Of a stretch of DNA of 49,197 nt, positions 1 through 49,197 are shown in pieces. The notes beneath the pieces were generated by a model. The model worked only from the letters and a program-made list of their open reading frames with translations. It was not told where the DNA came from and searched no databases. The stretch's first letter is position 1, and each line of letters begins with the position of its first letter. Source of the stretch: Elusimicrobia bacterium CG_4_9_14_3_um_filter_62_55. Its GTDB lineage: Bacteria > Elusimicrobiota > Elusimicrobia > UBA1565. A program made the position numbers and the translations under genes. The DNA lies in NCBI GenBank assembly GCA_002790095.1, contig PFUL01000141.1:1-49197 (forward strand). The letters are read 5' to 3'.

Positions 1-93
1 TAGCCGTGTGAGTCGAATAGCTCATGCACGGTTAGAAAGGGGGGCTCAGGAAACCGGAGGCAGTGCGCCCACCGGCGCCTGAGCCCTACCAAT
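1..93 (+). mobile_element. Group II intron, 3' end (domains V and VI), truncated by window edge
   Basis: Bases 2-33 fold as a group II intron domain V: AGCCGTG (2-8) pairs with CACGGTT (27-33), TGAG (9-12) pairs with CTCA (21-24), a two-base bulge TG lies at 25-26, and the AGC catalytic triad is at 2-4. Bases 39-90 fold as domain VI: GGGCTCAGG (42-50) pairs with CCTGAGCCC (78-86), T87 pairs with G41, A88 is bulged (the expected branch point), and C89-C90 pair with G39-G40. Branch-point distance and the usual AY ending put the 3' splice site near base 93 (AAT). The rest of the intron and any reverse transcriptase gene would lie upstream, outside the window. No T-tract follows, so a terminator is less likely. 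The fold is seen directly; intron identity follows from the known domain V consensus. Confidence 0.78.
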
Positions 94-1240
94 GGAACAC
101 GCCGACGACTTCTCCGAGCTCCTCGACTCTTCTCTTGAAGCCGCGGGCAAGACCTACGCCGTGGGGGATCGCCTGACGGTCGAGATCATCACCTTCGGCG
201 GTGAAGACGCGGTCGTCGCCCTCGGTCCCGGCCAAGAAGGCTTCGTCGCCGCCGCCGAACTCGCCGGACGCGCGTCGGGCGAAACCCTCGATCTCTTCGT
301 CACCTCCGCGAGGCCCGGTGAAATCCGCCTCTCCATCCACCCCACCGACATCAACATCGCCCGGGACCTGCGCGAGGCCTACGAGAACCGCCGTCCCGTC
401 GAGGGCCAAGTCTCGGAGGTCTGCAAGGGAGGCGTGCGGGTGAGGGTGCGCGGAAAGATCGCCTTTTGCCCCATCAGCCAACTGGATTTAAAGCGCGTCG
501 AGACCGGGGCTGAATTCGTCGGCAAGGTTTTGGCGTTTCGCATCACGGAATTCCGAGAGGAGGGCCGCGGGGTCGTGCTCTCGCGCCGGAAACTGCTCGA
601 AGAGGAGCAGGGACTCGCGATCGACGCCTACTTCGCCGAGCACCCCGAAGGTTCGGTCGTCTCCGGCTGTGTGACGCGGCTCGAACCCTTCGGCGCCTTC
701 ATCGAACTGCTGCCGGGCGTCGAAGGTCTCGCCCATGTCTCGGAACTCGCCTGGTCGCGCCTCGAGAAGCCCTCCGATCTCCTCTCGCCCGGACAGACCG
801 TCGCCGTCAAGATTCTCAAGCGGGACACGACGCAAGGACGCCTGAAAGTGTCGCTCTCGCTCAAGCAGGCCGCCGACAGGTCCGCCCCCGGGCCCGTCGA
901 CGATCCCTGGGCCCGCTATGCTCCCGGACAGGCCCTCGAAGGGAAGGTGGCGCGCAAGGAGCCCTACGGACTCTTCGTCGAACTCGAACCGGGAGTCGTC
1001 GGGTTGCTCCATCAATCGCGCACTTTGGACGATCCGGCGTTCGCCCTCGAGCGCCGAAAGGTCGGAGACCGCGTCGCCGTCGAGATCGACGAGGTCCATC
1101 TCTCCGAGCGCCGCATTTCGCTGCGGCTGCCGCGCGACCCGCAAGCCGAGGCCTGGAAAACTCGAGCGGTGGAGGACGGACCGGCGTTCGGTGCGCTCGG
1201 CGAAGGACTGCGCGCCGCGTTCGAGAAGAAGGCCTCCTGA
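92..1240 (+). CDS. S1 domain RNA-binding protein (ribosomal protein S1-like)
   Basis: 382 residues with four consecutive S1 OB-fold repeats at about 20-85, 100-170, 185-262 and 280-350; the third and fourth have the typical cores (PFGAFIELLPGVEGLAHVSE and PYGLFVELEPGVVGLLH). The opening DDFSELLDSSLE resembles the region just before the first S1 repeat of ribosomal protein S1, so little or nothing is missing at the N-terminus. S1 proteins bind single-stranded mRNA and help 30S initiation; four repeats is fewer than the six of the E. coli protein. The ATG at 92 has no ribosome-binding site of its own and overlaps the predicted 3' end of a group II intron, so the native start may lie in an exon outside the window. 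The downstream gene is convergent. Confidence 0.85.
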   Translation: MEHADDFSELLDSSLEAAGKTYAVGDRLTVEIITFGGEDAVVALGPGQEGFVAAAELAGRASGETLDLFVTSARPGEIRLSIHPTDINIARDLREAYENRRPVEGQVSEVCKGGVRVRVRGKIAFCPISQLDLKRVETGAEFVGKVLAFRITEFREEGRGVVLSRRKLLEEEQGLAIDAYFAEHPEGSVVSGCVTRLEPFGAFIELLPGVEGLAHVSELAWSRLEKPSDLLSPGQTVAVKILKRDTTQGRLKVSLSLKQAADRSAPGPVDDPWARYAPGQALEGKVARKEPYGLFVELEPGVVGLLHQSRTLDDPAFALERRKVGDRVAVEIDEVHLSERRISLRLPRDPQAEAWKTRAVEDGPAFGALGEGLRAAFEKKAS

Positions 1241-1246
1241 ACGATA

Positions 1247-1318
1247 GGGTGTCAGACCGTTACTTTGTCCTTTTCAGGGTCGTCGATGCAAAAGTGACAA
1301 AGTGACGGCCTGACACCC
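1247..1318. repeat. 72-bp imperfect palindrome (REP/MITE-like) between convergent genes
   Basis: Arms at 1247-1269 and 1296-1318 are 23 bases each and complementary at 21 of 23 positions, around a 26-base spacer. The outer sequence is GGGTGTCAG...CTGACACCC. It fills the space between the S1 gene (stop 1240) and lptB (stop 1320, minus). It could act as a two-way terminator, but the long GC-poor core and the GTGTCAG ends resemble dispersed REP or MITE elements mobilised by Y1/RAYT transposases. No transposase is present in the window and I noticed no second copy. Confidence 0.7.
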
Positions 1319-1319
1319 A

Positions 1320-2039
1320 TTAAATTTGGAAATCTTCGCCCAGGTAGATCTCCCGGGCTTTCGCGTCGTTGATCAGGTCCTGCGAGGTTCCGTCGAGCAG
1401 GATCTTTCCGTCGAAGATGAGATACGCGCGGTCGATGATCGGCAGGGTTTCGCGCACGTTGTGGTCGGTGATCAGCACCCCGATGCCCGAATTCTTCAGC
1501 TTGAAAATCATCTGCTTCAACTCGCCCACGGTGATCGGGTCGATGCCCACGAACGGTTCGTCGAGGAGAATGATCTTCGGGTTCTGAATCATGGCGCGCG
1601 CCACTTCCAGGCGGCGCTTCTCTCCGCCGGAAAGCGTCCACGCCTCCTGGCCCTGGAGCCGCCAGAGCCCGAATTCTTCCAGCAGGGACTTGGCCTTCGC
1701 GCGCTGCTCTTCTTCGTCGGGGATTGTGCGCTCTAGAATCGCCCGGAGATTCTCTTCCACGGTCAGTCCCTGGAACACTGTGGGCTCCTGGGCGAGGTAG
1801 CCCAGGCCTTTGCGGGCGCGCTGGTACATGGGCTGATCGGTCACATCGTGGTCGTCGATGCGGATGGCGCCGCCTTCCGGATGGAGGAAGCCCACCAAGC
1901 TGTAGAAGGTCGTGGTTTTTCCGGCTCCGTTGGGTCCCAACAGGCCGACGATCTCGCCCGAGCGCACGCGCAGCGAGACTCCCTTGACCACCTGGCGGTG
2001 GCCGTAATTCTTAATGATACCGTCGGCGATCAGGTCCAT
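1320..2039 (-). CDS. lptB: LPS export ABC transporter ATP-binding protein LptB
   Basis: 239 residues from the ATG at 2039. It powers extraction of lipopolysaccharide from the inner membrane together with LptF/LptG (not in this window) and pushes it along the Lpt bridge. Visible motifs: Walker A GPNGAGKTT at 35-43, Q-loop LAQEPTVF, signature LSGGEKRRLEVARAM, Walker B IILLDEPFVGID and switch His in ITDHNV. Length matches LptB. An in-frame ATG at 2069 would add ten residues but its GGGAG abuts the codon, so 2039 is preferred. The start overlaps the end of lptA by 29 bases, which suggests coupled translation. It is the last gene of the minus-strand run. Confidence 0.95.
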   Translation of the reverse strand: MDLIADGIIKNYGHRQVVKGVSLRVRSGEIVGLLGPNGAGKTTTFYSLVGFLHPEGGAIRIDDHDVTDQPMYQRARKGLGYLAQEPTVFQGLTVEENLRAILERTIPDEEEQRAKAKSLLEEFGLWRLQGQEAWTLSGGEKRRLEVARAMIQNPKIILLDEPFVGIDPITVGELKQMIFKLKNSGIGVLITDHNVRETLPIIDRAYLIFDGKILLDGTSQDLINDAKAREIYLGEDFQI

Positions 2040-2706
2040 CGAAAAATATCCACCCCCGGGCGCGTCCATCTCCCGTCACTTTGCGCCGTCCGCCGCCCAG
2101 ATCCCGGGCGGTAATCGAGTCCGCCTGCACCGCCGACGCCCACGAGGGCTCCCGTCCGGTGAGGACCGGGCGGCGCCCGGTCAAAGTCAAAAGGCGCGCC
2201 GCGTGCAGGTACTCCGCGCGTTCGGCGCGTAGGGTGCCGCGCGGGTCGTTGAGCGCCACCTCGCCCTCAAGGAGAAGGCGCTCCTCGCGCAAGCTCCAGG
2301 AAATCAGGCGCGCTCGGCCCGTTCCCGGAGTCCCGCCGTCGGGGGGAGTGCGCGCGAGGTCCACGCGCTCTGCGCCGCGCATCCACCCGTTGCCGGAATT
2401 CTCGTCGTGCCGGGCCGTCTTTCCCGCGGCCTCCAGCCAAGATCCGTCGCGCAGCAATTGACGCGCCCGAACGTTTCCTTCGGCCTCGAACAGCCCCCGT
2501 TCGTGATCGTAGCGCGCCCGATCGGCGCTCAGCACCCGGTCGGATTTAATGTAGCGCACGTCTCCCTCGAAAATCTCCACCTGATGGGGCTTTCGCAGGA
2601 TGCGCCAGCTCGCGCTCTTTACGCGGGCGCCGATCAGTTCCGGATCGCGCGCGGAGATCTTGGACGCAAGGACGGCCAGCAGAAACAGCGCGAACGCGGT
2701 CCTCAC
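2011..2706 (-). CDS. lptA: LptA/OstA-like periplasmic LPS transport protein
   Basis: About 231 residues from a GTG at 2706 that overlaps the lptC stop (GTGA). The N-terminus VRTAFALFLLAVLASKISAR is a signal peptide. The body has OstA-type jelly-roll strands: VEIFEGDVRYIKSDRVLSAD, then GLFEAEGNVRARQ, then LLLEGEVALNDPRGTLRAE, the alternating pattern of G-x-V and A-D-x-A elements seen in LptA and the LptD N-terminal domain. LptA forms the periplasmic bridge that carries LPS to the outer membrane. The position between lptC and lptB is the standard order. The same frame stays open upstream to 3063, but that part lies across lptC and has shadow-like composition. Confidence 0.85.
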   Translation of the reverse strand: MRTAFALFLLAVLASKISARDPELIGARVKSASWRILRKPHQVEIFEGDVRYIKSDRVLSADRARYDHERGLFEAEGNVRARQLLRDGSWLEAAGKTARHDENSGNGWMRGAERVDLARTPPDGGTPGTGRARLISWSLREERLLLEGEVALNDPRGTLRAERAEYLHAARLLTLTGRRPVLTGREPSWASAVQADSITARDLGGGRRKVTGDGRARGWIFFDGPDRRRYH

Positions 2707-3206
2707 CGGAGAAGCGTCTCCTGCTCGCGGATCGTGATGTCGCTGAGAGCCGCGTCGGCGACGAGGCCGCGGCCGCGGACGCGGGCGTCGGGGCGCTCGA
2801 TCAAAACGACGTCCTCGGTGCGAAATCGTTCGTCCTTGGAGGAGTAGTCCAAGCGGTCGGTGCTCAAGCGGGTCTTCTCCTTGATCGCGACGATCACAAC
2901 GGAGCCCTCCAAGCGAACGTCGTTGCTTCCGGCCTCGACGACTCCTGAGTCCGCGTTCGCGGTGGTCGCGTGTACGCCCTTGCTGAAGAAGCGAATCTCG
3001 GGCTTCTCGATCACGGCGCCTCCCTCCAAGCGAAGACGGGCCCTCGGGGAACTCAATTCCCAAACCTTCTCGCCCCCGCTGGTGCGCGTCATCGTGAAGC
3101 CTTCCATCTGCTGGCTCGGCGGGGCTTGCCCGGCGGGTTCGGTGGGCGAACAGCCGGCCGAGAGGAGGGCGAGGGCGAGCAAAGACCCGGTCAGTCCTTG
3201 AGCCAA
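2703..3206 (-). CDS. lptC: LptC-like LPS export lipoprotein
   Basis: About 167 residues if read from the TTG at 3206. The N-terminus LTGSLLALALLSAGC is a lipoprotein signal with a lipobox (LSAGC), unusual because E. coli LptC is held by a transmembrane helix. The body contains repeated LptC/OstA-like segments such as VHATTANADSGVVEAG and VRLEGSVVI. LptC receives LPS from the LptBFG extractor and passes it to LptA. The start is uncertain: TTG 3206 lies inside the preceding zinc-ribbon gene, and a CTG at its stop (CTGA) is an alternative. Identification rests on the lipobox, the OstA-like repeats and the lptC-lptA-lptB order. Confidence 0.75.
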   Translation of the reverse strand: MAQGLTGSLLALALLSAGCSPTEPAGQAPPSQQMEGFTMTRTSGGEKVWELSSPRARLRLEGGAVIEKPEIRFFSKGVHATTANADSGVVEAGSNDVRLEGSVVIVAIKEKTRLSTDRLDYSSKDERFRTEDVVLIERPDARVRGRGLVADAALSDITIREQETLLR

Positions 3207-3432
3207 GGGGTGATCTCCGGGGGCAGTTTCCGGATGTGGAACGGCTCCGGCATCTTGCGGAGCGCGAAACTCACCGTGAAATAAGCGATCACCAAAACCG
3301 TGTAGATCACGCTGAGCGCGCGGGCGTGCCAGCGCCAATCGGGGAACCAGGCGGGGGGGATGCTTAGGTCGCGTCCGCATTTGCGGCAGGCCTCGGCCGC
3401 CTCTTTGTTTTCCTGCGCGCAATTAGGACATT

Positions 3433-3436
<4 letters not shown>
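3191..3436 (-). CDS. Small zinc-ribbon membrane protein of unknown function
   Basis: 81 residues. Starts with a zinc ribbon, CPNC at 3-6 and CRKC about ten residues later, followed by one transmembrane helix (ALSVIYTVLVIAYFTVSFAL) and a short tail. The start ATG overlaps the kdsA stop (ATGA), and its end overlaps the start of lptC. A cytoplasmic zinc ribbon next to one membrane helix suggests an inner-membrane adaptor. Its position between KDO synthesis and Lpt transport genes suggests, but does not show, a role in envelope biogenesis. I do not recognise a named family. Confidence 0.8.
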
Positions 3437-6655
<3,219 letters not shown>

Positions 6656-6659
<4 letters not shown>

Positions 6660-7648
6660 AGGCGCCTCCGGAGTTCGGGGACGGAGATCGTGGCGGTGCC
6701 GAGCTTGCCCACCGCGATCCCCGCGGCCAGATTGGCGAGACAGGCGGCCTCTTCCAACCGGGACCCGGACGCCAGCGCGAGGGCGAGCGTGCTGATCACG
6801 GTGTCGCCCGCGCCGGTCACGTCGAACACCTCGCGGGCTTCCGTGGGGATATGCCAGATCCGGGGGGGGGAGCTCTCGAACAGAGTCATTCCCCGCTCCC
6901 CGCGCGTGATCAGCACCGACCGGAGCTTTAGGCGGTTTAGGATTTTCCCGCCGAGTTCCGCCACCGAGGCGTCGTCCTCGCGCACCGGGAGGCCCATCCC
7001 GCTGAACGCCTCGTTGAGATTCGGCGTCATGCAGTCCACGCCCCGATAACGCAGGAAATGTTCGATTTTCGGATCCACCAAAACCGGGATCTTGGCCCGG
7101 CGCGCGGCCTTGAGCGCCTGGGCGACGGCGGTCTTGGTGATGATGCCCTTGCCGTAATCGGAGATAATCAGGGCGTGCGCCTGGGGAAGCGCCGCTTCCA
7201 GCCGCGCCATCAAATCGCGATGGGAGGCGGGGCTTAAGGGGGTCAAGGTCTCCCGGTCGAAGCGCACGACCTGTTGGTGATCGGCCACCACTCGGGTCTT
7301 CTTCGTGGTCACGCGGTTCGCGTCGAGCACGACGCCGCGCGTGTCGACGCCGCGCTCTTCCAAATCCCGCATCAAATGACTCCCCTGCAAATCGTCGCCG
7401 ATCGTGCTGAACACGGAAACCTTGGCTTCAAGGGAGGCGAGGTTGCTGCAGACGTTGCCCGAACCGCCGGGCATATGGGAATCCTCGGTCACCGCGACGA
7501 CGGGGACGGGAGCTTCGGGGGAGATGCGGCGCACCTTCCCGCGGATGAAGTGATCGAGCATCAGGTCGCCGAGGACAAGAATCCGCTTATCCCGGAACCG
7601 GGAAAGCAAAGTGCGAAGGCGTTTCGGCGACGGTCGGACGGTCTTCAT
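6656..7648 (-). CDS. rfaE1: D-glycero-beta-D-manno-heptose-7-phosphate kinase (HldE kinase domain / RfaE1)
   Basis: 330 residues from ATG 7648. PfkB/ribokinase family. Phosphorylates heptose-7-phosphate at C1 for ADP-heptose synthesis. Diagnostic stretches: SPEAPVPVVAV, MPGGSGNVCSNLASL, VVRFDRE, SDYGKGIIT, DPKIEHFLRY, TPNLNEA and the catalytic loop DVTGAGDTV. Only the kinase half of HldE is present; the adenylyltransferase half (RfaE2) is not in the window. A TTG directly before the ATG could also serve. No Shine-Dalgarno is visible, and an extended -10 element lies just upstream, giving a leader of only about eight bases. It heads the block down to lptB. Confidence 0.93.
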
Positions 7649-7662
7649 CAAAATCGCTTTGA

Positions 7663-7671
7663 ATTATAACA
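7663..7671 (-). promoter_or_regulatory. Extended -10 promoter for the kinase-to-lptB block
   Basis: The minus strand reads TGTTATAAT: a perfect -10 hexamer with the TGn extension. No good -35 is seen, as is usual for extended -10 promoters. Transcription should begin near 7656, about eight bases before the kinase ATG at 7648. The short gap also holds a strong hairpin, so this is the clearest transcription boundary inside the long run. Confidence 0.7.
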
Positions 7672-7691
7672 AAAACGGTAAACGGAAACGC

Positions 7692-7711
7692 TTACGCCCC
7701 GAGGGGCGTAA
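7692..7711 (-). terminator. Strong hairpin after the membrane TPR gene
   Basis: TTACGCCCC (7692-7700) and GGGGCGTAA (7703-7711) are perfectly complementary around a two-base centre, eleven bases past the stop of the upstream gene. On the minus strand the following sequence is GCGTTTCCGTTTACCG, T-rich but not a clean T-run, so termination may be partial. It lies just before the extended -10 promoter. Confidence 0.5.
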
Positions 7712-7721
7712 ACTTCGCCGT

Positions 7722-9341
7722 TCATTTTCCGATCAGCCCCTTATTCGCCGCCTGCATCACCTCGAGCGTCTTCTTGCGAAACGCCCCTGCGGCGGGACTC
7801 TCGGGAATGCGGTCCAAGGCGGCTCGGCAGTACTCCATCGTCTCGCGGAAACGGCTCCGGTTGTAGGCCAAAATCGCGCGTTTGAGCGGCGGGATGAACC
7901 AAGACGGAAGAACCGTCCCGGCCTCGGCGTAGTAGGCGTCGGCCCGTTCAAAGCCGCCAAGCAGTTCCTGCGCGTCGCCGGCCGCGGCCAAGAGCGCGGC
8001 GCGCTCCGCGGGCGCCGCTTCGAGTCTCAGCAGCGATTCCAGCAACGCCGCCGCCTCCTTCCCGTGCCCGAGCCTCAGGTGCAGCACGGCTTCCACATAG
8101 GCCGGGGGCTGAACGAAGGACAATCCGGGAGCGTCGAAGCGGGTCTGAAACGAGGACCCCGGCAGCGGCGAGATCTTATAAAGGCGCAGCGCTTCTTCGT
8201 ACTTGCCGGTGCGCGCAAGTTCCTGGGTCAGGAGGCCCCACGCGCGCGGATTCTTCGGCGCGTTCTCTACGGCGCCGCGATAGAGGCCTTCGGGAATCCG
8301 GTACTCGGCGGTGCGGGCGACTGCCGCGGCACCCCAGGCCGTTGCGAGCGCGGCGAGCAGCCAGCGCGAACGGGGACCATAGAACGAGGCGGCGAGCAGC
8401 AGCGCGAGCGGCGCGGCGGCGGCATACAAATAGCGGTCGGCGACCGGCGAGTAGTTCGCAAACGGGATGAGATGCAAAGCCGGCAGCAGTGCGATGGGAA
8501 ACCAAAGCCAAAGAAACCAAATGCGGGGACGCGGGAAACTCCAGACGGCCCCCACCGCCCAGAGCGCCGCGGCCCAGCCCCAGCCCGCGGGGGCGGCGCG
8601 TTCAAGCGACAGCGGCCAAGGGAACACGGCAAGGCGCAAATACCAGCCGAAGCTCTCCACGGGACAAGCCGCGACGGCCTCCGGCGCCGGGGGGAGCGCC
8701 AAGATAAGGAATCGGTAGACGAGATACGCCGCCGCGACGGCGCTCAGCACACCGAAGCGGCGGCGCACGGCGCCGGGATCGCGCGAGGGCTCGACCCATT
8801 CCGAAAGCAGAATCAGCGGCAGGGCCGCGAGCGCGCTCTCCTTCGCGAGCAGGCCCAAGGTCAACGCGACGGCGGTGTAAAACGGCCGTTCGCGCCGCCA
8901 TAGGGTCAGCGCCGCGAGCGTGGTCGAGGCCGCGATCAGGTGCCCGTGAAACGAGGCGATCGCGACCGCCTCTACCGCGGGGGGAAACAAGACGAACAGC
9001 AGCCCCGCGGCGAAGGCCCCGTCGGGCTTTAAGCCGAGCCGCCGTCCGACGGCGCACAGCAGCAATCCGTTCGCGGCGTGCAGGGCGACGGCGAACACGC
9101 GAAGTCCGACGGGGTCGCCGGAGAACAAGATCTGCAGCGCGGTGACCAACGGCTGGAACGAGCGCTCCCCGGTCAGCGCGAAATAGTGCCGGGAGACGAG
9201 GTCGCCCCAGTCCAGCGCGCGTTGGGCGGCGAGAAAGACGGCGTCGTCGTACACGGGCGGCGAGCCCGGGATCAGCGCGTACACGAGCGCCGCCGCGGCA
9301 AACAGCGGCAGGGCTTCGAAGAGGCGCCGCCGAAGCGTCAC
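7722..9341 (-). CDS. Polytopic membrane protein with C-terminal TPR-like repeats (GT-C / TMTC-like)
   Basis: About 539 residues from a GTG at 9341 overlapping the previous stop (GTGA). Roughly the first 360 residues hold about nine or ten hydrophobic helices with short loops, including an early acidic YDDAVFL in the first loop, the layout of GT-C mannosyl-type transferases. The remainder is soluble and TPR-like (NAPKNPRAWGLLTQELARTG, AAGDAQELLGGFERADAYYA). This matches bacterial TMTC-like proteins, which use lipid-linked sugars and act outside the inner membrane. Its place at the end of the LPS-core block suggests modification of LPS or a surface protein; the substrate cannot be read from sequence. 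Confidence 0.75.
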   Translation of the reverse strand: MTLRRRLFEALPLFAAAALVYALIPGSPPVYDDAVFLAAQRALDWGDLVSRHYFALTGERSFQPLVTALQILFSGDPVGLRVFAVALHAANGLLLCAVGRRLGLKPDGAFAAGLLFVLFPPAVEAVAIASFHGHLIAASTTLAALTLWRRERPFYTAVALTLGLLAKESALAALPLILLSEWVEPSRDPGAVRRRFGVLSAVAAAYLVYRFLILALPPAPEAVAACPVESFGWYLRLAVFPWPLSLERAAPAGWGWAAALWAVGAVWSFPRPRIWFLWLWFPIALLPALHLIPFANYSPVADRYLYAAAAPLALLLAASFYGPRSRWLLAALATAWGAAAVARTAEYRIPEGLYRGAVENAPKNPRAWGLLTQELARTGKYEEALRLYKISPLPGSSFQTRFDAPGLSFVQPPAYVEAVLHLRLGHGKEAAALLESLLRLEAAPAERAALLAAAGDAQELLGGFERADAYYAEAGTVLPSWFIPPLKRAILAYNRSRFRETMEYCRAALDRIPESPAAGAFRKKTLEVMQAANKGLIGK

Positions 9342-10699
9342 GGCTTTTTGGGAATCTCTTTGAGGTAGCAGCTGATGTGGCCGAAGATGATTTCGACCTT
9401 CATGAGCACCGGAATATGCCGCTCGTCGTCGGTCAGCCACACCTGGAGGCGCTTGCCCTTCTGAATGAAAATACCCTCGTCGCGCAGCATCGGCTCCACG
9501 AGAACGGTCTTCACCCAACGGTCGTTCATCCGGATGCGCTGCTTCCGGTGCACCTTGACCACGAGGGGCCAGGTCTTCTTCGTGTTGACGTCGAGGACGA
9601 TCTCATCGCCGACCTCGAGTTTTTTCGGCCGGATGAAATACAGACTGGAGAGAATGTCCTGGACGGGGTCGAGAAGTTCGCCGTTCGAATAGGAAAAGGA
9701 GCCGTCTTCGTTCACGCGCTTGGACAGCCAGGATTGCTTCGCGTAGTCGAAGATCACCCACTCGTCTCGGAAAAAATTTCCTTCGCGCAGCTTCTTTGAG
9801 TAGCCGAGCGAGACAAGATCCGACGCGCGCAGCCAGCTCTCGTTGATGTCGCGCACCTTGTAAATCTTGTCGGCGAACGGCGCCGTCCGGGCGCGCGAGA
9901 CGATGTGGTAGGCCTGTTCGCCGTTGAACGCGACGACCTCTTTCACTTCCATCGTGGCCTCGCCCATCGAAAACACGCCCCACTTCACCTCGAACTCCAA
10001 ATGCTCGGGGAACCAGGGAACGGCGGGGGCGCTCGCGGGCGCGGCCGTCTCGCCGCCGACCAGCGCCTCCGGCGAGGGGATCGTCGCGCTGCTGATCGGG
10101 ATTCCCGCCCGGGCCGGTAGGGCCAACGCGGCGGCCAAGGCGAGATGCTTCACGATCCAGCGCGCCGCTTGGAGCAGGCCCCGTGCCTCGTGCGTCGGCC
10201 GGATTTTCCGGCCGTAGCGCGCCCGCTGGTCGCGCCCGTGTCCCGTTTGGAGCAGGACCGTCGCCGCGCCGAGCGCGCGTCCCAAATCCACGTCGGCCTT
10301 CTTGTCGCCCACGACCGCCGCCCCTTCGAGGGTCAGGCCCAAATCTCGGGCGGCGCGCTTGGCCAGGGACGGGTTCGGCTTGCGGCAGCGGCAGCCCTCG
10401 TCCGGCCGGTGCGGACAGAAATAAATCCCGTCGAGTTTCGCGCCTCGGGCGGTCAGTTCGCGCTTGAGGCGGGCGTGGATGCGGTCGAGAACGGCACGCG
10501 TCAGGTAGCCGCGGCCCAAGCCGCTTTGATTGGAAACGACGACCAGACGAAAGCCGGCCGCGCGCAGCAATTTGAGCGCCGCGGGCGTGTCCCGGTAGAG
10601 GCGAAGGGATTCCGGGCGCGTGAGGTAATGCCCCGGGCGGTCGTGAATCAAGGTTCCGTCGCGGTCCAAAAAAACGACGCGCGCGCGTTTGCCGTTCAT
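9338..10699 (-). CDS. gmhB: GmhB phosphatase continuous with a secreted DUF3108 domain
   Basis: 453 residues in one open frame. Residues 1-180 are D-glycero-D-manno-heptose-1,7-bisphosphate 7-phosphatase (HAD family): FLDRDGT with Asp12 and Asp14, VVVSNQSGLGRG, the zinc loop CPHRPDEGCRCRKPNP and VVGDKKADVD. Residues 183-199 form a signal-peptide-like stretch (VKHLALAAALALPARAG), and from about 225 to the end there is a DUF3108 domain, which is normally exported. No stop codon separates the parts. Either it is a true fusion anchored by an internal helix, or ribosomes restart at the GTG at 10153, which has only a weak GGAT before it and would give a 271-residue exported protein. The ATG overlaps the lpxK stop (ATGA). 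Confidence 0.85.
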   Translation of the reverse strand: MNGKRARVVFLDRDGTLIHDRPGHYLTRPESLRLYRDTPAALKLLRAAGFRLVVVSNQSGLGRGYLTRAVLDRIHARLKRELTARGAKLDGIYFCPHRPDEGCRCRKPNPSLAKRAARDLGLTLEGAAVVGDKKADVDLGRALGAATVLLQTGHGRDQRARYGRKIRPTHEARGLLQAARWIVKHLALAAALALPARAGIPISSATIPSPEALVGGETAAPASAPAVPWFPEHLEFEVKWGVFSMGEATMEVKEVVAFNGEQAYHIVSRARTAPFADKIYKVRDINESWLRASDLVSLGYSKKLREGNFFRDEWVIFDYAKQSWLSKRVNEDGSFSYSNGELLDPVQDILSSLYFIRPKKLEVGDEIVLDVNTKKTWPLVVKVHRKQRIRMNDRWVKTVLVEPMLRDEGIFIQKGKRLQVWLTDDERHIPVLMKVEIIFGHISCYLKEIPKKP

Positions 10700-11772
10700 G
10701 ACTCCACCAACGCTCTCTCCCATGCGGATCTCCCTTTCGTGATTTCCATCCGGATGCCTAAAGCCAGAACCTCTCCCGCCAGGATCTCCTGCCAACCGGG
10801 AGGTAGGCGCGGCATATCCTTGAAGGTGGTGATCAGAGCCGCTCCGTGCCGGACGCTTTCGATCGACTTCAAATCGTCGAGCGTGTACGGGTGATGGTCC
10901 CGGTAGCGCCAGCGCTGCGTCAGATGCCCGCCGGTCGCCTCCAGATGCGCCTCGAACGGACGCGGATCGCCGAGCGCGGACAGGCACACGATTTGCTTGC
11001 CTTTCAAATAGGTCAGGCGGCGACGGCGATCGCTCTTGAGATCAAGGAGAAAATCGGCCCGGTGGACGGCCTCTAAAATCTTCAATTGCGGGTTCACCGC
11101 GCGCATCGTGTCGCGGATTTCCGATACGCGCTCGGGGGGGACCTGATCGGAATGCGTGATCACCGCCATCCCCGCGCGCCGCAGCGAGGAAATCGGTTCG
11201 CGCAGATCCCCGGCCGGGAGGAGCTTCCCGCCGCCGAAGGGATCGAGCGCGTTGACCAGCACGATGTCCAAATCCCGCTTTAGGCGGCGATGTTGAAACC
11301 CGTCATCGAGAAGCAGCGTCTCCGGATCATAGTAGTTCATCGCTTCGAGCCCGGCCTTCGCCCGATCGGAGCAGATCAGGATCGGAATCGCCGTGCCGTT
11401 GAGCGCTCGGTGCATCATCCACGGCTCGTCACCCGTGTCCTGCCAGTGCACGTTCTGCGAATTGAGCAGCACCTGAACGTCGCGGCCGTCTCCGCGCCGC
11501 CCGTAGCCGCGGGAAAGGATCGCCGTTTTCACCTGCAGCTTGTGCAAAGTCTGGGCCGCGAGCAGGACGGCCGGGGTTTTCCCCGTCCCGCCCGTGGTCA
11601 GGTTCCCGATGCATACCACGCGCACGCCCAATCGCGTCGTGGGAAGCAGCCCGAACCCGTACAGCGCGTTGCGCAGGCGCACGCCGATTTCGTACGCGAG
11701 CGAGAGGCAGGCAAGCAGAAATCGTCCCCAAGCCCCGCCGCGAAGCCGCTCCCGGGTCTTATTCAAGCTCAC
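10696..11772 (-). CDS. lpxK: Tetraacyldisaccharide 4'-kinase LpxK
   Basis: 358 residues from a GTG at 11772 (GTGA overlap with the heptosyltransferase stop). Phosphorylates the 4' position of the lipid A disaccharide at the inner membrane. Motifs: N-terminal amphipathic/hydrophobic helix, VVCIGNLTTGGTGKTPAV with the Walker A GGTGKT, LSRGYGRR, DEPWMM, ICSDRAKAG, LLDDGFQHRRL (Walker B-like) and LVNALDPFGGGKLLPAGDLREP. These are all standard for LpxK. A longer reading to 11850 would overlap the previous gene and lacks support. Confidence 0.96.
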   Translation of the reverse strand: MSLNKTRERLRGGAWGRFLLACLSLAYEIGVRLRNALYGFGLLPTTRLGVRVVCIGNLTTGGTGKTPAVLLAAQTLHKLQVKTAILSRGYGRRGDGRDVQVLLNSQNVHWQDTGDEPWMMHRALNGTAIPILICSDRAKAGLEAMNYYDPETLLLDDGFQHRRLKRDLDIVLVNALDPFGGGKLLPAGDLREPISSLRRAGMAVITHSDQVPPERVSEIRDTMRAVNPQLKILEAVHRADFLLDLKSDRRRRLTYLKGKQIVCLSALGDPRPFEAHLEATGGHLTQRWRYRDHHPYTLDDLKSIESVRHGAALITTFKDMPRLPPGWQEILAGEVLALGIRMEITKGRSAWERALVES

Positions 11773-12800
11773 GCGGCGGATCTCCGCGAACGGTCGAGCA
11801 AAGCCGCGGCCTCCTCGAAGACTCGTTCCGGAGCGAGCTCCCGGAGGCATTCGAGATCATACGGGCATTTGTTCTTGCGGCAGGCGATGCAATGAAGCCC
11901 GTCGCGCCGCACGAATGGGAAGCGTTCCGCGTCCGGGGGGTTCCAACTCGCCGGATCGCTCGAAGAATGGATCGTCAGCGTGGGGACGCCGCGCGCGCCC
12001 GCCAAATGGCGCGGCCCGTTGCAGTTGGTCACGATGATGTCGCAGCGGCCGAGTACGGCGGACGCCTGCCGCAGGTCGGCCGTTTCCGGGGAGAGGTAGG
12101 CCTGCTCCCCGATGCCGTCGCGCACGCGCTCGGCGAGTTCCCGCTCCCCGGGACCCCAGCAGACGAGGAGGTTGACGCCCTTGCGGTCCCGCAGCAGGCG
12201 CCCGAGCGCGGCGTACGATGGCGCGGGCCAGCGCCGGGTTTCGCGGCGGGACGCCGGAATCAGACCGACCAGCGGGGCCTTCGGCATGCGCATGCGCACG
12301 AGCGCCTTTTGGGCGAACTCCTCGGCCTCCGCGGAAGCGGCGAGTTTCGGCATCGGATCACTCTCATCGGGGGAGATGCCGAGACCGCGGAGCATCCGGA
12401 TTTTCTCCAGCGGGTTGTAAAGGGTTTCGGCCGGCTGCTGGAGGCGGTGCGTGTAGGCCCACGCATGCGAGACGCGCGCGGGCCCCGCGCGCAAAGGCGC
12501 CCGGGTCAGGAAGGTCAGCATCGCGGAACGAGGGTTGCCCATGTAGTCGATCGCCCAGTCGTAGCGGCGCGAACGGAGGCGCCAGAACCAGTATAGGTAA
12601 TTGAACCAGCCCTTGCGGTACACGAGGATATTCGAGATCTCGTGCGCTCCGCCGAGGATTTCGTGGCAGGGGGGCTCGGTGAGAAAATCGATCGTCGCAT
12701 CCGGGTAAAGCGCCCGCAGCGCCCGAACGGCGGGAGTGGTCAGCACGACGTCGCCGATTCTGCGCAGCATCACGACCAAAATCCGCCTCGGAGCGGTCAC
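11769..12800 (-). CDS. ADP-heptose:LPS heptosyltransferase (GT9, WaaF-like)
   Basis: 343 residues from a GTG at 12800 (GTGA overlap). GT9 fold: N-terminal RILVVMLRRIGDVVLTTPAVRAL with the conserved GD, and C-terminal donor-binding region containing TNCNGPRHLAGARGVPTLTI, where the more common TNDSGPMH is replaced by TNCNGPRH. A cysteine group near the end (CIACRKNKCPYDLEC) matches the four-Cys tail of many GT9 enzymes. It should add heptose to the inner core. It sits beside lpxK and a deacetylase in the LPS block; whether it is heptosyltransferase I, II or III is not resolved. Confidence 0.88.
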   Translation of the reverse strand: MTAPRRILVVMLRRIGDVVLTTPAVRALRALYPDATIDFLTEPPCHEILGGAHEISNILVYRKGWFNYLYWFWRLRSRRYDWAIDYMGNPRSAMLTFLTRAPLRAGPARVSHAWAYTHRLQQPAETLYNPLEKIRMLRGLGISPDESDPMPKLAASAEAEEFAQKALVRMRMPKAPLVGLIPASRRETRRWPAPSYAALGRLLRDRKGVNLLVCWGPGERELAERVRDGIGEQAYLSPETADLRQASAVLGRCDIIVTNCNGPRHLAGARGVPTLTIHSSSDPASWNPPDAERFPFVRRDGLHCIACRKNKCPYDLECLRELAPERVFEEAAALLDRSRRSAA

Positions 12801-13609
12801 AGGCGGGCTCTCCCCCGGCTGAGATTGAGGCTGAAATCGAGCGCTTTGTCGTCGCGGCGGACGAGCAGCCGCTTGAACGGCCCGTCCTCGAAGCGCCACG
12901 GCAGCGGCGTAATGCCCTGTCGGACGGAGAAATCAAAGCGGTAGCCGGCGGAGCGGACGCATGCGCGCAGGGCCGGGTCGAAGGCGCCGGAGCCGAAGGG
13001 ATAGGCGAACGCAAGCACCGGAGCCGCCAAGCGCGCTTCCAGGCGACGCTTGCTCTCTTGGATCTCCCACGCCGCGTCCTTAAACGGGAGCGCGGCGAGA
13101 TCGGGATGGCGCATCGTGTGAGATCCGAATTCGACGAGCCCCGAGGCGCGCATCCTCGCGACGGCGTCCCAGTCGAGCATCCGCAGCCAGGGTTTTTTCG
13201 CAGGGTCCTCCCAATGAGTGCTCTTGCCGACCCCCTCGACAACGAGGAAGACGTTCGCCTTCACCCCGAGTTCCTCGAGAATCGGCAAAGCGGCTTCGGC
13301 GTTGTCGGCGGTTCCGTCGTCGAAGGTGATCAGCGCCGGTTTCTCGGGCATCGCAGAGCCGCCGTCGAGCGCCGCGGCGAACTCGGAAAAGAGCAGAGGA
13401 GTCCATCCTCCGGCGAGCAGGAACTTCAATTGGCGCCGAAAGTCCGCCTCGCGCACCCACAGCTTGTCGTGGCGGGACGGACGCGGCGGGTCGCCGAGAT
13501 GATGGTACATCAAGACCGCAAGGCCGGAGACCTTCGCGCGCCACCAATTCCACCGAGCGGAGAAGGCCGCCGCGGCCGCCGCGATCCCGCCGATCAGAAA
13601 CGGATTCAT
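12797..13609 (-). CDS. Membrane-anchored polysaccharide deacetylase (NodB domain)
   Basis: 270 residues. An N-terminal hydrophobic segment (residues 4-17) anchors or exports the protein. NodB motifs are intact: TFDDG at 95-99 with the catalytic and metal Asp pair, HTMRH at 164-168 with both metal-binding His residues, and AYPFG. The family removes acetyl groups from N-acetylated sugars. The gene has 4-bp overlaps on both sides between two LPS glycosyltransferases, so the likely substrate is an N-acetylated sugar of the core or surface glycan rather than peptidoglycan; this is inference. Confidence 0.87.
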   Translation of the reverse strand: MNPFLIGGIAAAAAAFSARWNWWRAKVSGLAVLMYHHLGDPPRPSRHDKLWVREADFRRQLKFLLAGGWTPLLFSEFAAALDGGSAMPEKPALITFDDGTADNAEAALPILEELGVKANVFLVVEGVGKSTHWEDPAKKPWLRMLDWDAVARMRASGLVEFGSHTMRHPDLAALPFKDAAWEIQESKRRLEARLAAPVLAFAYPFGSGAFDPALRACVRSAGYRFDFSVRQGITPLPWRFEDGPFKRLLVRRDDKALDFSLNLSRGRARL

Positions 13610-14352
13610 CGCGCGGCCTTCCTCTGCAGCTCGCGCAATTTCGCGTACTTCAGCCGCGTGTGCTGCGCCGAGAGCCAGGCCCAGAGAAGTCCGGGATATC
13701 CGTCGAGCACAGCGCCCTTGAGCACCGCGCGCATAAAAAATTCCCAGGCCGGGAGCAGCCTATGCAGCGGCGTAAAGCGCTTGCCGTTCTCGAAGCGCTT
13801 GAGCGCGGCGCGGTCGGTGTAGACGGCGGCCTTTTCGCGGTATTCGGCGAGGTCGCGATAGGGCTCGTGGCGGATGCGCCCCTTAAGGCGCGCCGTCGGA
13901 CCGTCCACCGTGATCCCTTCGTGCAGGCGGGCGCCTTTGAAACGGCCGCGCGATTTTCTAAACAGCCGCACGTGATGCTCCCGTCCGAGGCCTCCGAAGC
14001 GCAGGCGCTTCCCAAGAAACCAAACCTCGAACGGGATGTCGTAGGCGTCGGCCGCTCCTTCGAGCGCCGCGGGAATCTCCGCGGCCAATTCCGGGGTGAG
14101 ACGTTCGTCGGCGTCGAGCGAGAGGATCCATTCTCCGGAACAGGCGTCGACGGCGGCCTGCTTCTGCGAGGCGAAGTCGTCAAAGGGCCGTTCGACCAGG
14201 ACGCCGCCGGCGTCGCGCACGATCTCGCGTGTCCGGTCGCGCGAACCGCCGTCCACCACGACGATCTCGCAGTTCAGCGGCGCAAGGCTCGCGAGGCACC
14301 CAGGCAGATCCCATTCCTCGTTCTGCGCGATGATCGCGGCGCTCAGGCGCAT
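13606..14352 (-). CDS. Family 2 glycosyltransferase, WaaE/KdtX-like
   Basis: 248 residues. GT-A fold: N-terminal LSAAIIAQNEEWDLPGCLAS, nucleotide-binding DGGSRDRT and metal-binding DAD at 80-82 in LSLDADERL. The C-terminal region with HEGITV, RLKGRIRHEPYRDLAEY and KFHP-like basic segments matches the WaaE-type beta-glucosyltransferase family that decorates the LPS inner core. The ATG at 14352 overlaps the preceding glycosyltransferase end by ten bases. Donor and acceptor are not determined. Confidence 0.86.
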   Translation of the reverse strand: MRLSAAIIAQNEEWDLPGCLASLAPLNCEIVVVDGGSRDRTREIVRDAGGVLVERPFDDFASQKQAAVDACSGEWILSLDADERLTPELAAEIPAALEGAADAYDIPFEVWFLGKRLRFGGLGREHHVRLFRKSRGRFKGARLHEGITVDGPTARLKGRIRHEPYRDLAEYREKAAVYTDRAALKRFENGKRFTPLHRLLPAWEFFMRAVLKGAVLDGYPGLLWAWLSAQHTRLKYAKLRELQRKAAR

Positions 14353-15467
14353 CCGGCCGCCTCCCGGTACAAGGCCTCGGTCGCGTCGCCGATCGCGCGC
14401 AGCGTAAAGCGCTCCAAACCCGCGCGCGCCGCGGCGACGCGCCCTTTGGTTTCCTCGCGATGATCGAGCGCCGTGAGCAGGGCCCGGGCGAAGGCCTCCG
14501 GGTCGCGCGGATCGACCAGGAGCGCGGAAACCCCGTTCTCGACGACCTCCGGAATGCCGCCGGCGTTGGTGGCGACGATCGGGACCTCGGTCGCGGCGGC
14601 TTCGAGCAGCACCGATCCCATGCCCTCTCCCCACGACGAATGCGCGTAGAGATCCAGCGCGCGCAGCCACGCAAGCGGGTCCGACGTGAAGCCGGGAAAC
14701 CGCACGAGCGGTTCTACGCCCAAGGAGCGCGCCAGCGCCTGAAGGCGCCCGTGCTCGGGTCCGTCTCCGATAAGGATGAAGCGGAGTTCGGGGCGTTCGC
14801 GGGCGGCGATCGCCGCGGCGCGAAGCAAGGTGGCTTGATCCTTGTGCGGAACATGCGCGGCGAGATTTCCGATCCAGATTCCTTCGGGATCCAGCGAGAA
14901 CGCGGCGCCCAGTTCTTTGCGGATTCGCGCGCGCTCGCCGGGGGCGGCGGGGGAAAAGATTCCGCCCTCTTCGGGAGAGGGAAGCATGTCATGGACCACC
15001 GCGATGCGGGTCGGGGGGACGCCGTCTTCAATCAGAACGCGGCGGATTTCTCCGGAGACCGCGGCGACCTTGCCGGCGGCGTCGTATTTCAGGCGCCGTC
15101 CGAGCGAACCGCGCAGGTGAAAGTCGACGCGGCGATGCGCGATCCAGATCGGACCGCCGCAGCGCGACGCGAGAAAGGCGAGCGCGGCCGCGTGCCCCGT
15201 GTGCGCGTGAAGAACGGGCAGGTGTGCGGCGGCCCGCGCCGCCCGCCGCAGACGCCACGCGGAGACGGGGTCCCACTCGCCGAGGAAAGGCAAAGACAAA
15301 ATTCGAAAGCCCTCGCGCTTTGCGGCGCGTTCGAGGGCCTCGCCGCGACGGCATACGATGGTGTTCTCGTGACCGCGCGCGCGCATGCTCCCGGCGAGGT
15401 AGAGCAGTTGGCGCTCGCCTCCCCGAAAGCCGCGTTCGCTATCGAGGTGAAAGAGAGAAAATCGCAT
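14343..15467 (-). CDS. Family 4 glycosyltransferase
   Basis: 374 residues. GT-B fold: N-terminal domain starts MRFSLFHLDSERGFRGGERQ with a glycine-rich acceptor loop; linker contains WIGNLAAHVPHKD; the C-terminal donor domain has FILIGDGPE, VRFPGF and the EX7E region EGMGSVLLEAAATEVPIVATNAGGIPE. Probably an LPS core sugar transferase. The start overlaps the next upstream gene by 29 bases. The frame remains open to 15713 but that part lies within the neighbouring gene. Confidence 0.88.
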   Translation of the reverse strand: MRFSLFHLDSERGFRGGERQLLYLAGSMRARGHENTIVCRRGEALERAAKREGFRILSLPFLGEWDPVSAWRLRRAARAAAHLPVLHAHTGHAAALAFLASRCGGPIWIAHRRVDFHLRGSLGRRLKYDAAGKVAAVSGEIRRVLIEDGVPPTRIAVVHDMLPSPEEGGIFSPAAPGERARIRKELGAAFSLDPEGIWIGNLAAHVPHKDQATLLRAAAIAARERPELRFILIGDGPEHGRLQALARSLGVEPLVRFPGFTSDPLAWLRALDLYAHSSWGEGMGSVLLEAAATEVPIVATNAGGIPEVVENGVSALLVDPRDPEAFARALLTALDHREETKGRVAAARAGLERFTLRAIGDATEALYREAAGCA

Positions 15468-16509
15468 CTTGGTAGAGCCGTTGAGTCTCGTCGAGAAAGC
15501 GGTCGAGCCCGAAAAGCGACTCGTAGCGCCTGCGCGCGGCGTTCCCGCGCGTTTCACGCAGAAAGGGATCGGCGGCCAGTTCCAACAGCGCCCCGGCGAG
15601 GGCATCGGGGTTCCCCGGCTCGACCAAAGCCCCGGTCTTGCCGTCGAGCACGTATTCCGGCAGACAGCCCACCGCGGTCGCGACCAACGGCCGACCGACC
15701 GACATCCATTCAACCGCCGCGCGCGAAACGGCTTCCGAGCCGAGCGACGCCACCACGCCGATGTGGCAGCGGCGCATATAGTGAAGCGGGTCCGGCACGC
15801 GGCCGGTGAATTCGACGTGATCCGCGACTCCCAGCGCGCCGGCTTCCGCGGTCAACTGGACGCGGCTGACGTTTTCCTGCTTCCCGACGACCAGGAAGCG
15901 CACTTCCGGATGCGCCCGGACGACGCGCGCCGCCGCTTGCAGCAGGCACGAGTGTCCTTTGACCGGATCGAGACGCGCCACGATGCCGATCGTCACCGGT
16001 CCGTTTTCGGGCGGGACGGGGGGGCCGGGATCCTCGGCGCCTTCATAAACGACGGCCGAGGGGCGCGGGCCGTCGAAGAGGCTGCGGTACTCCTCGAGAA
16101 TTTTCCGATTCGCGGCGATGAATCCATCCGTGCGGGCCCAGAGGAAGCGAGCTCCCGGGCGGGCCCGAAGCGCGCGCGCGTCTCCCCGGGTGCGCAGGAC
16201 AGGCAAGCGGTTTTTGCTGTGCCAGGTCGCCAGCGCGACGGCGAGCGTATGCGCGGAGCCGGTGTGGGCCACGACCAGTTCGGCGCCGGTTTCCCGCAGA
16301 CGCGAGCGCAGGGCCCTCAGCTCCAGCCAGGGATGGGAATAACCGACTGTTTGAAGACCCCGACGTTTCGCCGCGTGCAGGGGGGGGCGCCCTTCCAGTC
16401 CCCAGACGCGCACCGTATGTCCGCGTCCGGAGAGCCCTTCGCAGGCGCGAAGGGCGTACTGCGTGATTCCGCTGTCATAGGGTTCGTCGATGATCGCGGC
16501 GATGTTCAC
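15439..16509 (-). CDS. Family 4 glycosyltransferase
   Basis: 356 residues from a GTG at 16509 overlapping the upstream stop (GTGA). N-terminal GT4 domain begins NIAAIIDEPYDSGITQYALR; the C-terminal donor domain contains VTIGIVARLDPVKGHSCLLQ, FLVVGKQENV, VEFTGRVPDPLHYM and the EX7E-type segment EAVSRAAVEWMSVGRPLVATAVGCLPE. It is followed at once by another GT4, so the two probably act on successive core sugars. The same frame stays open to 17877 across the next gene, but that extension is an antisense-like shadow of low plausibility. Confidence 0.88.
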   Translation of the reverse strand: MNIAAIIDEPYDSGITQYALRACEGLSGRGHTVRVWGLEGRPPLHAAKRRGLQTVGYSHPWLELRALRSRLRETGAELVVAHTGSAHTLAVALATWHSKNRLPVLRTRGDARALRARPGARFLWARTDGFIAANRKILEEYRSLFDGPRPSAVVYEGAEDPGPPVPPENGPVTIGIVARLDPVKGHSCLLQAAARVVRAHPEVRFLVVGKQENVSRVQLTAEAGALGVADHVEFTGRVPDPLHYMRRCHIGVVASLGSEAVSRAAVEWMSVGRPLVATAVGCLPEYVLDGKTGALVEPGNPDALAGALLELAADPFLRETRGNAARRRYESLFGLDRFLDETQRLYQDAIFSLSPR

Positions 16510-18062
16510 GGGGAAACGGTCTCCGGCGAGCGGGCGGGACCCATCATGTTGACGGCGTTCCGATACGCATCGTCGACCCCGATGAGTTCCATGCACAGGA
16601 AATGTCCCTCGGGACAGGTTTTCGAGCCGTGCAGGCCGCAGGGACGGCAGGCCAAATCCGCTTCGAGGACGCGGTGTCCCTCTCCGTACGGGAAGAACCC
16701 GAGTTCCCGGGTCGTCGGCCCGAAAATCGCCAACGTGGGCACACCGTGAGCCGCCGCGACGTGCATCGGCCCGGAATCGTTCGTCACCAGCAGGCTCCAG
16801 CGGCGGGCGGCGGCGATCAGTTCGGGAAGCGAGGTCTTGCCGACCCAATCGAGTACATCGACGCCGGACTGTTCGGCGAGCGTGCGGGCCAGGACCGCGT
16901 CGCCCGGGCCGCCGATGAGCATCACGCGCACGCCCGCCTGCGTTCGCAGGCGCGCCGCGAGCTTCGCGAAACGCGCGGGGAACCAGCGCTTCGTGGGCCA
17001 AACCGACCCCGGGTGCAGCGCGACGATGCGCTCGTCGATGCCGACGCCTTCGGCGGCCAGACGCTCGGAGACGACCCGTTCGGCGGCCCGCGCGGCTTCG
17101 CCGCTGCGCTCGGAGAGATACAGCGAATCCCGAGCATCCGGCCGCAGATCGGGCTTCAGCGGCGTCAGCAGCGCGAGGTTGCGCTCTACATCCGGCATCG
17201 CCCACGAGAAGTAGACGGTCTCGTGATAGAAAAAGGAACCCGGACTCGTCGAGAAGCCGATCCGACGGGGAAGCCGGGCGAGGCGAAGCAGGAGGGCCGT
17301 TCGAAAGCTGCGATGCGCCGCGAGCGCCAAATCGAAGCCGCCCGAGCGGAGGCGCGCCGCCATCGAGAAGAGACCTCGAATTCCGCGGTGGGCGCCCGTT
17401 TTGTCCTGTTCGATCACCGCGTCCACCCAAGGCGACTGTCGAAACACCGACGCGGTGTCCGGCCGCGTCAAAACGGTGACGGTGGAACCCGGCAGCAATT
17501 CTTTGACGCGCTTGGCCAACGGCAAGGTCAGGAGCGCGTCTCCCAGAAAGGAGGTTTGCGCGATCAGAACGTTCGCCGGAGAGCGTTTTCCCTCCTTCTT
17601 CGACTCGCCGGAATAGTCGCCGAGTTCCAGATCGCGGTAGAGAATCGGGACTCCCCAGGCCGCGAGGCTCTCCAGATAGCGGTCGAGGGAATGCTTGGTG
17701 AGGGCGGGTGAGGACCAGCGGAAGAGCACATAAAGCCGACGCGCGATCGCGTTCTTGCGATAGACGACGGTCTCCCGGACGCCGCTGAAGGTTCGGATCA
17801 GCAAGGTTCTGAGCGTCCCATGCAGATCGAGCAGATGAGTGAAGTTGCGCGCCCGGATGTCCTTCACCGTCTTCCAAAGACCCCGGAACACCAAGACCTC
17901 GTCCACATGGGGGTTATTGGCCAAGACCGCCGCGAATTGCGGTTTTACCAGCACGCAAATCCGCGATTCGGGCCAAAACGCCCTCAAATTCTTATAAACG
18001 GGGGCCGTCAGGACCACATCTCCCAACGAGGACAGACGAATGACAAGAATACGGGGAATCAT
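16506..18062 (-). CDS. Heptosyltransferase-like GT9 protein with duplicated N-terminal domain
   Basis: 518 residues, against about 345 for ordinary GT9 enzymes. Residues 1-140 are one GT9 N-domain (RILVIRLSSLGDVVLTAPVY, Asp15; LLDLHGTLRT at 77-86). After a charged linker (141-162) a second N-domain starts (NVLIAQTSFLGDALLTLPLA, Asp175; LALAAHRSFRTALLL), followed by a complete donor domain from about 345 (ALHPGSVWPTKRW, LIGGPGD, TNDSGPMHVAAAHGVPTLAIFGPTT) and a Cys-rich tail. The first half lacks any donor domain, so it is probably non-catalytic or binds acceptor. There is no frame break. It follows waaA after 26 bases holding a hairpin. Confidence 0.9.
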   Translation of the reverse strand: MIPRILVIRLSSLGDVVLTAPVYKNLRAFWPESRICVLVKPQFAAVLANNPHVDEVLVFRGLWKTVKDIRARNFTHLLDLHGTLRTLLIRTFSGVRETVVYRKNAIARRLYVLFRWSSPALTKHSLDRYLESLAAWGVPILYRDLELGDYSGESKKEGKRSPANVLIAQTSFLGDALLTLPLAKRVKELLPGSTVTVLTRPDTASVFRQSPWVDAVIEQDKTGAHRGIRGLFSMAARLRSGGFDLALAAHRSFRTALLLRLARLPRRIGFSTSPGSFFYHETVYFSWAMPDVERNLALLTPLKPDLRPDARDSLYLSERSGEAARAAERVVSERLAAEGVGIDERIVALHPGSVWPTKRWFPARFAKLAARLRTQAGVRVMLIGGPGDAVLARTLAEQSGVDVLDWVGKTSLPELIAAARRWSLLVTNDSGPMHVAAAHGVPTLAIFGPTTRELGFFPYGEGHRVLEADLACRPCGLHGSKTCPEGHFLCMELIGVDDAYRNAVNMMGPARSPETVSP

Positions 18063-18065
18063 CGA

Positions 18066-18093
18066 ACGCGCGCACGCGCGCGTATCTATTATA
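18066..18093 (-). promoter_or_regulatory. Possible internal promoter and GC hairpin before the GT9 gene
   Basis: On the minus strand TATAAT (18088-18093) overlaps the waaA stop. It is followed by an alternating purine-pyrimidine hairpin, ACGCGCGC (18066-18073) pairing with GCGCGCGT (18076-18083), four bases before the ATG at 18062. No -35 and no ribosome-binding site are visible; the hairpin would hinder initiation unless melted. Confidence 0.35.
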
Positions 18094-19387
18094 GCAAGAG
18101 GAGGGGGCGGAGGTGTGCGAGGGTGCGGGCGGCGGCGCCGCTAAAGGTTTCGGCGGCGTTTGCGGCCCCCGCGACGGCGCGGTCGTGTTCTTCTCCCGGG
18201 AGGACCCAGGCGAGCAAAGCCGCGGCGGTTTGCGCCGCGTCGCAGACGACGCGGCCCCCGCCGGAGGCGGTCAGGCCCTCGGCGACTTCCCGGACGGAAC
18301 CGATGTGGGGACCGAACAGCACGGGAACACCGGAAACCGCCGGCTCCAATACGTTATGCCCGCCGATCTCCACGAGCGTCCCGCCCACGAACGCGGTTCT
18401 TGCGCACGGGTACAGCGCGGGAAGCACGCCCAATTCGTCGATGAGCAGGCAGGAGGGGTTTTTCTCCGCCGCCAGAGGCTCCGACCAGCGCGTGAAGCGG
18501 ATTCCGGCTTCCCGCAGGAACCGTTCGGCCTCGCGCACACGCTCGGGGTGCCGGGGGGCGAGAATCCAGCGCAAAGAGGGGATGCGCTCCGCCGCGAGGG
18601 TATGAGCGGTGCAGAGCACGGGTTCTTCCCCGCGGCGGGTGCTCCCCGCGATCCAAACCGGATCTTCTCCCCATCCCAACGCGCGCAGGCGGGCGCGGGC
18701 GGCCTCAACGGCGGCGGGAGCGGGGGGGAGTTGATCGTACTTTACGTTTCCGGTGACCCGCAAGGCGGACTCGGACACGCCGAGCGCCGCGAATCGCTTC
18801 GCGGCGTTCTCGTCCTGCACCGCCGCGCGGGCGAAAGGCGCCAGCAGCGGGCGAAAGAAGCCCGAAAGCCGAGAGTAGCGCCGGAAGCTGCGCTCGCGCA
18901 TGCGTCCGTTGGCCAGTCCGATGGCGATCCCCGCGTCCGCCGCGCAGCGCAGCGTCATGGGCCAAAGCTCCGTCTCGACAAGAATCAGGGCGTCCGGGCG
19001 GACGCGCCGCAGAAAGGTCCGGATCGCCGGATAGAAATCCATGGGGGCCAGCAGCGCGGCGTCCACTTCGGCCACGCCGAGCGCCTTATCGCGGCCGGCG
19101 ACCGTGGTCGTGGTCATGAGAATCCGGGGGGCGTTCGCTTCGGCGGCCAAGGCCTTCAGCAGCGGCGTCGCCGCGAGGACCTCGCCGACCGAGGCCGCGT
19201 GAAACCAAACCAAACGCTCTTCGGGGGTTTCGCGAAGCGACGCGACGGCCCGCGGCTCAACGAGACCGAGACGCTGTCTCAGTTCCCCGCGGCCTTCGCG
19301 CAGCGCGCGTCCGCGTCCGGCGAAAACGATCTTCAGCAAAATCCCCGCCGCGAGAATGGGAAAGACGAACTGGTAGATCCAAAGCAC
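18089..19387 (-). CDS. waaA: 3-deoxy-D-manno-octulosonic acid (KDO) transferase
   Basis: 432 residues from a GTG at 19387. Transfers KDO from CMP-KDO to lipid IVA on the inner membrane face. An N-terminal membrane helix is followed by the acceptor domain with WFHAASVGEVLAATPLL (catalytic Glu in the conserved GE), TTTTVAGRDKA, PMDFYPAIRTFL and ETELWP. The donor domain has GNVKYDQ, AGSTRRGEE, LAPRHPERV, FVGGTLVEIGGHNVLEPA and GPHIGSVREVAEGL. All are family-defining. Four bases separate it from the upstream gene. Confidence 0.96.
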   Translation of the reverse strand: MLWIYQFVFPILAAGILLKIVFAGRGRALREGRGELRQRLGLVEPRAVASLRETPEERLVWFHAASVGEVLAATPLLKALAAEANAPRILMTTTTVAGRDKALGVAEVDAALLAPMDFYPAIRTFLRRVRPDALILVETELWPMTLRCAADAGIAIGLANGRMRERSFRRYSRLSGFFRPLLAPFARAAVQDENAAKRFAALGVSESALRVTGNVKYDQLPPAPAAVEAARARLRALGWGEDPVWIAGSTRRGEEPVLCTAHTLAAERIPSLRWILAPRHPERVREAERFLREAGIRFTRWSEPLAAEKNPSCLLIDELGVLPALYPCARTAFVGGTLVEIGGHNVLEPAVSGVPVLFGPHIGSVREVAEGLTASGGGRVVCDAAQTAAALLAWVLPGEEHDRAVAGAANAAETFSGAAARTLAHLRPLLLL

Positions 19388-19391
19388 GGGG

Positions 19392-20027
19392 TCAGCGCCG
19401 CCCTACGAGGCGATCGGCCTCGTCGGTGATCGCGTCGAGGCGTTCTTTGAGAACCCGCGCCTTTTCCTGGAGGTCGTCTCCCGAGGAAACGGTGAGCGGT
19501 TCCCCATAGACGACCGCGGCGCGGCTGAAGGGGAGCGGAACATGGAAGCGGTCCCAGGATTTGCGCAGTTCGATGCGGCGGCTCACCGCGTTGCTGATCG
19601 GGAGAATCGGGGCGCCGGTCTTTTGCGCGAGGAAAAGCACCCCGGCCTTCACTTCGCGCGCAGGCCCCCTCGGTCCGTCCGGCGTGATGCCGATCGCCTC
19701 TTTGCGAGAGAGAATCTCCGCCAATTCCCGGGCGGCCCCGGCGGCGCGCTTGGACGAAGAGCCGCGCACCGCGCCGATGTTCGAGAGACTCATCGTCTTC
19801 GCGATCAACTCGCCGTCCTTGCTGCGGCTGACCAGCACGTGGGCCGCCTCGCCGCGATGGGTGTAGGTAAAGAAGACCTGGCGCTGATGCCAAAAGGTGA
19901 AGATGAACCCTTTGCCGGAGGCCGCCGCCGCTTCGCGATGCTCGAGTCCTTCCCAACGGATGGAAGACGTCCAGCCGATCAGCGAGACGAATGAGTAGGC
20001 CGCGTACGGGACGAGCGCGCGCAGCAC
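19392..20027 (-). CDS. DUF374-type lysophospholipid acyltransferase-like protein
   Basis: 211 residues from a GTG at 20027. Matches the DUF374 branch of the LPLAT superfamily: FIFTFWHQRQVFF carries the conserved W-H, then LVSRSKDGELIA, IGITPDGPRGPAREVKAG and GAPILPISNAVS. DUF374 genes often neighbour waaA and lpxK and are thought to acylate lipid A precursors or related lipids, which fits this place just before waaA. An AGGAG lies eleven bases or so upstream of the GTG. The exact acyl donor and acceptor are unknown. Confidence 0.83.
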   Translation of the reverse strand: MLRALVPYAAYSFVSLIGWTSSIRWEGLEHREAAAASGKGFIFTFWHQRQVFFTYTHRGEAAHVLVSRSKDGELIAKTMSLSNIGAVRGSSSKRAAGAARELAEILSRKEAIGITPDGPRGPAREVKAGVLFLAQKTGAPILPISNAVSRRIELRKSWDRFHVPLPFSRAAVVYGEPLTVSSGDDLQEKARVLKERLDAITDEADRLVGRR

Positions 20028-20081
20028 CGGCGACTTATCTCCTGGCGCGGAGGGGCCCCGCCGTGCCGGGTTTCATGGCGA

Positions 20082-20687
20082 CTAACGGACGCCCGGCCGC
20101 CGGGCTCCGGCGCGCGCTTTCTTCTTCTTCATCGACCGGGCTTTTCGCGCGATCCAGCTGACGCAGAACGCGGTCGCCATCCTCGGGGAGAGTCGGCCCG
20201 CGTCCAGCGCGATGTCGATCTTGGCGCCTTCCAGCGTCTGCACGACGAACGCCAATTGCTCGGCGTCCGCGATCGGATGGATCGGGCTGAGCTCGCAGCG
20301 TTCCTCTTCCACCTCATCCTTTATTAGATTCAAGACGAACCGGACGCAGCGGTCCAAAGCGGATTCGGCGAGCAGGAGCGCCAGTTCCCCTTTCTCGGGG
20401 GTCTCGGTCGCGCGCTCCTCGATCCAAGCTCCGACGTCGGAACCGAGGGACGCCAGGCCGACCGTATGGCCGAGTCCCGGAATGGGCGAGAGCGCCGCGG
20501 CGTCCTCGTGCTCCGGCCCGTAGGTCTCGAACACGACCGCCGGCTCGGCCCGCGATTGCAGGACGAGCAGCCACTCGTTGAACGCCGCGTCGTCGATCCC
20601 CATCGCGTCGAGATCGAGCGCGCGGCGGGCGCGCAGGCGGAGTTCCTTAAACGGGAGCCGGAGGTTGAACTCGCGGATCTTACGCAC
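20082..20687 (-). CDS. Unrecognised protein, faintly like the MetH activation domain
   Basis: 201 residues from a GTG at 20687, overlapping the secF end by eight bases. The sequence is soluble: an N-terminal basic stretch, a central YGPEHEDAAALSPIPGLGHT and SLGSDVGAWIEERATETPEK, and a very basic tail (ARSMKKKKARAGARR). The order of a SLGSxV segment, a helix of AESALDRCVRF type and a later LSPRMATAF recalls the vitamin-B12-dependent methionine synthase activation domain, but the R-x-SPGYG core of that family is missing. I would not assign a function. It is translationally coupled to secF. Confidence 0.7.
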   Translation of the reverse strand: MRKIREFNLRLPFKELRLRARRALDLDAMGIDDAAFNEWLLVLQSRAEPAVVFETYGPEHEDAAALSPIPGLGHTVGLASLGSDVGAWIEERATETPEKGELALLLAESALDRCVRFVLNLIKDEVEEERCELSPIHPIADAEQLAFVVQTLEGAKIDIALDAGRLSPRMATAFCVSWIARKARSMKKKKARAGARRPGVR

Positions 20688-21666
20688 CGCGCCGTCTCCG
20701 CGCGCGCTTGCCGCGCGCCCGCTCCTCGACTCCCCCTTGCGCCTTGGGGACCGACGAGGCGGTCTGGGGGGGAAGTTTGCGCCGCGTGGTCCAGGCGAAG
20801 ACGAGCCCCGCGCAGACTCCGATCGACGAATAGGTTCCGACGACGATTCCGAAACTCATGACCGTCGCGAAGTCGTGGATCACCGTCCCGCCGACCAAGG
20901 CCAACGTCAGGACCGTGAAGAAGGTCGTCAGCGAGGTGATCAACGTCCGCGATAGGGTCTCGTTGACGCTCGCGTTGAGCACCTCGGCCAGCGATTCCCG
21001 GCGCATCGTCCGCAGCTTCTCGCGCATGCGGTCGAAGATGACGATGGAGTCGTTGATCGAGTAGCCGGAGAGAGTCAACAGCGCCGCGACCAGGACGAGG
21101 TCCAGTTCCATCCCCAGCATCGAAATCAATCCGAGCCCCGCGAGAATATCGTGGGCCAGCGCAAGGATGCCCGCGATGCCCCAAAGCGGATTCGAGAAGC
21201 GAAACGCGACGTAGCCGACGATGGCGATCATCGAGAAGACGACCGCGAACAGCGCCTGCTTGTATAGGTGGCGGCCGACGGTCGGGCCGACGAATTCCTT
21301 CGAGTCCACCTCGAAGGTCTTCCCGCCGACGACGCCCTTGAGCTTTTCGATGAAGGCGTCCGCGGTCTCGGCGGTCTCCGTCCCGGCGGTCTTGATGCGG
21401 ATTTGGAACGAATCGGTCCCGGTGAAGCGCTGCGGGATCGCCTCGCCGTACCCGGCGGTTTTCAGCATGCCGCGCAGTTGGGGCAAGGTCGTGGGCGAGG
21501 AAAAGCTGACCTGCACGACGCTTCCGCCGGTGAAGTCGATGCCCCAATTGAGGCCGCGCATCGCCAAGGAAACGACGCTGGCCGCGACCAGCAAGCCGCT
21601 CAGAAGAAAGAAATGAAAGCGCTTGCCGATGAAGTCGATGTCCGGAGTTTCTTTAAAGATCTGCAT
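20680..21666 (-). CDS. secF: Protein translocase subunit SecF
   Basis: 328 residues. With SecD and YajC it uses proton motive force to help pull proteins through SecYEG. Six membrane helices are visible, with the P1 periplasmic domain after the first. Family motifs: GLNWGIDFTGGSVVQV, GPTVGRHLYKQALFAV, FSNPLWGIAGILALAHDIL, LLTLSGYSINDSIVIFDRMRE and NETLSRTLITSLTT. A GGGAG five bases before the ATG is a good ribosome-binding site. A basic tail (ARGKRARRRRGA) is longer than usual. Thirteen bases separate it from secD. Confidence 0.97.
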   Translation of the reverse strand: MQIFKETPDIDFIGKRFHFFLLSGLLVAASVVSLAMRGLNWGIDFTGGSVVQVSFSSPTTLPQLRGMLKTAGYGEAIPQRFTGTDSFQIRIKTAGTETAETADAFIEKLKGVVGGKTFEVDSKEFVGPTVGRHLYKQALFAVVFSMIAIVGYVAFRFSNPLWGIAGILALAHDILAGLGLISMLGMELDLVLVAALLTLSGYSINDSIVIFDRMREKLRTMRRESLAEVLNASVNETLSRTLITSLTTFFTVLTLALVGGTVIHDFATVMSFGIVVGTYSSIGVCAGLVFAWTTRRKLPPQTASSVPKAQGGVEERARGKRARRRRGA

Positions 21667-21679
21667 GGCGTCTCCCGAG

Positions 21680-23107
21680 CTAGATGCTCAGTTCCTCCAC
21701 GTCTCCCGAGGCGAGGTAGGCCTGGAACATCATCCGAGTCACGACGATGGCCGTGAACATCGAACAGATGATGCCGAGCGTCAGCGTCAGCGCGAAGCCC
21801 TTGATCGGACCCGTCCCGAACTGGAACAGGAACATCGCGGCCACGAGCGTCGTGACGTTGGAGTCGATAATCGCGGAGAAGGCCTTCTCGTAACCGGAAT
21901 CCACCGCGATCCGGACCGGCTTGCCGATGCCGAGTTCCTCACGGACGCGCTCGAAGACCAGCACGTTCGCGTCGATCGCCATACCCACGGTGAGCAAAAT
22001 CCCCGCGATGCCGGGCAGCGTGAGCGTCGCGCCGAAGTAGGCCATCATCCCGAGCACGAAAAGCAGGTTCAAGGCCATGGCGACATCCGCGAAGAATCCG
22101 CTCAATCGGTAGTAGACGACCATGAAGACGAGCACGAGGATTCCGCCGATCGCGACGGCCTTGAGTCCTTTGCGGATCGAATCCTCTCCGAGGGTCGCGC
22201 CGATGGTGCGTTCCTCGATGTTGCGCAGCGGAGCGGGCAGGGAGCCGGCGCGGAGCACGATCGCGAGCTTGCGCGCCTCCTCCATGCGGAAATTGCCTTC
22301 GATCTCTCCGGAATCTCGGATCGCTCCCCGAATCACCGGCGCCGACTGGACCTGGCCGTCGAGAACGATGGCCATGCGTTTGCCGACATTCGCCGAGGTC
22401 AGGTTGTAGAAGATGCTGCCGCCTTCGGGCTTCCAGTTAAAGGCGACCACGGGAAGTCCGTTCTGGCCGGTGTCGACCCGCGCGGACTCGAGCAAAGCCC
22501 CGGTCAACGCGACGGTGTCCCGGAGGATGAAGTATCCGGAACCGCGCGCCCGGTACAGCATCGAGCCCGCGGGGAGCATCGCTTTCGCCGTCGAGGAGAG
22601 GGCCACTTCGCCGGTCTTCTCGTCCTTCAGGAACGGGTCGCCGAGTTTTTCATAGATGCCGCGCGCGGCCTCGTTTGCGGCGTCGCTCTCGTCGACCATG
22701 CGGAATTCGAGCATGGCGGTGGAACCGATGATTTCCTTGGCCGTTTGCGAGTCCTTGATGCCGGGGAGCTGGACCACGATCCAGCGGTCGCCTTGGCGCG
22801 CGATCAGCGGCTCCGCGACCCCGAGTTGGTCGACGCGGTTGCGGATGATCTCGATGGCTCGGCTCAGCGCGTCCTGGACATCCGCGCCCAAAGGCAGCGC
22901 CTCGACGTCCAATTCGTAAAGCAAATGGGACCCGCCCTTTAAATCGAGGCCGAGGTTCAGCAGCCGCTTCGGCCGCATCCGGCCGGCTTCGAGACGGTCG
23001 CGCTGCGAGGCTTCCATCGAATACCAATCCATCGACGGATACAGCAAAAACAGCGCGAGCGCCACAAGCGCGGCGACGCCCGCCCACTTCATCTGGATTT
23101 TGCTCAT
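21680..23107 (-). CDS. secD: Protein translocase subunit SecD
   Basis: 475 residues. First membrane helix at about 8-23, then NLGLDLKGGSHLLYELDV (the D1 motif), IEIIRNRVDQLGVAEPLIARQG, VQLPGIKD, an insert domain ending GNFRMEEARKLAIVLRAGSLPAPL, and the C-terminal helices with GIAGILLTVGMAIDANVLVFERVREEL, which contains the conserved Asp and Arg of the proton path. GAGGA lies about ten bases upstream of the ATG. The order yajC-secD-secF is the common arrangement. Confidence 0.97.
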   Translation of the reverse strand: MSKIQMKWAGVAALVALALFLLYPSMDWYSMEASQRDRLEAGRMRPKRLLNLGLDLKGGSHLLYELDVEALPLGADVQDALSRAIEIIRNRVDQLGVAEPLIARQGDRWIVVQLPGIKDSQTAKEIIGSTAMLEFRMVDESDAANEAARGIYEKLGDPFLKDEKTGEVALSSTAKAMLPAGSMLYRARGSGYFILRDTVALTGALLESARVDTGQNGLPVVAFNWKPEGGSIFYNLTSANVGKRMAIVLDGQVQSAPVIRGAIRDSGEIEGNFRMEEARKLAIVLRAGSLPAPLRNIEERTIGATLGEDSIRKGLKAVAIGGILVLVFMVVYYRLSGFFADVAMALNLLFVLGMMAYFGATLTLPGIAGILLTVGMAIDANVLVFERVREELGIGKPVRIAVDSGYEKAFSAIIDSNVTTLVAAMFLFQFGTGPIKGFALTLTLGIICSMFTAIVVTRMMFQAYLASGDVEELSI

Positions 23108-23140
23108 CGTGTTGTCTTCCTCGTGGAAGCTAGGATCGAA

Positions 23141-23518
23141 TCAGGAATTTTTCTGTCCGTTGACCGAGACGAGTTCGGCCTCCGGATTCGCGTTCTTACG
23201 CACGGACTGCCGGGTGATGTGAACCTTCACCCCTTCGGCGATTTTCAACTCGAGGTCGGTTCCCTTGAAGCCGACGATTGTTCCGTACAGGCCGCCTTCG
23301 GTGAGAACGCGATCGCCCTTCTTCAGCGCTTCAAGCATCTTACGGTGTTCCTTCATCTGTTTGCCCTGGGGGCGAATGAAAAGAACATAGAAAATAAGGA
23401 AAATCGCCAACATCGGGACGAAATTCATCCAGGCCGGAGGTTGGGCTGCGGGCGCGGCAGCGCCGGAGACAGGTTGGCTGGTGCTGGTTTGGGCGTACGC
23501 GTTCTGAACACCGATCAT
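23141..23518 (-). CDS. yajC: Preprotein translocase subunit YajC
   Basis: 125 residues from the ATG at 23518, chosen because AGAGG lies seven bases upstream; an in-frame start at 23536 would add six residues. An Ala/Pro-rich N-terminus precedes one membrane helix (PMLAIFLIFYVLFIRPQGKQ) and the YajC core KEHRKMLEALKKGDRVLTEG, GLYGTIVGF and LKIAEGVKVHITRQSV. It binds SecDF. The longer, signal-like N-terminal extension before the helix is unusual for E. coli YajC but common outside Proteobacteria. Confidence 0.94.
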   Translation of the reverse strand: MIGVQNAYAQTSTSQPVSGAAAPAAQPPAWMNFVPMLAIFLIFYVLFIRPQGKQMKEHRKMLEALKKGDRVLTEGGLYGTIVGFKGTDLELKIAEGVKVHITRQSVRKNANPEAELVSVNGQKNS

Positions 23519-23534
23519 AAAAGGGCCTCTTGGC

Positions 23535-23549
23535 AACGATTTAATCGTT
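23535..23549. repeat. 15-bp palindrome between tgt and yajC
   Basis: AACGATT and AATCGTT are perfectly complementary around one base. The 39-base gap between tgt and yajC is much more AT-rich than its surroundings and also holds TAGTAT on the minus strand. This could be an operator with an internal promoter for yajC-secD-secF. No T-run follows, so it is not a clear terminator. Confidence 0.4.
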
Positions 23550-23557
23550 AAATACTA

Positions 23558-24685
23558 CTAATTTCCACCATACTTCTCAAGAAAGGCGGCTCTTTCCTTA
23601 AGAAAGGTTCCGGCGGCGATCGAGTCGCGGATGCGCGCCATGATCCCGAGAGTGAAGAAGAGATTGTGAATCGTCAGCAGACGAAAAGACAGCAATTCCT
23701 TGCTTCGAAAGAGATGGCAGAGGTACGCGCGCGTGTAGCGGCGGCAGACCGGACAGGCGCAGTCCGGATCCAGCGGCGCGGTATCTCGGCGAAATTGCGC
23801 GTTCTTGATGTTGATTCGGCCCGAGGCCGTCATGACGACGCCGTTGCGGGCGATTCGGGTGGGCCACACGCAGTCGAGCATGTCGACGCCGTACATCACC
23901 GCGTTCCACAAATCCTCGGGAGCGCCCATGCCCATTAAGTAGCGCGGTTTATTTTTGTCCAGAATCTCGGTCGTGACCGCGAGACTTTCCCAGGTCCGTT
24001 CCTTGACCTCTCCGACCGAGAAGCCCCCGATGCTGACGCCGTCGTGGCGGACCCGGGCGATATGCTCGCAGGCCCGGCGGCGCAATTGCGGGAAAAGCGA
24101 GCCCTGGACGATCGGAAAAAAGAGATGCTTCCCACCGTGCCGCGGGTTTTCTTCCTCGAAGGCTTTCGCGGAGCGCTCGGTCCAGCGGGCGGTTCGCTCC
24201 AGCGCGTTTGTCGCCGTCTGTTCCGTGCAGGGAAAAGGAGGGCACTCGTCCAGCGAGGTCCAGATATCCGAACCCAGACGCCCTTGAATTGCGATGATGG
24301 TCTCGGGAGTGATGGTATGCTTTGAACCGTCCAAATGAGAACTGAAGGTCACGCCTTCTTCGCTCAGCGAGCGCAGTTTTGAGAGACTGAAGATTTGAAA
24401 CCCGCCCGAATCGGTGAGGATGGAACCCTTGAAGTCCATCATCGCGTGCAGACCGCCGCAGTGCTCGACGATGTCCGCGCCGGGACGAAGGCAGAGGTGA
24501 TAGGCGTTGGCGAGGATCGCGCGGATGCCCAGCATCTCGAGGTCTTCGGTGGAAAGAGCCTTCACCGACCCGATCGTCGCCACGGGCTGAAATACCGGGG
24601 TCTCGACGACGCCGTGCCCCGTCGTCAGCCTCCCCAGGCGGGCGGCGCAATCCTCGGCGGTTTTAAGCACTTCGAAGCAGCTCAT
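23558..24685 (-). CDS. tgt: tRNA-guanine transglycosylase
   Basis: 375 residues. Swaps guanine 34 for preQ1 in tRNAs with GUN anticodons. Motifs: TPVFQPVATIGSVKALST, ANAYHLCLRPG, LTDSGGFQIFSL with an active-site Asp, FPIVQGSLFPQLR, GGFSVGE, YLMGMGAPEDL, GVDMLDCVWPTRIARNG with the nucleophilic Asp, and the zinc site CACPVCRRYTRAYLCHLF. Length is normal. It is coupled to queA by an ATGA overlap, so two queuosine steps are co-expressed. Confidence 0.97.
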   Translation of the reverse strand: MSCFEVLKTAEDCAARLGRLTTGHGVVETPVFQPVATIGSVKALSTEDLEMLGIRAILANAYHLCLRPGADIVEHCGGLHAMMDFKGSILTDSGGFQIFSLSKLRSLSEEGVTFSSHLDGSKHTITPETIIAIQGRLGSDIWTSLDECPPFPCTEQTATNALERTARWTERSAKAFEEENPRHGGKHLFFPIVQGSLFPQLRRRACEHIARVRHDGVSIGGFSVGEVKERTWESLAVTTEILDKNKPRYLMGMGAPEDLWNAVMYGVDMLDCVWPTRIARNGVVMTASGRINIKNAQFRRDTAPLDPDCACPVCRRYTRAYLCHLFRSKELLSFRLLTIHNLFFTLGIMARIRDSIAAGTFLKERAAFLEKYGGN

Positions 24686-25710
24686 AGGATCAGCATCGCG
24701 TCGCCGTAGGAAAAGAGACGGTACTCCAGGCGAACGGCCTCCCGATACGCTTCCAGCAGGCGTTCGCGCCCGACGAAGGCGCTCGCCAGCAAGATCGGGG
24801 TCGAATCCGGTTGATGGAAATTCGTCACCAGCGCATCGACCGCGCGAAACGGGCGGCCCGGATAAATGAACAACGACGCGTCCCCGCGGTCGGGAACGCC
24901 GCGAAACGAGCGATCGGCTTCCGCGAGGGTTTCCAGCGTGCGCACGGCCGTCGTTCCGATCGGGATCAGGCGTTTCGCCCGGCGCAGTTTCTCCGGGGTC
25001 TCCGCCGGGACCTCGAAACGCTCCGGAAGCATCGGATGCTCCCGGACGTCGCCGGTTTTGACCGGCCGGAACGTTCCCGGACCCACATGCAGAATCAACT
25101 CCGCGGTCTCCACGCCCCGTTCCCGCAGTTCCTCGAGCAGGGCGGCCGTAAAATGCAGACCCGCCGTCGGGGCGGCGATGGAACCGGGTTCTTTGGCGTA
25201 CACGGTTTGGTAGCGTTCCCGATCGGCCGTCTCGACGGGCTCCGATTTACGCCGCTTCTGAATATAGGGGGGCAGAGGAGCCTCTCCGGAACGATCCATC
25301 AGCGCTTCCACACCGTCCCCGTCGAAGTCCAAGATCCATTCTCCGCTGCCGTCAAGCCGCTCCGCGACGGCGCAAAGTCCTCCGTCGAAGTTCACGCGCG
25401 CTCCCGGCTTCAAGTGAGCCGACAACGCGGTCCACCGACGGGGACTCAACCGCCTCACCAGGAGCAGGTCCGCCTTCCCGCCGGTACTCTTGACCCCGAG
25501 CACTCGGGCGGGAAGCACCCGACTCCGGTTCAGCACGAGGCAGTCCCCGGGCTTCAAGTATTCGGCGAGGTCGCTGAAACGACGATGTTCGAGGGCCGTC
25601 TTGGCTCGATCGAGTACCAACAGTCGGGAGGCGTCCCTAGGTTCGGCCGGACGCACCGCTACCAAATGTTCGGGGTAGTCGAATCGGTAATCCTCGAGAC
25701 GCCAGCTCAC
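24682..25710 (-). CDS. queA: S-adenosylmethionine:tRNA ribosyltransferase-isomerase QueA
   Basis: 342 residues from a GTG at 25710 overlapping the spoIID stop (GTGA). Converts preQ1 in tRNA to epoxyqueuosine using the ribosyl part of SAM. Motifs: FDYPEHLVAVRPAEPRDASRL (usually LPxxLIAQxPxxxRDxSRL), PGDCLVLNRSRVLPARV, LPPYIQKR, ERYQTVYAKEPGSIAAPTAG, HFT, LHVGPGTFRPVK and DALVTNFHQPDSTPILLASAF. The upstream frame to 26115 is a shadow of spoIID. Confidence 0.96.
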   Translation of the reverse strand: MSWRLEDYRFDYPEHLVAVRPAEPRDASRLLVLDRAKTALEHRRFSDLAEYLKPGDCLVLNRSRVLPARVLGVKSTGGKADLLLVRRLSPRRWTALSAHLKPGARVNFDGGLCAVAERLDGSGEWILDFDGDGVEALMDRSGEAPLPPYIQKRRKSEPVETADRERYQTVYAKEPGSIAAPTAGLHFTAALLEELRERGVETAELILHVGPGTFRPVKTGDVREHPMLPERFEVPAETPEKLRRAKRLIPIGTTAVRTLETLAEADRSFRGVPDRGDASLFIYPGRPFRAVDALVTNFHQPDSTPILLASAFVGRERLLEAYREAVRLEYRLFSYGDAMLIL

Positions 25711-26846
25711 AGCGATTCCCGCCGGAGGGCCGCGCCCGGAAAATAGAACGCCAAGATCGTTTCGAAATCGTGTCCGCGCTCGGCCTGGGCCCGGGCGCCC
25801 CATTGGCACAGCCCGACCCCGTGGCCGTAGCCGTGACCGCGGAACTCGTATCCTTTCGAACGACGGCGGATCTTCGCAATCAAGGCGCTTTTCAGCTCCG
25901 TCGCACCGAGCCACATCCGCAATTGGTTGGCGGAAACGACCCGCCACGCCCGGTCCAATTTCAGGTTCACGTCCGCCAGATAACCGGAGCGGGCTCGGCG
26001 TCCCTCCCGAATCTGCGCCAGCGTCGCGGCGTTTAATCCGCGGGTCTGGAGAGCGGCGAGGATGTCGTCGGTCCGGAAATAGGCCGTCCAGGATTGGTGG
26101 GGGGAGAGACGGCAATAGCGGTCGCGCACGCCGCGCAGGGGTTTGGGCGTCGGTCCCGTGCCGCCCCAGACCGTCGCCGGATCCGCGGTATGCCCGCCGC
26201 AGGAGGAATGGAAATACGCGGCGAGGCGCTTGCCCGCATAGCTCAGCGTCAGGCCCGTCGTCTCCCGGACGGCGCGCAGAACGCTCGGCGCGGTCTCGGT
26301 CACTCCGGAATACATCTGACTGATCGCGTCGTCGCGCAAGTCGTAGCCCTTTTCGGAATACCGCCCGAGATTGTTGAGCGCGTAGGTGCGCGCGACCACG
26401 GCCTGTGCTTTGAGCGCTTCAAGGGGCCAGGATGGGCTCATTTCTTTCGGGAGTACGCCGAGGAGGTAGTCCTCGATGTCGATCTCATCGACAACGGTCA
26501 CCGTCCTATCCGGGTTGCTTTGAAAGACGAGGTTCCCGCTGAATTTTCGGTCCCCGATTTCGACGAACTCTCCGGGTTTCCCGGGCAGAAGGCGCAGCGG
26601 GCCGGTGAACAGGTGCGGTCCGAAAACCACCTGGCGTCCCGCGTCCCCTTCGACGCGGTACGATTTCCCCGATTCGAGAGACCGCATCTCCCCGGTCGCC
26701 TGATCGATGACCGAAAAATCGCCCCGCGGCCGCACGCTGATCGAGGGGACCGCTCGGGCGATGCCGACCGCGACGATCTCGGAAGGACCCGCGTGGGAGG
26801 GCGCGGCGAGGCCTGCGATCAAAGACGCGAGGGCGGCCGCCCTCAT
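25707..26846 (-). CDS. SpoIID/LytB domain protein
   Basis: 379 residues with a signal peptide ([19 protein letters not shown]). The SpoIID domain covers about 120-370: [36 protein letters not shown] with the catalytic Glu in KEMS, then [32 protein letters not shown] and FYFPGA. SpoIID is a peptidoglycan lytic transglycosylase acting on glycan stripped of stem peptides; homologues in non-spore-formers act in cell-wall remodelling. ATGA and GTGA overlaps tie it to ruvB and queA. Confidence 0.92.
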
Positions 26847-27877
26847 GCGAACAGATCGCCGGCCCGCTCCGGAACAGCGATCCCGAGATGGGAGAAGGCG
26901 GTTTTCGTCGCGACTCGGCCGCGGGGGGTGTGCTGCAGCATGCCGGCCTGAATCAGAAACGGTTCGATCACGTCCGTCAAGGTATCGACTTCCTCTGAAA
27001 TCGCGACCGCGAGCGTGTCCACGCCGACGGGCCCGCCGTTGAATTTTTCAACGAGCGCCCGCAGAAATTTCCGGTCCATAGTGTCGAGGCCGCGTGGGTC
27101 CACTTCGAGGCGTTCGAGCGCGTCGCAGGCCACCGTGCCGGTGATGGTTCCGTTCCCGATCACCTCGGCGAAATCACGCACGCGGCGCAGAAGGCGGTTC
27201 GCGATGCGCGGGGTGCCGCGGCTTCGGCGCGCGATCTCCGAAGCGCCCTTCGCGTCGGTCGCGATCTCGAGCAAGGACGCCGAACGGCGTACGATCCGGG
27301 CGATGTCTTCCTCGTTGTAAAACTCTAGGTGCCCGACGATGCCGAACCGGTCGCGCAGCGGGCCCGTCAAGAGTCCCGCGCGCGTCGTCGCTCCGACCAA
27401 GGTGAATTGAGGAACCGCCAATTTCACGGTGGACGCCATCGGCCCCTTCCCGGTCGAGATGTAGAAGGTGAAGTCCTCCATCACAGGATAGAGAGCCTCT
27501 TCGACGAGATGGTTGAGGCGGTGAATTTCGTCGATGAACAGCACGTCGCCCGGGTTTAAATCCGTCAAAATGGAAGCGAGGTCCCCGACGCGTTCTAGAA
27601 TCGGTCCTGAAGTCGTGCGCAGGTTGACGCCCATCTCCCGCGCGAGAATCGCGGCGAGCGTCGTTTTTCCGAGGCCCGGGGGGGCGTGAAACAAGCAGTG
27701 GTCGAGCGGTTCCTTGCGCTGCCGGGCGGCCTGGATGAACACCTGAAGGTTCTCCTTCAGCTTGCGCTGGCCGACGAACTCCCCTAAGTCCTTGGGACGC
27801 AGCGCGCGATCGAGACGCTCGTCGTCTCCGAGCGGGACGTCCGACAGGACCGAACCGTCTCCCTTTCCTTCGCTCAT
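26843..27877 (-). CDS. ruvB: Holliday junction branch migration ATPase RuvB
   Basis: 344 residues. Motor of the RuvABC resolvasome. Motifs: [19 protein letters not shown], Walker [10 protein letters not shown] (first Gly replaced by Ala compared with the usual GPPGLGKTT), FIDEIHRLN (Walker B), sensor [18 protein letters not shown] with the arginine finger, and the winged-helix end with [15 protein letters not shown]. Length is normal. ATGA overlaps with ruvA and spoIID. Confidence 0.97.
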
Positions 27878-28485
27878 AGCTTCCTGAGCGCCAACCGGAT
27901 CAAATCTTCGACGGGAGCTTCCTCTCCGCTGAGATCCGCGCGGACGCTTTCCAGCGCCGAACGGCTTTCATTGGGCTTGTAGCCGAGCGCCGCGAGCGCC
28001 TCGAGCGCGCGGCCGAGCGGTCCGGCCGGAACGGAAATCTCCGCCGGACGGGGGCGTGCGGCGAGGGCGTCACCGCCCAACTTGTCTCGGAGTCCGGCGA
28101 TCAGCTTGTCGGCCGTTTTGCGGGTAAACCGGAACATGTCGGTGAGGACCTTCGCATCCGCGTCGAGAACGGCGCGGCGGAAATCGGGCAGCGACCGGGA
28201 GGCCTTCTCCAGATGTTCGATCGCCTTCTTCGCCCCGGTCGCCGGGAGTTCCTTGAAGCAAAGGAACATCTGCTTGTCCTCGCGGGAGAGAAACCCGTAA
28301 AGCGTGGTTCCGCCTCCGTACATGGCGGTGGATTCCGAGACGAACAGGCGCAGTTCGGCGCCCAAAGAGGGCAGCCGCGAGGCGGTATGCGGCGAGACGA
28401 TGACCTCGTAGCCGACGCCGCCCGCTTCGAGGACGATTCGCTCCGGACCGGCTTCGAGCAGCACCCCGTGCAGCGACGCGATCAC
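27874..28485 (-). CDS. ruvA: Holliday junction DNA helicase subunit RuvA
   Basis: 203 residues from a GTG at 28485 (GTGA overlap with ruvC). Binds four-way junctions and loads RuvB. N-terminal OB domain [12 protein letters not shown]...[27 protein letters not shown], and the tandem helix-hairpin-helix region, where the usual VSGVGPKxAL is [14 protein letters not shown], a noticeable change. The C-terminal domain III ([19 protein letters not shown]) that contacts RuvB is clear. Confidence 0.94.
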
Positions 28486-29009
28486 GCTCCGCCGCCTCCG
28501 AGCCGATCGAGCACCTTCATGCGTCCGGCGCGGCCCGCGCGGAGATGGCAAAGCGCGATCGCCGCGGCGTCCGCGACGTCGTCCGGGGTCAACCGCGAGG
28601 CCAGGCCCAAGGCGCTTTGCACCATTTTCTGCATCTGCGCCTTAGGCGCGCTGCCCGACCCGGTCAGAGAAAGTTTTACCTGCTTGGGGTTGTATTCCCG
28701 AAGAAGGGCCCCGTCCCGAGTGGCCGCGAGGAGGGCCACGCCGCGGGCCTGAAGGGTCCGGCGGATCGTGTGCGCCGCTTTCGCGAAAAACATCTCTTCG
28801 ATCGCGATCTCGGCGGGCGCATGCTCGGACAGCACCGCGGAAAGCAAGTCGTGGATTTCCCTCAGGCGCCGGGGAAACGGCGTGCGGGGAGAGGTGCGGA
28901 TGCAGCCGCTCGCCACGAGACGAACCCCGCGGGGCGGGTCTCCTTCGAGTACGGCCCAGCCCGTTTCCGAGACGCCGGGATCGATCCCGAGCACGCGGCC
29001 GCTATGCAT
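28482..29009 (-). CDS. ruvC: Crossover junction endodeoxyribonuclease RuvC
   Basis: 175 residues. Resolves Holliday junctions. All four catalytic acids are visible: Asp10 in VLGIDPG, Glu71 in IAIEEMFF, and Asp144 and Asp147 in PDDVADAAAIAL. Other family stretches are TGWAVLE, AHTIRRTLQARGVAL and EYNPKQVKLSLTGSGSAPKAQ. The start overlaps the yebC end by eight bases. The set yebC-ruvC-ruvA-ruvB is a classic bacterial cluster. Confidence 0.97.
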   Translation of the reverse strand: MHSGRVLGIDPGVSETGWAVLEGDPPRGVRLVASGCIRTSPRTPFPRRLREIHDLLSAVLSEHAPAEIAIEEMFFAKAAHTIRRTLQARGVALLAATRDGALLREYNPKQVKLSLTGSGSAPKAQMQKMVQSALGLASRLTPDDVADAAAIALCHLRAGRAGRMKVLDRLGGGGA

Positions 29010-29751
29010 CGAGGGAGGCGAGAATCTCCTCGGGGATGTCGAAGTTCGCGAAGACCTTGGAGATGTCGTCGTGATCCTCGAGCTCTTCGATCAGCTTCAA
29101 ATTTTTCTCGGCCGTCTGCTTATCGCAGGCGACGGTCGTCTTGGGCAGCATGGAAATCTCCGCGGTTTCCGTCGCGATCCCCTTCGCCTGAAGGCCGTCC
29201 TTGAGGGCGTCGAAGCTCTCCGGGGCGCCGAGAACTTCGAAGATATCGTCTTCGGTCTTCAAATCCTCGCCTCCGAGTTCAAGCAGCAGGTCCATCAGCG
29301 CGTCTTCGGTGATCGCGCCCTTCTTCACGGTGAAGTAGGCTTTCCGGTCGAAGAGAAAGGCCACGGCCCCCGGCTGTCCCATATTGCCGCCGTTGTTCTC
29401 GTAAATCTTCCGGATTTCGTTAGTCGTTCGGTTGCGGTTGTCCGTCGAGCCTTCGCAGTAGACCGCGACCCCGCCGGGCCCATAGCCCTCGAAAGTCAAT
29501 TCGACGTATTCGGCGCCGGGAAGCTCGCCGGTACCCTTCTGAACGGCGCGCTTGATGTTGTCGGCCGGCATATTCGACGCTTTCGCGTCATCGATGGCCT
29601 TGCGCAGCCGAGGGTTGCCCCCGGGGTCGCCGCCGCTGATCTTAGCGGCGAGCGTGATTTCCCGGACGATCTTCGTCCAGATCTTTCCGCGCTTGGCGTC
29701 GTTGGCGGCCTTCTTGTGCTTGATTCCGGCCCACTTGGAATGCCCGGACAT
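29002..29751 (-). CDS. yebC: YebC/PmpR family protein (TACO1-like)
   Basis: 249 residues. Opens with the invariant GHSKWAGIKHKKAANDAKRGK (normally SKWANIKHRKxxxDxKRGK) and has GGNPRLRKAIDDAKASNMPADNIKRAVQKG, YEGYGPGGVAVYVE-like and NRTTNEIRKIYENNGGNMG. YebC proteins are transcriptional regulators or translation factors that relieve ribosome stalling. GGGGAGG five bases before the ATG is a strong ribosome-binding site. It heads the long minus-strand run. Confidence 0.96.
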   Translation of the reverse strand: MSGHSKWAGIKHKKAANDAKRGKIWTKIVREITLAAKISGGDPGGNPRLRKAIDDAKASNMPADNIKRAVQKGTGELPGAEYVELTFEGYGPGGVAVYCEGSTDNRNRTTNEIRKIYENNGGNMGQPGAVAFLFDRKAYFTVKKGAITEDALMDLLLELGGEDLKTEDDIFEVLGAPESFDALKDGLQAKGIATETAEISMLPKTTVACDKQTAEKNLKLIEELEDHDDISKVFANFDIPEEILASLDA

Positions 29752-29781
29752 GGATGCCTCCCCAGCGTGATGCTTCGCCCG

Positions 29782-29790
29782 ATTGTATCA
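29782..29790 (-). promoter_or_regulatory. Extended -10 promoter upstream of yebC
   Basis: The minus strand reads TGATACAAT (TGn plus TACAAT). Transcription would begin about 24 bases before the yebC ATG, leaving room for its GGGGAGG ribosome-binding site. No convincing -35. It should drive yebC-ruvCAB-spoIID-queA-tgt and perhaps further. Confidence 0.6.
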
Positions 29791-29817
29791 AACTCCGACG
29801 ACCGAGCGTTGCCGAGA

Positions 29818-29832
29818 GGAAGCGCCGCTTCC
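29818..29832 (-). terminator. Perfect hairpin after the SirB1-like gene
   Basis: GGAAGCG and CGCTTCC flank a single base, 35 bases past the SirB1-like stop (29867). The sequence after it on the minus strand (TCTCGGC) is not a T-run, so any termination is likely weak or factor-assisted. The remaining bases of this 115-base gap hold only the yebC promoter. Confidence 0.35.
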
Positions 29833-29866
29833 CATCGCCGTTGGGCGCGGCCGAGGGGAAACGGGA

Positions 29867-30703
29867 TTAACGCCGCTCGAGTTTCTCGAGCAGTTCGCCG
29901 GCGAAGCGCGCGTTTTCAGGCTGTCGACTCCGTTCGAACGAACCGACCAGATTTCTCAGAACGCGCGTGATGATCGTCGAGGCGTCGGCGGGCGAGCGCA
30001 GGAGCCGGCGCAAAGCCTCTTCGGGTCCCCGGTGCGTCGCGATAATCTCCTCCTCCGAGAAGAAACGGCCTCCATTGAAGCAATCGACGATCAATGGACG
30101 GTCGTTCGAGTTGACCCGGGCAAGGAAATGTCCGGGGAAATTGACGCCGTAAACGCTCAGCCCGAGGCGCTCTCCGACCAGGATGTAGACGCTCGCGAGG
30201 CTGATGGGGAGTCCCCGCTTTTCATGGATCACATAAACCAAATCACTGTTCAACGGATTGTAGAATTCCTGCGCCTTCGCGCCGCGAAGCCCGACATCGC
30301 GGAAGAGAAATTCCGCCAAGGAGCGAACGTCCGGTTCCGGCACCCGCGCGGAATAATCCCTTGCCATGTCATCGAGCAGAAACCCCAACCTCCGGTCGTA
30401 GGTGAGGCGGGTCTGAAAACGAGACAGCAGCTCGTATCCCGCTTCCAGCTTTTCGGATCCCTCCGGGGACGCGACCCACTCCGGCCACGATTCGAGCACC
30501 CACGTCCGGTGATTTTCCTCCAGGAGCCACTGAAGCAGGTGCCGCTGTTCTTCAGTCGGGGGCGGAGAGAGCTTGTCGAGTTCCTCTTTCAAGGAGGGGC
30601 CGAACGCGCCAAGGGCGCGCGACAACTCCCGCCGAACGTCGGGCGCGTCATCATCGAGCAGTTGGAGCAGGTAGGGCAGCTGCGCCGGATCGGATATGTT
30701 CAC
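29867..30703 (-). CDS. SirB1/transglutaminase-like (Tgl_core2) protein with N-terminal HEAT-like segment
   Basis: 278 residues from a GTG at 30703. Residues 5-40 look like a HEAT repeat (LPYLLQLLDDDAPDVRRELS). Residues 85-230 match the SirB1/Transglut_core2 family: LAEFLFRDVGLRG, YNPLNSDLVYVIHEKRGLPISLASVYILVGERLGLSVYGVNFPGHFLARV and FNGGRFFSEEE. The Cys of true transglutaminases is not evident, as in other members. In many bacteria these proteins have unknown or PTS-related roles. The start has no spaced ribosome-binding site; a TATATT hexamer lies six bases upstream. Confidence 0.85.
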   Translation of the reverse strand: MNISDPAQLPYLLQLLDDDAPDVRRELSRALGAFGPSLKEELDKLSPPPTEEQRHLLQWLLEENHRTWVLESWPEWVASPEGSEKLEAGYELLSRFQTRLTYDRRLGFLLDDMARDYSARVPEPDVRSLAEFLFRDVGLRGAKAQEFYNPLNSDLVYVIHEKRGLPISLASVYILVGERLGLSVYGVNFPGHFLARVNSNDRPLIVDCFNGGRFFSEEEIIATHRGPEEALRRLLRSPADASTIITRVLRNLVGSFERSRQPENARFAGELLEKLERR

Positions 30704-30709
30704 GCTCCT

Positions 30710-30715
30710 AATATA
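30710..30715 (-). promoter_or_regulatory. -10-like TATATT six bases before a GTG start (leaderless)
   Basis: Minus strand TATATT followed by AGGAGC and the GTG at 30703. The AGGAG abuts the start codon too closely to act as a ribosome-binding site. The distance predicts transcription starting at the first base of the start codon. Confidence 0.6.
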
Positions 30716-30749
30716 ACCCCGTCGAGCCGCGCCCGCCAGACCTATTTGA

Positions 30750-30755
30750 TAGGAT
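30750..30755 (+). promoter_or_regulatory. Extended -10-like TGATAGGAT six bases before an ATG
   Basis: TAGGAT at 30750-30755 with TGA before it, then six bases to the ATG at 30762. The hexamer also contains AGGA at ribosome-binding distance, so this site is ambiguous between a promoter and a Shine-Dalgarno sequence. Confidence 0.5.
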
Positions 30756-30761
30756 TACGCG

Positions 30762-31661
30762 ATGAACGCAAGCGCCCCCTACCGCGCGGCGCGGGAATCG
30801 GCGGCGTGGTTCCGGACGGATCGGATCACAAGCCTCGAATTCACCGGCGCCCAACGACGGGAATTTCTTCAAGGACAGCTGACCTGCGACCTGTCGCGAA
30901 CGGGACCGGGCGACTCCGTGCGCGGGTGCCTTGTGAGCGCGAAGGGTCGTTTGATCGCGGAACTCGCCGTCTACGACCGGGGAGAGCTCCTGCTGCTTCT
31001 TTGCGACCGGGACACGGCCGACCGCGTCCGGGAAACCCTCGGCAAAACGGTGGTACTCGCCGAAACGGACATGCGTCTTCCGGCGACGCCTCGCGGGACC
31101 TTGTTCGTGACCGGTCCGGACCGGGAGCGCATTCTCTCGCGCTTCGACGATTTGACGCGCGTGGACGTGGTCCCGACCCCTTGGGGAGCGCTCCCCGGGG
31201 TCGCGCTGCACGGCGACTCCGCCGTCATCGACGCCCTCGTGAGCGCGCTGGACGGCGTTCCCAGGCTCACCGAGGACGATTTCGAAACGCTGCGGGTGGA
31301 AAACGGCGCTCCGCGCTGGGGCCGCGACATGGACGGTGAGGCGTTCCCGCTTGAAGTGCGCCTGGAGGACGCGGTTTCTTTTTCGAAGGGCTGCTTCCTC
31401 GGTCAGGAAACCCTCTCCCATATCAAGAATCGCGGGCGTTTGAACCGCAGGCTAGTCGGATTGCGTCTCGAAGGGGCGGCGCAAGCCGGAGATCCGGTGC
31501 TCGCGGAAGGCGCGCCCATCGGAAAACTCACAAGCGTCGTCGCGTCCCCGAAACTCGATGCGACGCTGGCGCTGGCGATGGTCAAGGACGACGCCGCGGT
31601 TTTCGGCGCGGAACTCGCCGCCGGCGGCGTCCGGGCCTCGCTGGTGGAGTTGCCGCTTTGA
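30762..31661 (+). CDS. ygfZ: YgfZ/GcvT-like folate-binding protein
   Basis: 299 residues. Related to the glycine-cleavage T-protein; YgfZ helps assemble or repair iron-sulfur clusters such as that of MiaB, using tetrahydrofolate. Visible: the N-terminal DRITSLEFTGAQRREFLQGQLTCDL, GCLVSAKGRLIAEL, and the diagnostic KGCFLGQETLSHIKNRGRLNRRLVGL containing the K-G-C-x-x-G-Q-E signature. Length matches. The stop overlaps the next gene's TTG (TTGA). Confidence 0.9.
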   Translation: MNASAPYRAARESAAWFRTDRITSLEFTGAQRREFLQGQLTCDLSRTGPGDSVRGCLVSAKGRLIAELAVYDRGELLLLLCDRDTADRVRETLGKTVVLAETDMRLPATPRGTLFVTGPDRERILSRFDDLTRVDVVPTPWGALPGVALHGDSAVIDALVSALDGVPRLTEDDFETLRVENGAPRWGRDMDGEAFPLEVRLEDAVSFSKGCFLGQETLSHIKNRGRLNRRLVGLRLEGAAQAGDPVLAEGAPIGKLTSVVASPKLDATLALAMVKDDAAVFGAELAAGGVRASLVELPL

Positions 31662-32443
31662 AGCGCGTCCTCATCACCGGCGCGACCTCCGGGCTCGGCC
31701 GCGAGACGGCGATTCAATTGGCCCGTCGCGGCTGGAAGATCGCCGTCACCGGACGCCGCGCCGAGAACCTCGCGGAGGTCGCCGCCGCCGTTCGCAAGGC
31801 GGGGGGAGAGGCCCTCCCCCTGGTGGGCAGCGTCTCCGATCCCGAAGAGGTTCGGCGGCACTACGACGCGATCAAAGCGGCGTGGGACGGACTCGACTGG
31901 GCCATCCTCAACGCCGGCGTCGGGGATTCGGAAAACGCGCGATCCTTTTCGGCCGCAAATCTTCGGTGGACCTACGAGGCCAACGTCTTCGGCGCGGCGC
32001 ATTGGCTGGAAGCCGTGCTTCCGGACATGATCGCCGCAGGAAGCGGGACGGTGGCCGGGGTAGGGAGTCTCGCGGGCATTCGGGGCCTCCCGGCGTCCGG
32101 AGCCTACAGCTCCAGCAAGGCCGCTCTGCATGCGCTGCTGGAATCCGTTCGCGTGGACCTCAAAGGCACCGGCGTACGCGTGGTGATCGTCGCGCCGGGA
32201 TTCGTTAAATCCGAACTCACCTCGCGCAACGAGACGAAAATGCCCTTCCTGCTGGAAACCTCAGACGGCGTGGCCCGGATGCTCGCGGGAATCGAGGCGG
32301 GAAAGAGCTTCGTCCACTTTCCTTGGCAGCTCTCGCTTGTGGTACTCTATGTTCTGCGCTTCCTGCCGAATCGGCTTTACGACGCCATGACGGCTCTGTT
32401 CCCAAAGCGCAAAAAAAAGCCGGATCCCAATCGGCGCCCATAG
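31658..32443 (+). CDS. Short-chain dehydrogenase/reductase
   Basis: 261 residues from a TTG at 31658 (TTGA overlap). Classical SDR: cofactor loop TGATSGLG at 8-15, the Arg-rich TGRRAENL favouring NADP(H), NAGVG, catalytic Ser in GVGSLAG, and Tyr and Lys in GAYSSSKAAL. A C-terminal hydrophobic stretch (PWQLSLVVLYVLRFLPNRLY) followed by KRKKK suggests membrane association, as in DltE/retinol-type SDRs. Substrate unknown. The stop codon lies inside the following tRNA gene. Confidence 0.9.
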   Translation: MKRVLITGATSGLGRETAIQLARRGWKIAVTGRRAENLAEVAAAVRKAGGEALPLVGSVSDPEEVRRHYDAIKAAWDGLDWAILNAGVGDSENARSFSAANLRWTYEANVFGAAHWLEAVLPDMIAAGSGTVAGVGSLAGIRGLPASGAYSSSKAALHALLESVRVDLKGTGVRVVIVAPGFVKSELTSRNETKMPFLLETSDGVARMLAGIEAGKSFVHFPWQLSLVVLYVLRFLPNRLYDAMTALFPKRKKKPDPNRRP

Positions 32444-32505
32444 CTCAATGGATAGAGTCCCGGTCTTCGGAACCGGTTGTCCAGGTTCGAATCCTGGTGG
32501 GCGCA
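32434..32505 (+). tRNA. trnR-UCG: tRNA-Arg (anticodon TCG)
   Basis: 72 bases folding as a cloverleaf: acceptor GCGCCCA (32434-32440) with TGGGCGC (32498-32504), D-stem GCTC/GAGT, anticodon stem CCGGT/ACCGG around the seven-base loop CTTCGGA with anticodon TCG at 32467-32469, T-stem CCAGG/CCTGG with loop TTCGAAT, discriminator A32505. CCA is not encoded (CCC follows). Decodes CGA and possibly other CGN codons. Its first ten bases overlap the end of the SDR reading frame. Confidence 0.96.
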
Positions 32506-32604
32506 CCCCTACGCAGACCCCTACGCAGACCGTTTCTCCGTGTGGAACAATTTACACCAAACGGAGTTTCTTCCCCGGCGGAGACTGAGGCAGACCGTTT
32601 CTCC
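32506..32604. repeat. Tandem and direct repeats just after the tRNA gene
   Basis: CCCCTACGCAGA occurs twice in tandem (32506-32517, 32518-32529) from the base after the tRNA. GCAGACCGTTTCTCC occurs at 32525-32539 and again at 32590-32604. Between them CTCCGTGT (32536-32543) can pair with ACAC (32554-32557) and ACGGAG (32561-32566). The 165-base stretch 32506-32670 has no gene that I can support. It may be tRNA 3' processing sequence, a remnant of an element that used the tRNA end, or an uncharacterised small element. Confidence 0.65.
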
Positions 32605-32624
32605 ATCATAAAAAGGTTTGGATA

Positions 32625-32653
32625 TTGCGCTAAATTAGCGTAGGCGTTATAAC
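32625..32653 (+). promoter_or_regulatory. Promoter of the HEAT-protease-PorV operon
   Basis: TTGCGC (32625-32630), a 17-base spacer and TATAAC (32648-32653). A 13-bp palindrome CGCTAA-A-TTAGCG (32628-32640) overlaps the -35 and spacer, where a repressor could bind. The start codon is 17 bases after the -10, with GAGGGG five bases before it. Confidence 0.55.
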
Positions 32654-32670
32654 CATAGCGAGGGGACCCC

Positions 32671-33852
32671 GTGCACCCGCCCATCGCCGACTCCAATTCG
32701 ACCCAAAACGCCCGCTGTCGGGCCTCCTTCCCTCATATAAGGGCAACAAACGCGAAATATATTCGTAAATGGGCGGCGCTACTCTTACTGGGTACGGCCG
32801 CGACCGCGAGTTTCGCCCTTTCGGCGGACCCGGAAACGGGAAAGCGAGCGCTTGCCGTACTTACCGAAGCGATGCGGAACAAGGATTCCGAAGTGCGTGT
32901 ATTAGCCAGCGAGCAATGGGGACCCATCGGGAACCCGGCGGCGCTGCTCCTCTTGCGCGATGCGCTGAAAGACAAAGACCCGTATGTTCGGATCGCGGCC
33001 GCCGGGAGTCTCTACACGCTCAAAGACCGGCGCGGCGTCGCGGTGCTCGAAGCGCTTGTCGCGAAGGAGCCCGCCGTTTCGGGAGACGATCCGCTGGGGC
33101 AGATGCGGGCGATCGCCGCGAACAAGGTTCGGATCGTCGCGCTTCGTCAACTGGGGCGCATCGGCCGGGAAGAGAGCGAGACGATCGCCCGACGCGCGCT
33201 TGGGGACGCGGATGGTCAGGTTCGCGATGCCGCCGCTGTGATGCTCGCGCGTTTCGGAGACGAACGGAAGCTGAACGGATTCGTCATGGCTCTCGAGGCG
33301 GAAGATCCCGAAGTTCGGGGTCAGGCGGTGCGGGCGCTAGAGGAGATCGCCACTCCCGCGACCCTTCCGTTTTTAAAGCCGCTGGCGAAGGATGCAGACG
33401 CGCGCGTCCGAGCCGGGGTCATGCAGGCGCTTGGCGCGGTCGGCGGCCACGCGGTGCGCCCTACGCTCGAGGCGGGTCTCGGCGACGAGGACGCGCTCGT
33501 CCGCGCGAAGGCGCTCGCCGCGCTGGGCCGCCTGGGCCTGCTTGAGGCCCGCACTGCGCTGGAGAAGATTCTCAACAAACCCGAAAGCCCGTACATGGAA
33601 TTGCTTGCCGTCGCGGGCCTCGCGCGCCTGGGCCTGAAGGTCGACACGCTCGTCGCGCGCCGCGCCTTGCGCCAGAGCGACGCGGATGTGCGCCTCCTCG
33701 CCGTCGAAGTGCTCGAAGCCCGCGGTGGGCCGGGAGACATGGTCGCACTGAAGACCGCTCTCAACGACCAGGCGCCGCGCGTGCGTGTGAGGGCGGCGGC
33801 GGCGCTGGTCCGTCTCCTGCAGAGCAAGGACGAAAAACCGGAAAAACGATGA
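32671..33852 (+). CDS. Exported HEAT-repeat protein
   Basis: 393 residues from a GTG at 32671 with GAGGGG as ribosome-binding site. After about 28 residues comes a signal-like segment (KWAALLLLGTAATASFALSA). The rest is a run of about nine or ten HEAT-type helical repeats such as DKDPYVRIAAAGSLYTLKDR, DADGQVRDAAAVMLARFGDE, AEDPEVRGQAVRALEEIATP, DADARVRAGVMQALGAVGGH and DEDALVRAKALAALGRLG. HEAT arrays are protein-binding scaffolds. The stop overlaps the protease start (ATGA), so it probably works with the protease or PorV-like barrel in the periplasm. Confidence 0.85.
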   Translation: MHPPIADSNSTQNARCRASFPHIRATNAKYIRKWAALLLLGTAATASFALSADPETGKRALAVLTEAMRNKDSEVRVLASEQWGPIGNPAALLLLRDALKDKDPYVRIAAAGSLYTLKDRRGVAVLEALVAKEPAVSGDDPLGQMRAIAANKVRIVALRQLGRIGREESETIARRALGDADGQVRDAAAVMLARFGDERKLNGFVMALEAEDPEVRGQAVRALEEIATPATLPFLKPLAKDADARVRAGVMQALGAVGGHAVRPTLEAGLGDEDALVRAKALAALGRLGLLEARTALEKILNKPESPYMELLAVAGLARLGLKVDTLVARRALRQSDADVRLLAVEVLEARGGPGDMVALKTALNDQAPRVRVRAAAALVRLLQSKDEKPEKR

Positions 33853-36800
33853 GACGACGACCCCGCGCATTCAACGGCCCCAAACGCTTCGCGTGGGCAT
33901 CGCTTGCCGCGCTGCTGGCGGCGGGACCGGCGTTCGCCGTGCGGGCCCCTGCGAATCAACGCGGGGACGCCGCCCGGTTCGGGGCCGACGCGACGCCGGA
34001 AACCCGTGTCGAGCGCGGCGTGAGCCGGCGCGCCATGGACGCGGTCGAGGCCTTCAATCGGCGCAACAGCGGACGGCACAATCTGCGCTTCCCCGGCGGC
34101 CTGGGACTGCAAGGTTCCCGGGCGGCGACCGTGGCGGTAAAGGATGTCGCCGAGAAATTCCTAAACGAGGGCGCCGAGGCGCTCGGATTGAACCCCGCGC
34201 AACTGCGCCTCGAACTCGGCCGGTCTGCGGGGGGGCTGCATCACCTGCGCTTTGAGCAGATCGTCGACGGCGTGCCCGTCGTCTTCTCCAACGTTCGAGT
34301 CCATTTGCGCGACGACGGAAGCATTCTCAGCGTCCGTTCGAGCTACATCCCGGGAATCGACGCCCGCCCGGTCCCCATGATCAACGAGATTTCCGCGGCC
34401 GCCCGGGTTTCGGCCGACCTCCCGGGCTCCTCCCCGCGCGGCGGCGGACTCGTCTACTTCCCCAATCCGGAGGGCGGGGGCGCGCTCCTAGCCTGGCGCT
34501 TCAAAGCGTCGGGCGGGGGAGGACGCTGGGTGTACTACGTCGATGCCAAAGACGGGCGCATCCTGTCGCGCTACAACGATCTGCGCTTCCAGGTTTGCTC
34601 CACTTCGGGCACCGTCCTGGGGAACGTCTTCGACGTCGACCCCGTAACGACTCCCGGGCCGGTGGTTCGTCCGATCCGCCATCAAAACGTTTATGTCGTC
34701 GACGCGAGTTCCGCGATCCCCACCGACGACAACGGGTTCTACTGCGACCCCGACACGATCGGAAAAATTTCCACCGCCCTTCAAGGCCCGTACGTCAACG
34801 TCGCCAATTTCAACGTTCCGAACGCGCATTACGACAACGGAGGGGGTGTTTGGACGACCTTCGCCACGCCGATTTCGTCGCCGCAGCCCTACCCGAATTC
34901 CACGATCCATTTCTCCACGATCAACGCCCCCGTCGGAGCGGTGAAGGTTCTTGCCCGCTTTTCCACCTTCGACGTCGGCAAGGTCGCCCAGACTGCGGGA
35001 GAGTACACCATCACCGACGACGACCAGGTCGCCGTTCTCGACGCGGCCGGGAACATCGTCGCCACCTATATCGGCGATAACCGGGGCTCGTTCAAGAGCG
35101 CCTCGGTTCCGGGCACCCAACTCCGACTGAGACTGCAGAGCGACCAGGACATCACGCATAACGGCTACACCGTCAACATCTCGAGCTACCTGACTCTCGC
35201 GAACAGCCCCACGGTCGCCGACAACCAAACCGCAACCTTTACTTGGACCAGCGCTCGCACGCAGGACGCAACCGGGGACGAGATCAACCTCTTCTACCAC
35301 CTCAACTTGATGCACGACTATTTTGCCCGCGGCGTCAACTCCGGAAAGGCCGCGAAGATCGACAAGCCCGTTCCAGCCATGGCCCGCGTTGGGCCGAACT
35401 TGGCCAACGCGTTCTACGATCCGGAACACGGCAACCTTACCTTCGGCGACGTCGGCAACGGGTTCGCGTTCGACGCGACGGTCGTGCGCCACGAATACGT
35501 TCATTTCGTGATCGATCAGATCTACCCCATCATCAATTTCGGACAGTTCGGCGCGATCTCCGAGGCGTTCTCCGACTACTTCTCGGCCTCGTCGTTGGGC
35601 CGCAGCGCGATCGGGAAGTTTACCGCTTCCACCTTCGGTACAGTTGGGGCGCTGCGGGAACTCGACTGTGTGACCCACGGAGGCTGTACCGTGTTTCCGA
35701 CTCAATGGACAGGTTCGGTCCATGAAGACAGCCGCATGGTCTCCCAAGCCCTCTGGGAGATCCGCACGCAGATGATCACGAATTTGGGAGCGGCCAACGG
35801 CCAGTCCTGTGCCGACGGCGTCGTGTGGCAATCGCTCTTTTTCTTCCCGGATAGTTTCGGGGATTTGCTCGACGCGATGCTCCAGGTGAGCGCTAATTCC
35901 GCGACGCTCGTTCCGGCTTGCGGTGCCAACAACTCTCAAAACGGACTGCTGCAGGCTCAGTTTTCCGCGCACGGAATCTTCAGTCCCACGGTCGACCAGG
36001 ACATTTACGAACCCAACGACGGGATCGTTTCGGCAACCGACCTCTCATCGGCGTCCGTCATTTCGGCGCGGATTTTCCCCCAGGCGGACGTGGACTACTA
36101 CACCTTCGGAGCGGGCCCCGGAGAGGTCAGGCTGACCCTCGGACTTCCCGAGAACGCGTCGCAGCCCGGGACCTATCAGGCTTACGCGATGACGCTCATC
36201 AACAGCAAATACGAGATCGTTGCGGAAGGCAAGCCGCCGCTGGATCTGAACCCGACCCTTTCCGGCTTCTGCCCCGACACGAATTGCCGGACGAGCCACT
36301 CGGAGTTCACCCTAAGCTATGCGAATCCCGACCGCGGCCAGTTCTTCGTGATGGTTCGGGCTCCCGCCGGCGACACGGGGTTCATCACCAACAACAATTC
36401 GACGGCCTTCTACTCGCTTCGGGGCGACTATAAGGCGTTCGGGCCCGTGGCCTCCGGGATCGTCTCCGCCTCGTTCGACAACGATTTGATTTCATTCACG
36501 GTCAACGTCGCGACCTACGTGCACACCCAGGCCTACTCCTTCAGCTACGCGCGCCTGCGCGATCACCGGTTGAACGTGCTGGAGGGAACGCAGACAAACG
36601 GGCCGACCCCGTTTGTCGCCTTCGTTTCGTCGCACAACGCGCTGGGGAGAATCACCGGGTCGGTTCGGCTCGCCCCCGGCTTCGACGCGCGCTACTCGGC
36701 GACCGGCACGGTTTTCCTGGAGATCTTCGCGATAAATTCCCTGGGGCGGATCCAATCGATGGGATTCTCGAACGCGATCAATCTCACGTCGAAACAGACA

Positions 36801-37079
36801 TCCGTCAAGGCCTTCAACAATGTTTTCAATCCCCTGAAGGGACAGGCGACGACGATCAAATACGAAACCCAAAGTCCCGGCACGGTCACCCTTAAACTCT
36901 TCACGCAAAGCGGGAGATTGGTTTCCACGCTGATCGATTCCTATCAGCCCGCGGGGAAGGGTTCGGTCGATTGGAGCGGCCGCAATTTCTCCGGAAGCGT
37001 CGTCGCCAGCGGGATTTACCTGCTTCAGGCTCAGGGTCCCGGACTCAACGAAACCAAGAAAATTATCGTGGTTAAATGA
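33849..37079 (+). CDS. Secreted M36/M4-type metalloprotease with FTP, CUB-like and FlgD-like C-terminal domains
   Basis: 1076 residues. Signal peptide (residues about 13-30, ending GPAFA). An FTP-type propeptide follows (LHHLRFEQIVDGVPVVFSNV). A CUB-like segment lies near 365-445. The peptidase core has NLFYHLNLMHDYF, the zinc site HEYVH at 548-552 and Glu572 in GAISEAFSDYF. A pre-peptidase-like segment (DIYEPNDG...DVDYYTFGAG) follows, and the last 85 residues form a FlgD-Ig-like domain (VFNPLKGQATTIKY, TLKLFTQSGRLV, DWSGRNFSG, SGIYLLQAQG) like type IX secretion sorting domains. ATGA overlaps join it to the HEAT gene before and the PorV-like gene after. Confidence 0.92.
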   Translation: MRRRPRAFNGPKRFAWASLAALLAAGPAFAVRAPANQRGDAARFGADATPETRVERGVSRRAMDAVEAFNRRNSGRHNLRFPGGLGLQGSRAATVAVKDVAEKFLNEGAEALGLNPAQLRLELGRSAGGLHHLRFEQIVDGVPVVFSNVRVHLRDDGSILSVRSSYIPGIDARPVPMINEISAAARVSADLPGSSPRGGGLVYFPNPEGGGALLAWRFKASGGGGRWVYYVDAKDGRILSRYNDLRFQVCSTSGTVLGNVFDVDPVTTPGPVVRPIRHQNVYVVDASSAIPTDDNGFYCDPDTIGKISTALQGPYVNVANFNVPNAHYDNGGGVWTTFATPISSPQPYPNSTIHFSTINAPVGAVKVLARFSTFDVGKVAQTAGEYTITDDDQVAVLDAAGNIVATYIGDNRGSFKSASVPGTQLRLRLQSDQDITHNGYTVNISSYLTLANSPTVADNQTATFTWTSARTQDATGDEINLFYHLNLMHDYFARGVNSGKAAKIDKPVPAMARVGPNLANAFYDPEHGNLTFGDVGNGFAFDATVVRHEYVHFVIDQIYPIINFGQFGAISEAFSDYFSASSLGRSAIGKFTASTFGTVGALRELDCVTHGGCTVFPTQWTGSVHEDSRMVSQALWEIRTQMITNLGAANGQSCADGVVWQSLFFFPDSFGDLLDAMLQVSANSATLVPACGANNSQNGLLQAQFSAHGIFSPTVDQDIYEPNDGIVSATDLSSASVISARIFPQADVDYYTFGAGPGEVRLTLGLPENASQPGTYQAYAMTLINSKYEIVAEGKPPLDLNPTLSGFCPDTNCRTSHSEFTLSYANPDRGQFFVMVRAPAGDTGFITNNNSTAFYSLRGDYKAFGPVASGIVSASFDNDLISFTVNVATYVHTQAYSFSYARLRDHRLNVLEGTQTNGPTPFVAFVSSHNALGRITGSVRLAPGFDARYSATGTVFLEIFAINSLGRIQSMGFSNAINLTSKQTSVKAFNNVFNPLKGQATTIKYETQSPGTVTLKLFTQSGRLVSTLIDSYQPAGKGSVDWSGRNFSGSVVASGIYLLQAQGPGLNETKKIIVVK

Positions 37080-38260
37080 ACCCCCGACTCCGATCGGCCT
37101 CCGCGCTTGTTCTCGCCGCCTGCCTCGCGGCGCGTGGCGCGCGTGCCGAGACGAACCCGGGGGTAACCGCGGCCCCGATTCTCCAGATGCCGCTCGGCGC
37201 CCGCGCCGTTGGAATGGGGGGAGCGTTCACCGGGGTCGCGGACGACGCTTCCGCGCTCTATCACAATCCAGCCGGACTCTCCAATTTGACTCACCGGGAA
37301 GTTACGTTCATGTACCTGAAATCGTTCTCCGATCAGAACGTCGAATTCATCGCGGCGGCGACCCCGCTTCAATTACCCGGATTTATCGGCGACGGATACA
37401 CGGCCCTCGGTACGAGCGTGCTGTTCTCTCAGAACGGTACGATCGAGGTCAACCGGACGAACGCGGGCGGACAGTTGATCGGAACGCAAAGTCTCAGCGC
37501 CGGCAGCGACTTCGTCGCCAGTTTCGGCTATTCCGAGCGCATCGCCCATTTCGAGATTCCGACGAAGAACGAAGACGTGACCTTCCACCACTATATGGGA
37601 ATCGGGACGAAATGGATCCGCTCGACGCTTGCCGAACAGTATTCCGCCTCCACCTTCGCCGCCGATTTCGGTTACTTCGTACGGGTTCCGGAATGGCGGA
37701 CGACTGCGGGATTCGCCCTCCAAAATCTAGGGGGGGATCTCACGTTTATCGAAAGCGGAGACCCGCTTCCTCTGACCCTCGCCGGCGGCTTCGCGTTCGA
37801 TCCCGCGCTTCCCGATTCAATCCTGACGCGGCGGGATACCGCCCTGCTGATCGCCGTCGATGGGGAATACCTTTCCCGGGAACGTCAGTGGCAGGCGGAC
37901 GTCGGCGTCGAATATTCGCTTTTACGGCGACACGCGGTGCGTTTGGGCTACCGCCTCAACCGCGACGCCATCGGACTGACCTTCGGATTCGGCACCGCGT
38001 GGAACGGAATCGAGATCGATTACGCGTGGGGTCTGACCAGCGCTCTTAGCGACACGCACCGCTTTAGTTTTACCTACCGTTTCGGACGCGTGGCCGCCCA
38101 GAAACGCGAAATGAAGCAGCGGCCCTTTATCGAACGCATGCCCGATCGTGAAGAACTGAGGGGCATCGAAGAGCAGACGCCGGTACCCGTCGACCCCCCG
38201 AAACGCCGTCCCCGGCGGGAACCACGCGGACAAGGCGCCGCTCCCGGCTGGATTTATTGA
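37076..38260 (+). CDS. PorV/UPF0164-like outer-membrane beta-barrel protein
   Basis: 394 residues with a signal peptide ending ARGARA. The mature start has the family signature LQMPLGARAVGMGGAFTGVADDASALYHNPAGLSNL, shared by PorV, PorQ and UPF0164 proteins. Alternating strands follow to FSFTYRFGR at about 333, where a FadL-like barrel would close; the remaining residues form a Pro/Arg-rich periplasmic tail (PKRRPRREPRGQGAAPGWIY). PorV shuttles type IX secretion cargo from the translocon to the surface. The ATGA overlap with the protease, which bears a FlgD-like sorting domain, suggests this is its partner. Confidence 0.85.
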   Translation: MNPRLRSASALVLAACLAARGARAETNPGVTAAPILQMPLGARAVGMGGAFTGVADDASALYHNPAGLSNLTHREVTFMYLKSFSDQNVEFIAAATPLQLPGFIGDGYTALGTSVLFSQNGTIEVNRTNAGGQLIGTQSLSAGSDFVASFGYSERIAHFEIPTKNEDVTFHHYMGIGTKWIRSTLAEQYSASTFAADFGYFVRVPEWRTTAGFALQNLGGDLTFIESGDPLPLTLAGGFAFDPALPDSILTRRDTALLIAVDGEYLSRERQWQADVGVEYSLLRRHAVRLGYRLNRDAIGLTFGFGTAWNGIEIDYAWGLTSALSDTHRFSFTYRFGRVAAQKREMKQRPFIERMPDREELRGIEEQTPVPVDPPKRRPRREPRGQGAAPGWIY

Positions 38261-38271
38261 TAATCGGCGGT

Positions 38272-38277
38272 TACACT
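38272..38277 (+). promoter_or_regulatory. -10-like TACACT six bases before the HNH gene ATG (leaderless)
   Basis: TACACT then TCTTCC then ATG at 38284, in the 23-base gap after the PorV-like gene. There is no Shine-Dalgarno sequence. Predicted transcription start is the A of the start codon. Confidence 0.55.
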
Positions 38278-38283
38278 TCTTCC

Positions 38284-38865
38284 ATGAGCGAGGTCCTCGT
38301 TCTCAATCGGAATTTTTACGCGATAGCGGTCACGGGCTGGCAGCGGGCGATCTCGCTGCTCTATCTCGATCACGCGCGCGTCGTGGACGAAGGCTACCGC
38401 ACTTACGATTTCGGGGATTGGCTGGACGCCTCCCGTTCCCTGGAGTCCGAGACCTCGGCCTTCGTTCGGACGCCGAATCACAAAATCGCGATTCCGGAGG
38501 TGATTTCGCTTCGTCTCTTCGGGAAAGTTCCCAAACGCGAGGTGACCTTTTCCCGGCGGAATCTGCTGCTTCACTACGGTTGGCGTTGCTGTTACTGCGG
38601 GGAGCGCTTCGCGAGCGATGAACTCAATCTCGACCATATTCTCCCGAAGTCCCGCGGGGGAGGAACCAGTTGGGGGAACGTCGTCGTCTCCTGCATCCCC
38701 TGCAACAAACGAAAGGCGAATCTTCTTCCGTCGGAGGCGGGCATGAAGCTGCTGCGGGCCCCCGCTCGGCCGCGGCCCCGAACGGGTCCTCTGCTCTGGC
38801 CTCAGCGCGCCCCCGCACGGCCGTCCTGGAAGCGCTTCCTCTCCGCCTCGGCCTATCCGGCTTGA
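38284..38865 (+). CDS. HNH endonuclease family protein
   Basis: 193 residues. N-terminal EVLVLNRNFYAIAVTGWQRAISLLYLDHARVVD is the conserved opening of the widespread HNH proteins that follow this layout. The HNH-zinc finger covers residues about 95-160: CCYCGERF, LNLDHILPKSRGGGTSWGNVV and CIPCNKRKANLLPSEAGMKL, with both CxxC pairs and the catalytic DH. The Pro/Arg-rich tail (RAPARPRPRTG, PQRAPARPSWKRFL) is typical of this group. Cellular role unknown; this family is not usually linked to phage. Start chosen at ATG 38284 from family alignment. Confidence 0.9.
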   Translation: MSEVLVLNRNFYAIAVTGWQRAISLLYLDHARVVDEGYRTYDFGDWLDASRSLESETSAFVRTPNHKIAIPEVISLRLFGKVPKREVTFSRRNLLLHYGWRCCYCGERFASDELNLDHILPKSRGGGTSWGNVVVSCIPCNKRKANLLPSEAGMKLLRAPARPRPRTGPLLWPQRAPARPSWKRFLSASAYPA

Positions 38866-38918
38866 TTTCGACTCGCCGACATTACGCCCGCAACTCTCAC
38901 GAGGTCGCGCTTATATCG

Positions 38919-38924
38919 TAAAAT
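38919..38924 (+). promoter_or_regulatory. -10-like TAAAAT six bases before an ATG (leaderless)
   Basis: TAAAAT then GGCGCA then the ATG at 38931. The 65-base gap after the HNH gene is AT-rich near this site and has no ribosome-binding sequence. Confidence 0.6.
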
Positions 38925-38930
38925 GGCGCA

Positions 38931-40016
38931 ATGTTGACGCGGCGCCTTTGGTTCTTATCGACCGCCTCGGTATACGCGTTGTTGGTCGCGATCAGTTGGA
39001 GTTTAGACCAAGGACAGGCGCACGCCGCCTCCGCCTTTCGTTCTTTCAACGAACCGGGGCAGAAATCCCCCTCCCGGCGAAAAGCCGGCTCCGGGGGCAA
39101 ACGCGTCCCCTACCGCAAAATCAGTCGGACCGCGGACGGCTACGCGCTCGATTACGGTTTCAAGAACTTCAACGGCGATTCGCTCGACTTCCAAGCGGAA
39201 TTGGACTCCGAATCCGTCGCGGCCTCCATCCGGGAATTCGGATTTAAGAAGTCCGATTTCGACAAACTCGACGCCTGGTATAAGAAGGCGCAAAAAGACG
39301 CCGTGGCCTCGGCCAACGCGCGCTTTGTTTCCGGCAAGGTCCAGGCCAAGAACGCCGCGGAGCTGAAGTCCAAACTGTCGTTCATTAAAGGCATCAACGC
39401 GGGAATTCAGAAGGAACTCGACGGGAAGCTCGCCAGTCTCTCGAAGCAATACCGCAAGAGGCGGCTTAAGGTTTACGAGGATTCCGGGTTCCGGTACAAG
39501 GACTCCAAGACCGTTGAAGTCGACATCCCCGCAATGGTCTCCCGCAACTGGAAGCGCGTTCGCCCGGTCGCGCATGCCTTTGCGAAGCTCGCCCGCGCAC
39601 ATGGATACGATCAAGAGGAACTGGTCGGCGCTGCGACCGCGTGGGTGCAGACCGCGATCATCTACGAGGTCCCGGCGGACAACGAAGGTTCCCGGACCGT
39701 CGCGGGGATCATGCCGCCCTTGAAAACCCTGATCCTCGGCCAGGGAGACTGCGACACGAAAACCGCGCTGTTGGCCTCGGTGCTGCTGAACTGGCCGAAG
39801 ATCAAGATGGTGGGACTCGGGATTCCCGGCCACTACCTCATGGCCTATCAACGCCCGCCGAGGCGCGGGGACATCTATTTGGAATACAAAGGGCTTCCGT
39901 TCGTGATGATCGAATCGGCCGGCCCGGCCTGGCTCAATCCGGGCGACGTCGGTGCGTCGACGAAGAATTATCTTAAGTCCGGAAAGAATTTCAGGATTCA
40001 GCCGATGGGAGCTTAG
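38931..40016 (+). CDS. Exported transglutaminase-like cysteine protein
   Basis: 361 residues with a signal segment (residues 7-33, ending AHAA). Residues 230-350 form a transglutaminase-like core: GQGDCDTKTALLASVLLNW with Cys274, LGIPGHYLMAYQ with His301, and a third acid probably in VMIESAGPAWLNPGD. The Cys-His-acid order and spacing fit bacterial periplasmic transglutaminase-like proteases. The first 200 residues are coiled and Lys-rich with no known domain. It is followed after three bases by a duplicated DUF350 membrane protein, so the two probably work together at the membrane. Confidence 0.85.
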   Translation: MLTRRLWFLSTASVYALLVAISWSLDQGQAHAASAFRSFNEPGQKSPSRRKAGSGGKRVPYRKISRTADGYALDYGFKNFNGDSLDFQAELDSESVAASIREFGFKKSDFDKLDAWYKKAQKDAVASANARFVSGKVQAKNAAELKSKLSFIKGINAGIQKELDGKLASLSKQYRKRRLKVYEDSGFRYKDSKTVEVDIPAMVSRNWKRVRPVAHAFAKLARAHGYDQEELVGAATAWVQTAIIYEVPADNEGSRTVAGIMPPLKTLILGQGDCDTKTALLASVLLNWPKIKMVGLGIPGHYLMAYQRPPRRGDIYLEYKGLPFVMIESAGPAWLNPGDVGASTKNYLKSGKNFRIQPMGA

Positions 40017-40019
40017 CCT

Positions 40020-40550
40020 ATGTTTTGGGATCAGATTATCGTCAGCCTGGCCGAATTCCTTCTCACGATTTTTCTGGCCGTGTTCGTCGTCTTCTGGAGC
40101 TACAAGAGTTTCGACAAGATCAACACGGGCTTCGACGCTCAGACGGAAATCTACAACGGCAATGTCGCCGTCGCGACTCTGATGGCGGCCTTGATGTTCG
40201 CGACCTCGCGCATCATGCGGGAAGCGATCTATCCGGTCATCAGCATTTTGCAGGTCGGCATCACCGGCGGCGGGCACGCGCTTTGGACACTCGGTCTCTA
40301 CGCGATCGGCCATCTCTTTTTCGCCTTCCTGCTCTCGGTCGGATGCGTCCAGTTCGCGATGAAGTTTTTCGCAAAGCTCAACAGCGGCTTCGACGAAATC
40401 GAGCAGATCCATAAGGGCAACACCGCCGTCGCGGTCATCATGGGGGCGGTGATCTTGATCGTCGCGATGTTCATGCAGTCGGGCGTCAGCGCCCTGACCA
40501 AATCCCTGATCCCCCAACCGGAACTCGGGGATCTGCGGATCATGGACTGA
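40020..40550 (+). CDS. Membrane protein with two DUF350 repeats
   Basis: 176 residues. Four hydrophobic segments, arranged as two repeats: SFDKINTGFDAQTEIYNGNVAVATLMAALMF (about 30-60) and FFAKLNSGFDEIEQIHKGNTAVAVIMGAV (about 117-145). The shared F-x-E-I/IxxGNxAVA element is the DUF350 signature. DUF350 proteins occur in stress-linked operons with ATP-grasp or PspA-type genes; function is unknown. Here it is paired with a transglutaminase-like protein. Confidence 0.85.
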   Translation: MFWDQIIVSLAEFLLTIFLAVFVVFWSYKSFDKINTGFDAQTEIYNGNVAVATLMAALMFATSRIMREAIYPVISILQVGITGGGHALWTLGLYAIGHLFFAFLLSVGCVQFAMKFFAKLNSGFDEIEQIHKGNTAVAVIMGAVILIVAMFMQSGVSALTKSLIPQPELGDLRIMD

Positions 40551-40574
40551 GCCCGACGGATCCCTAATCGAGCG

Positions 40575-41156
40575 CTAAAGCGCGGACCAGCGCCGGCCCG
40601 TCGATTCGGTCATCTCGCAATCGACCGAGACGGTCCCTGTCGTGAAGTCGTAGACCCACGCCCCCGAGTTCGCGCGCTCCTCCGGCGGGATTTCCAGCCG
40701 CGACGCGCGCCCCTTCAAGCAAATCAGAGGAGAAAGGCGAACCGCGGGCAATTCGGAAAGCGCGGACGGGAAACGTCCCGTCTCGGAGTGAAATGAGCCG
40801 ACCGCGGATCTCAATTGTTCGAGCGCCTCTTTCGTCCGCGACTCCCTCTTCATCGCGAGCGTTTTCGCCGATTCTTGGATCACCGTGAGGTGAAGCACGA
40901 GTCCCGCGAGGCAGAAAAGAGAGAGACCCCATCGCTTGCGCGCGGTGAGCGAGAGCCCCGCGAGCAAATAGAGCGCCATCGGCAGCAGCAGCGCGGCGCG
41001 CGTCATTCCCTGGTTTAGAACGCTCAGCAGAGTCGCGGAAAAGACGACCCCCACGAAGAACACCATCGCGAGGACCCCCGTCATCTTCCTGAGAAACGCG
41101 CGCATGGCCAAACGCGCTTCGCGCTCCGCGCGCTCCTCTTCGGTGGGTTCGTCCAT
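40575..41156 (-). CDS. Multi-pass membrane protein with pilin/GspG-like C-terminal domain
   Basis: 193 residues. An acidic N-terminus is followed by about three membrane helices (VLAMVFFVGVVFSATLLSVL, ALLLPMALYLLAGLSL, GLSLFCLAGLVLHLTVI). From residue 105, KEALEQLRSAVGSFHSETGRFPSALSEL is the N-terminal helix-and-loop of type II secretion pseudopilins, and NSGAWVYDFTTGTVSVDC with a final GRRWS matches their C-terminal strands. It has no type III leader peptide, so it is not an ordinary pilin. It overlaps nothing and is convergent with DUF350. Role unknown. Confidence 0.75.
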   Translation of the reverse strand: MDEPTEEERAEREARLAMRAFLRKMTGVLAMVFFVGVVFSATLLSVLNQGMTRAALLLPMALYLLAGLSLTARKRWGLSLFCLAGLVLHLTVIQESAKTLAMKRESRTKEALEQLRSAVGSFHSETGRFPSALSELPAVRLSPLICLKGRASRLEIPPEERANSGAWVYDFTTGTVSVDCEMTESTGRRWSAL

Positions 41157-41162
41157 GAGGAG

Positions 41163-41168
41163 AGTTTA
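41163..41168 (-). promoter_or_regulatory. -10-like TAAACT six bases before an ATG (leaderless)
   Basis: On the minus strand TAAACT, then CTCCTC, then ATG (41156). CTCCTC cannot pair with 16S rRNA, so this gene has no Shine-Dalgarno sequence. Confidence 0.6.
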
Positions 41169-41198
41169 ACGATTCTGGCCGCAAGCTTAAATCCCTGC

Positions 41199-41204
41199 TA
41201 TCCT
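41199..41204 (+). promoter_or_regulatory. Extended -10-like TGCTATCCT six bases before the lgt GTG (leaderless)
   Basis: TGC plus TATCCT, then TTCGGC, then the GTG at 41211. No ribosome-binding site. It is divergent from the promoter at 41163-41168, only 30 bases away. Confidence 0.6.
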
Positions 41205-41210
41205 TTCGGC

Positions 41211-42047
41211 GTGTTCCCCTATTTCGACATCGGTCCGGTTCGATTTGAGCCGTACGGGTTTCTCGTCGTCCTGGGCACGACGCTGGGAATTCTATGGCTT
41301 TGGAGGAAGCGCGAATATCTGCACGCCCCGGATGAAACGCCGGCCGATTTTTGGGCGCTCGTCTATTCCGTCGTCCTCGGGGGGCTCATCGGCGGCAAAG
41401 CCGGTTATATTGTCGTCGAGTGGGCTTGGTTTCGCAAGGAACCCTGGCTGATCCTTCTGGATTGGCGCAGCGGCTGGGTATTCTGGTTCGCGGTCCTCGG
41501 CTCCATTGCGGCGGGCAAGCTCTACCAAATCCGCCATAACCGCGGGCGCGACCGAAAACGGGCCTACCTGCCGATCGCCGACTACATCGTGACCGCCCTT
41601 CCGATGGGGCATTGGATCGGGCGCCTCGGATGCTTCTTCCAGGGCTGCTGCCACGGGCGGCCGACCTCCCTCCCGTGGGGCGTCACTTTCTCTCACCCGG
41701 CCTGCAATGTGGCCGATGATCTTCTGGGAGTGCCCCTGCACCCGACCCAGCTTTACGAGGCGGCCGGGGAACTCGCGCTGGCGGCCTTTCTCTACTGCAC
41801 CGTGATTCGGGGGATCGAACGCGGGAAGTATCGGTACGGAACGGCGTTCTTCTCGTTCATCGGAATTTACGGCATCATGCGGTTCTCCATCGAGTGTCTC
41901 CGGGGGGACGATCGCGGGAGTTTCGTTTCCGGTGCGCTCTCGCCGTCCCAATGGCTGTCTTTGGCCGCGGCGGCAATCGCCGCCGCCGCACTCCTGCGCC
42001 GAGGGGTTCGCGAAGAGGACCCGGACGGACGCAGCATCTACTTGTGA
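41211..42047 (+). CDS. lgt: Prolipoprotein diacylglyceryl transferase
   Basis: 278 residues from a GTG. Adds diacylglycerol to the lipobox Cys of prolipoproteins in the inner membrane. About seven helices. Family marks: FDIGPVRFEPYGFLVVLG (N-terminal signature), GGLIGGKAGYIV, the essential Arg in GHWIGRLGCFFQGCCHG (usually GRLGNFxxGE/CCxG), HPTQLYEA and FSIECLRGDDRG. The double Cys version of the central motif is found in several non-proteobacterial Lgt proteins. It serves lipoproteins such as the LptC-like one here. Confidence 0.95.
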   Translation: MFPYFDIGPVRFEPYGFLVVLGTTLGILWLWRKREYLHAPDETPADFWALVYSVVLGGLIGGKAGYIVVEWAWFRKEPWLILLDWRSGWVFWFAVLGSIAAGKLYQIRHNRGRDRKRAYLPIADYIVTALPMGHWIGRLGCFFQGCCHGRPTSLPWGVTFSHPACNVADDLLGVPLHPTQLYEAAGELALAAFLYCTVIRGIERGKYRYGTAFFSFIGIYGIMRFSIECLRGDDRGSFVSGALSPSQWLSLAAAAIAAAALLRRGVREEDPDGRSIYL

Positions 42048-42053
42048 TAGGAT
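42048..42053 (+). promoter_or_regulatory. Extended -10-like TGATAGGAT five bases before an ATG
   Basis: TGA plus TAGGAT, five bases before the ATG at 42059, straddling the lgt stop. AGGA inside it could also act as a ribosome-binding site, so the call is ambiguous. Confidence 0.4.
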
Positions 42054-42058
42054 AGGCA

Positions 42059-43228
42059 ATGTCTCTGCTGGAAAAAGCCGTCGATTCCATGAAAAAGATC
42101 TTCCCCGAAGTCCCGTGGAAGGTCCGCCTTTCCTATCACGGACAGAGCCGCTCGTTCGGGAGCGGCGTAGAGCGAACCTGGATCGACTTCCATCACCCCG
42201 CCCCTTTGCGCCGTTTGGCCTGGTACGATATCGCCGGATTCCTCGATCACTATGTCGCGGGCCGCGCCGATCTCAACGGAGACATCTACGGCTTCGTCGG
42301 CCTGCGCATGCACGTGAAGCGCCACGAGGATTGGACCGTCGACGCTTTTCGAAAAATTCGATTCGTCGGGACGACGCTCTTCCCGTCGAGCGTCCGGCGG
42401 AAACTGGTCGCCGTTTCCTCGCACTACGATCTCCCCAACGAGTTCATCCTCTCCTATCTCGATCAGCGGACGCGGGCCTATTCCTGCGCGATGTGGAAAG
42501 ACGCGGACAACGTCGCCTTCCCCGAGGACGAGCCGCTTGAAGACGCCCAGCACCGGAAATTCCATCAGGCCGCCTCCGCGCTTGAACTGCAGCCCGGGGA
42601 CAAATTTCTGGACATCGGGTGCGGATACGGCTATATGGTGAACCTGGCCGAAAGGGAATTCGGCGTTAAGGACGCGTTGGGGATTACGCTCTCACGCAAT
42701 CAAGTCGAGCAGGGATATTCCAAGAGCATGCGGCTCGCGCATTACTACGAACTCCCCGCGGAAGGCGCCTACGATAAGATCTTCACCTGCGGGATGGTTT
42801 CTCATCTCGACCGGTCGGAAATCGAACGCTACTACCGGCATGTGTATGGATTGCTGAAAAGCGGAGGGCGGCTGTGGATGCATGGGATCGTTCCCCCGGC
42901 CCTTTCTGCGTCGGTCACGAATTACACGACGATCTCGGGGACCTTCTCCCAGCGATACGTTTTCCCGGACCACTACCAGTTTCCGGTTCACGAACATCTG
43001 AAGGTCATGGAAAAAATCGGTTTCCGCGTTCGTGAAGTCCGCTTCAAATACGGACATTACGCAAAAACGCTGCGGCACTGGTACAAGCGCTATTTAGAAA
43101 ACCTTCCAAACACCCGACCGTTGATCAATCCGACCATCGAACGCGCGTGGCATCTCTTTCTAACCTACGGATCCGTCGTGGACGGCCCGTGGTCCATCAT
43201 AAAGCAGATCCTCGCGACGAAGGACTGA
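42059..43228 (+). CDS. Cyclopropane-fatty-acyl-phospholipid synthase-like SAM methyltransferase
   Basis: 389 residues. The N-terminal lipid-binding part contains FVGLRMHVKRHE and VAVSSHYDLPNEFILSYLDQRTRAYSCAMW, the last being the conserved HYDxxNxFY...YSCAYF segment. The methyltransferase core has GDKFLDIGCGYGYMVNLAE for SAM binding and TCGMVSHLDRSEIERYYR. HEHLKVMEKIGF and the C-terminal NPTIERAWHLFLTYG region are also family-like. It would cyclopropanate or methylate acyl chains of membrane lipids. The usual GCGWGG motif is GCGYGYM. It follows lgt after eleven bases. Confidence 0.85.
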   Translation: MSLLEKAVDSMKKIFPEVPWKVRLSYHGQSRSFGSGVERTWIDFHHPAPLRRLAWYDIAGFLDHYVAGRADLNGDIYGFVGLRMHVKRHEDWTVDAFRKIRFVGTTLFPSSVRRKLVAVSSHYDLPNEFILSYLDQRTRAYSCAMWKDADNVAFPEDEPLEDAQHRKFHQAASALELQPGDKFLDIGCGYGYMVNLAEREFGVKDALGITLSRNQVEQGYSKSMRLAHYYELPAEGAYDKIFTCGMVSHLDRSEIERYYRHVYGLLKSGGRLWMHGIVPPALSASVTNYTTISGTFSQRYVFPDHYQFPVHEHLKVMEKIGFRVREVRFKYGHYAKTLRHWYKRYLENLPNTRPLINPTIERAWHLFLTYGSVVDGPWSIIKQILATKD

Positions 43229-43232
43229 CGGG

Positions 43233-44102
43233 TCAGGGGATCAGGCGGAACGCGCGCCACAACGGGCGCGTCATCCAATCAAGCACGCCGATTTCCGTCA
43301 AGAAAGCCGCGTAAGGGGACAGAGCCTCGGTCACCCGCTCGCGTCGTCTTGGGTTTTCCCAGGCTTGACGGTATCCGTCGCTCAGCCCGAGCTTCAGATA
43401 GACTTCCTCGCAGACGCTCGCCTGGACGATCGTATAAACGATCAGCGGCGCGTAGAACTTTGCCCAAAATTTGGACAGAAAGGCGAGCTTGGGCCACGCG
43501 TCCCGAAGATAATCTTTCGCGAAAGCCCGATGCTCTTCTTCCTCCGCGACATGCAGCTCGATGATGCGGCGGTATGTCGGGTGCAGAGACGCGTCCCGAA
43601 CCGTCGCGCGATTCACATGGTCGAGGAATGACTCGCCGCCCAGAATCGAAAGATAAAATGTCGCGCGGGTCGCGGTGAGCTTCATGAATCCGCCCTGCAA
43701 GCGAAGCCATAAGGAGGGGAGATAGGGCGGAGTCCCCGAACGGCGGATGTATTCTCCGAAAATCTCGCAATGACGCGCCTCCTCGGCGACCTCCCGAAGA
43801 AGAAAGCGATGTCGGGGATCGGTTGCGGGCAGATGGTACAAATGGCGCATCAGGGCGTTCACCAGGATATTCTCGAACCACATCCCGTAGGCGAATTGGG
43901 CCGAGGCTTCGTGACGCGAGTAGGCCCGGCGGTCGGCCTCGGTCATCTGCTCCCAAAGCGGCGTGCCGTAAAGGGGGCAGAAGCGGGGCGGGAGATGGAA
44001 CGCGCGATCGTCGAGCGGAACGCTCCAATCGACCGTATCGAAGGCGTCCGTACGGCGGGTCAAGCCACCGCGCTCCAAAACGCAATCGCGCGGTTGGTCC
44101 AT
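43233..44102 (-). CDS. AurF-like diiron oxygenase/ferritin-like protein
   Basis: 289 residues. Helical bundle with repeated iron-ligand pairs: EASAQFAYGMWFENILVNAL, EVAEEARHCEIFGEYI, GGESFLDHVNRA and ELHVAEEEEHRAFAKDYL. This spacing and the EEARH / EEEEHRAF pairs match the AurF family (p-aminobenzoate N-oxygenase). Some members oxidise aryl amines; others act on lipids or are uncharacterised. The ATG at 44102 lies 43 bases inside the upstream gene; a TTG a few codons later is possible. It is convergent with the cyclopropane-synthase-like gene, four bases away. Confidence 0.82.
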   Translation of the reverse strand: MDQPRDCVLERGGLTRRTDAFDTVDWSVPLDDRAFHLPPRFCPLYGTPLWEQMTEADRRAYSRHEASAQFAYGMWFENILVNALMRHLYHLPATDPRHRFLLREVAEEARHCEIFGEYIRRSGTPPYLPSLWLRLQGGFMKLTATRATFYLSILGGESFLDHVNRATVRDASLHPTYRRIIELHVAEEEEHRAFAKDYLRDAWPKLAFLSKFWAKFYAPLIVYTIVQASVCEEVYLKLGLSDGYRQAWENPRRRERVTEALSPYAAFLTEIGVLDWMTRPLWRAFRLIP

Positions 44103-44584
44103 TCGGCGTCGGACGCTCCGGGCGCGGGCGGACCCGCGACGACCACGCGTTCAGCGGGAACCCCATAGTCTTCGACGACCGCCGCCTTCACCGCAGCGCT
44201 CGGCACGACGACCGTCTTGAACTTGGCGCGCTTGAGGGCCTTTCGGATGGTTTTTTGCGAAGGACCTGCCGTTGGGGAGTCCGGAACAAGGAGGATGTCG
44301 GCATCGGCCACGTCCCCGGCCGAAATCAGAAGATCCAGGGGTTCGGCCTTCATCTCGCGCAGCACGCGGCGGGCGAAGACCCAACGCCCGAAAGCTCCTC
44401 CGCATTTCACCGGATCGATGATATGCGCCTGTCCGCCGGCCGCGGCGACCTTGCCGGCCGAAACCTTTTCGGAGATCACATGCGGTTCATCCCCCCGGCT
44501 CGACGCCGCCTTCACGAGCGCGAGCGTCCAACGCCCCTGAGGTGAATCCTCGGATACTTCCCGGACGATAAAGCCGATTTTCAT
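44060..44584 (-). CDS. Half-size protein like the N-terminal domain of a GT4 glycosyltransferase
   Basis: 174 residues from the ATG at 44584, which has GGAGG eight bases upstream. KIGFIVREVSEDSPQGRWTL, PHVISEKVSA, LDLLISAGDVADADILLVPDSP, FKTVVVPSAAVKAAVVEDYGVPAERVVV resemble a GT4 N-terminal Rossmann domain, including the end-of-domain phrase xxVPSxxVKxxxxxxYGVPxERVxV. The donor-binding C-terminal domain is absent: the frame ends 60 residues later than the junction would allow, and the next gene is unrelated. It could be a regulatory remnant or a non-enzymatic partner. Fully intact frame; not an obvious recent pseudogene. Confidence 0.7.
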   Translation of the reverse strand: MKIGFIVREVSEDSPQGRWTLALVKAASSRGDEPHVISEKVSAGKVAAAGGQAHIIDPVKCGGAFGRWVFARRVLREMKAEPLDLLISAGDVADADILLVPDSPTAGPSQKTIRKALKRAKFKTVVVPSAAVKAAVVEDYGVPAERVVVAGPPAPGASDAEWTNRAIAFWSAVA

Positions 44585-44661
44585 GCGAACACCCTCCACA
44601 GGCACGGTCCCTCCGTGTTATGCAACAGAGGGTCCCTCTCCGTCAAGGAGGGGGGGCGGGG
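44585..44661 (-). other. Gap with imperfect hairpin between typA and the GT4-like gene
   Basis: GGTCCCTCCGTGTT and AACAGAGGGTCC can pair imperfectly around ATGC (about 44606-44635). No T-run follows on the minus strand, so it is not a standard terminator. It might slow transcription between typA and the next gene. Confidence 0.35.
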
Positions 44662-46506
44662 TCAGTCGAGGAGTTCTTCCGCGGAATCCCGTTCGGCGCG
44701 TTTACGCTCGTGCGGGTTCAGCAGCTTTTTGCGCAGCCGAAGCTTCAACGGCGTCACTTCGACCAACTCGTCGGCCTCGATATAGGCGATCGCCTGCTCG
44801 AGGGTGATCGGACGCGGCGGAACCAAGGTGAGGGCTTCGTCGGTCGATTTCGTGCGCATGTTGGACATCTGCTTCGCCTTGCACGGGTTGACGACCAGAT
44901 CGTTGTCCCGGCTGTTCTCGCCGACGATCATCCCGGGGTAGACTTCGACGCTCGGGTGGATGAACATCGTCGCGCGGTCCTGCAGGCCGTAGAGCGCGTA
45001 GGCGGTCGAAGTCCCGGGTTCCTTCGCGACCAGAACCCCGTTCTTTCGGTGGGAACTGTCCCCGGCCTGAAGGGCGTAGCCGTGGAAGCTGTGGTACATG
45101 GTTCCAGTGCCGCGGGTCAGCGTCAGGAAGTCGGACTTGAAGCCGATCAGCGCGCGCGCGGGAACGAGATACTCCAGTCTCAGGCGCCCGGAACTGTCGG
45201 TGGTCATGTTTTGCATCTTGCCGCCGCGATTTCCCAACGTCTCAAAGAGCGGTCCTTGAAATTCCGAGTCCACATCGATGTAGAGCGCCTCGATGGGTTC
45301 GTGAATTTGTCCGTTGACGCGCTTGAGGATCACCTCGGGGCGCGATACCGCGAGTTCGTAGCCCTCGCGGCGCATCGCTTCGATCAGCACGGAGAGATGG
45401 AGTTCCCCGCGTCCGGAAACCTTAAACCTTCCCTCACCCGGCAGTTCGACGATCTTGAGACCGACGTTCGTTTTCTGCTCTTCCAGCAGGCGAGCCTTTA
45501 AATGGCGGCTCGTGACGTACTTCCCGTCCTTGCCGGCGAACGGGCTGTCGTTGACCATAAACTGCATCGCAAGCGTCGGTTCGTCGATCGTCAGCGCCGG
45601 AAGCGCTTCGGGATTTTCGGGAGAGGCGATCGTGTCGCCGACATCGACCGTTTCGATTCCGGCCAAAGAGACGATGTCGCCCGCGCGGGCTTCCTTGATC
45701 TCGGCCTGGCCGAGGCCGGTGAAGCACATCAATCGCGTCACCTTATGCTTGGTGACGCCTCCGCCGCTTTTGACGAGCGCGACGGTCTCCCCGACGCGCA
45801 CCGCGCCCCGGCTGATCCGGCCGATTCCGATTTTCCCGATGTAGTTGGAATTGTCCAGCATCGTGACCTGCATTTGCAGCGTGCCGTTTTCGTCGACCGG
45901 CGGCGGGGGGACACGCTCCAAAATCGCGTCGAAAAGAGGGGTCAGGTCCTTCCCGGGGGTTCCGGGGTCCGCAGAGGCCCATCCCTGCTTCGCTGCGGCA
46001 TAAAAAACGGGAAAGTCGAGTTGCTCGTCATCGGCGCCCAAATCGATCAAAAGGCAGCTGACCTCATCGAGCACTTCGGCGGGACGGATATGAGGGCGGT
46101 CCATCTTGTTGATGACCACGATCGGCGGAAGGCCCCGGTCGAGCGCTTTGTGAAGCACGAATTTCGTCTGCGGCATCGGCCCTTCGACGGCGTCGACGAT
46201 GAGCAAGACCCCGTCCACCATCTGCAGCACACGCTCGACTTCTGATCCGAAATCCGCGTGTCCGGGAGTGTCCACGATGTTTAAGGTCCGGCCCGCATAG
46301 GCGACCGAAGTGCATTTGGAGAGAATCGTGATGCCCCGCTCCATCTCCTGTTCGTTGGTGTCGAGAGCCTGACCCTTCGGGGCTTCCCCGTGGATCGTGA
46401 CTCCGGTTTGGCCGAGCATCGCGTCGACCAAGGTGGTCTTTCCGTGGTCGACGTGGGCGATGATCGCGATGTTGCGCACGTCGGCGCGGTCTTGTTTGGA
46501 GCTCAT
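44662..46506 (-). CDS. typA: Ribosome-associated GTPase TypA/BipA
   Basis: 614 residues. Translation-factor GTPase that helps 50S assembly and stress adaptation. G1 [10 protein letters not shown]2 region [10 protein letters not shown]3 DTPGHADF, G4 NKMDR; then domain II, the EF-G-like domains ([35 protein letters not shown]) and the TypA-specific C-terminal domain ([60 protein letters not shown]). Length is normal. A promoter and two strong hairpins lie between it and the upstream gene. Confidence 0.97.
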
Positions 46507-46624
46507 GTTTGCTACTCACAGGAAGCGGACCGCCGGGAATCCCCCGCGGTCCGCTTGTTTAAAGAAGAAAGCCACCTGCAAGGTGTCGTACGCGTCGTGG
46601 GGCGGTGGCTTCCAAATCTGAACG
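46507..46624 (-). ncRNA. Structured typA leader RNA (predicted)
   Basis: Predicted transcript from about 46624 to the typA ATG. First element: AAGCCACC pairing with GGTGGCTT (46569-46611) followed on the minus strand by TTTCTTCTTT, a terminator-like hairpin. Inside it CACCT/AGGTG (46574-46586) can form a small alternative hairpin. Second element: AGCGGACCGC pairing perfectly with GCGGTCCGCT (46524-46555), ending 17 bases before the ATG. This could be an attenuator or a short stand-alone RNA with its own terminator. I do not recognise the family. Confidence 0.5.
46569..46611 (-). terminator. Intrinsic terminator-like hairpin in the typA leader
   Basis: Eight-base-pair outer stem AAGCCACC/GGTGGCTT, with the minus-strand tail TTTCTTCTTT at 46561-46570. 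It lies 62 bases past the zinc-ribbon gene stop, so it may end that transcript, attenuate typA, or both. Confidence 0.6.
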
Positions 46625-46630
46625 CCCGCC

Positions 46631-46660
46631 ATTCTACCTTTTCCCCGTGGGGGATAGCAA
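46631..46660 (-). promoter_or_regulatory. Promoter upstream of typA
   Basis: Minus strand: TTGCTA (46655-46660), an 18-base spacer, TAGAAT (46631-46636). Four of six bases match the -35 consensus start TTG plus A, and five of six match TATAAT. Predicted start is near 46624, giving a leader of about 118 bases before typA. Confidence 0.6.
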
Positions 46661-46672
46661 CGCAACAGCGGT

Positions 46673-47638
46673 TCAACGATCGGGGATTTCGGGATACAGA
46701 ATCAGATCCCGCCGCACGGCTTTTGCGCCGCCGATCCAGGGCTTATGCGTGGGGCGCGCCGCGCGCAGCTGCTGCCGGGCCGATAGGGGGGATTTATCGT
46801 ACGGCGGGGATTTCTCGTCGAAATAGTCCGCCAGATAGTAAGGGTGGTCGACGAGCAGCCGGAAGCCGCCCTTTACCGCGGGCACCTCAAATTCGTAGCG
46901 TCCCTTCGCGTCCGATTGCGCGGTGAAAATTTTCTGTTCCGTCGAATCCATCAGCATCAGTTCGGCGCCCACGACCGGCTTGAGGGAAATCATGTCGTAG
47001 AGGCGGCCTTGGAACAACCAATCACCGGCCTCCGGGTCATTTCCGGTTTCCTCTGCGTTCTTGGAGGAGGAGCCTTTCGGCTTCGACGCCTCCAGCTTGC
47101 GGTCGACTTCCGCGTTCAGGGCTTTCATTCTGGGGTCGTCGAGCGGATCGAAGGTCTGTTCCTTCATCGGACCCGATGGCGCTTGGGGGAGCGCGGCAGC
47201 CGCTTCACGGGCCTCCTCCGCAGCCGTCAGCGGCGCGGGTTCGGGAAGCGTCAACGACGGCGCGGCGGGAGGTTCCACGGGTGCCGCACCGAGCCCGAAC
47301 AGCATCAAAATATTATCGAAGGCTCCGATCTTAAACAAAAGAAAGGCCCCGCCCAAAATCGCGACGGTTTTCAGGGTCCCGCCCTGCGGAGGCGGCGTCA
47401 CGACGGGGGGTTGGAACGCCGGCTGCGCCGGGTTCGTCTCGGCGCCAATCGAGACTTCCTCCGAGGACGGCGATGCGCCCCCCGGCGAGGGTATCGCGGA
47501 AGCCGCTTCGGCTTTGCGGGACGTCTGCGGCGCGTGCGCCCGTGGATCCTGGCTTTCGGAGTCCGGCAAAACGAATTGACAGAAGGGACAATTCGGTCCC
47601 GGATTCTTAAGCTCGAATTGACAATTCGGGCACTTCAC
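46673..47638 (-). CDS. Zinc-ribbon membrane protein with carboxypeptidase-regulatory-like domain
   Basis: 321 residues from a GTG at 47638. A zinc ribbon with Cys3, Cys6, Cys17 and Cys20 (CPNC, CPFC) is followed by a Pro/Ser-rich linker, a hydrophobic segment at about 90-115 (TVAILGGAFLLFKIGAFDNI), a Pro/Ala-rich stretch, and a beta-rich domain at about 205-290 (LFQGRLYDMISLKPVVGAEL, TAQSDAKGRYEFEVPAVKGG) of the carboxypeptidase-regulatory/CNA-B type. It resembles other zinc-ribbon-plus-membrane proteins of the same genome (one lies between kdsA and lptC). Function unknown; a cytoplasm-to-periplasm adaptor is possible. Confidence 0.8.
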   Translation of the reverse strand: MKCPNCQFELKNPGPNCPFCQFVLPDSESQDPRAHAPQTSRKAEAASAIPSPGGASPSSEEVSIGAETNPAQPAFQPPVVTPPPQGGTLKTVAILGGAFLLFKIGAFDNILMLFGLGAAPVEPPAAPSLTLPEPAPLTAAEEAREAAAALPQAPSGPMKEQTFDPLDDPRMKALNAEVDRKLEASKPKGSSSKNAEETGNDPEAGDWLFQGRLYDMISLKPVVGAELMLMDSTEQKIFTAQSDAKGRYEFEVPAVKGGFRLLVDHPYYLADYFDEKSPPYDKSPLSARQQLRAARPTHKPWIGGAKAVRRDLILYPEIPDR

Positions 47639-47644
47639 CCCGTT

Positions 47645-47650
47645 AGTTTA
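47645..47650 (-). promoter_or_regulatory. -10-like TAAACT six bases before a GTG (leaderless)
   Basis: On the minus strand TAAACT, then AACGGG, then the GTG at 47638. Same hexamer and spacing as at 41163-41168. A small hairpin TGCCC-TTCTTC-GGGCA (47656-47671) just upstream may end the previous transcript. Confidence 0.55.
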
Positions 47651-47685
47651 ATGGAATGCCCGAAGAAGGGCAAGTGCAGTGCGCG

Positions 47686-49197
47686 TCAGCTCGGCTTTCT
47701 GTTCGTCCAGCCCAAAGCGTAGGGCATCGGCGAGATGAAGAACAGGTACAAGAACGCGACGAGCACCATCGCCTGGAGCGGCAAAGAACCGTAGAACGGA
47801 TCGGCCGGGCGGGGCGGATCATCCTCGAGACGGTGTCCCGATCGGCGCACGCGCGAACGACGCGGCGCGGGGCGGGATTCGAAGGGGGGGGTGACCAGGC
47901 CGGCCTGTACCGTCTCTGGAAGCTCCGAGGTTTCCGCCGAGGGGGCGGCGACCGACGCCGCACCCGCCGAGACCGCGTCCCGCAGCAGCGCCGCAACCGG
48001 CGCCTGCACAACCGCGACAGTGCGCTTGCCCTCCGGGAACGGATCCCGGGTCACGAATGCCCAAAGCGACGCGAACGTGGAACTCTCGCCGGACTGGGGC
48101 GGCTGCCCGGGTGTCAGGTTCGCGGTCGCGCCGGCCGCGCGCGGACCGGGAGCGGATACCATCACCGATTGCGCAGGGCGTTCCTCTCGCTCGGCGTTGC
48201 GCACCGGATCGATAGGATCGCCGTAGGTCGGCATCGACCGGGCGGGGACCGACATCGCTTCCGGCATCGGAGCCGCGGTGAAGGGAACATCTTTGCGGTC
48301 CCAGCCGCCCATGCGAACAGTTTCTTCGGGGGCACCCGCTTCTGTGGGGGAACCCGCAGAAGCGCCGCCGCCCGAAGAGGATCCGCCGCTCGAACCGCCG
48401 CCGGAGCCTCCACCCGACCCGCCGCCGGAGGAACCTCCGCCTGAACCGCCGGTGGATCCCGTCGGAGAGGGATCTCCGCCCGAGGGTCCGTCCGTCGGTC
48501 CCGGAGCGGAGGGACCCGGTTTGGGGCTGCTCCCGGTGCTGGGGCCCGAGTCGTCCGGACTTGGATTTGTTCCGGTCGTTGCAGCCGGGCGAGTTCTCGC
48601 CGCGGCCGTCTCTACGGGAGCGGGCTTCGTTTTCGGATCGGGCTTTGCCGACGCGACGAGAACCGGCGGCTTGGGTGCGGGACGCTCTTCTTTCCGGTCG
48701 TCCGTCAAGACTAGACGAGGATCGGGTCCGCGTTCGGGGGAGGGTTCCTTCGGTTCGGCGGGCGGAGCCGCGACGACGACCGGTGGTTTCCGATTTTCCT
48801 CGGTCTTTACTTCCATCTGCGCGAGCGCCGTTTCCGCCAAGACGATCGGCTCGGGAGTCGGTTGAGGGCGAAACGTCGGGACGACGGAGTGGAACAAAGC
48901 GATCGCCCGGGTTCCTCCGGGAATCCGCTCGAGCAAAGGACGGAGGCTCAACTCGGGTTTCGCGTCGGCGATCCGGATCTTGGTTTCGGCTGATTTTTCG
49001 ATGCGAGGGTCGGCCTTCGTGCGGGGATCGAGCTTCACCTTGGCGTCGGCGAGTTCCACCGTCCGGGTACGGGTGTCGGTTTTTAAACGCGCCTTGGCCT
49101 TCGCGTCCGCCAATTCCACAGTCCGGGTGCGGGGATCAGCCTTCGTGCGGGGATCGAGCTTCGCCTTCGCTTTGGCGTCGGCCAGTTCCACCGGGCG
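47686..49197 (-). CDS. Low-complexity tail-anchored envelope protein, N-terminus beyond the window
   Basis: At least 503 residues; the frame is open through the window edge. Near the visible N-terminus are repeats of VELADAKxK followed by LDPRTKADPR or LKTDTRTRT (units at about 49191-49120, 49119-49060 and 49059-48973). Then come long Pro/Ala/Thr-rich stretches, a Gly/Ser tract at about 48470-48340 and, at the very end, one membrane helix (PLQAMVLVAFLYLFFISPMP). Such composition suggests an extended periplasm-spanning or surface protein fixed by its C-terminus. I recognise no enzyme domain. It lies upstream of the zinc-ribbon protein with a 47-base gap. Confidence 0.7.
   Translation of the reverse strand, partial: RPVELADAKAKAKLDPRTKADPRTRTVELADAKAKARLKTDTRTRTVELADAKVKLDPRTKADPRIEKSAETKIRIADAKPELSLRPLLERIPGGTRAIALFHSVVPTFRPQPTPEPIVLAETALAQMEVKTEENRKPPVVVAAPPAEPKEPSPERGPDPRLVLTDDRKEERPAPKPPVLVASAKPDPKTKPAPVETAAARTRPAATTGTNPSPDDSGPSTGSSPKPGPSAPGPTDGPSGGDPSPTGSTGGSGGGSSGGGSGGGSGGGSSGGSSSGGGASAGSPTEAGAPEETVRMGGWDRKDVPFTAAPMPEAMSVPARSMPTYGDPIDPVRNAEREERPAQSVMVSAPGPRAAGATANLTPGQPPQSGESSTFASLWAFVTRDPFPEGKRTVAVVQAPVAALLRDAVSAGAASVAAPSAETSELPETVQAGLVTPPFESRPAPRRSRVRRSGHRLEDDPPRPADPFYGSLPLQAMVLVAFLYLFFISPMPYALGWTNRKPS

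Follow-up and report, generated by a model that had tools for sequence, protein, structure and literature searches.

The first 94 bases of the window (the whole 49,197-nt stretch of DNA that was analysed) are very probably the 3′ end of a class C-like family of mobile group II introns, which inserts in the sense orientation directly behind the start codons of leaderless genes, i.e., behind a −10 box, approximately six bases and RTG. We observe the intron's anatomy, its multicopy spread in sense, the box and codon at its 5′ junctions, real genes at its 3′ junctions and empty sites. The target genes are only apparently leaderless, as judged from their sequence, and there are no transcript 5′ ends. 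The intron RNA and its protein seem to be ordinary for group II and nearest to class C; what looks new is the target.

The intron end and the gene behind it comprise the following features:
1 to 34, plus strand: domain V of a group II intron, 34 nt, with an AGC triad and a two-base bulge (from fold, Rfam and retention in relatives)
39 to 90, plus strand: domain VI with branch-point A88 bulged (from fold and covariation; the terminus UACCAAUG is kept in 47 copies)
92 to 94, plus strand: ATG, either the intron's final three bases or intron AT and exon G (the same in 8/8 host copies)
95 to 1240, plus strand: exon 2, the S1-like gene from codon 2 (from Pfam PF00575 and orthologue alignment)

Sequence and predicted structure together confirm that bases 1–94 belong to a multicopy group II intron, of which they form domains V and VI. 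The folding energy is −48.9 kcal/mol, against −30.7 ± 3.7 for shuffled sequences (z −5.0), and when six diverged copies are compared, 8 of the 30 pairs are altered on both sides with pairing kept. Conservation of domain VI with its bulged branch A implies selection for branching. Rfam's RF00029 matches the window at 25.6 bits (E 0.005), under the gathering score of 40, and the D5 matches there have E values of 0.0004 and 0.005; in two relatives, L042 and L170, RF00029 is above its cut-off (42.5 and 44.6 bits). The sequence-only reading had claimed this fold, bulged A88 included, and energy, covariation and relatives all bear it out. It had also held that a covariance model rejecting domain V would refute it: the window itself is sub-threshold, but the relatives pass.

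In the unspliced form, ATG 92–94 is the start codon of the S1-like gene, whose reading frame (92–1240, 382 aa) matches PF00575 in three stretches (Pfam, E 9.4e-43) and whose alignment with the orthologues L304 and L305 begins at codon 2. The window's first base is a contig edge (G000:C104), and each of seven further copies of bases 1–94 in the host genome also sits at a contig end, as expected if the assembly could not span so long a repeat. All eight host 3′ ends are identical through ATG and diverge immediately past it, where they lead into S1-like, sodium/solute symporter-like, signal peptidase-like, epimerase, Crp-like and aldo-keto reductase genes and two short frames (names reflect sequence resemblance, with Pfam run for S1 only). 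A search of the host genome for a reverse transcriptase (RT) found none, except a weak match in another intron; the body and RT of these copies are missing because the interior of the repeat is unassembled in this fragmented assembly. Host 5′ ends were not recovered by BLAST and pattern searches, only with a covariance model, and synteny with G005 and G007, in which gene order differs, did not identify the 5′ half of the host S1 gene.

The host genome carries other group II sequences as well. One is another multicopy intron (L010, L011 and L014, on contigs C43, C73 and C89) whose 3′ end is CTACCTAT; at least two of its copies continue with GTGAATTG. Its flanks differ, and none of the copies seen lies at a start codon. 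Another locus (L009, C4:3389–3464) gives a strong domain V/VI match of 58.7 bits, together with an RT fragment adjoining a transposase-like gene.

We searched 235 genomes of one bacterial class with a 3′ model (R1) built from six copies, and 28 of them gave matches. Within the class, 47 ends share the terminus CUACCAAUG (CCAATG), as does one record outside it. The training sequences ended in ATG, so this terminus is partly built into the model, but the downstream reading frames are not: in 41 of the 47 ends the ATG frame runs for 60 codons or more without a stop, compared with 3 and 13 for the other two frames, and the remaining six precede frames shorter than 60 codons. R1 also matches other group II introns, which end in UAY or GAC with no start codon after. 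The genes behind CCAATG ends include an epimerase, an aldo-keto reductase and BrnT, as well as signal peptidase-like, GatB-like, GlgB-like and FumC-like genes. Most family copies lie at contig ends, and the 5′ and 3′ halves are seldom on one contig.

The 5′ side was approached with a separate model (R3), built from the intron's first ~80 nt with all exon and the ATG excluded. It yielded 44 family 5′ junctions (14 genomes and L042), all of which read NTG and then intron, in the form NTG/KYGYGCC-like: ATG in 36, GTG in 7 (all seven G002 copies) and TTG in 1. Among the 43 junctions with at least 40 bases of flank, to which the count was limited, 36 have a TANNNT −10 box 5–7 nt before the codon, compared with a mean of 3.1 and a maximum of 9 in 2000 shuffles. 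The box is TATAAT-like, with an extended −10 (TGn) visible; the spacer is 6 nt in 32 junctions, and its positions carry approximately zero information. The other seven junctions fall outside the strict pattern, some through a spacing of 8. Related introns with other termini in the same genomes, taken as a control, have the box at 0 of 14 junctions, and no family copy was seen behind an ordinary Shine-Dalgarno start.

These counts refute chance, i.e., a single ordinary intron beside a single start codon. Conserved genes do host group II introns and a terminal ATG can arise randomly, but the same placement at 47 3′ ends and 44 5′ junctions in some 15–18 genomes leaves that reading with virtually no credibility; to revive it would take a systematic model artefact, and exon sequence was left out of the 5′ model. 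The sequence-only reading had treated insertion so close to a probably essential start as an uncommon event. It located the insertion correctly, but from one site it could not have told that such placement holds throughout the family.

A few truncated copies are also present: L336 (G040), L339 (G016), L340 (G073) and L337 (G058) are intron 5′ ends of ~100 bases followed by unrelated sequence, still directly 3′ of a −10 box and start codon.

Intron-free relatives, a comparison that the sequence-only reading had suggested, show the same genes with a −10 box, six bases and a single start codon. For example, the empty sites in G001 are TATAAT-CACCGC-ATG for the epimerase and TATACT-GCCTGC-ATG for the aldo-keto reductase, and the genes upstream of these two match the host 5′-junction contigs C185 and C121, which ties the 5′ and 3′ halves together. 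A −10 box lies 5–7 nt before the start in intron-free orthologues of the epimerase, aldo-keto reductase, response regulator, FumC and GlgB. The S1 orthologues in G005 and G007, however, are not leaderless, with TATAAT ~34 nt upstream and a GTG start.

GlgB shows which codon belongs to whom. Its start is GTG in the congeners G005 and G007, and G002 has GTG 5′ of the intron and ATG 3′ of it, so the host's codon stays in the upstream exon and the intron brings an AUG; this rules out the whole RTG being part of the element. The sequence-only reading had reasoned that the upstream exon must supply the start codon if the intron splices, which NTG at 44/44 5′ junctions supports, or that an unspliced intron donates it; since the intron's own terminus also supplies AUG, the codon is in fact supplied twice. 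With a host codon upstream and a terminal AUG in the intron, ATG precedes codon 2 whether the intron is removed or not.

The duplicated ATG also means that sequence alone cannot separate two placements of the 3′ junction, AT/G and ATG/, which give identical spliced RNA. An earlier proposal, splicing after base 93 (AT/G), does satisfy the AY rule and keeps G as the first base. We nevertheless favour a junction after G94, on sequence comparison: ATG/ aligns with GUGCG in several copies, leaves the branch A followed by six bases, the class C arrangement, and agrees with sister introns of the form ATGR/GUGYG...CUACUCGAC, whose exon 2 frame needs one base after ATG. Published class C ends are 5′ GUNYGCC ... 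CCUACYCGAU 3′, with six bases past the branch A (PMC4028801). The cost of this placement is a UG intron end, which violates the AY rule. The 5′ termini are GUGCG in G041, G021, G056 and most G199 copies, but UCGYG or GCGYG in others, so several deviate from GUGYG.

The sister introns come from the same bacterial class, at these loci:
L239, L253, L269 and L270 (genome G117)
L241 and L271 (genome G078)
L242 (genome G037)

They too lie at start codons, with 5′ junctions reading ATGR/GUGYG. They differ from the window's family in having a purine-rich Shine-Dalgarno-like stretch upstream rather than a −10 box, canonical termini (GUGYG and CUACUCGAC) and no intron-borne start codon. In the G078 sister introns, exon 2 mostly reads in the phase that requires a single base after ATG (8/9 copies, one of which is from G066). 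Keeping one base after ATG in exon 1 restores plausible protein starts in these introns, several of them signal-peptide-like.

Full-length introns of the window's family occur in G061, G021, G056 and L042. The spans in G061, G021 and the Desulfomonile-labelled record each lie on a single contig, as does that in G056, which has only 11 nt of 5′ flank and odd spacing. A BrnT toxin gene (Pfam) has the G061 intron at its start codon; the RT frame of this intron is interrupted by stops. L042 is 2,004 nt long with a 455-codon RT-maturase. The domain I–IV model RF02003 passes its gathering score in L042 (69.1 bits), L170 (78.7 bits) and L031, the cut-off being 49, and TIGR04416 is above cut-off in L042, L170 and L164 (416–430 bits). 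The sequence-only reading had predicted a 5′ end, domains I–IV and an RT upstream: all of these exist in relatives, RT-maturase included, but the body and RT of the host copies are missing, and domains I–IV are not assembled for the window's copy.

The best intact copy is L042 (JACRDG010000031.1); its contig of 3.3 kb belongs to a MAG that carries the label Desulfomonile tiedjei and lies outside the class, and the data here do not distinguish horizontal transfer from misbinning. In L170 (G021, 662–2584, minus strand), a 640-codon frame runs from the upstream exon's ATG through domains I–III into the RT-maturase, so that the captured start codon might serve to translate the intron's protein; this is not general, and in other full-length copies the frame soon meets a stop.

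The protein has RT and maturase domains, and no endonuclease domain was found. Its closest solved relatives are the IIC maturases 7uim and GsI-IIC (214 and 213 bits, with the next maturase at 174), so by similarity class C appears nearest, although no tree with class references supports this. Class C introns likewise encode RT and maturase without endonuclease, have similar ends (GUNYGCC, and CCUAC with six bases; PMC4028801) and do not insert inside coding sequence. They insert after intrinsic terminators or at attC hairpins, whereas the new family targets a −10 box and start codon; its 3′ terminus also differs (CAAUG as opposed to YCGAU).

Since AUG comes from the intron directly before codon 2 in every copy, and truncated copies exist (a few 5′ ends followed by unrelated sequence), the intron could be a domesticated 5′ leader that does not splice but equips the genes it precedes with a regulatory leader and a start codon. 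We give this little credence: no Shine-Dalgarno motif lies near the intron's AUG, which directly follows the stable domain VI hairpin, and the family has recently multiplied in several genomes and retains an intact RT-maturase in relatives.

A mobile intron would behave as follows. The captured promoter would transcribe the intron from its very first bases, starting at the R of RTG, an inference made without RNA data; the 5′ exon in the RNA would then be only about three bases, AUG. Splicing aided by the RT-maturase would restore the original leaderless message, though splicing is unproved, and new copies would presumably arise by reverse splicing into the non-template strand, mobility being likewise unproved. 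As the spacer is random, recognition of the −10 box cannot rest on uninterrupted base pairing. The site might instead be chosen because the open promoter complex exposes single-stranded DNA at approximately +1 to +3, because the intron's protein reads the box, or because selection purges insertions elsewhere. Our favoured guess is that the landing site is the single-stranded bubble of promoter-bound RNA polymerase.

The last of these options can be put more concretely: a very short EBS1 might read RTG alone, with many landings and survivors only at leaderless starts, where splicing restores the message. The codon is GTG in every G002 copy and ATG in nearly every copy elsewhere, a pattern that a short pairing could produce; class C introns are known for low sequence specificity (PMC4028801); and a UCAU motif that five domain I sequences share is a candidate, no more, for pairing with AUG. 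Against this, near-identical and hence young copies in G000, G068 and G199 are nearly all at the exact −10/RTG site, 6 of the 47 copies precede frames of <60 codons, an outcome not expected if selection acted for gene function, and no family copy was seen at an ordinary Shine-Dalgarno start. We therefore think this explanation possible but rather doubtful. Young identical copies already at the exact site and the six before short frames lead us to favour targeting over selection, without proving it.

Comparison of domain I loops with exons in five introns established no EBS1. One L042 loop matches TATAAT, but when the five domain I sequences were compared by eye, the match did not recur in the other introns.

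Splicing at the 5′ end might also be dispensable, if transcription starts at or within three bases of the intron's 5′ end and the ribozyme frees only its 3′ end, before insertion. The distance from −10 box to junction does set the expected start point at RTG's first base, and the spacer has no IBS1-like conservation. However, GlgB exon 1 retains the host start codon, so that a real exon boundary is present, and domain VI is conserved with its bulged branch A. We consider this version unlikely.

The boldest form of our proposal is a retroelement that lands at the transcription start point: it would enter the promoter bubble behind the first codon, have its own first bases transcribed by the captured promoter and carry a replacement start codon, with a 5′ exon of three bases or a 5′ end set by transcription initiation rather than splicing. 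We hold this only tentatively, at somewhat less than even confidence.

According to a 2015 review, bacterial group II introns have three kinds of target, namely homing sites, terminators and attC (PMC4424553), and terminators are the only target discussed in a 2022 genome survey (PMC8919778). Our literature search found no paper on group II introns at start codons or leaderless genes. Two known cases come near. The Azotobacter intron at the groEL stop codon is at the opposite end of the gene, in one gene, and belongs to another sublineage with a 5′ insertion; it does not represent a family that targets promoters and start codons. Thermosynechococcus TeI3 introns are inserted near start codons, between two of another intron's RT frame (PMC2882425), but at one conserved homing site inside F1 introns, whereas the new family occupies many unrelated leaderless-promoter host genes. 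A promoter box plus start codon thus looks like a fourth type of bacterial target.

If the family does read promoter box and start codon, this fourth specificity would connect retroelement insertion with the start of transcription. The family also illustrates how an intron can persist right at the opening codon of genes that are probably essential, with the host codon upstream and a spare downstream, and a 5′ exon of five to three bases would push exon recognition by a ribozyme to an extreme. In practical terms, the family points to leaderless genes in its class, for which our literature search found no study, and it might become an insertion tool that marks transcription start points.

The window itself contains seven occurrences of TANNNT-N6-ATG, compared with 2.1 expected, and five of the seven open genic-looking frames of 193–394 codons. 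The genes that begin six bases past such a box, which suggests leaderless transcription, are at:
30750
37064
38272
38919
41154, minus strand

Going by these sequence patterns, leaderless-like starts are present in the host genome, as a minority. Elsewhere in the window, an imperfect inverted repeat, GGTGTCAGACCGTTACTTTGTC ... GACAAAGTGACGGCCTGACACCC, occupies 1248–1318, between the S1-like gene and a converging ABC transporter gene.
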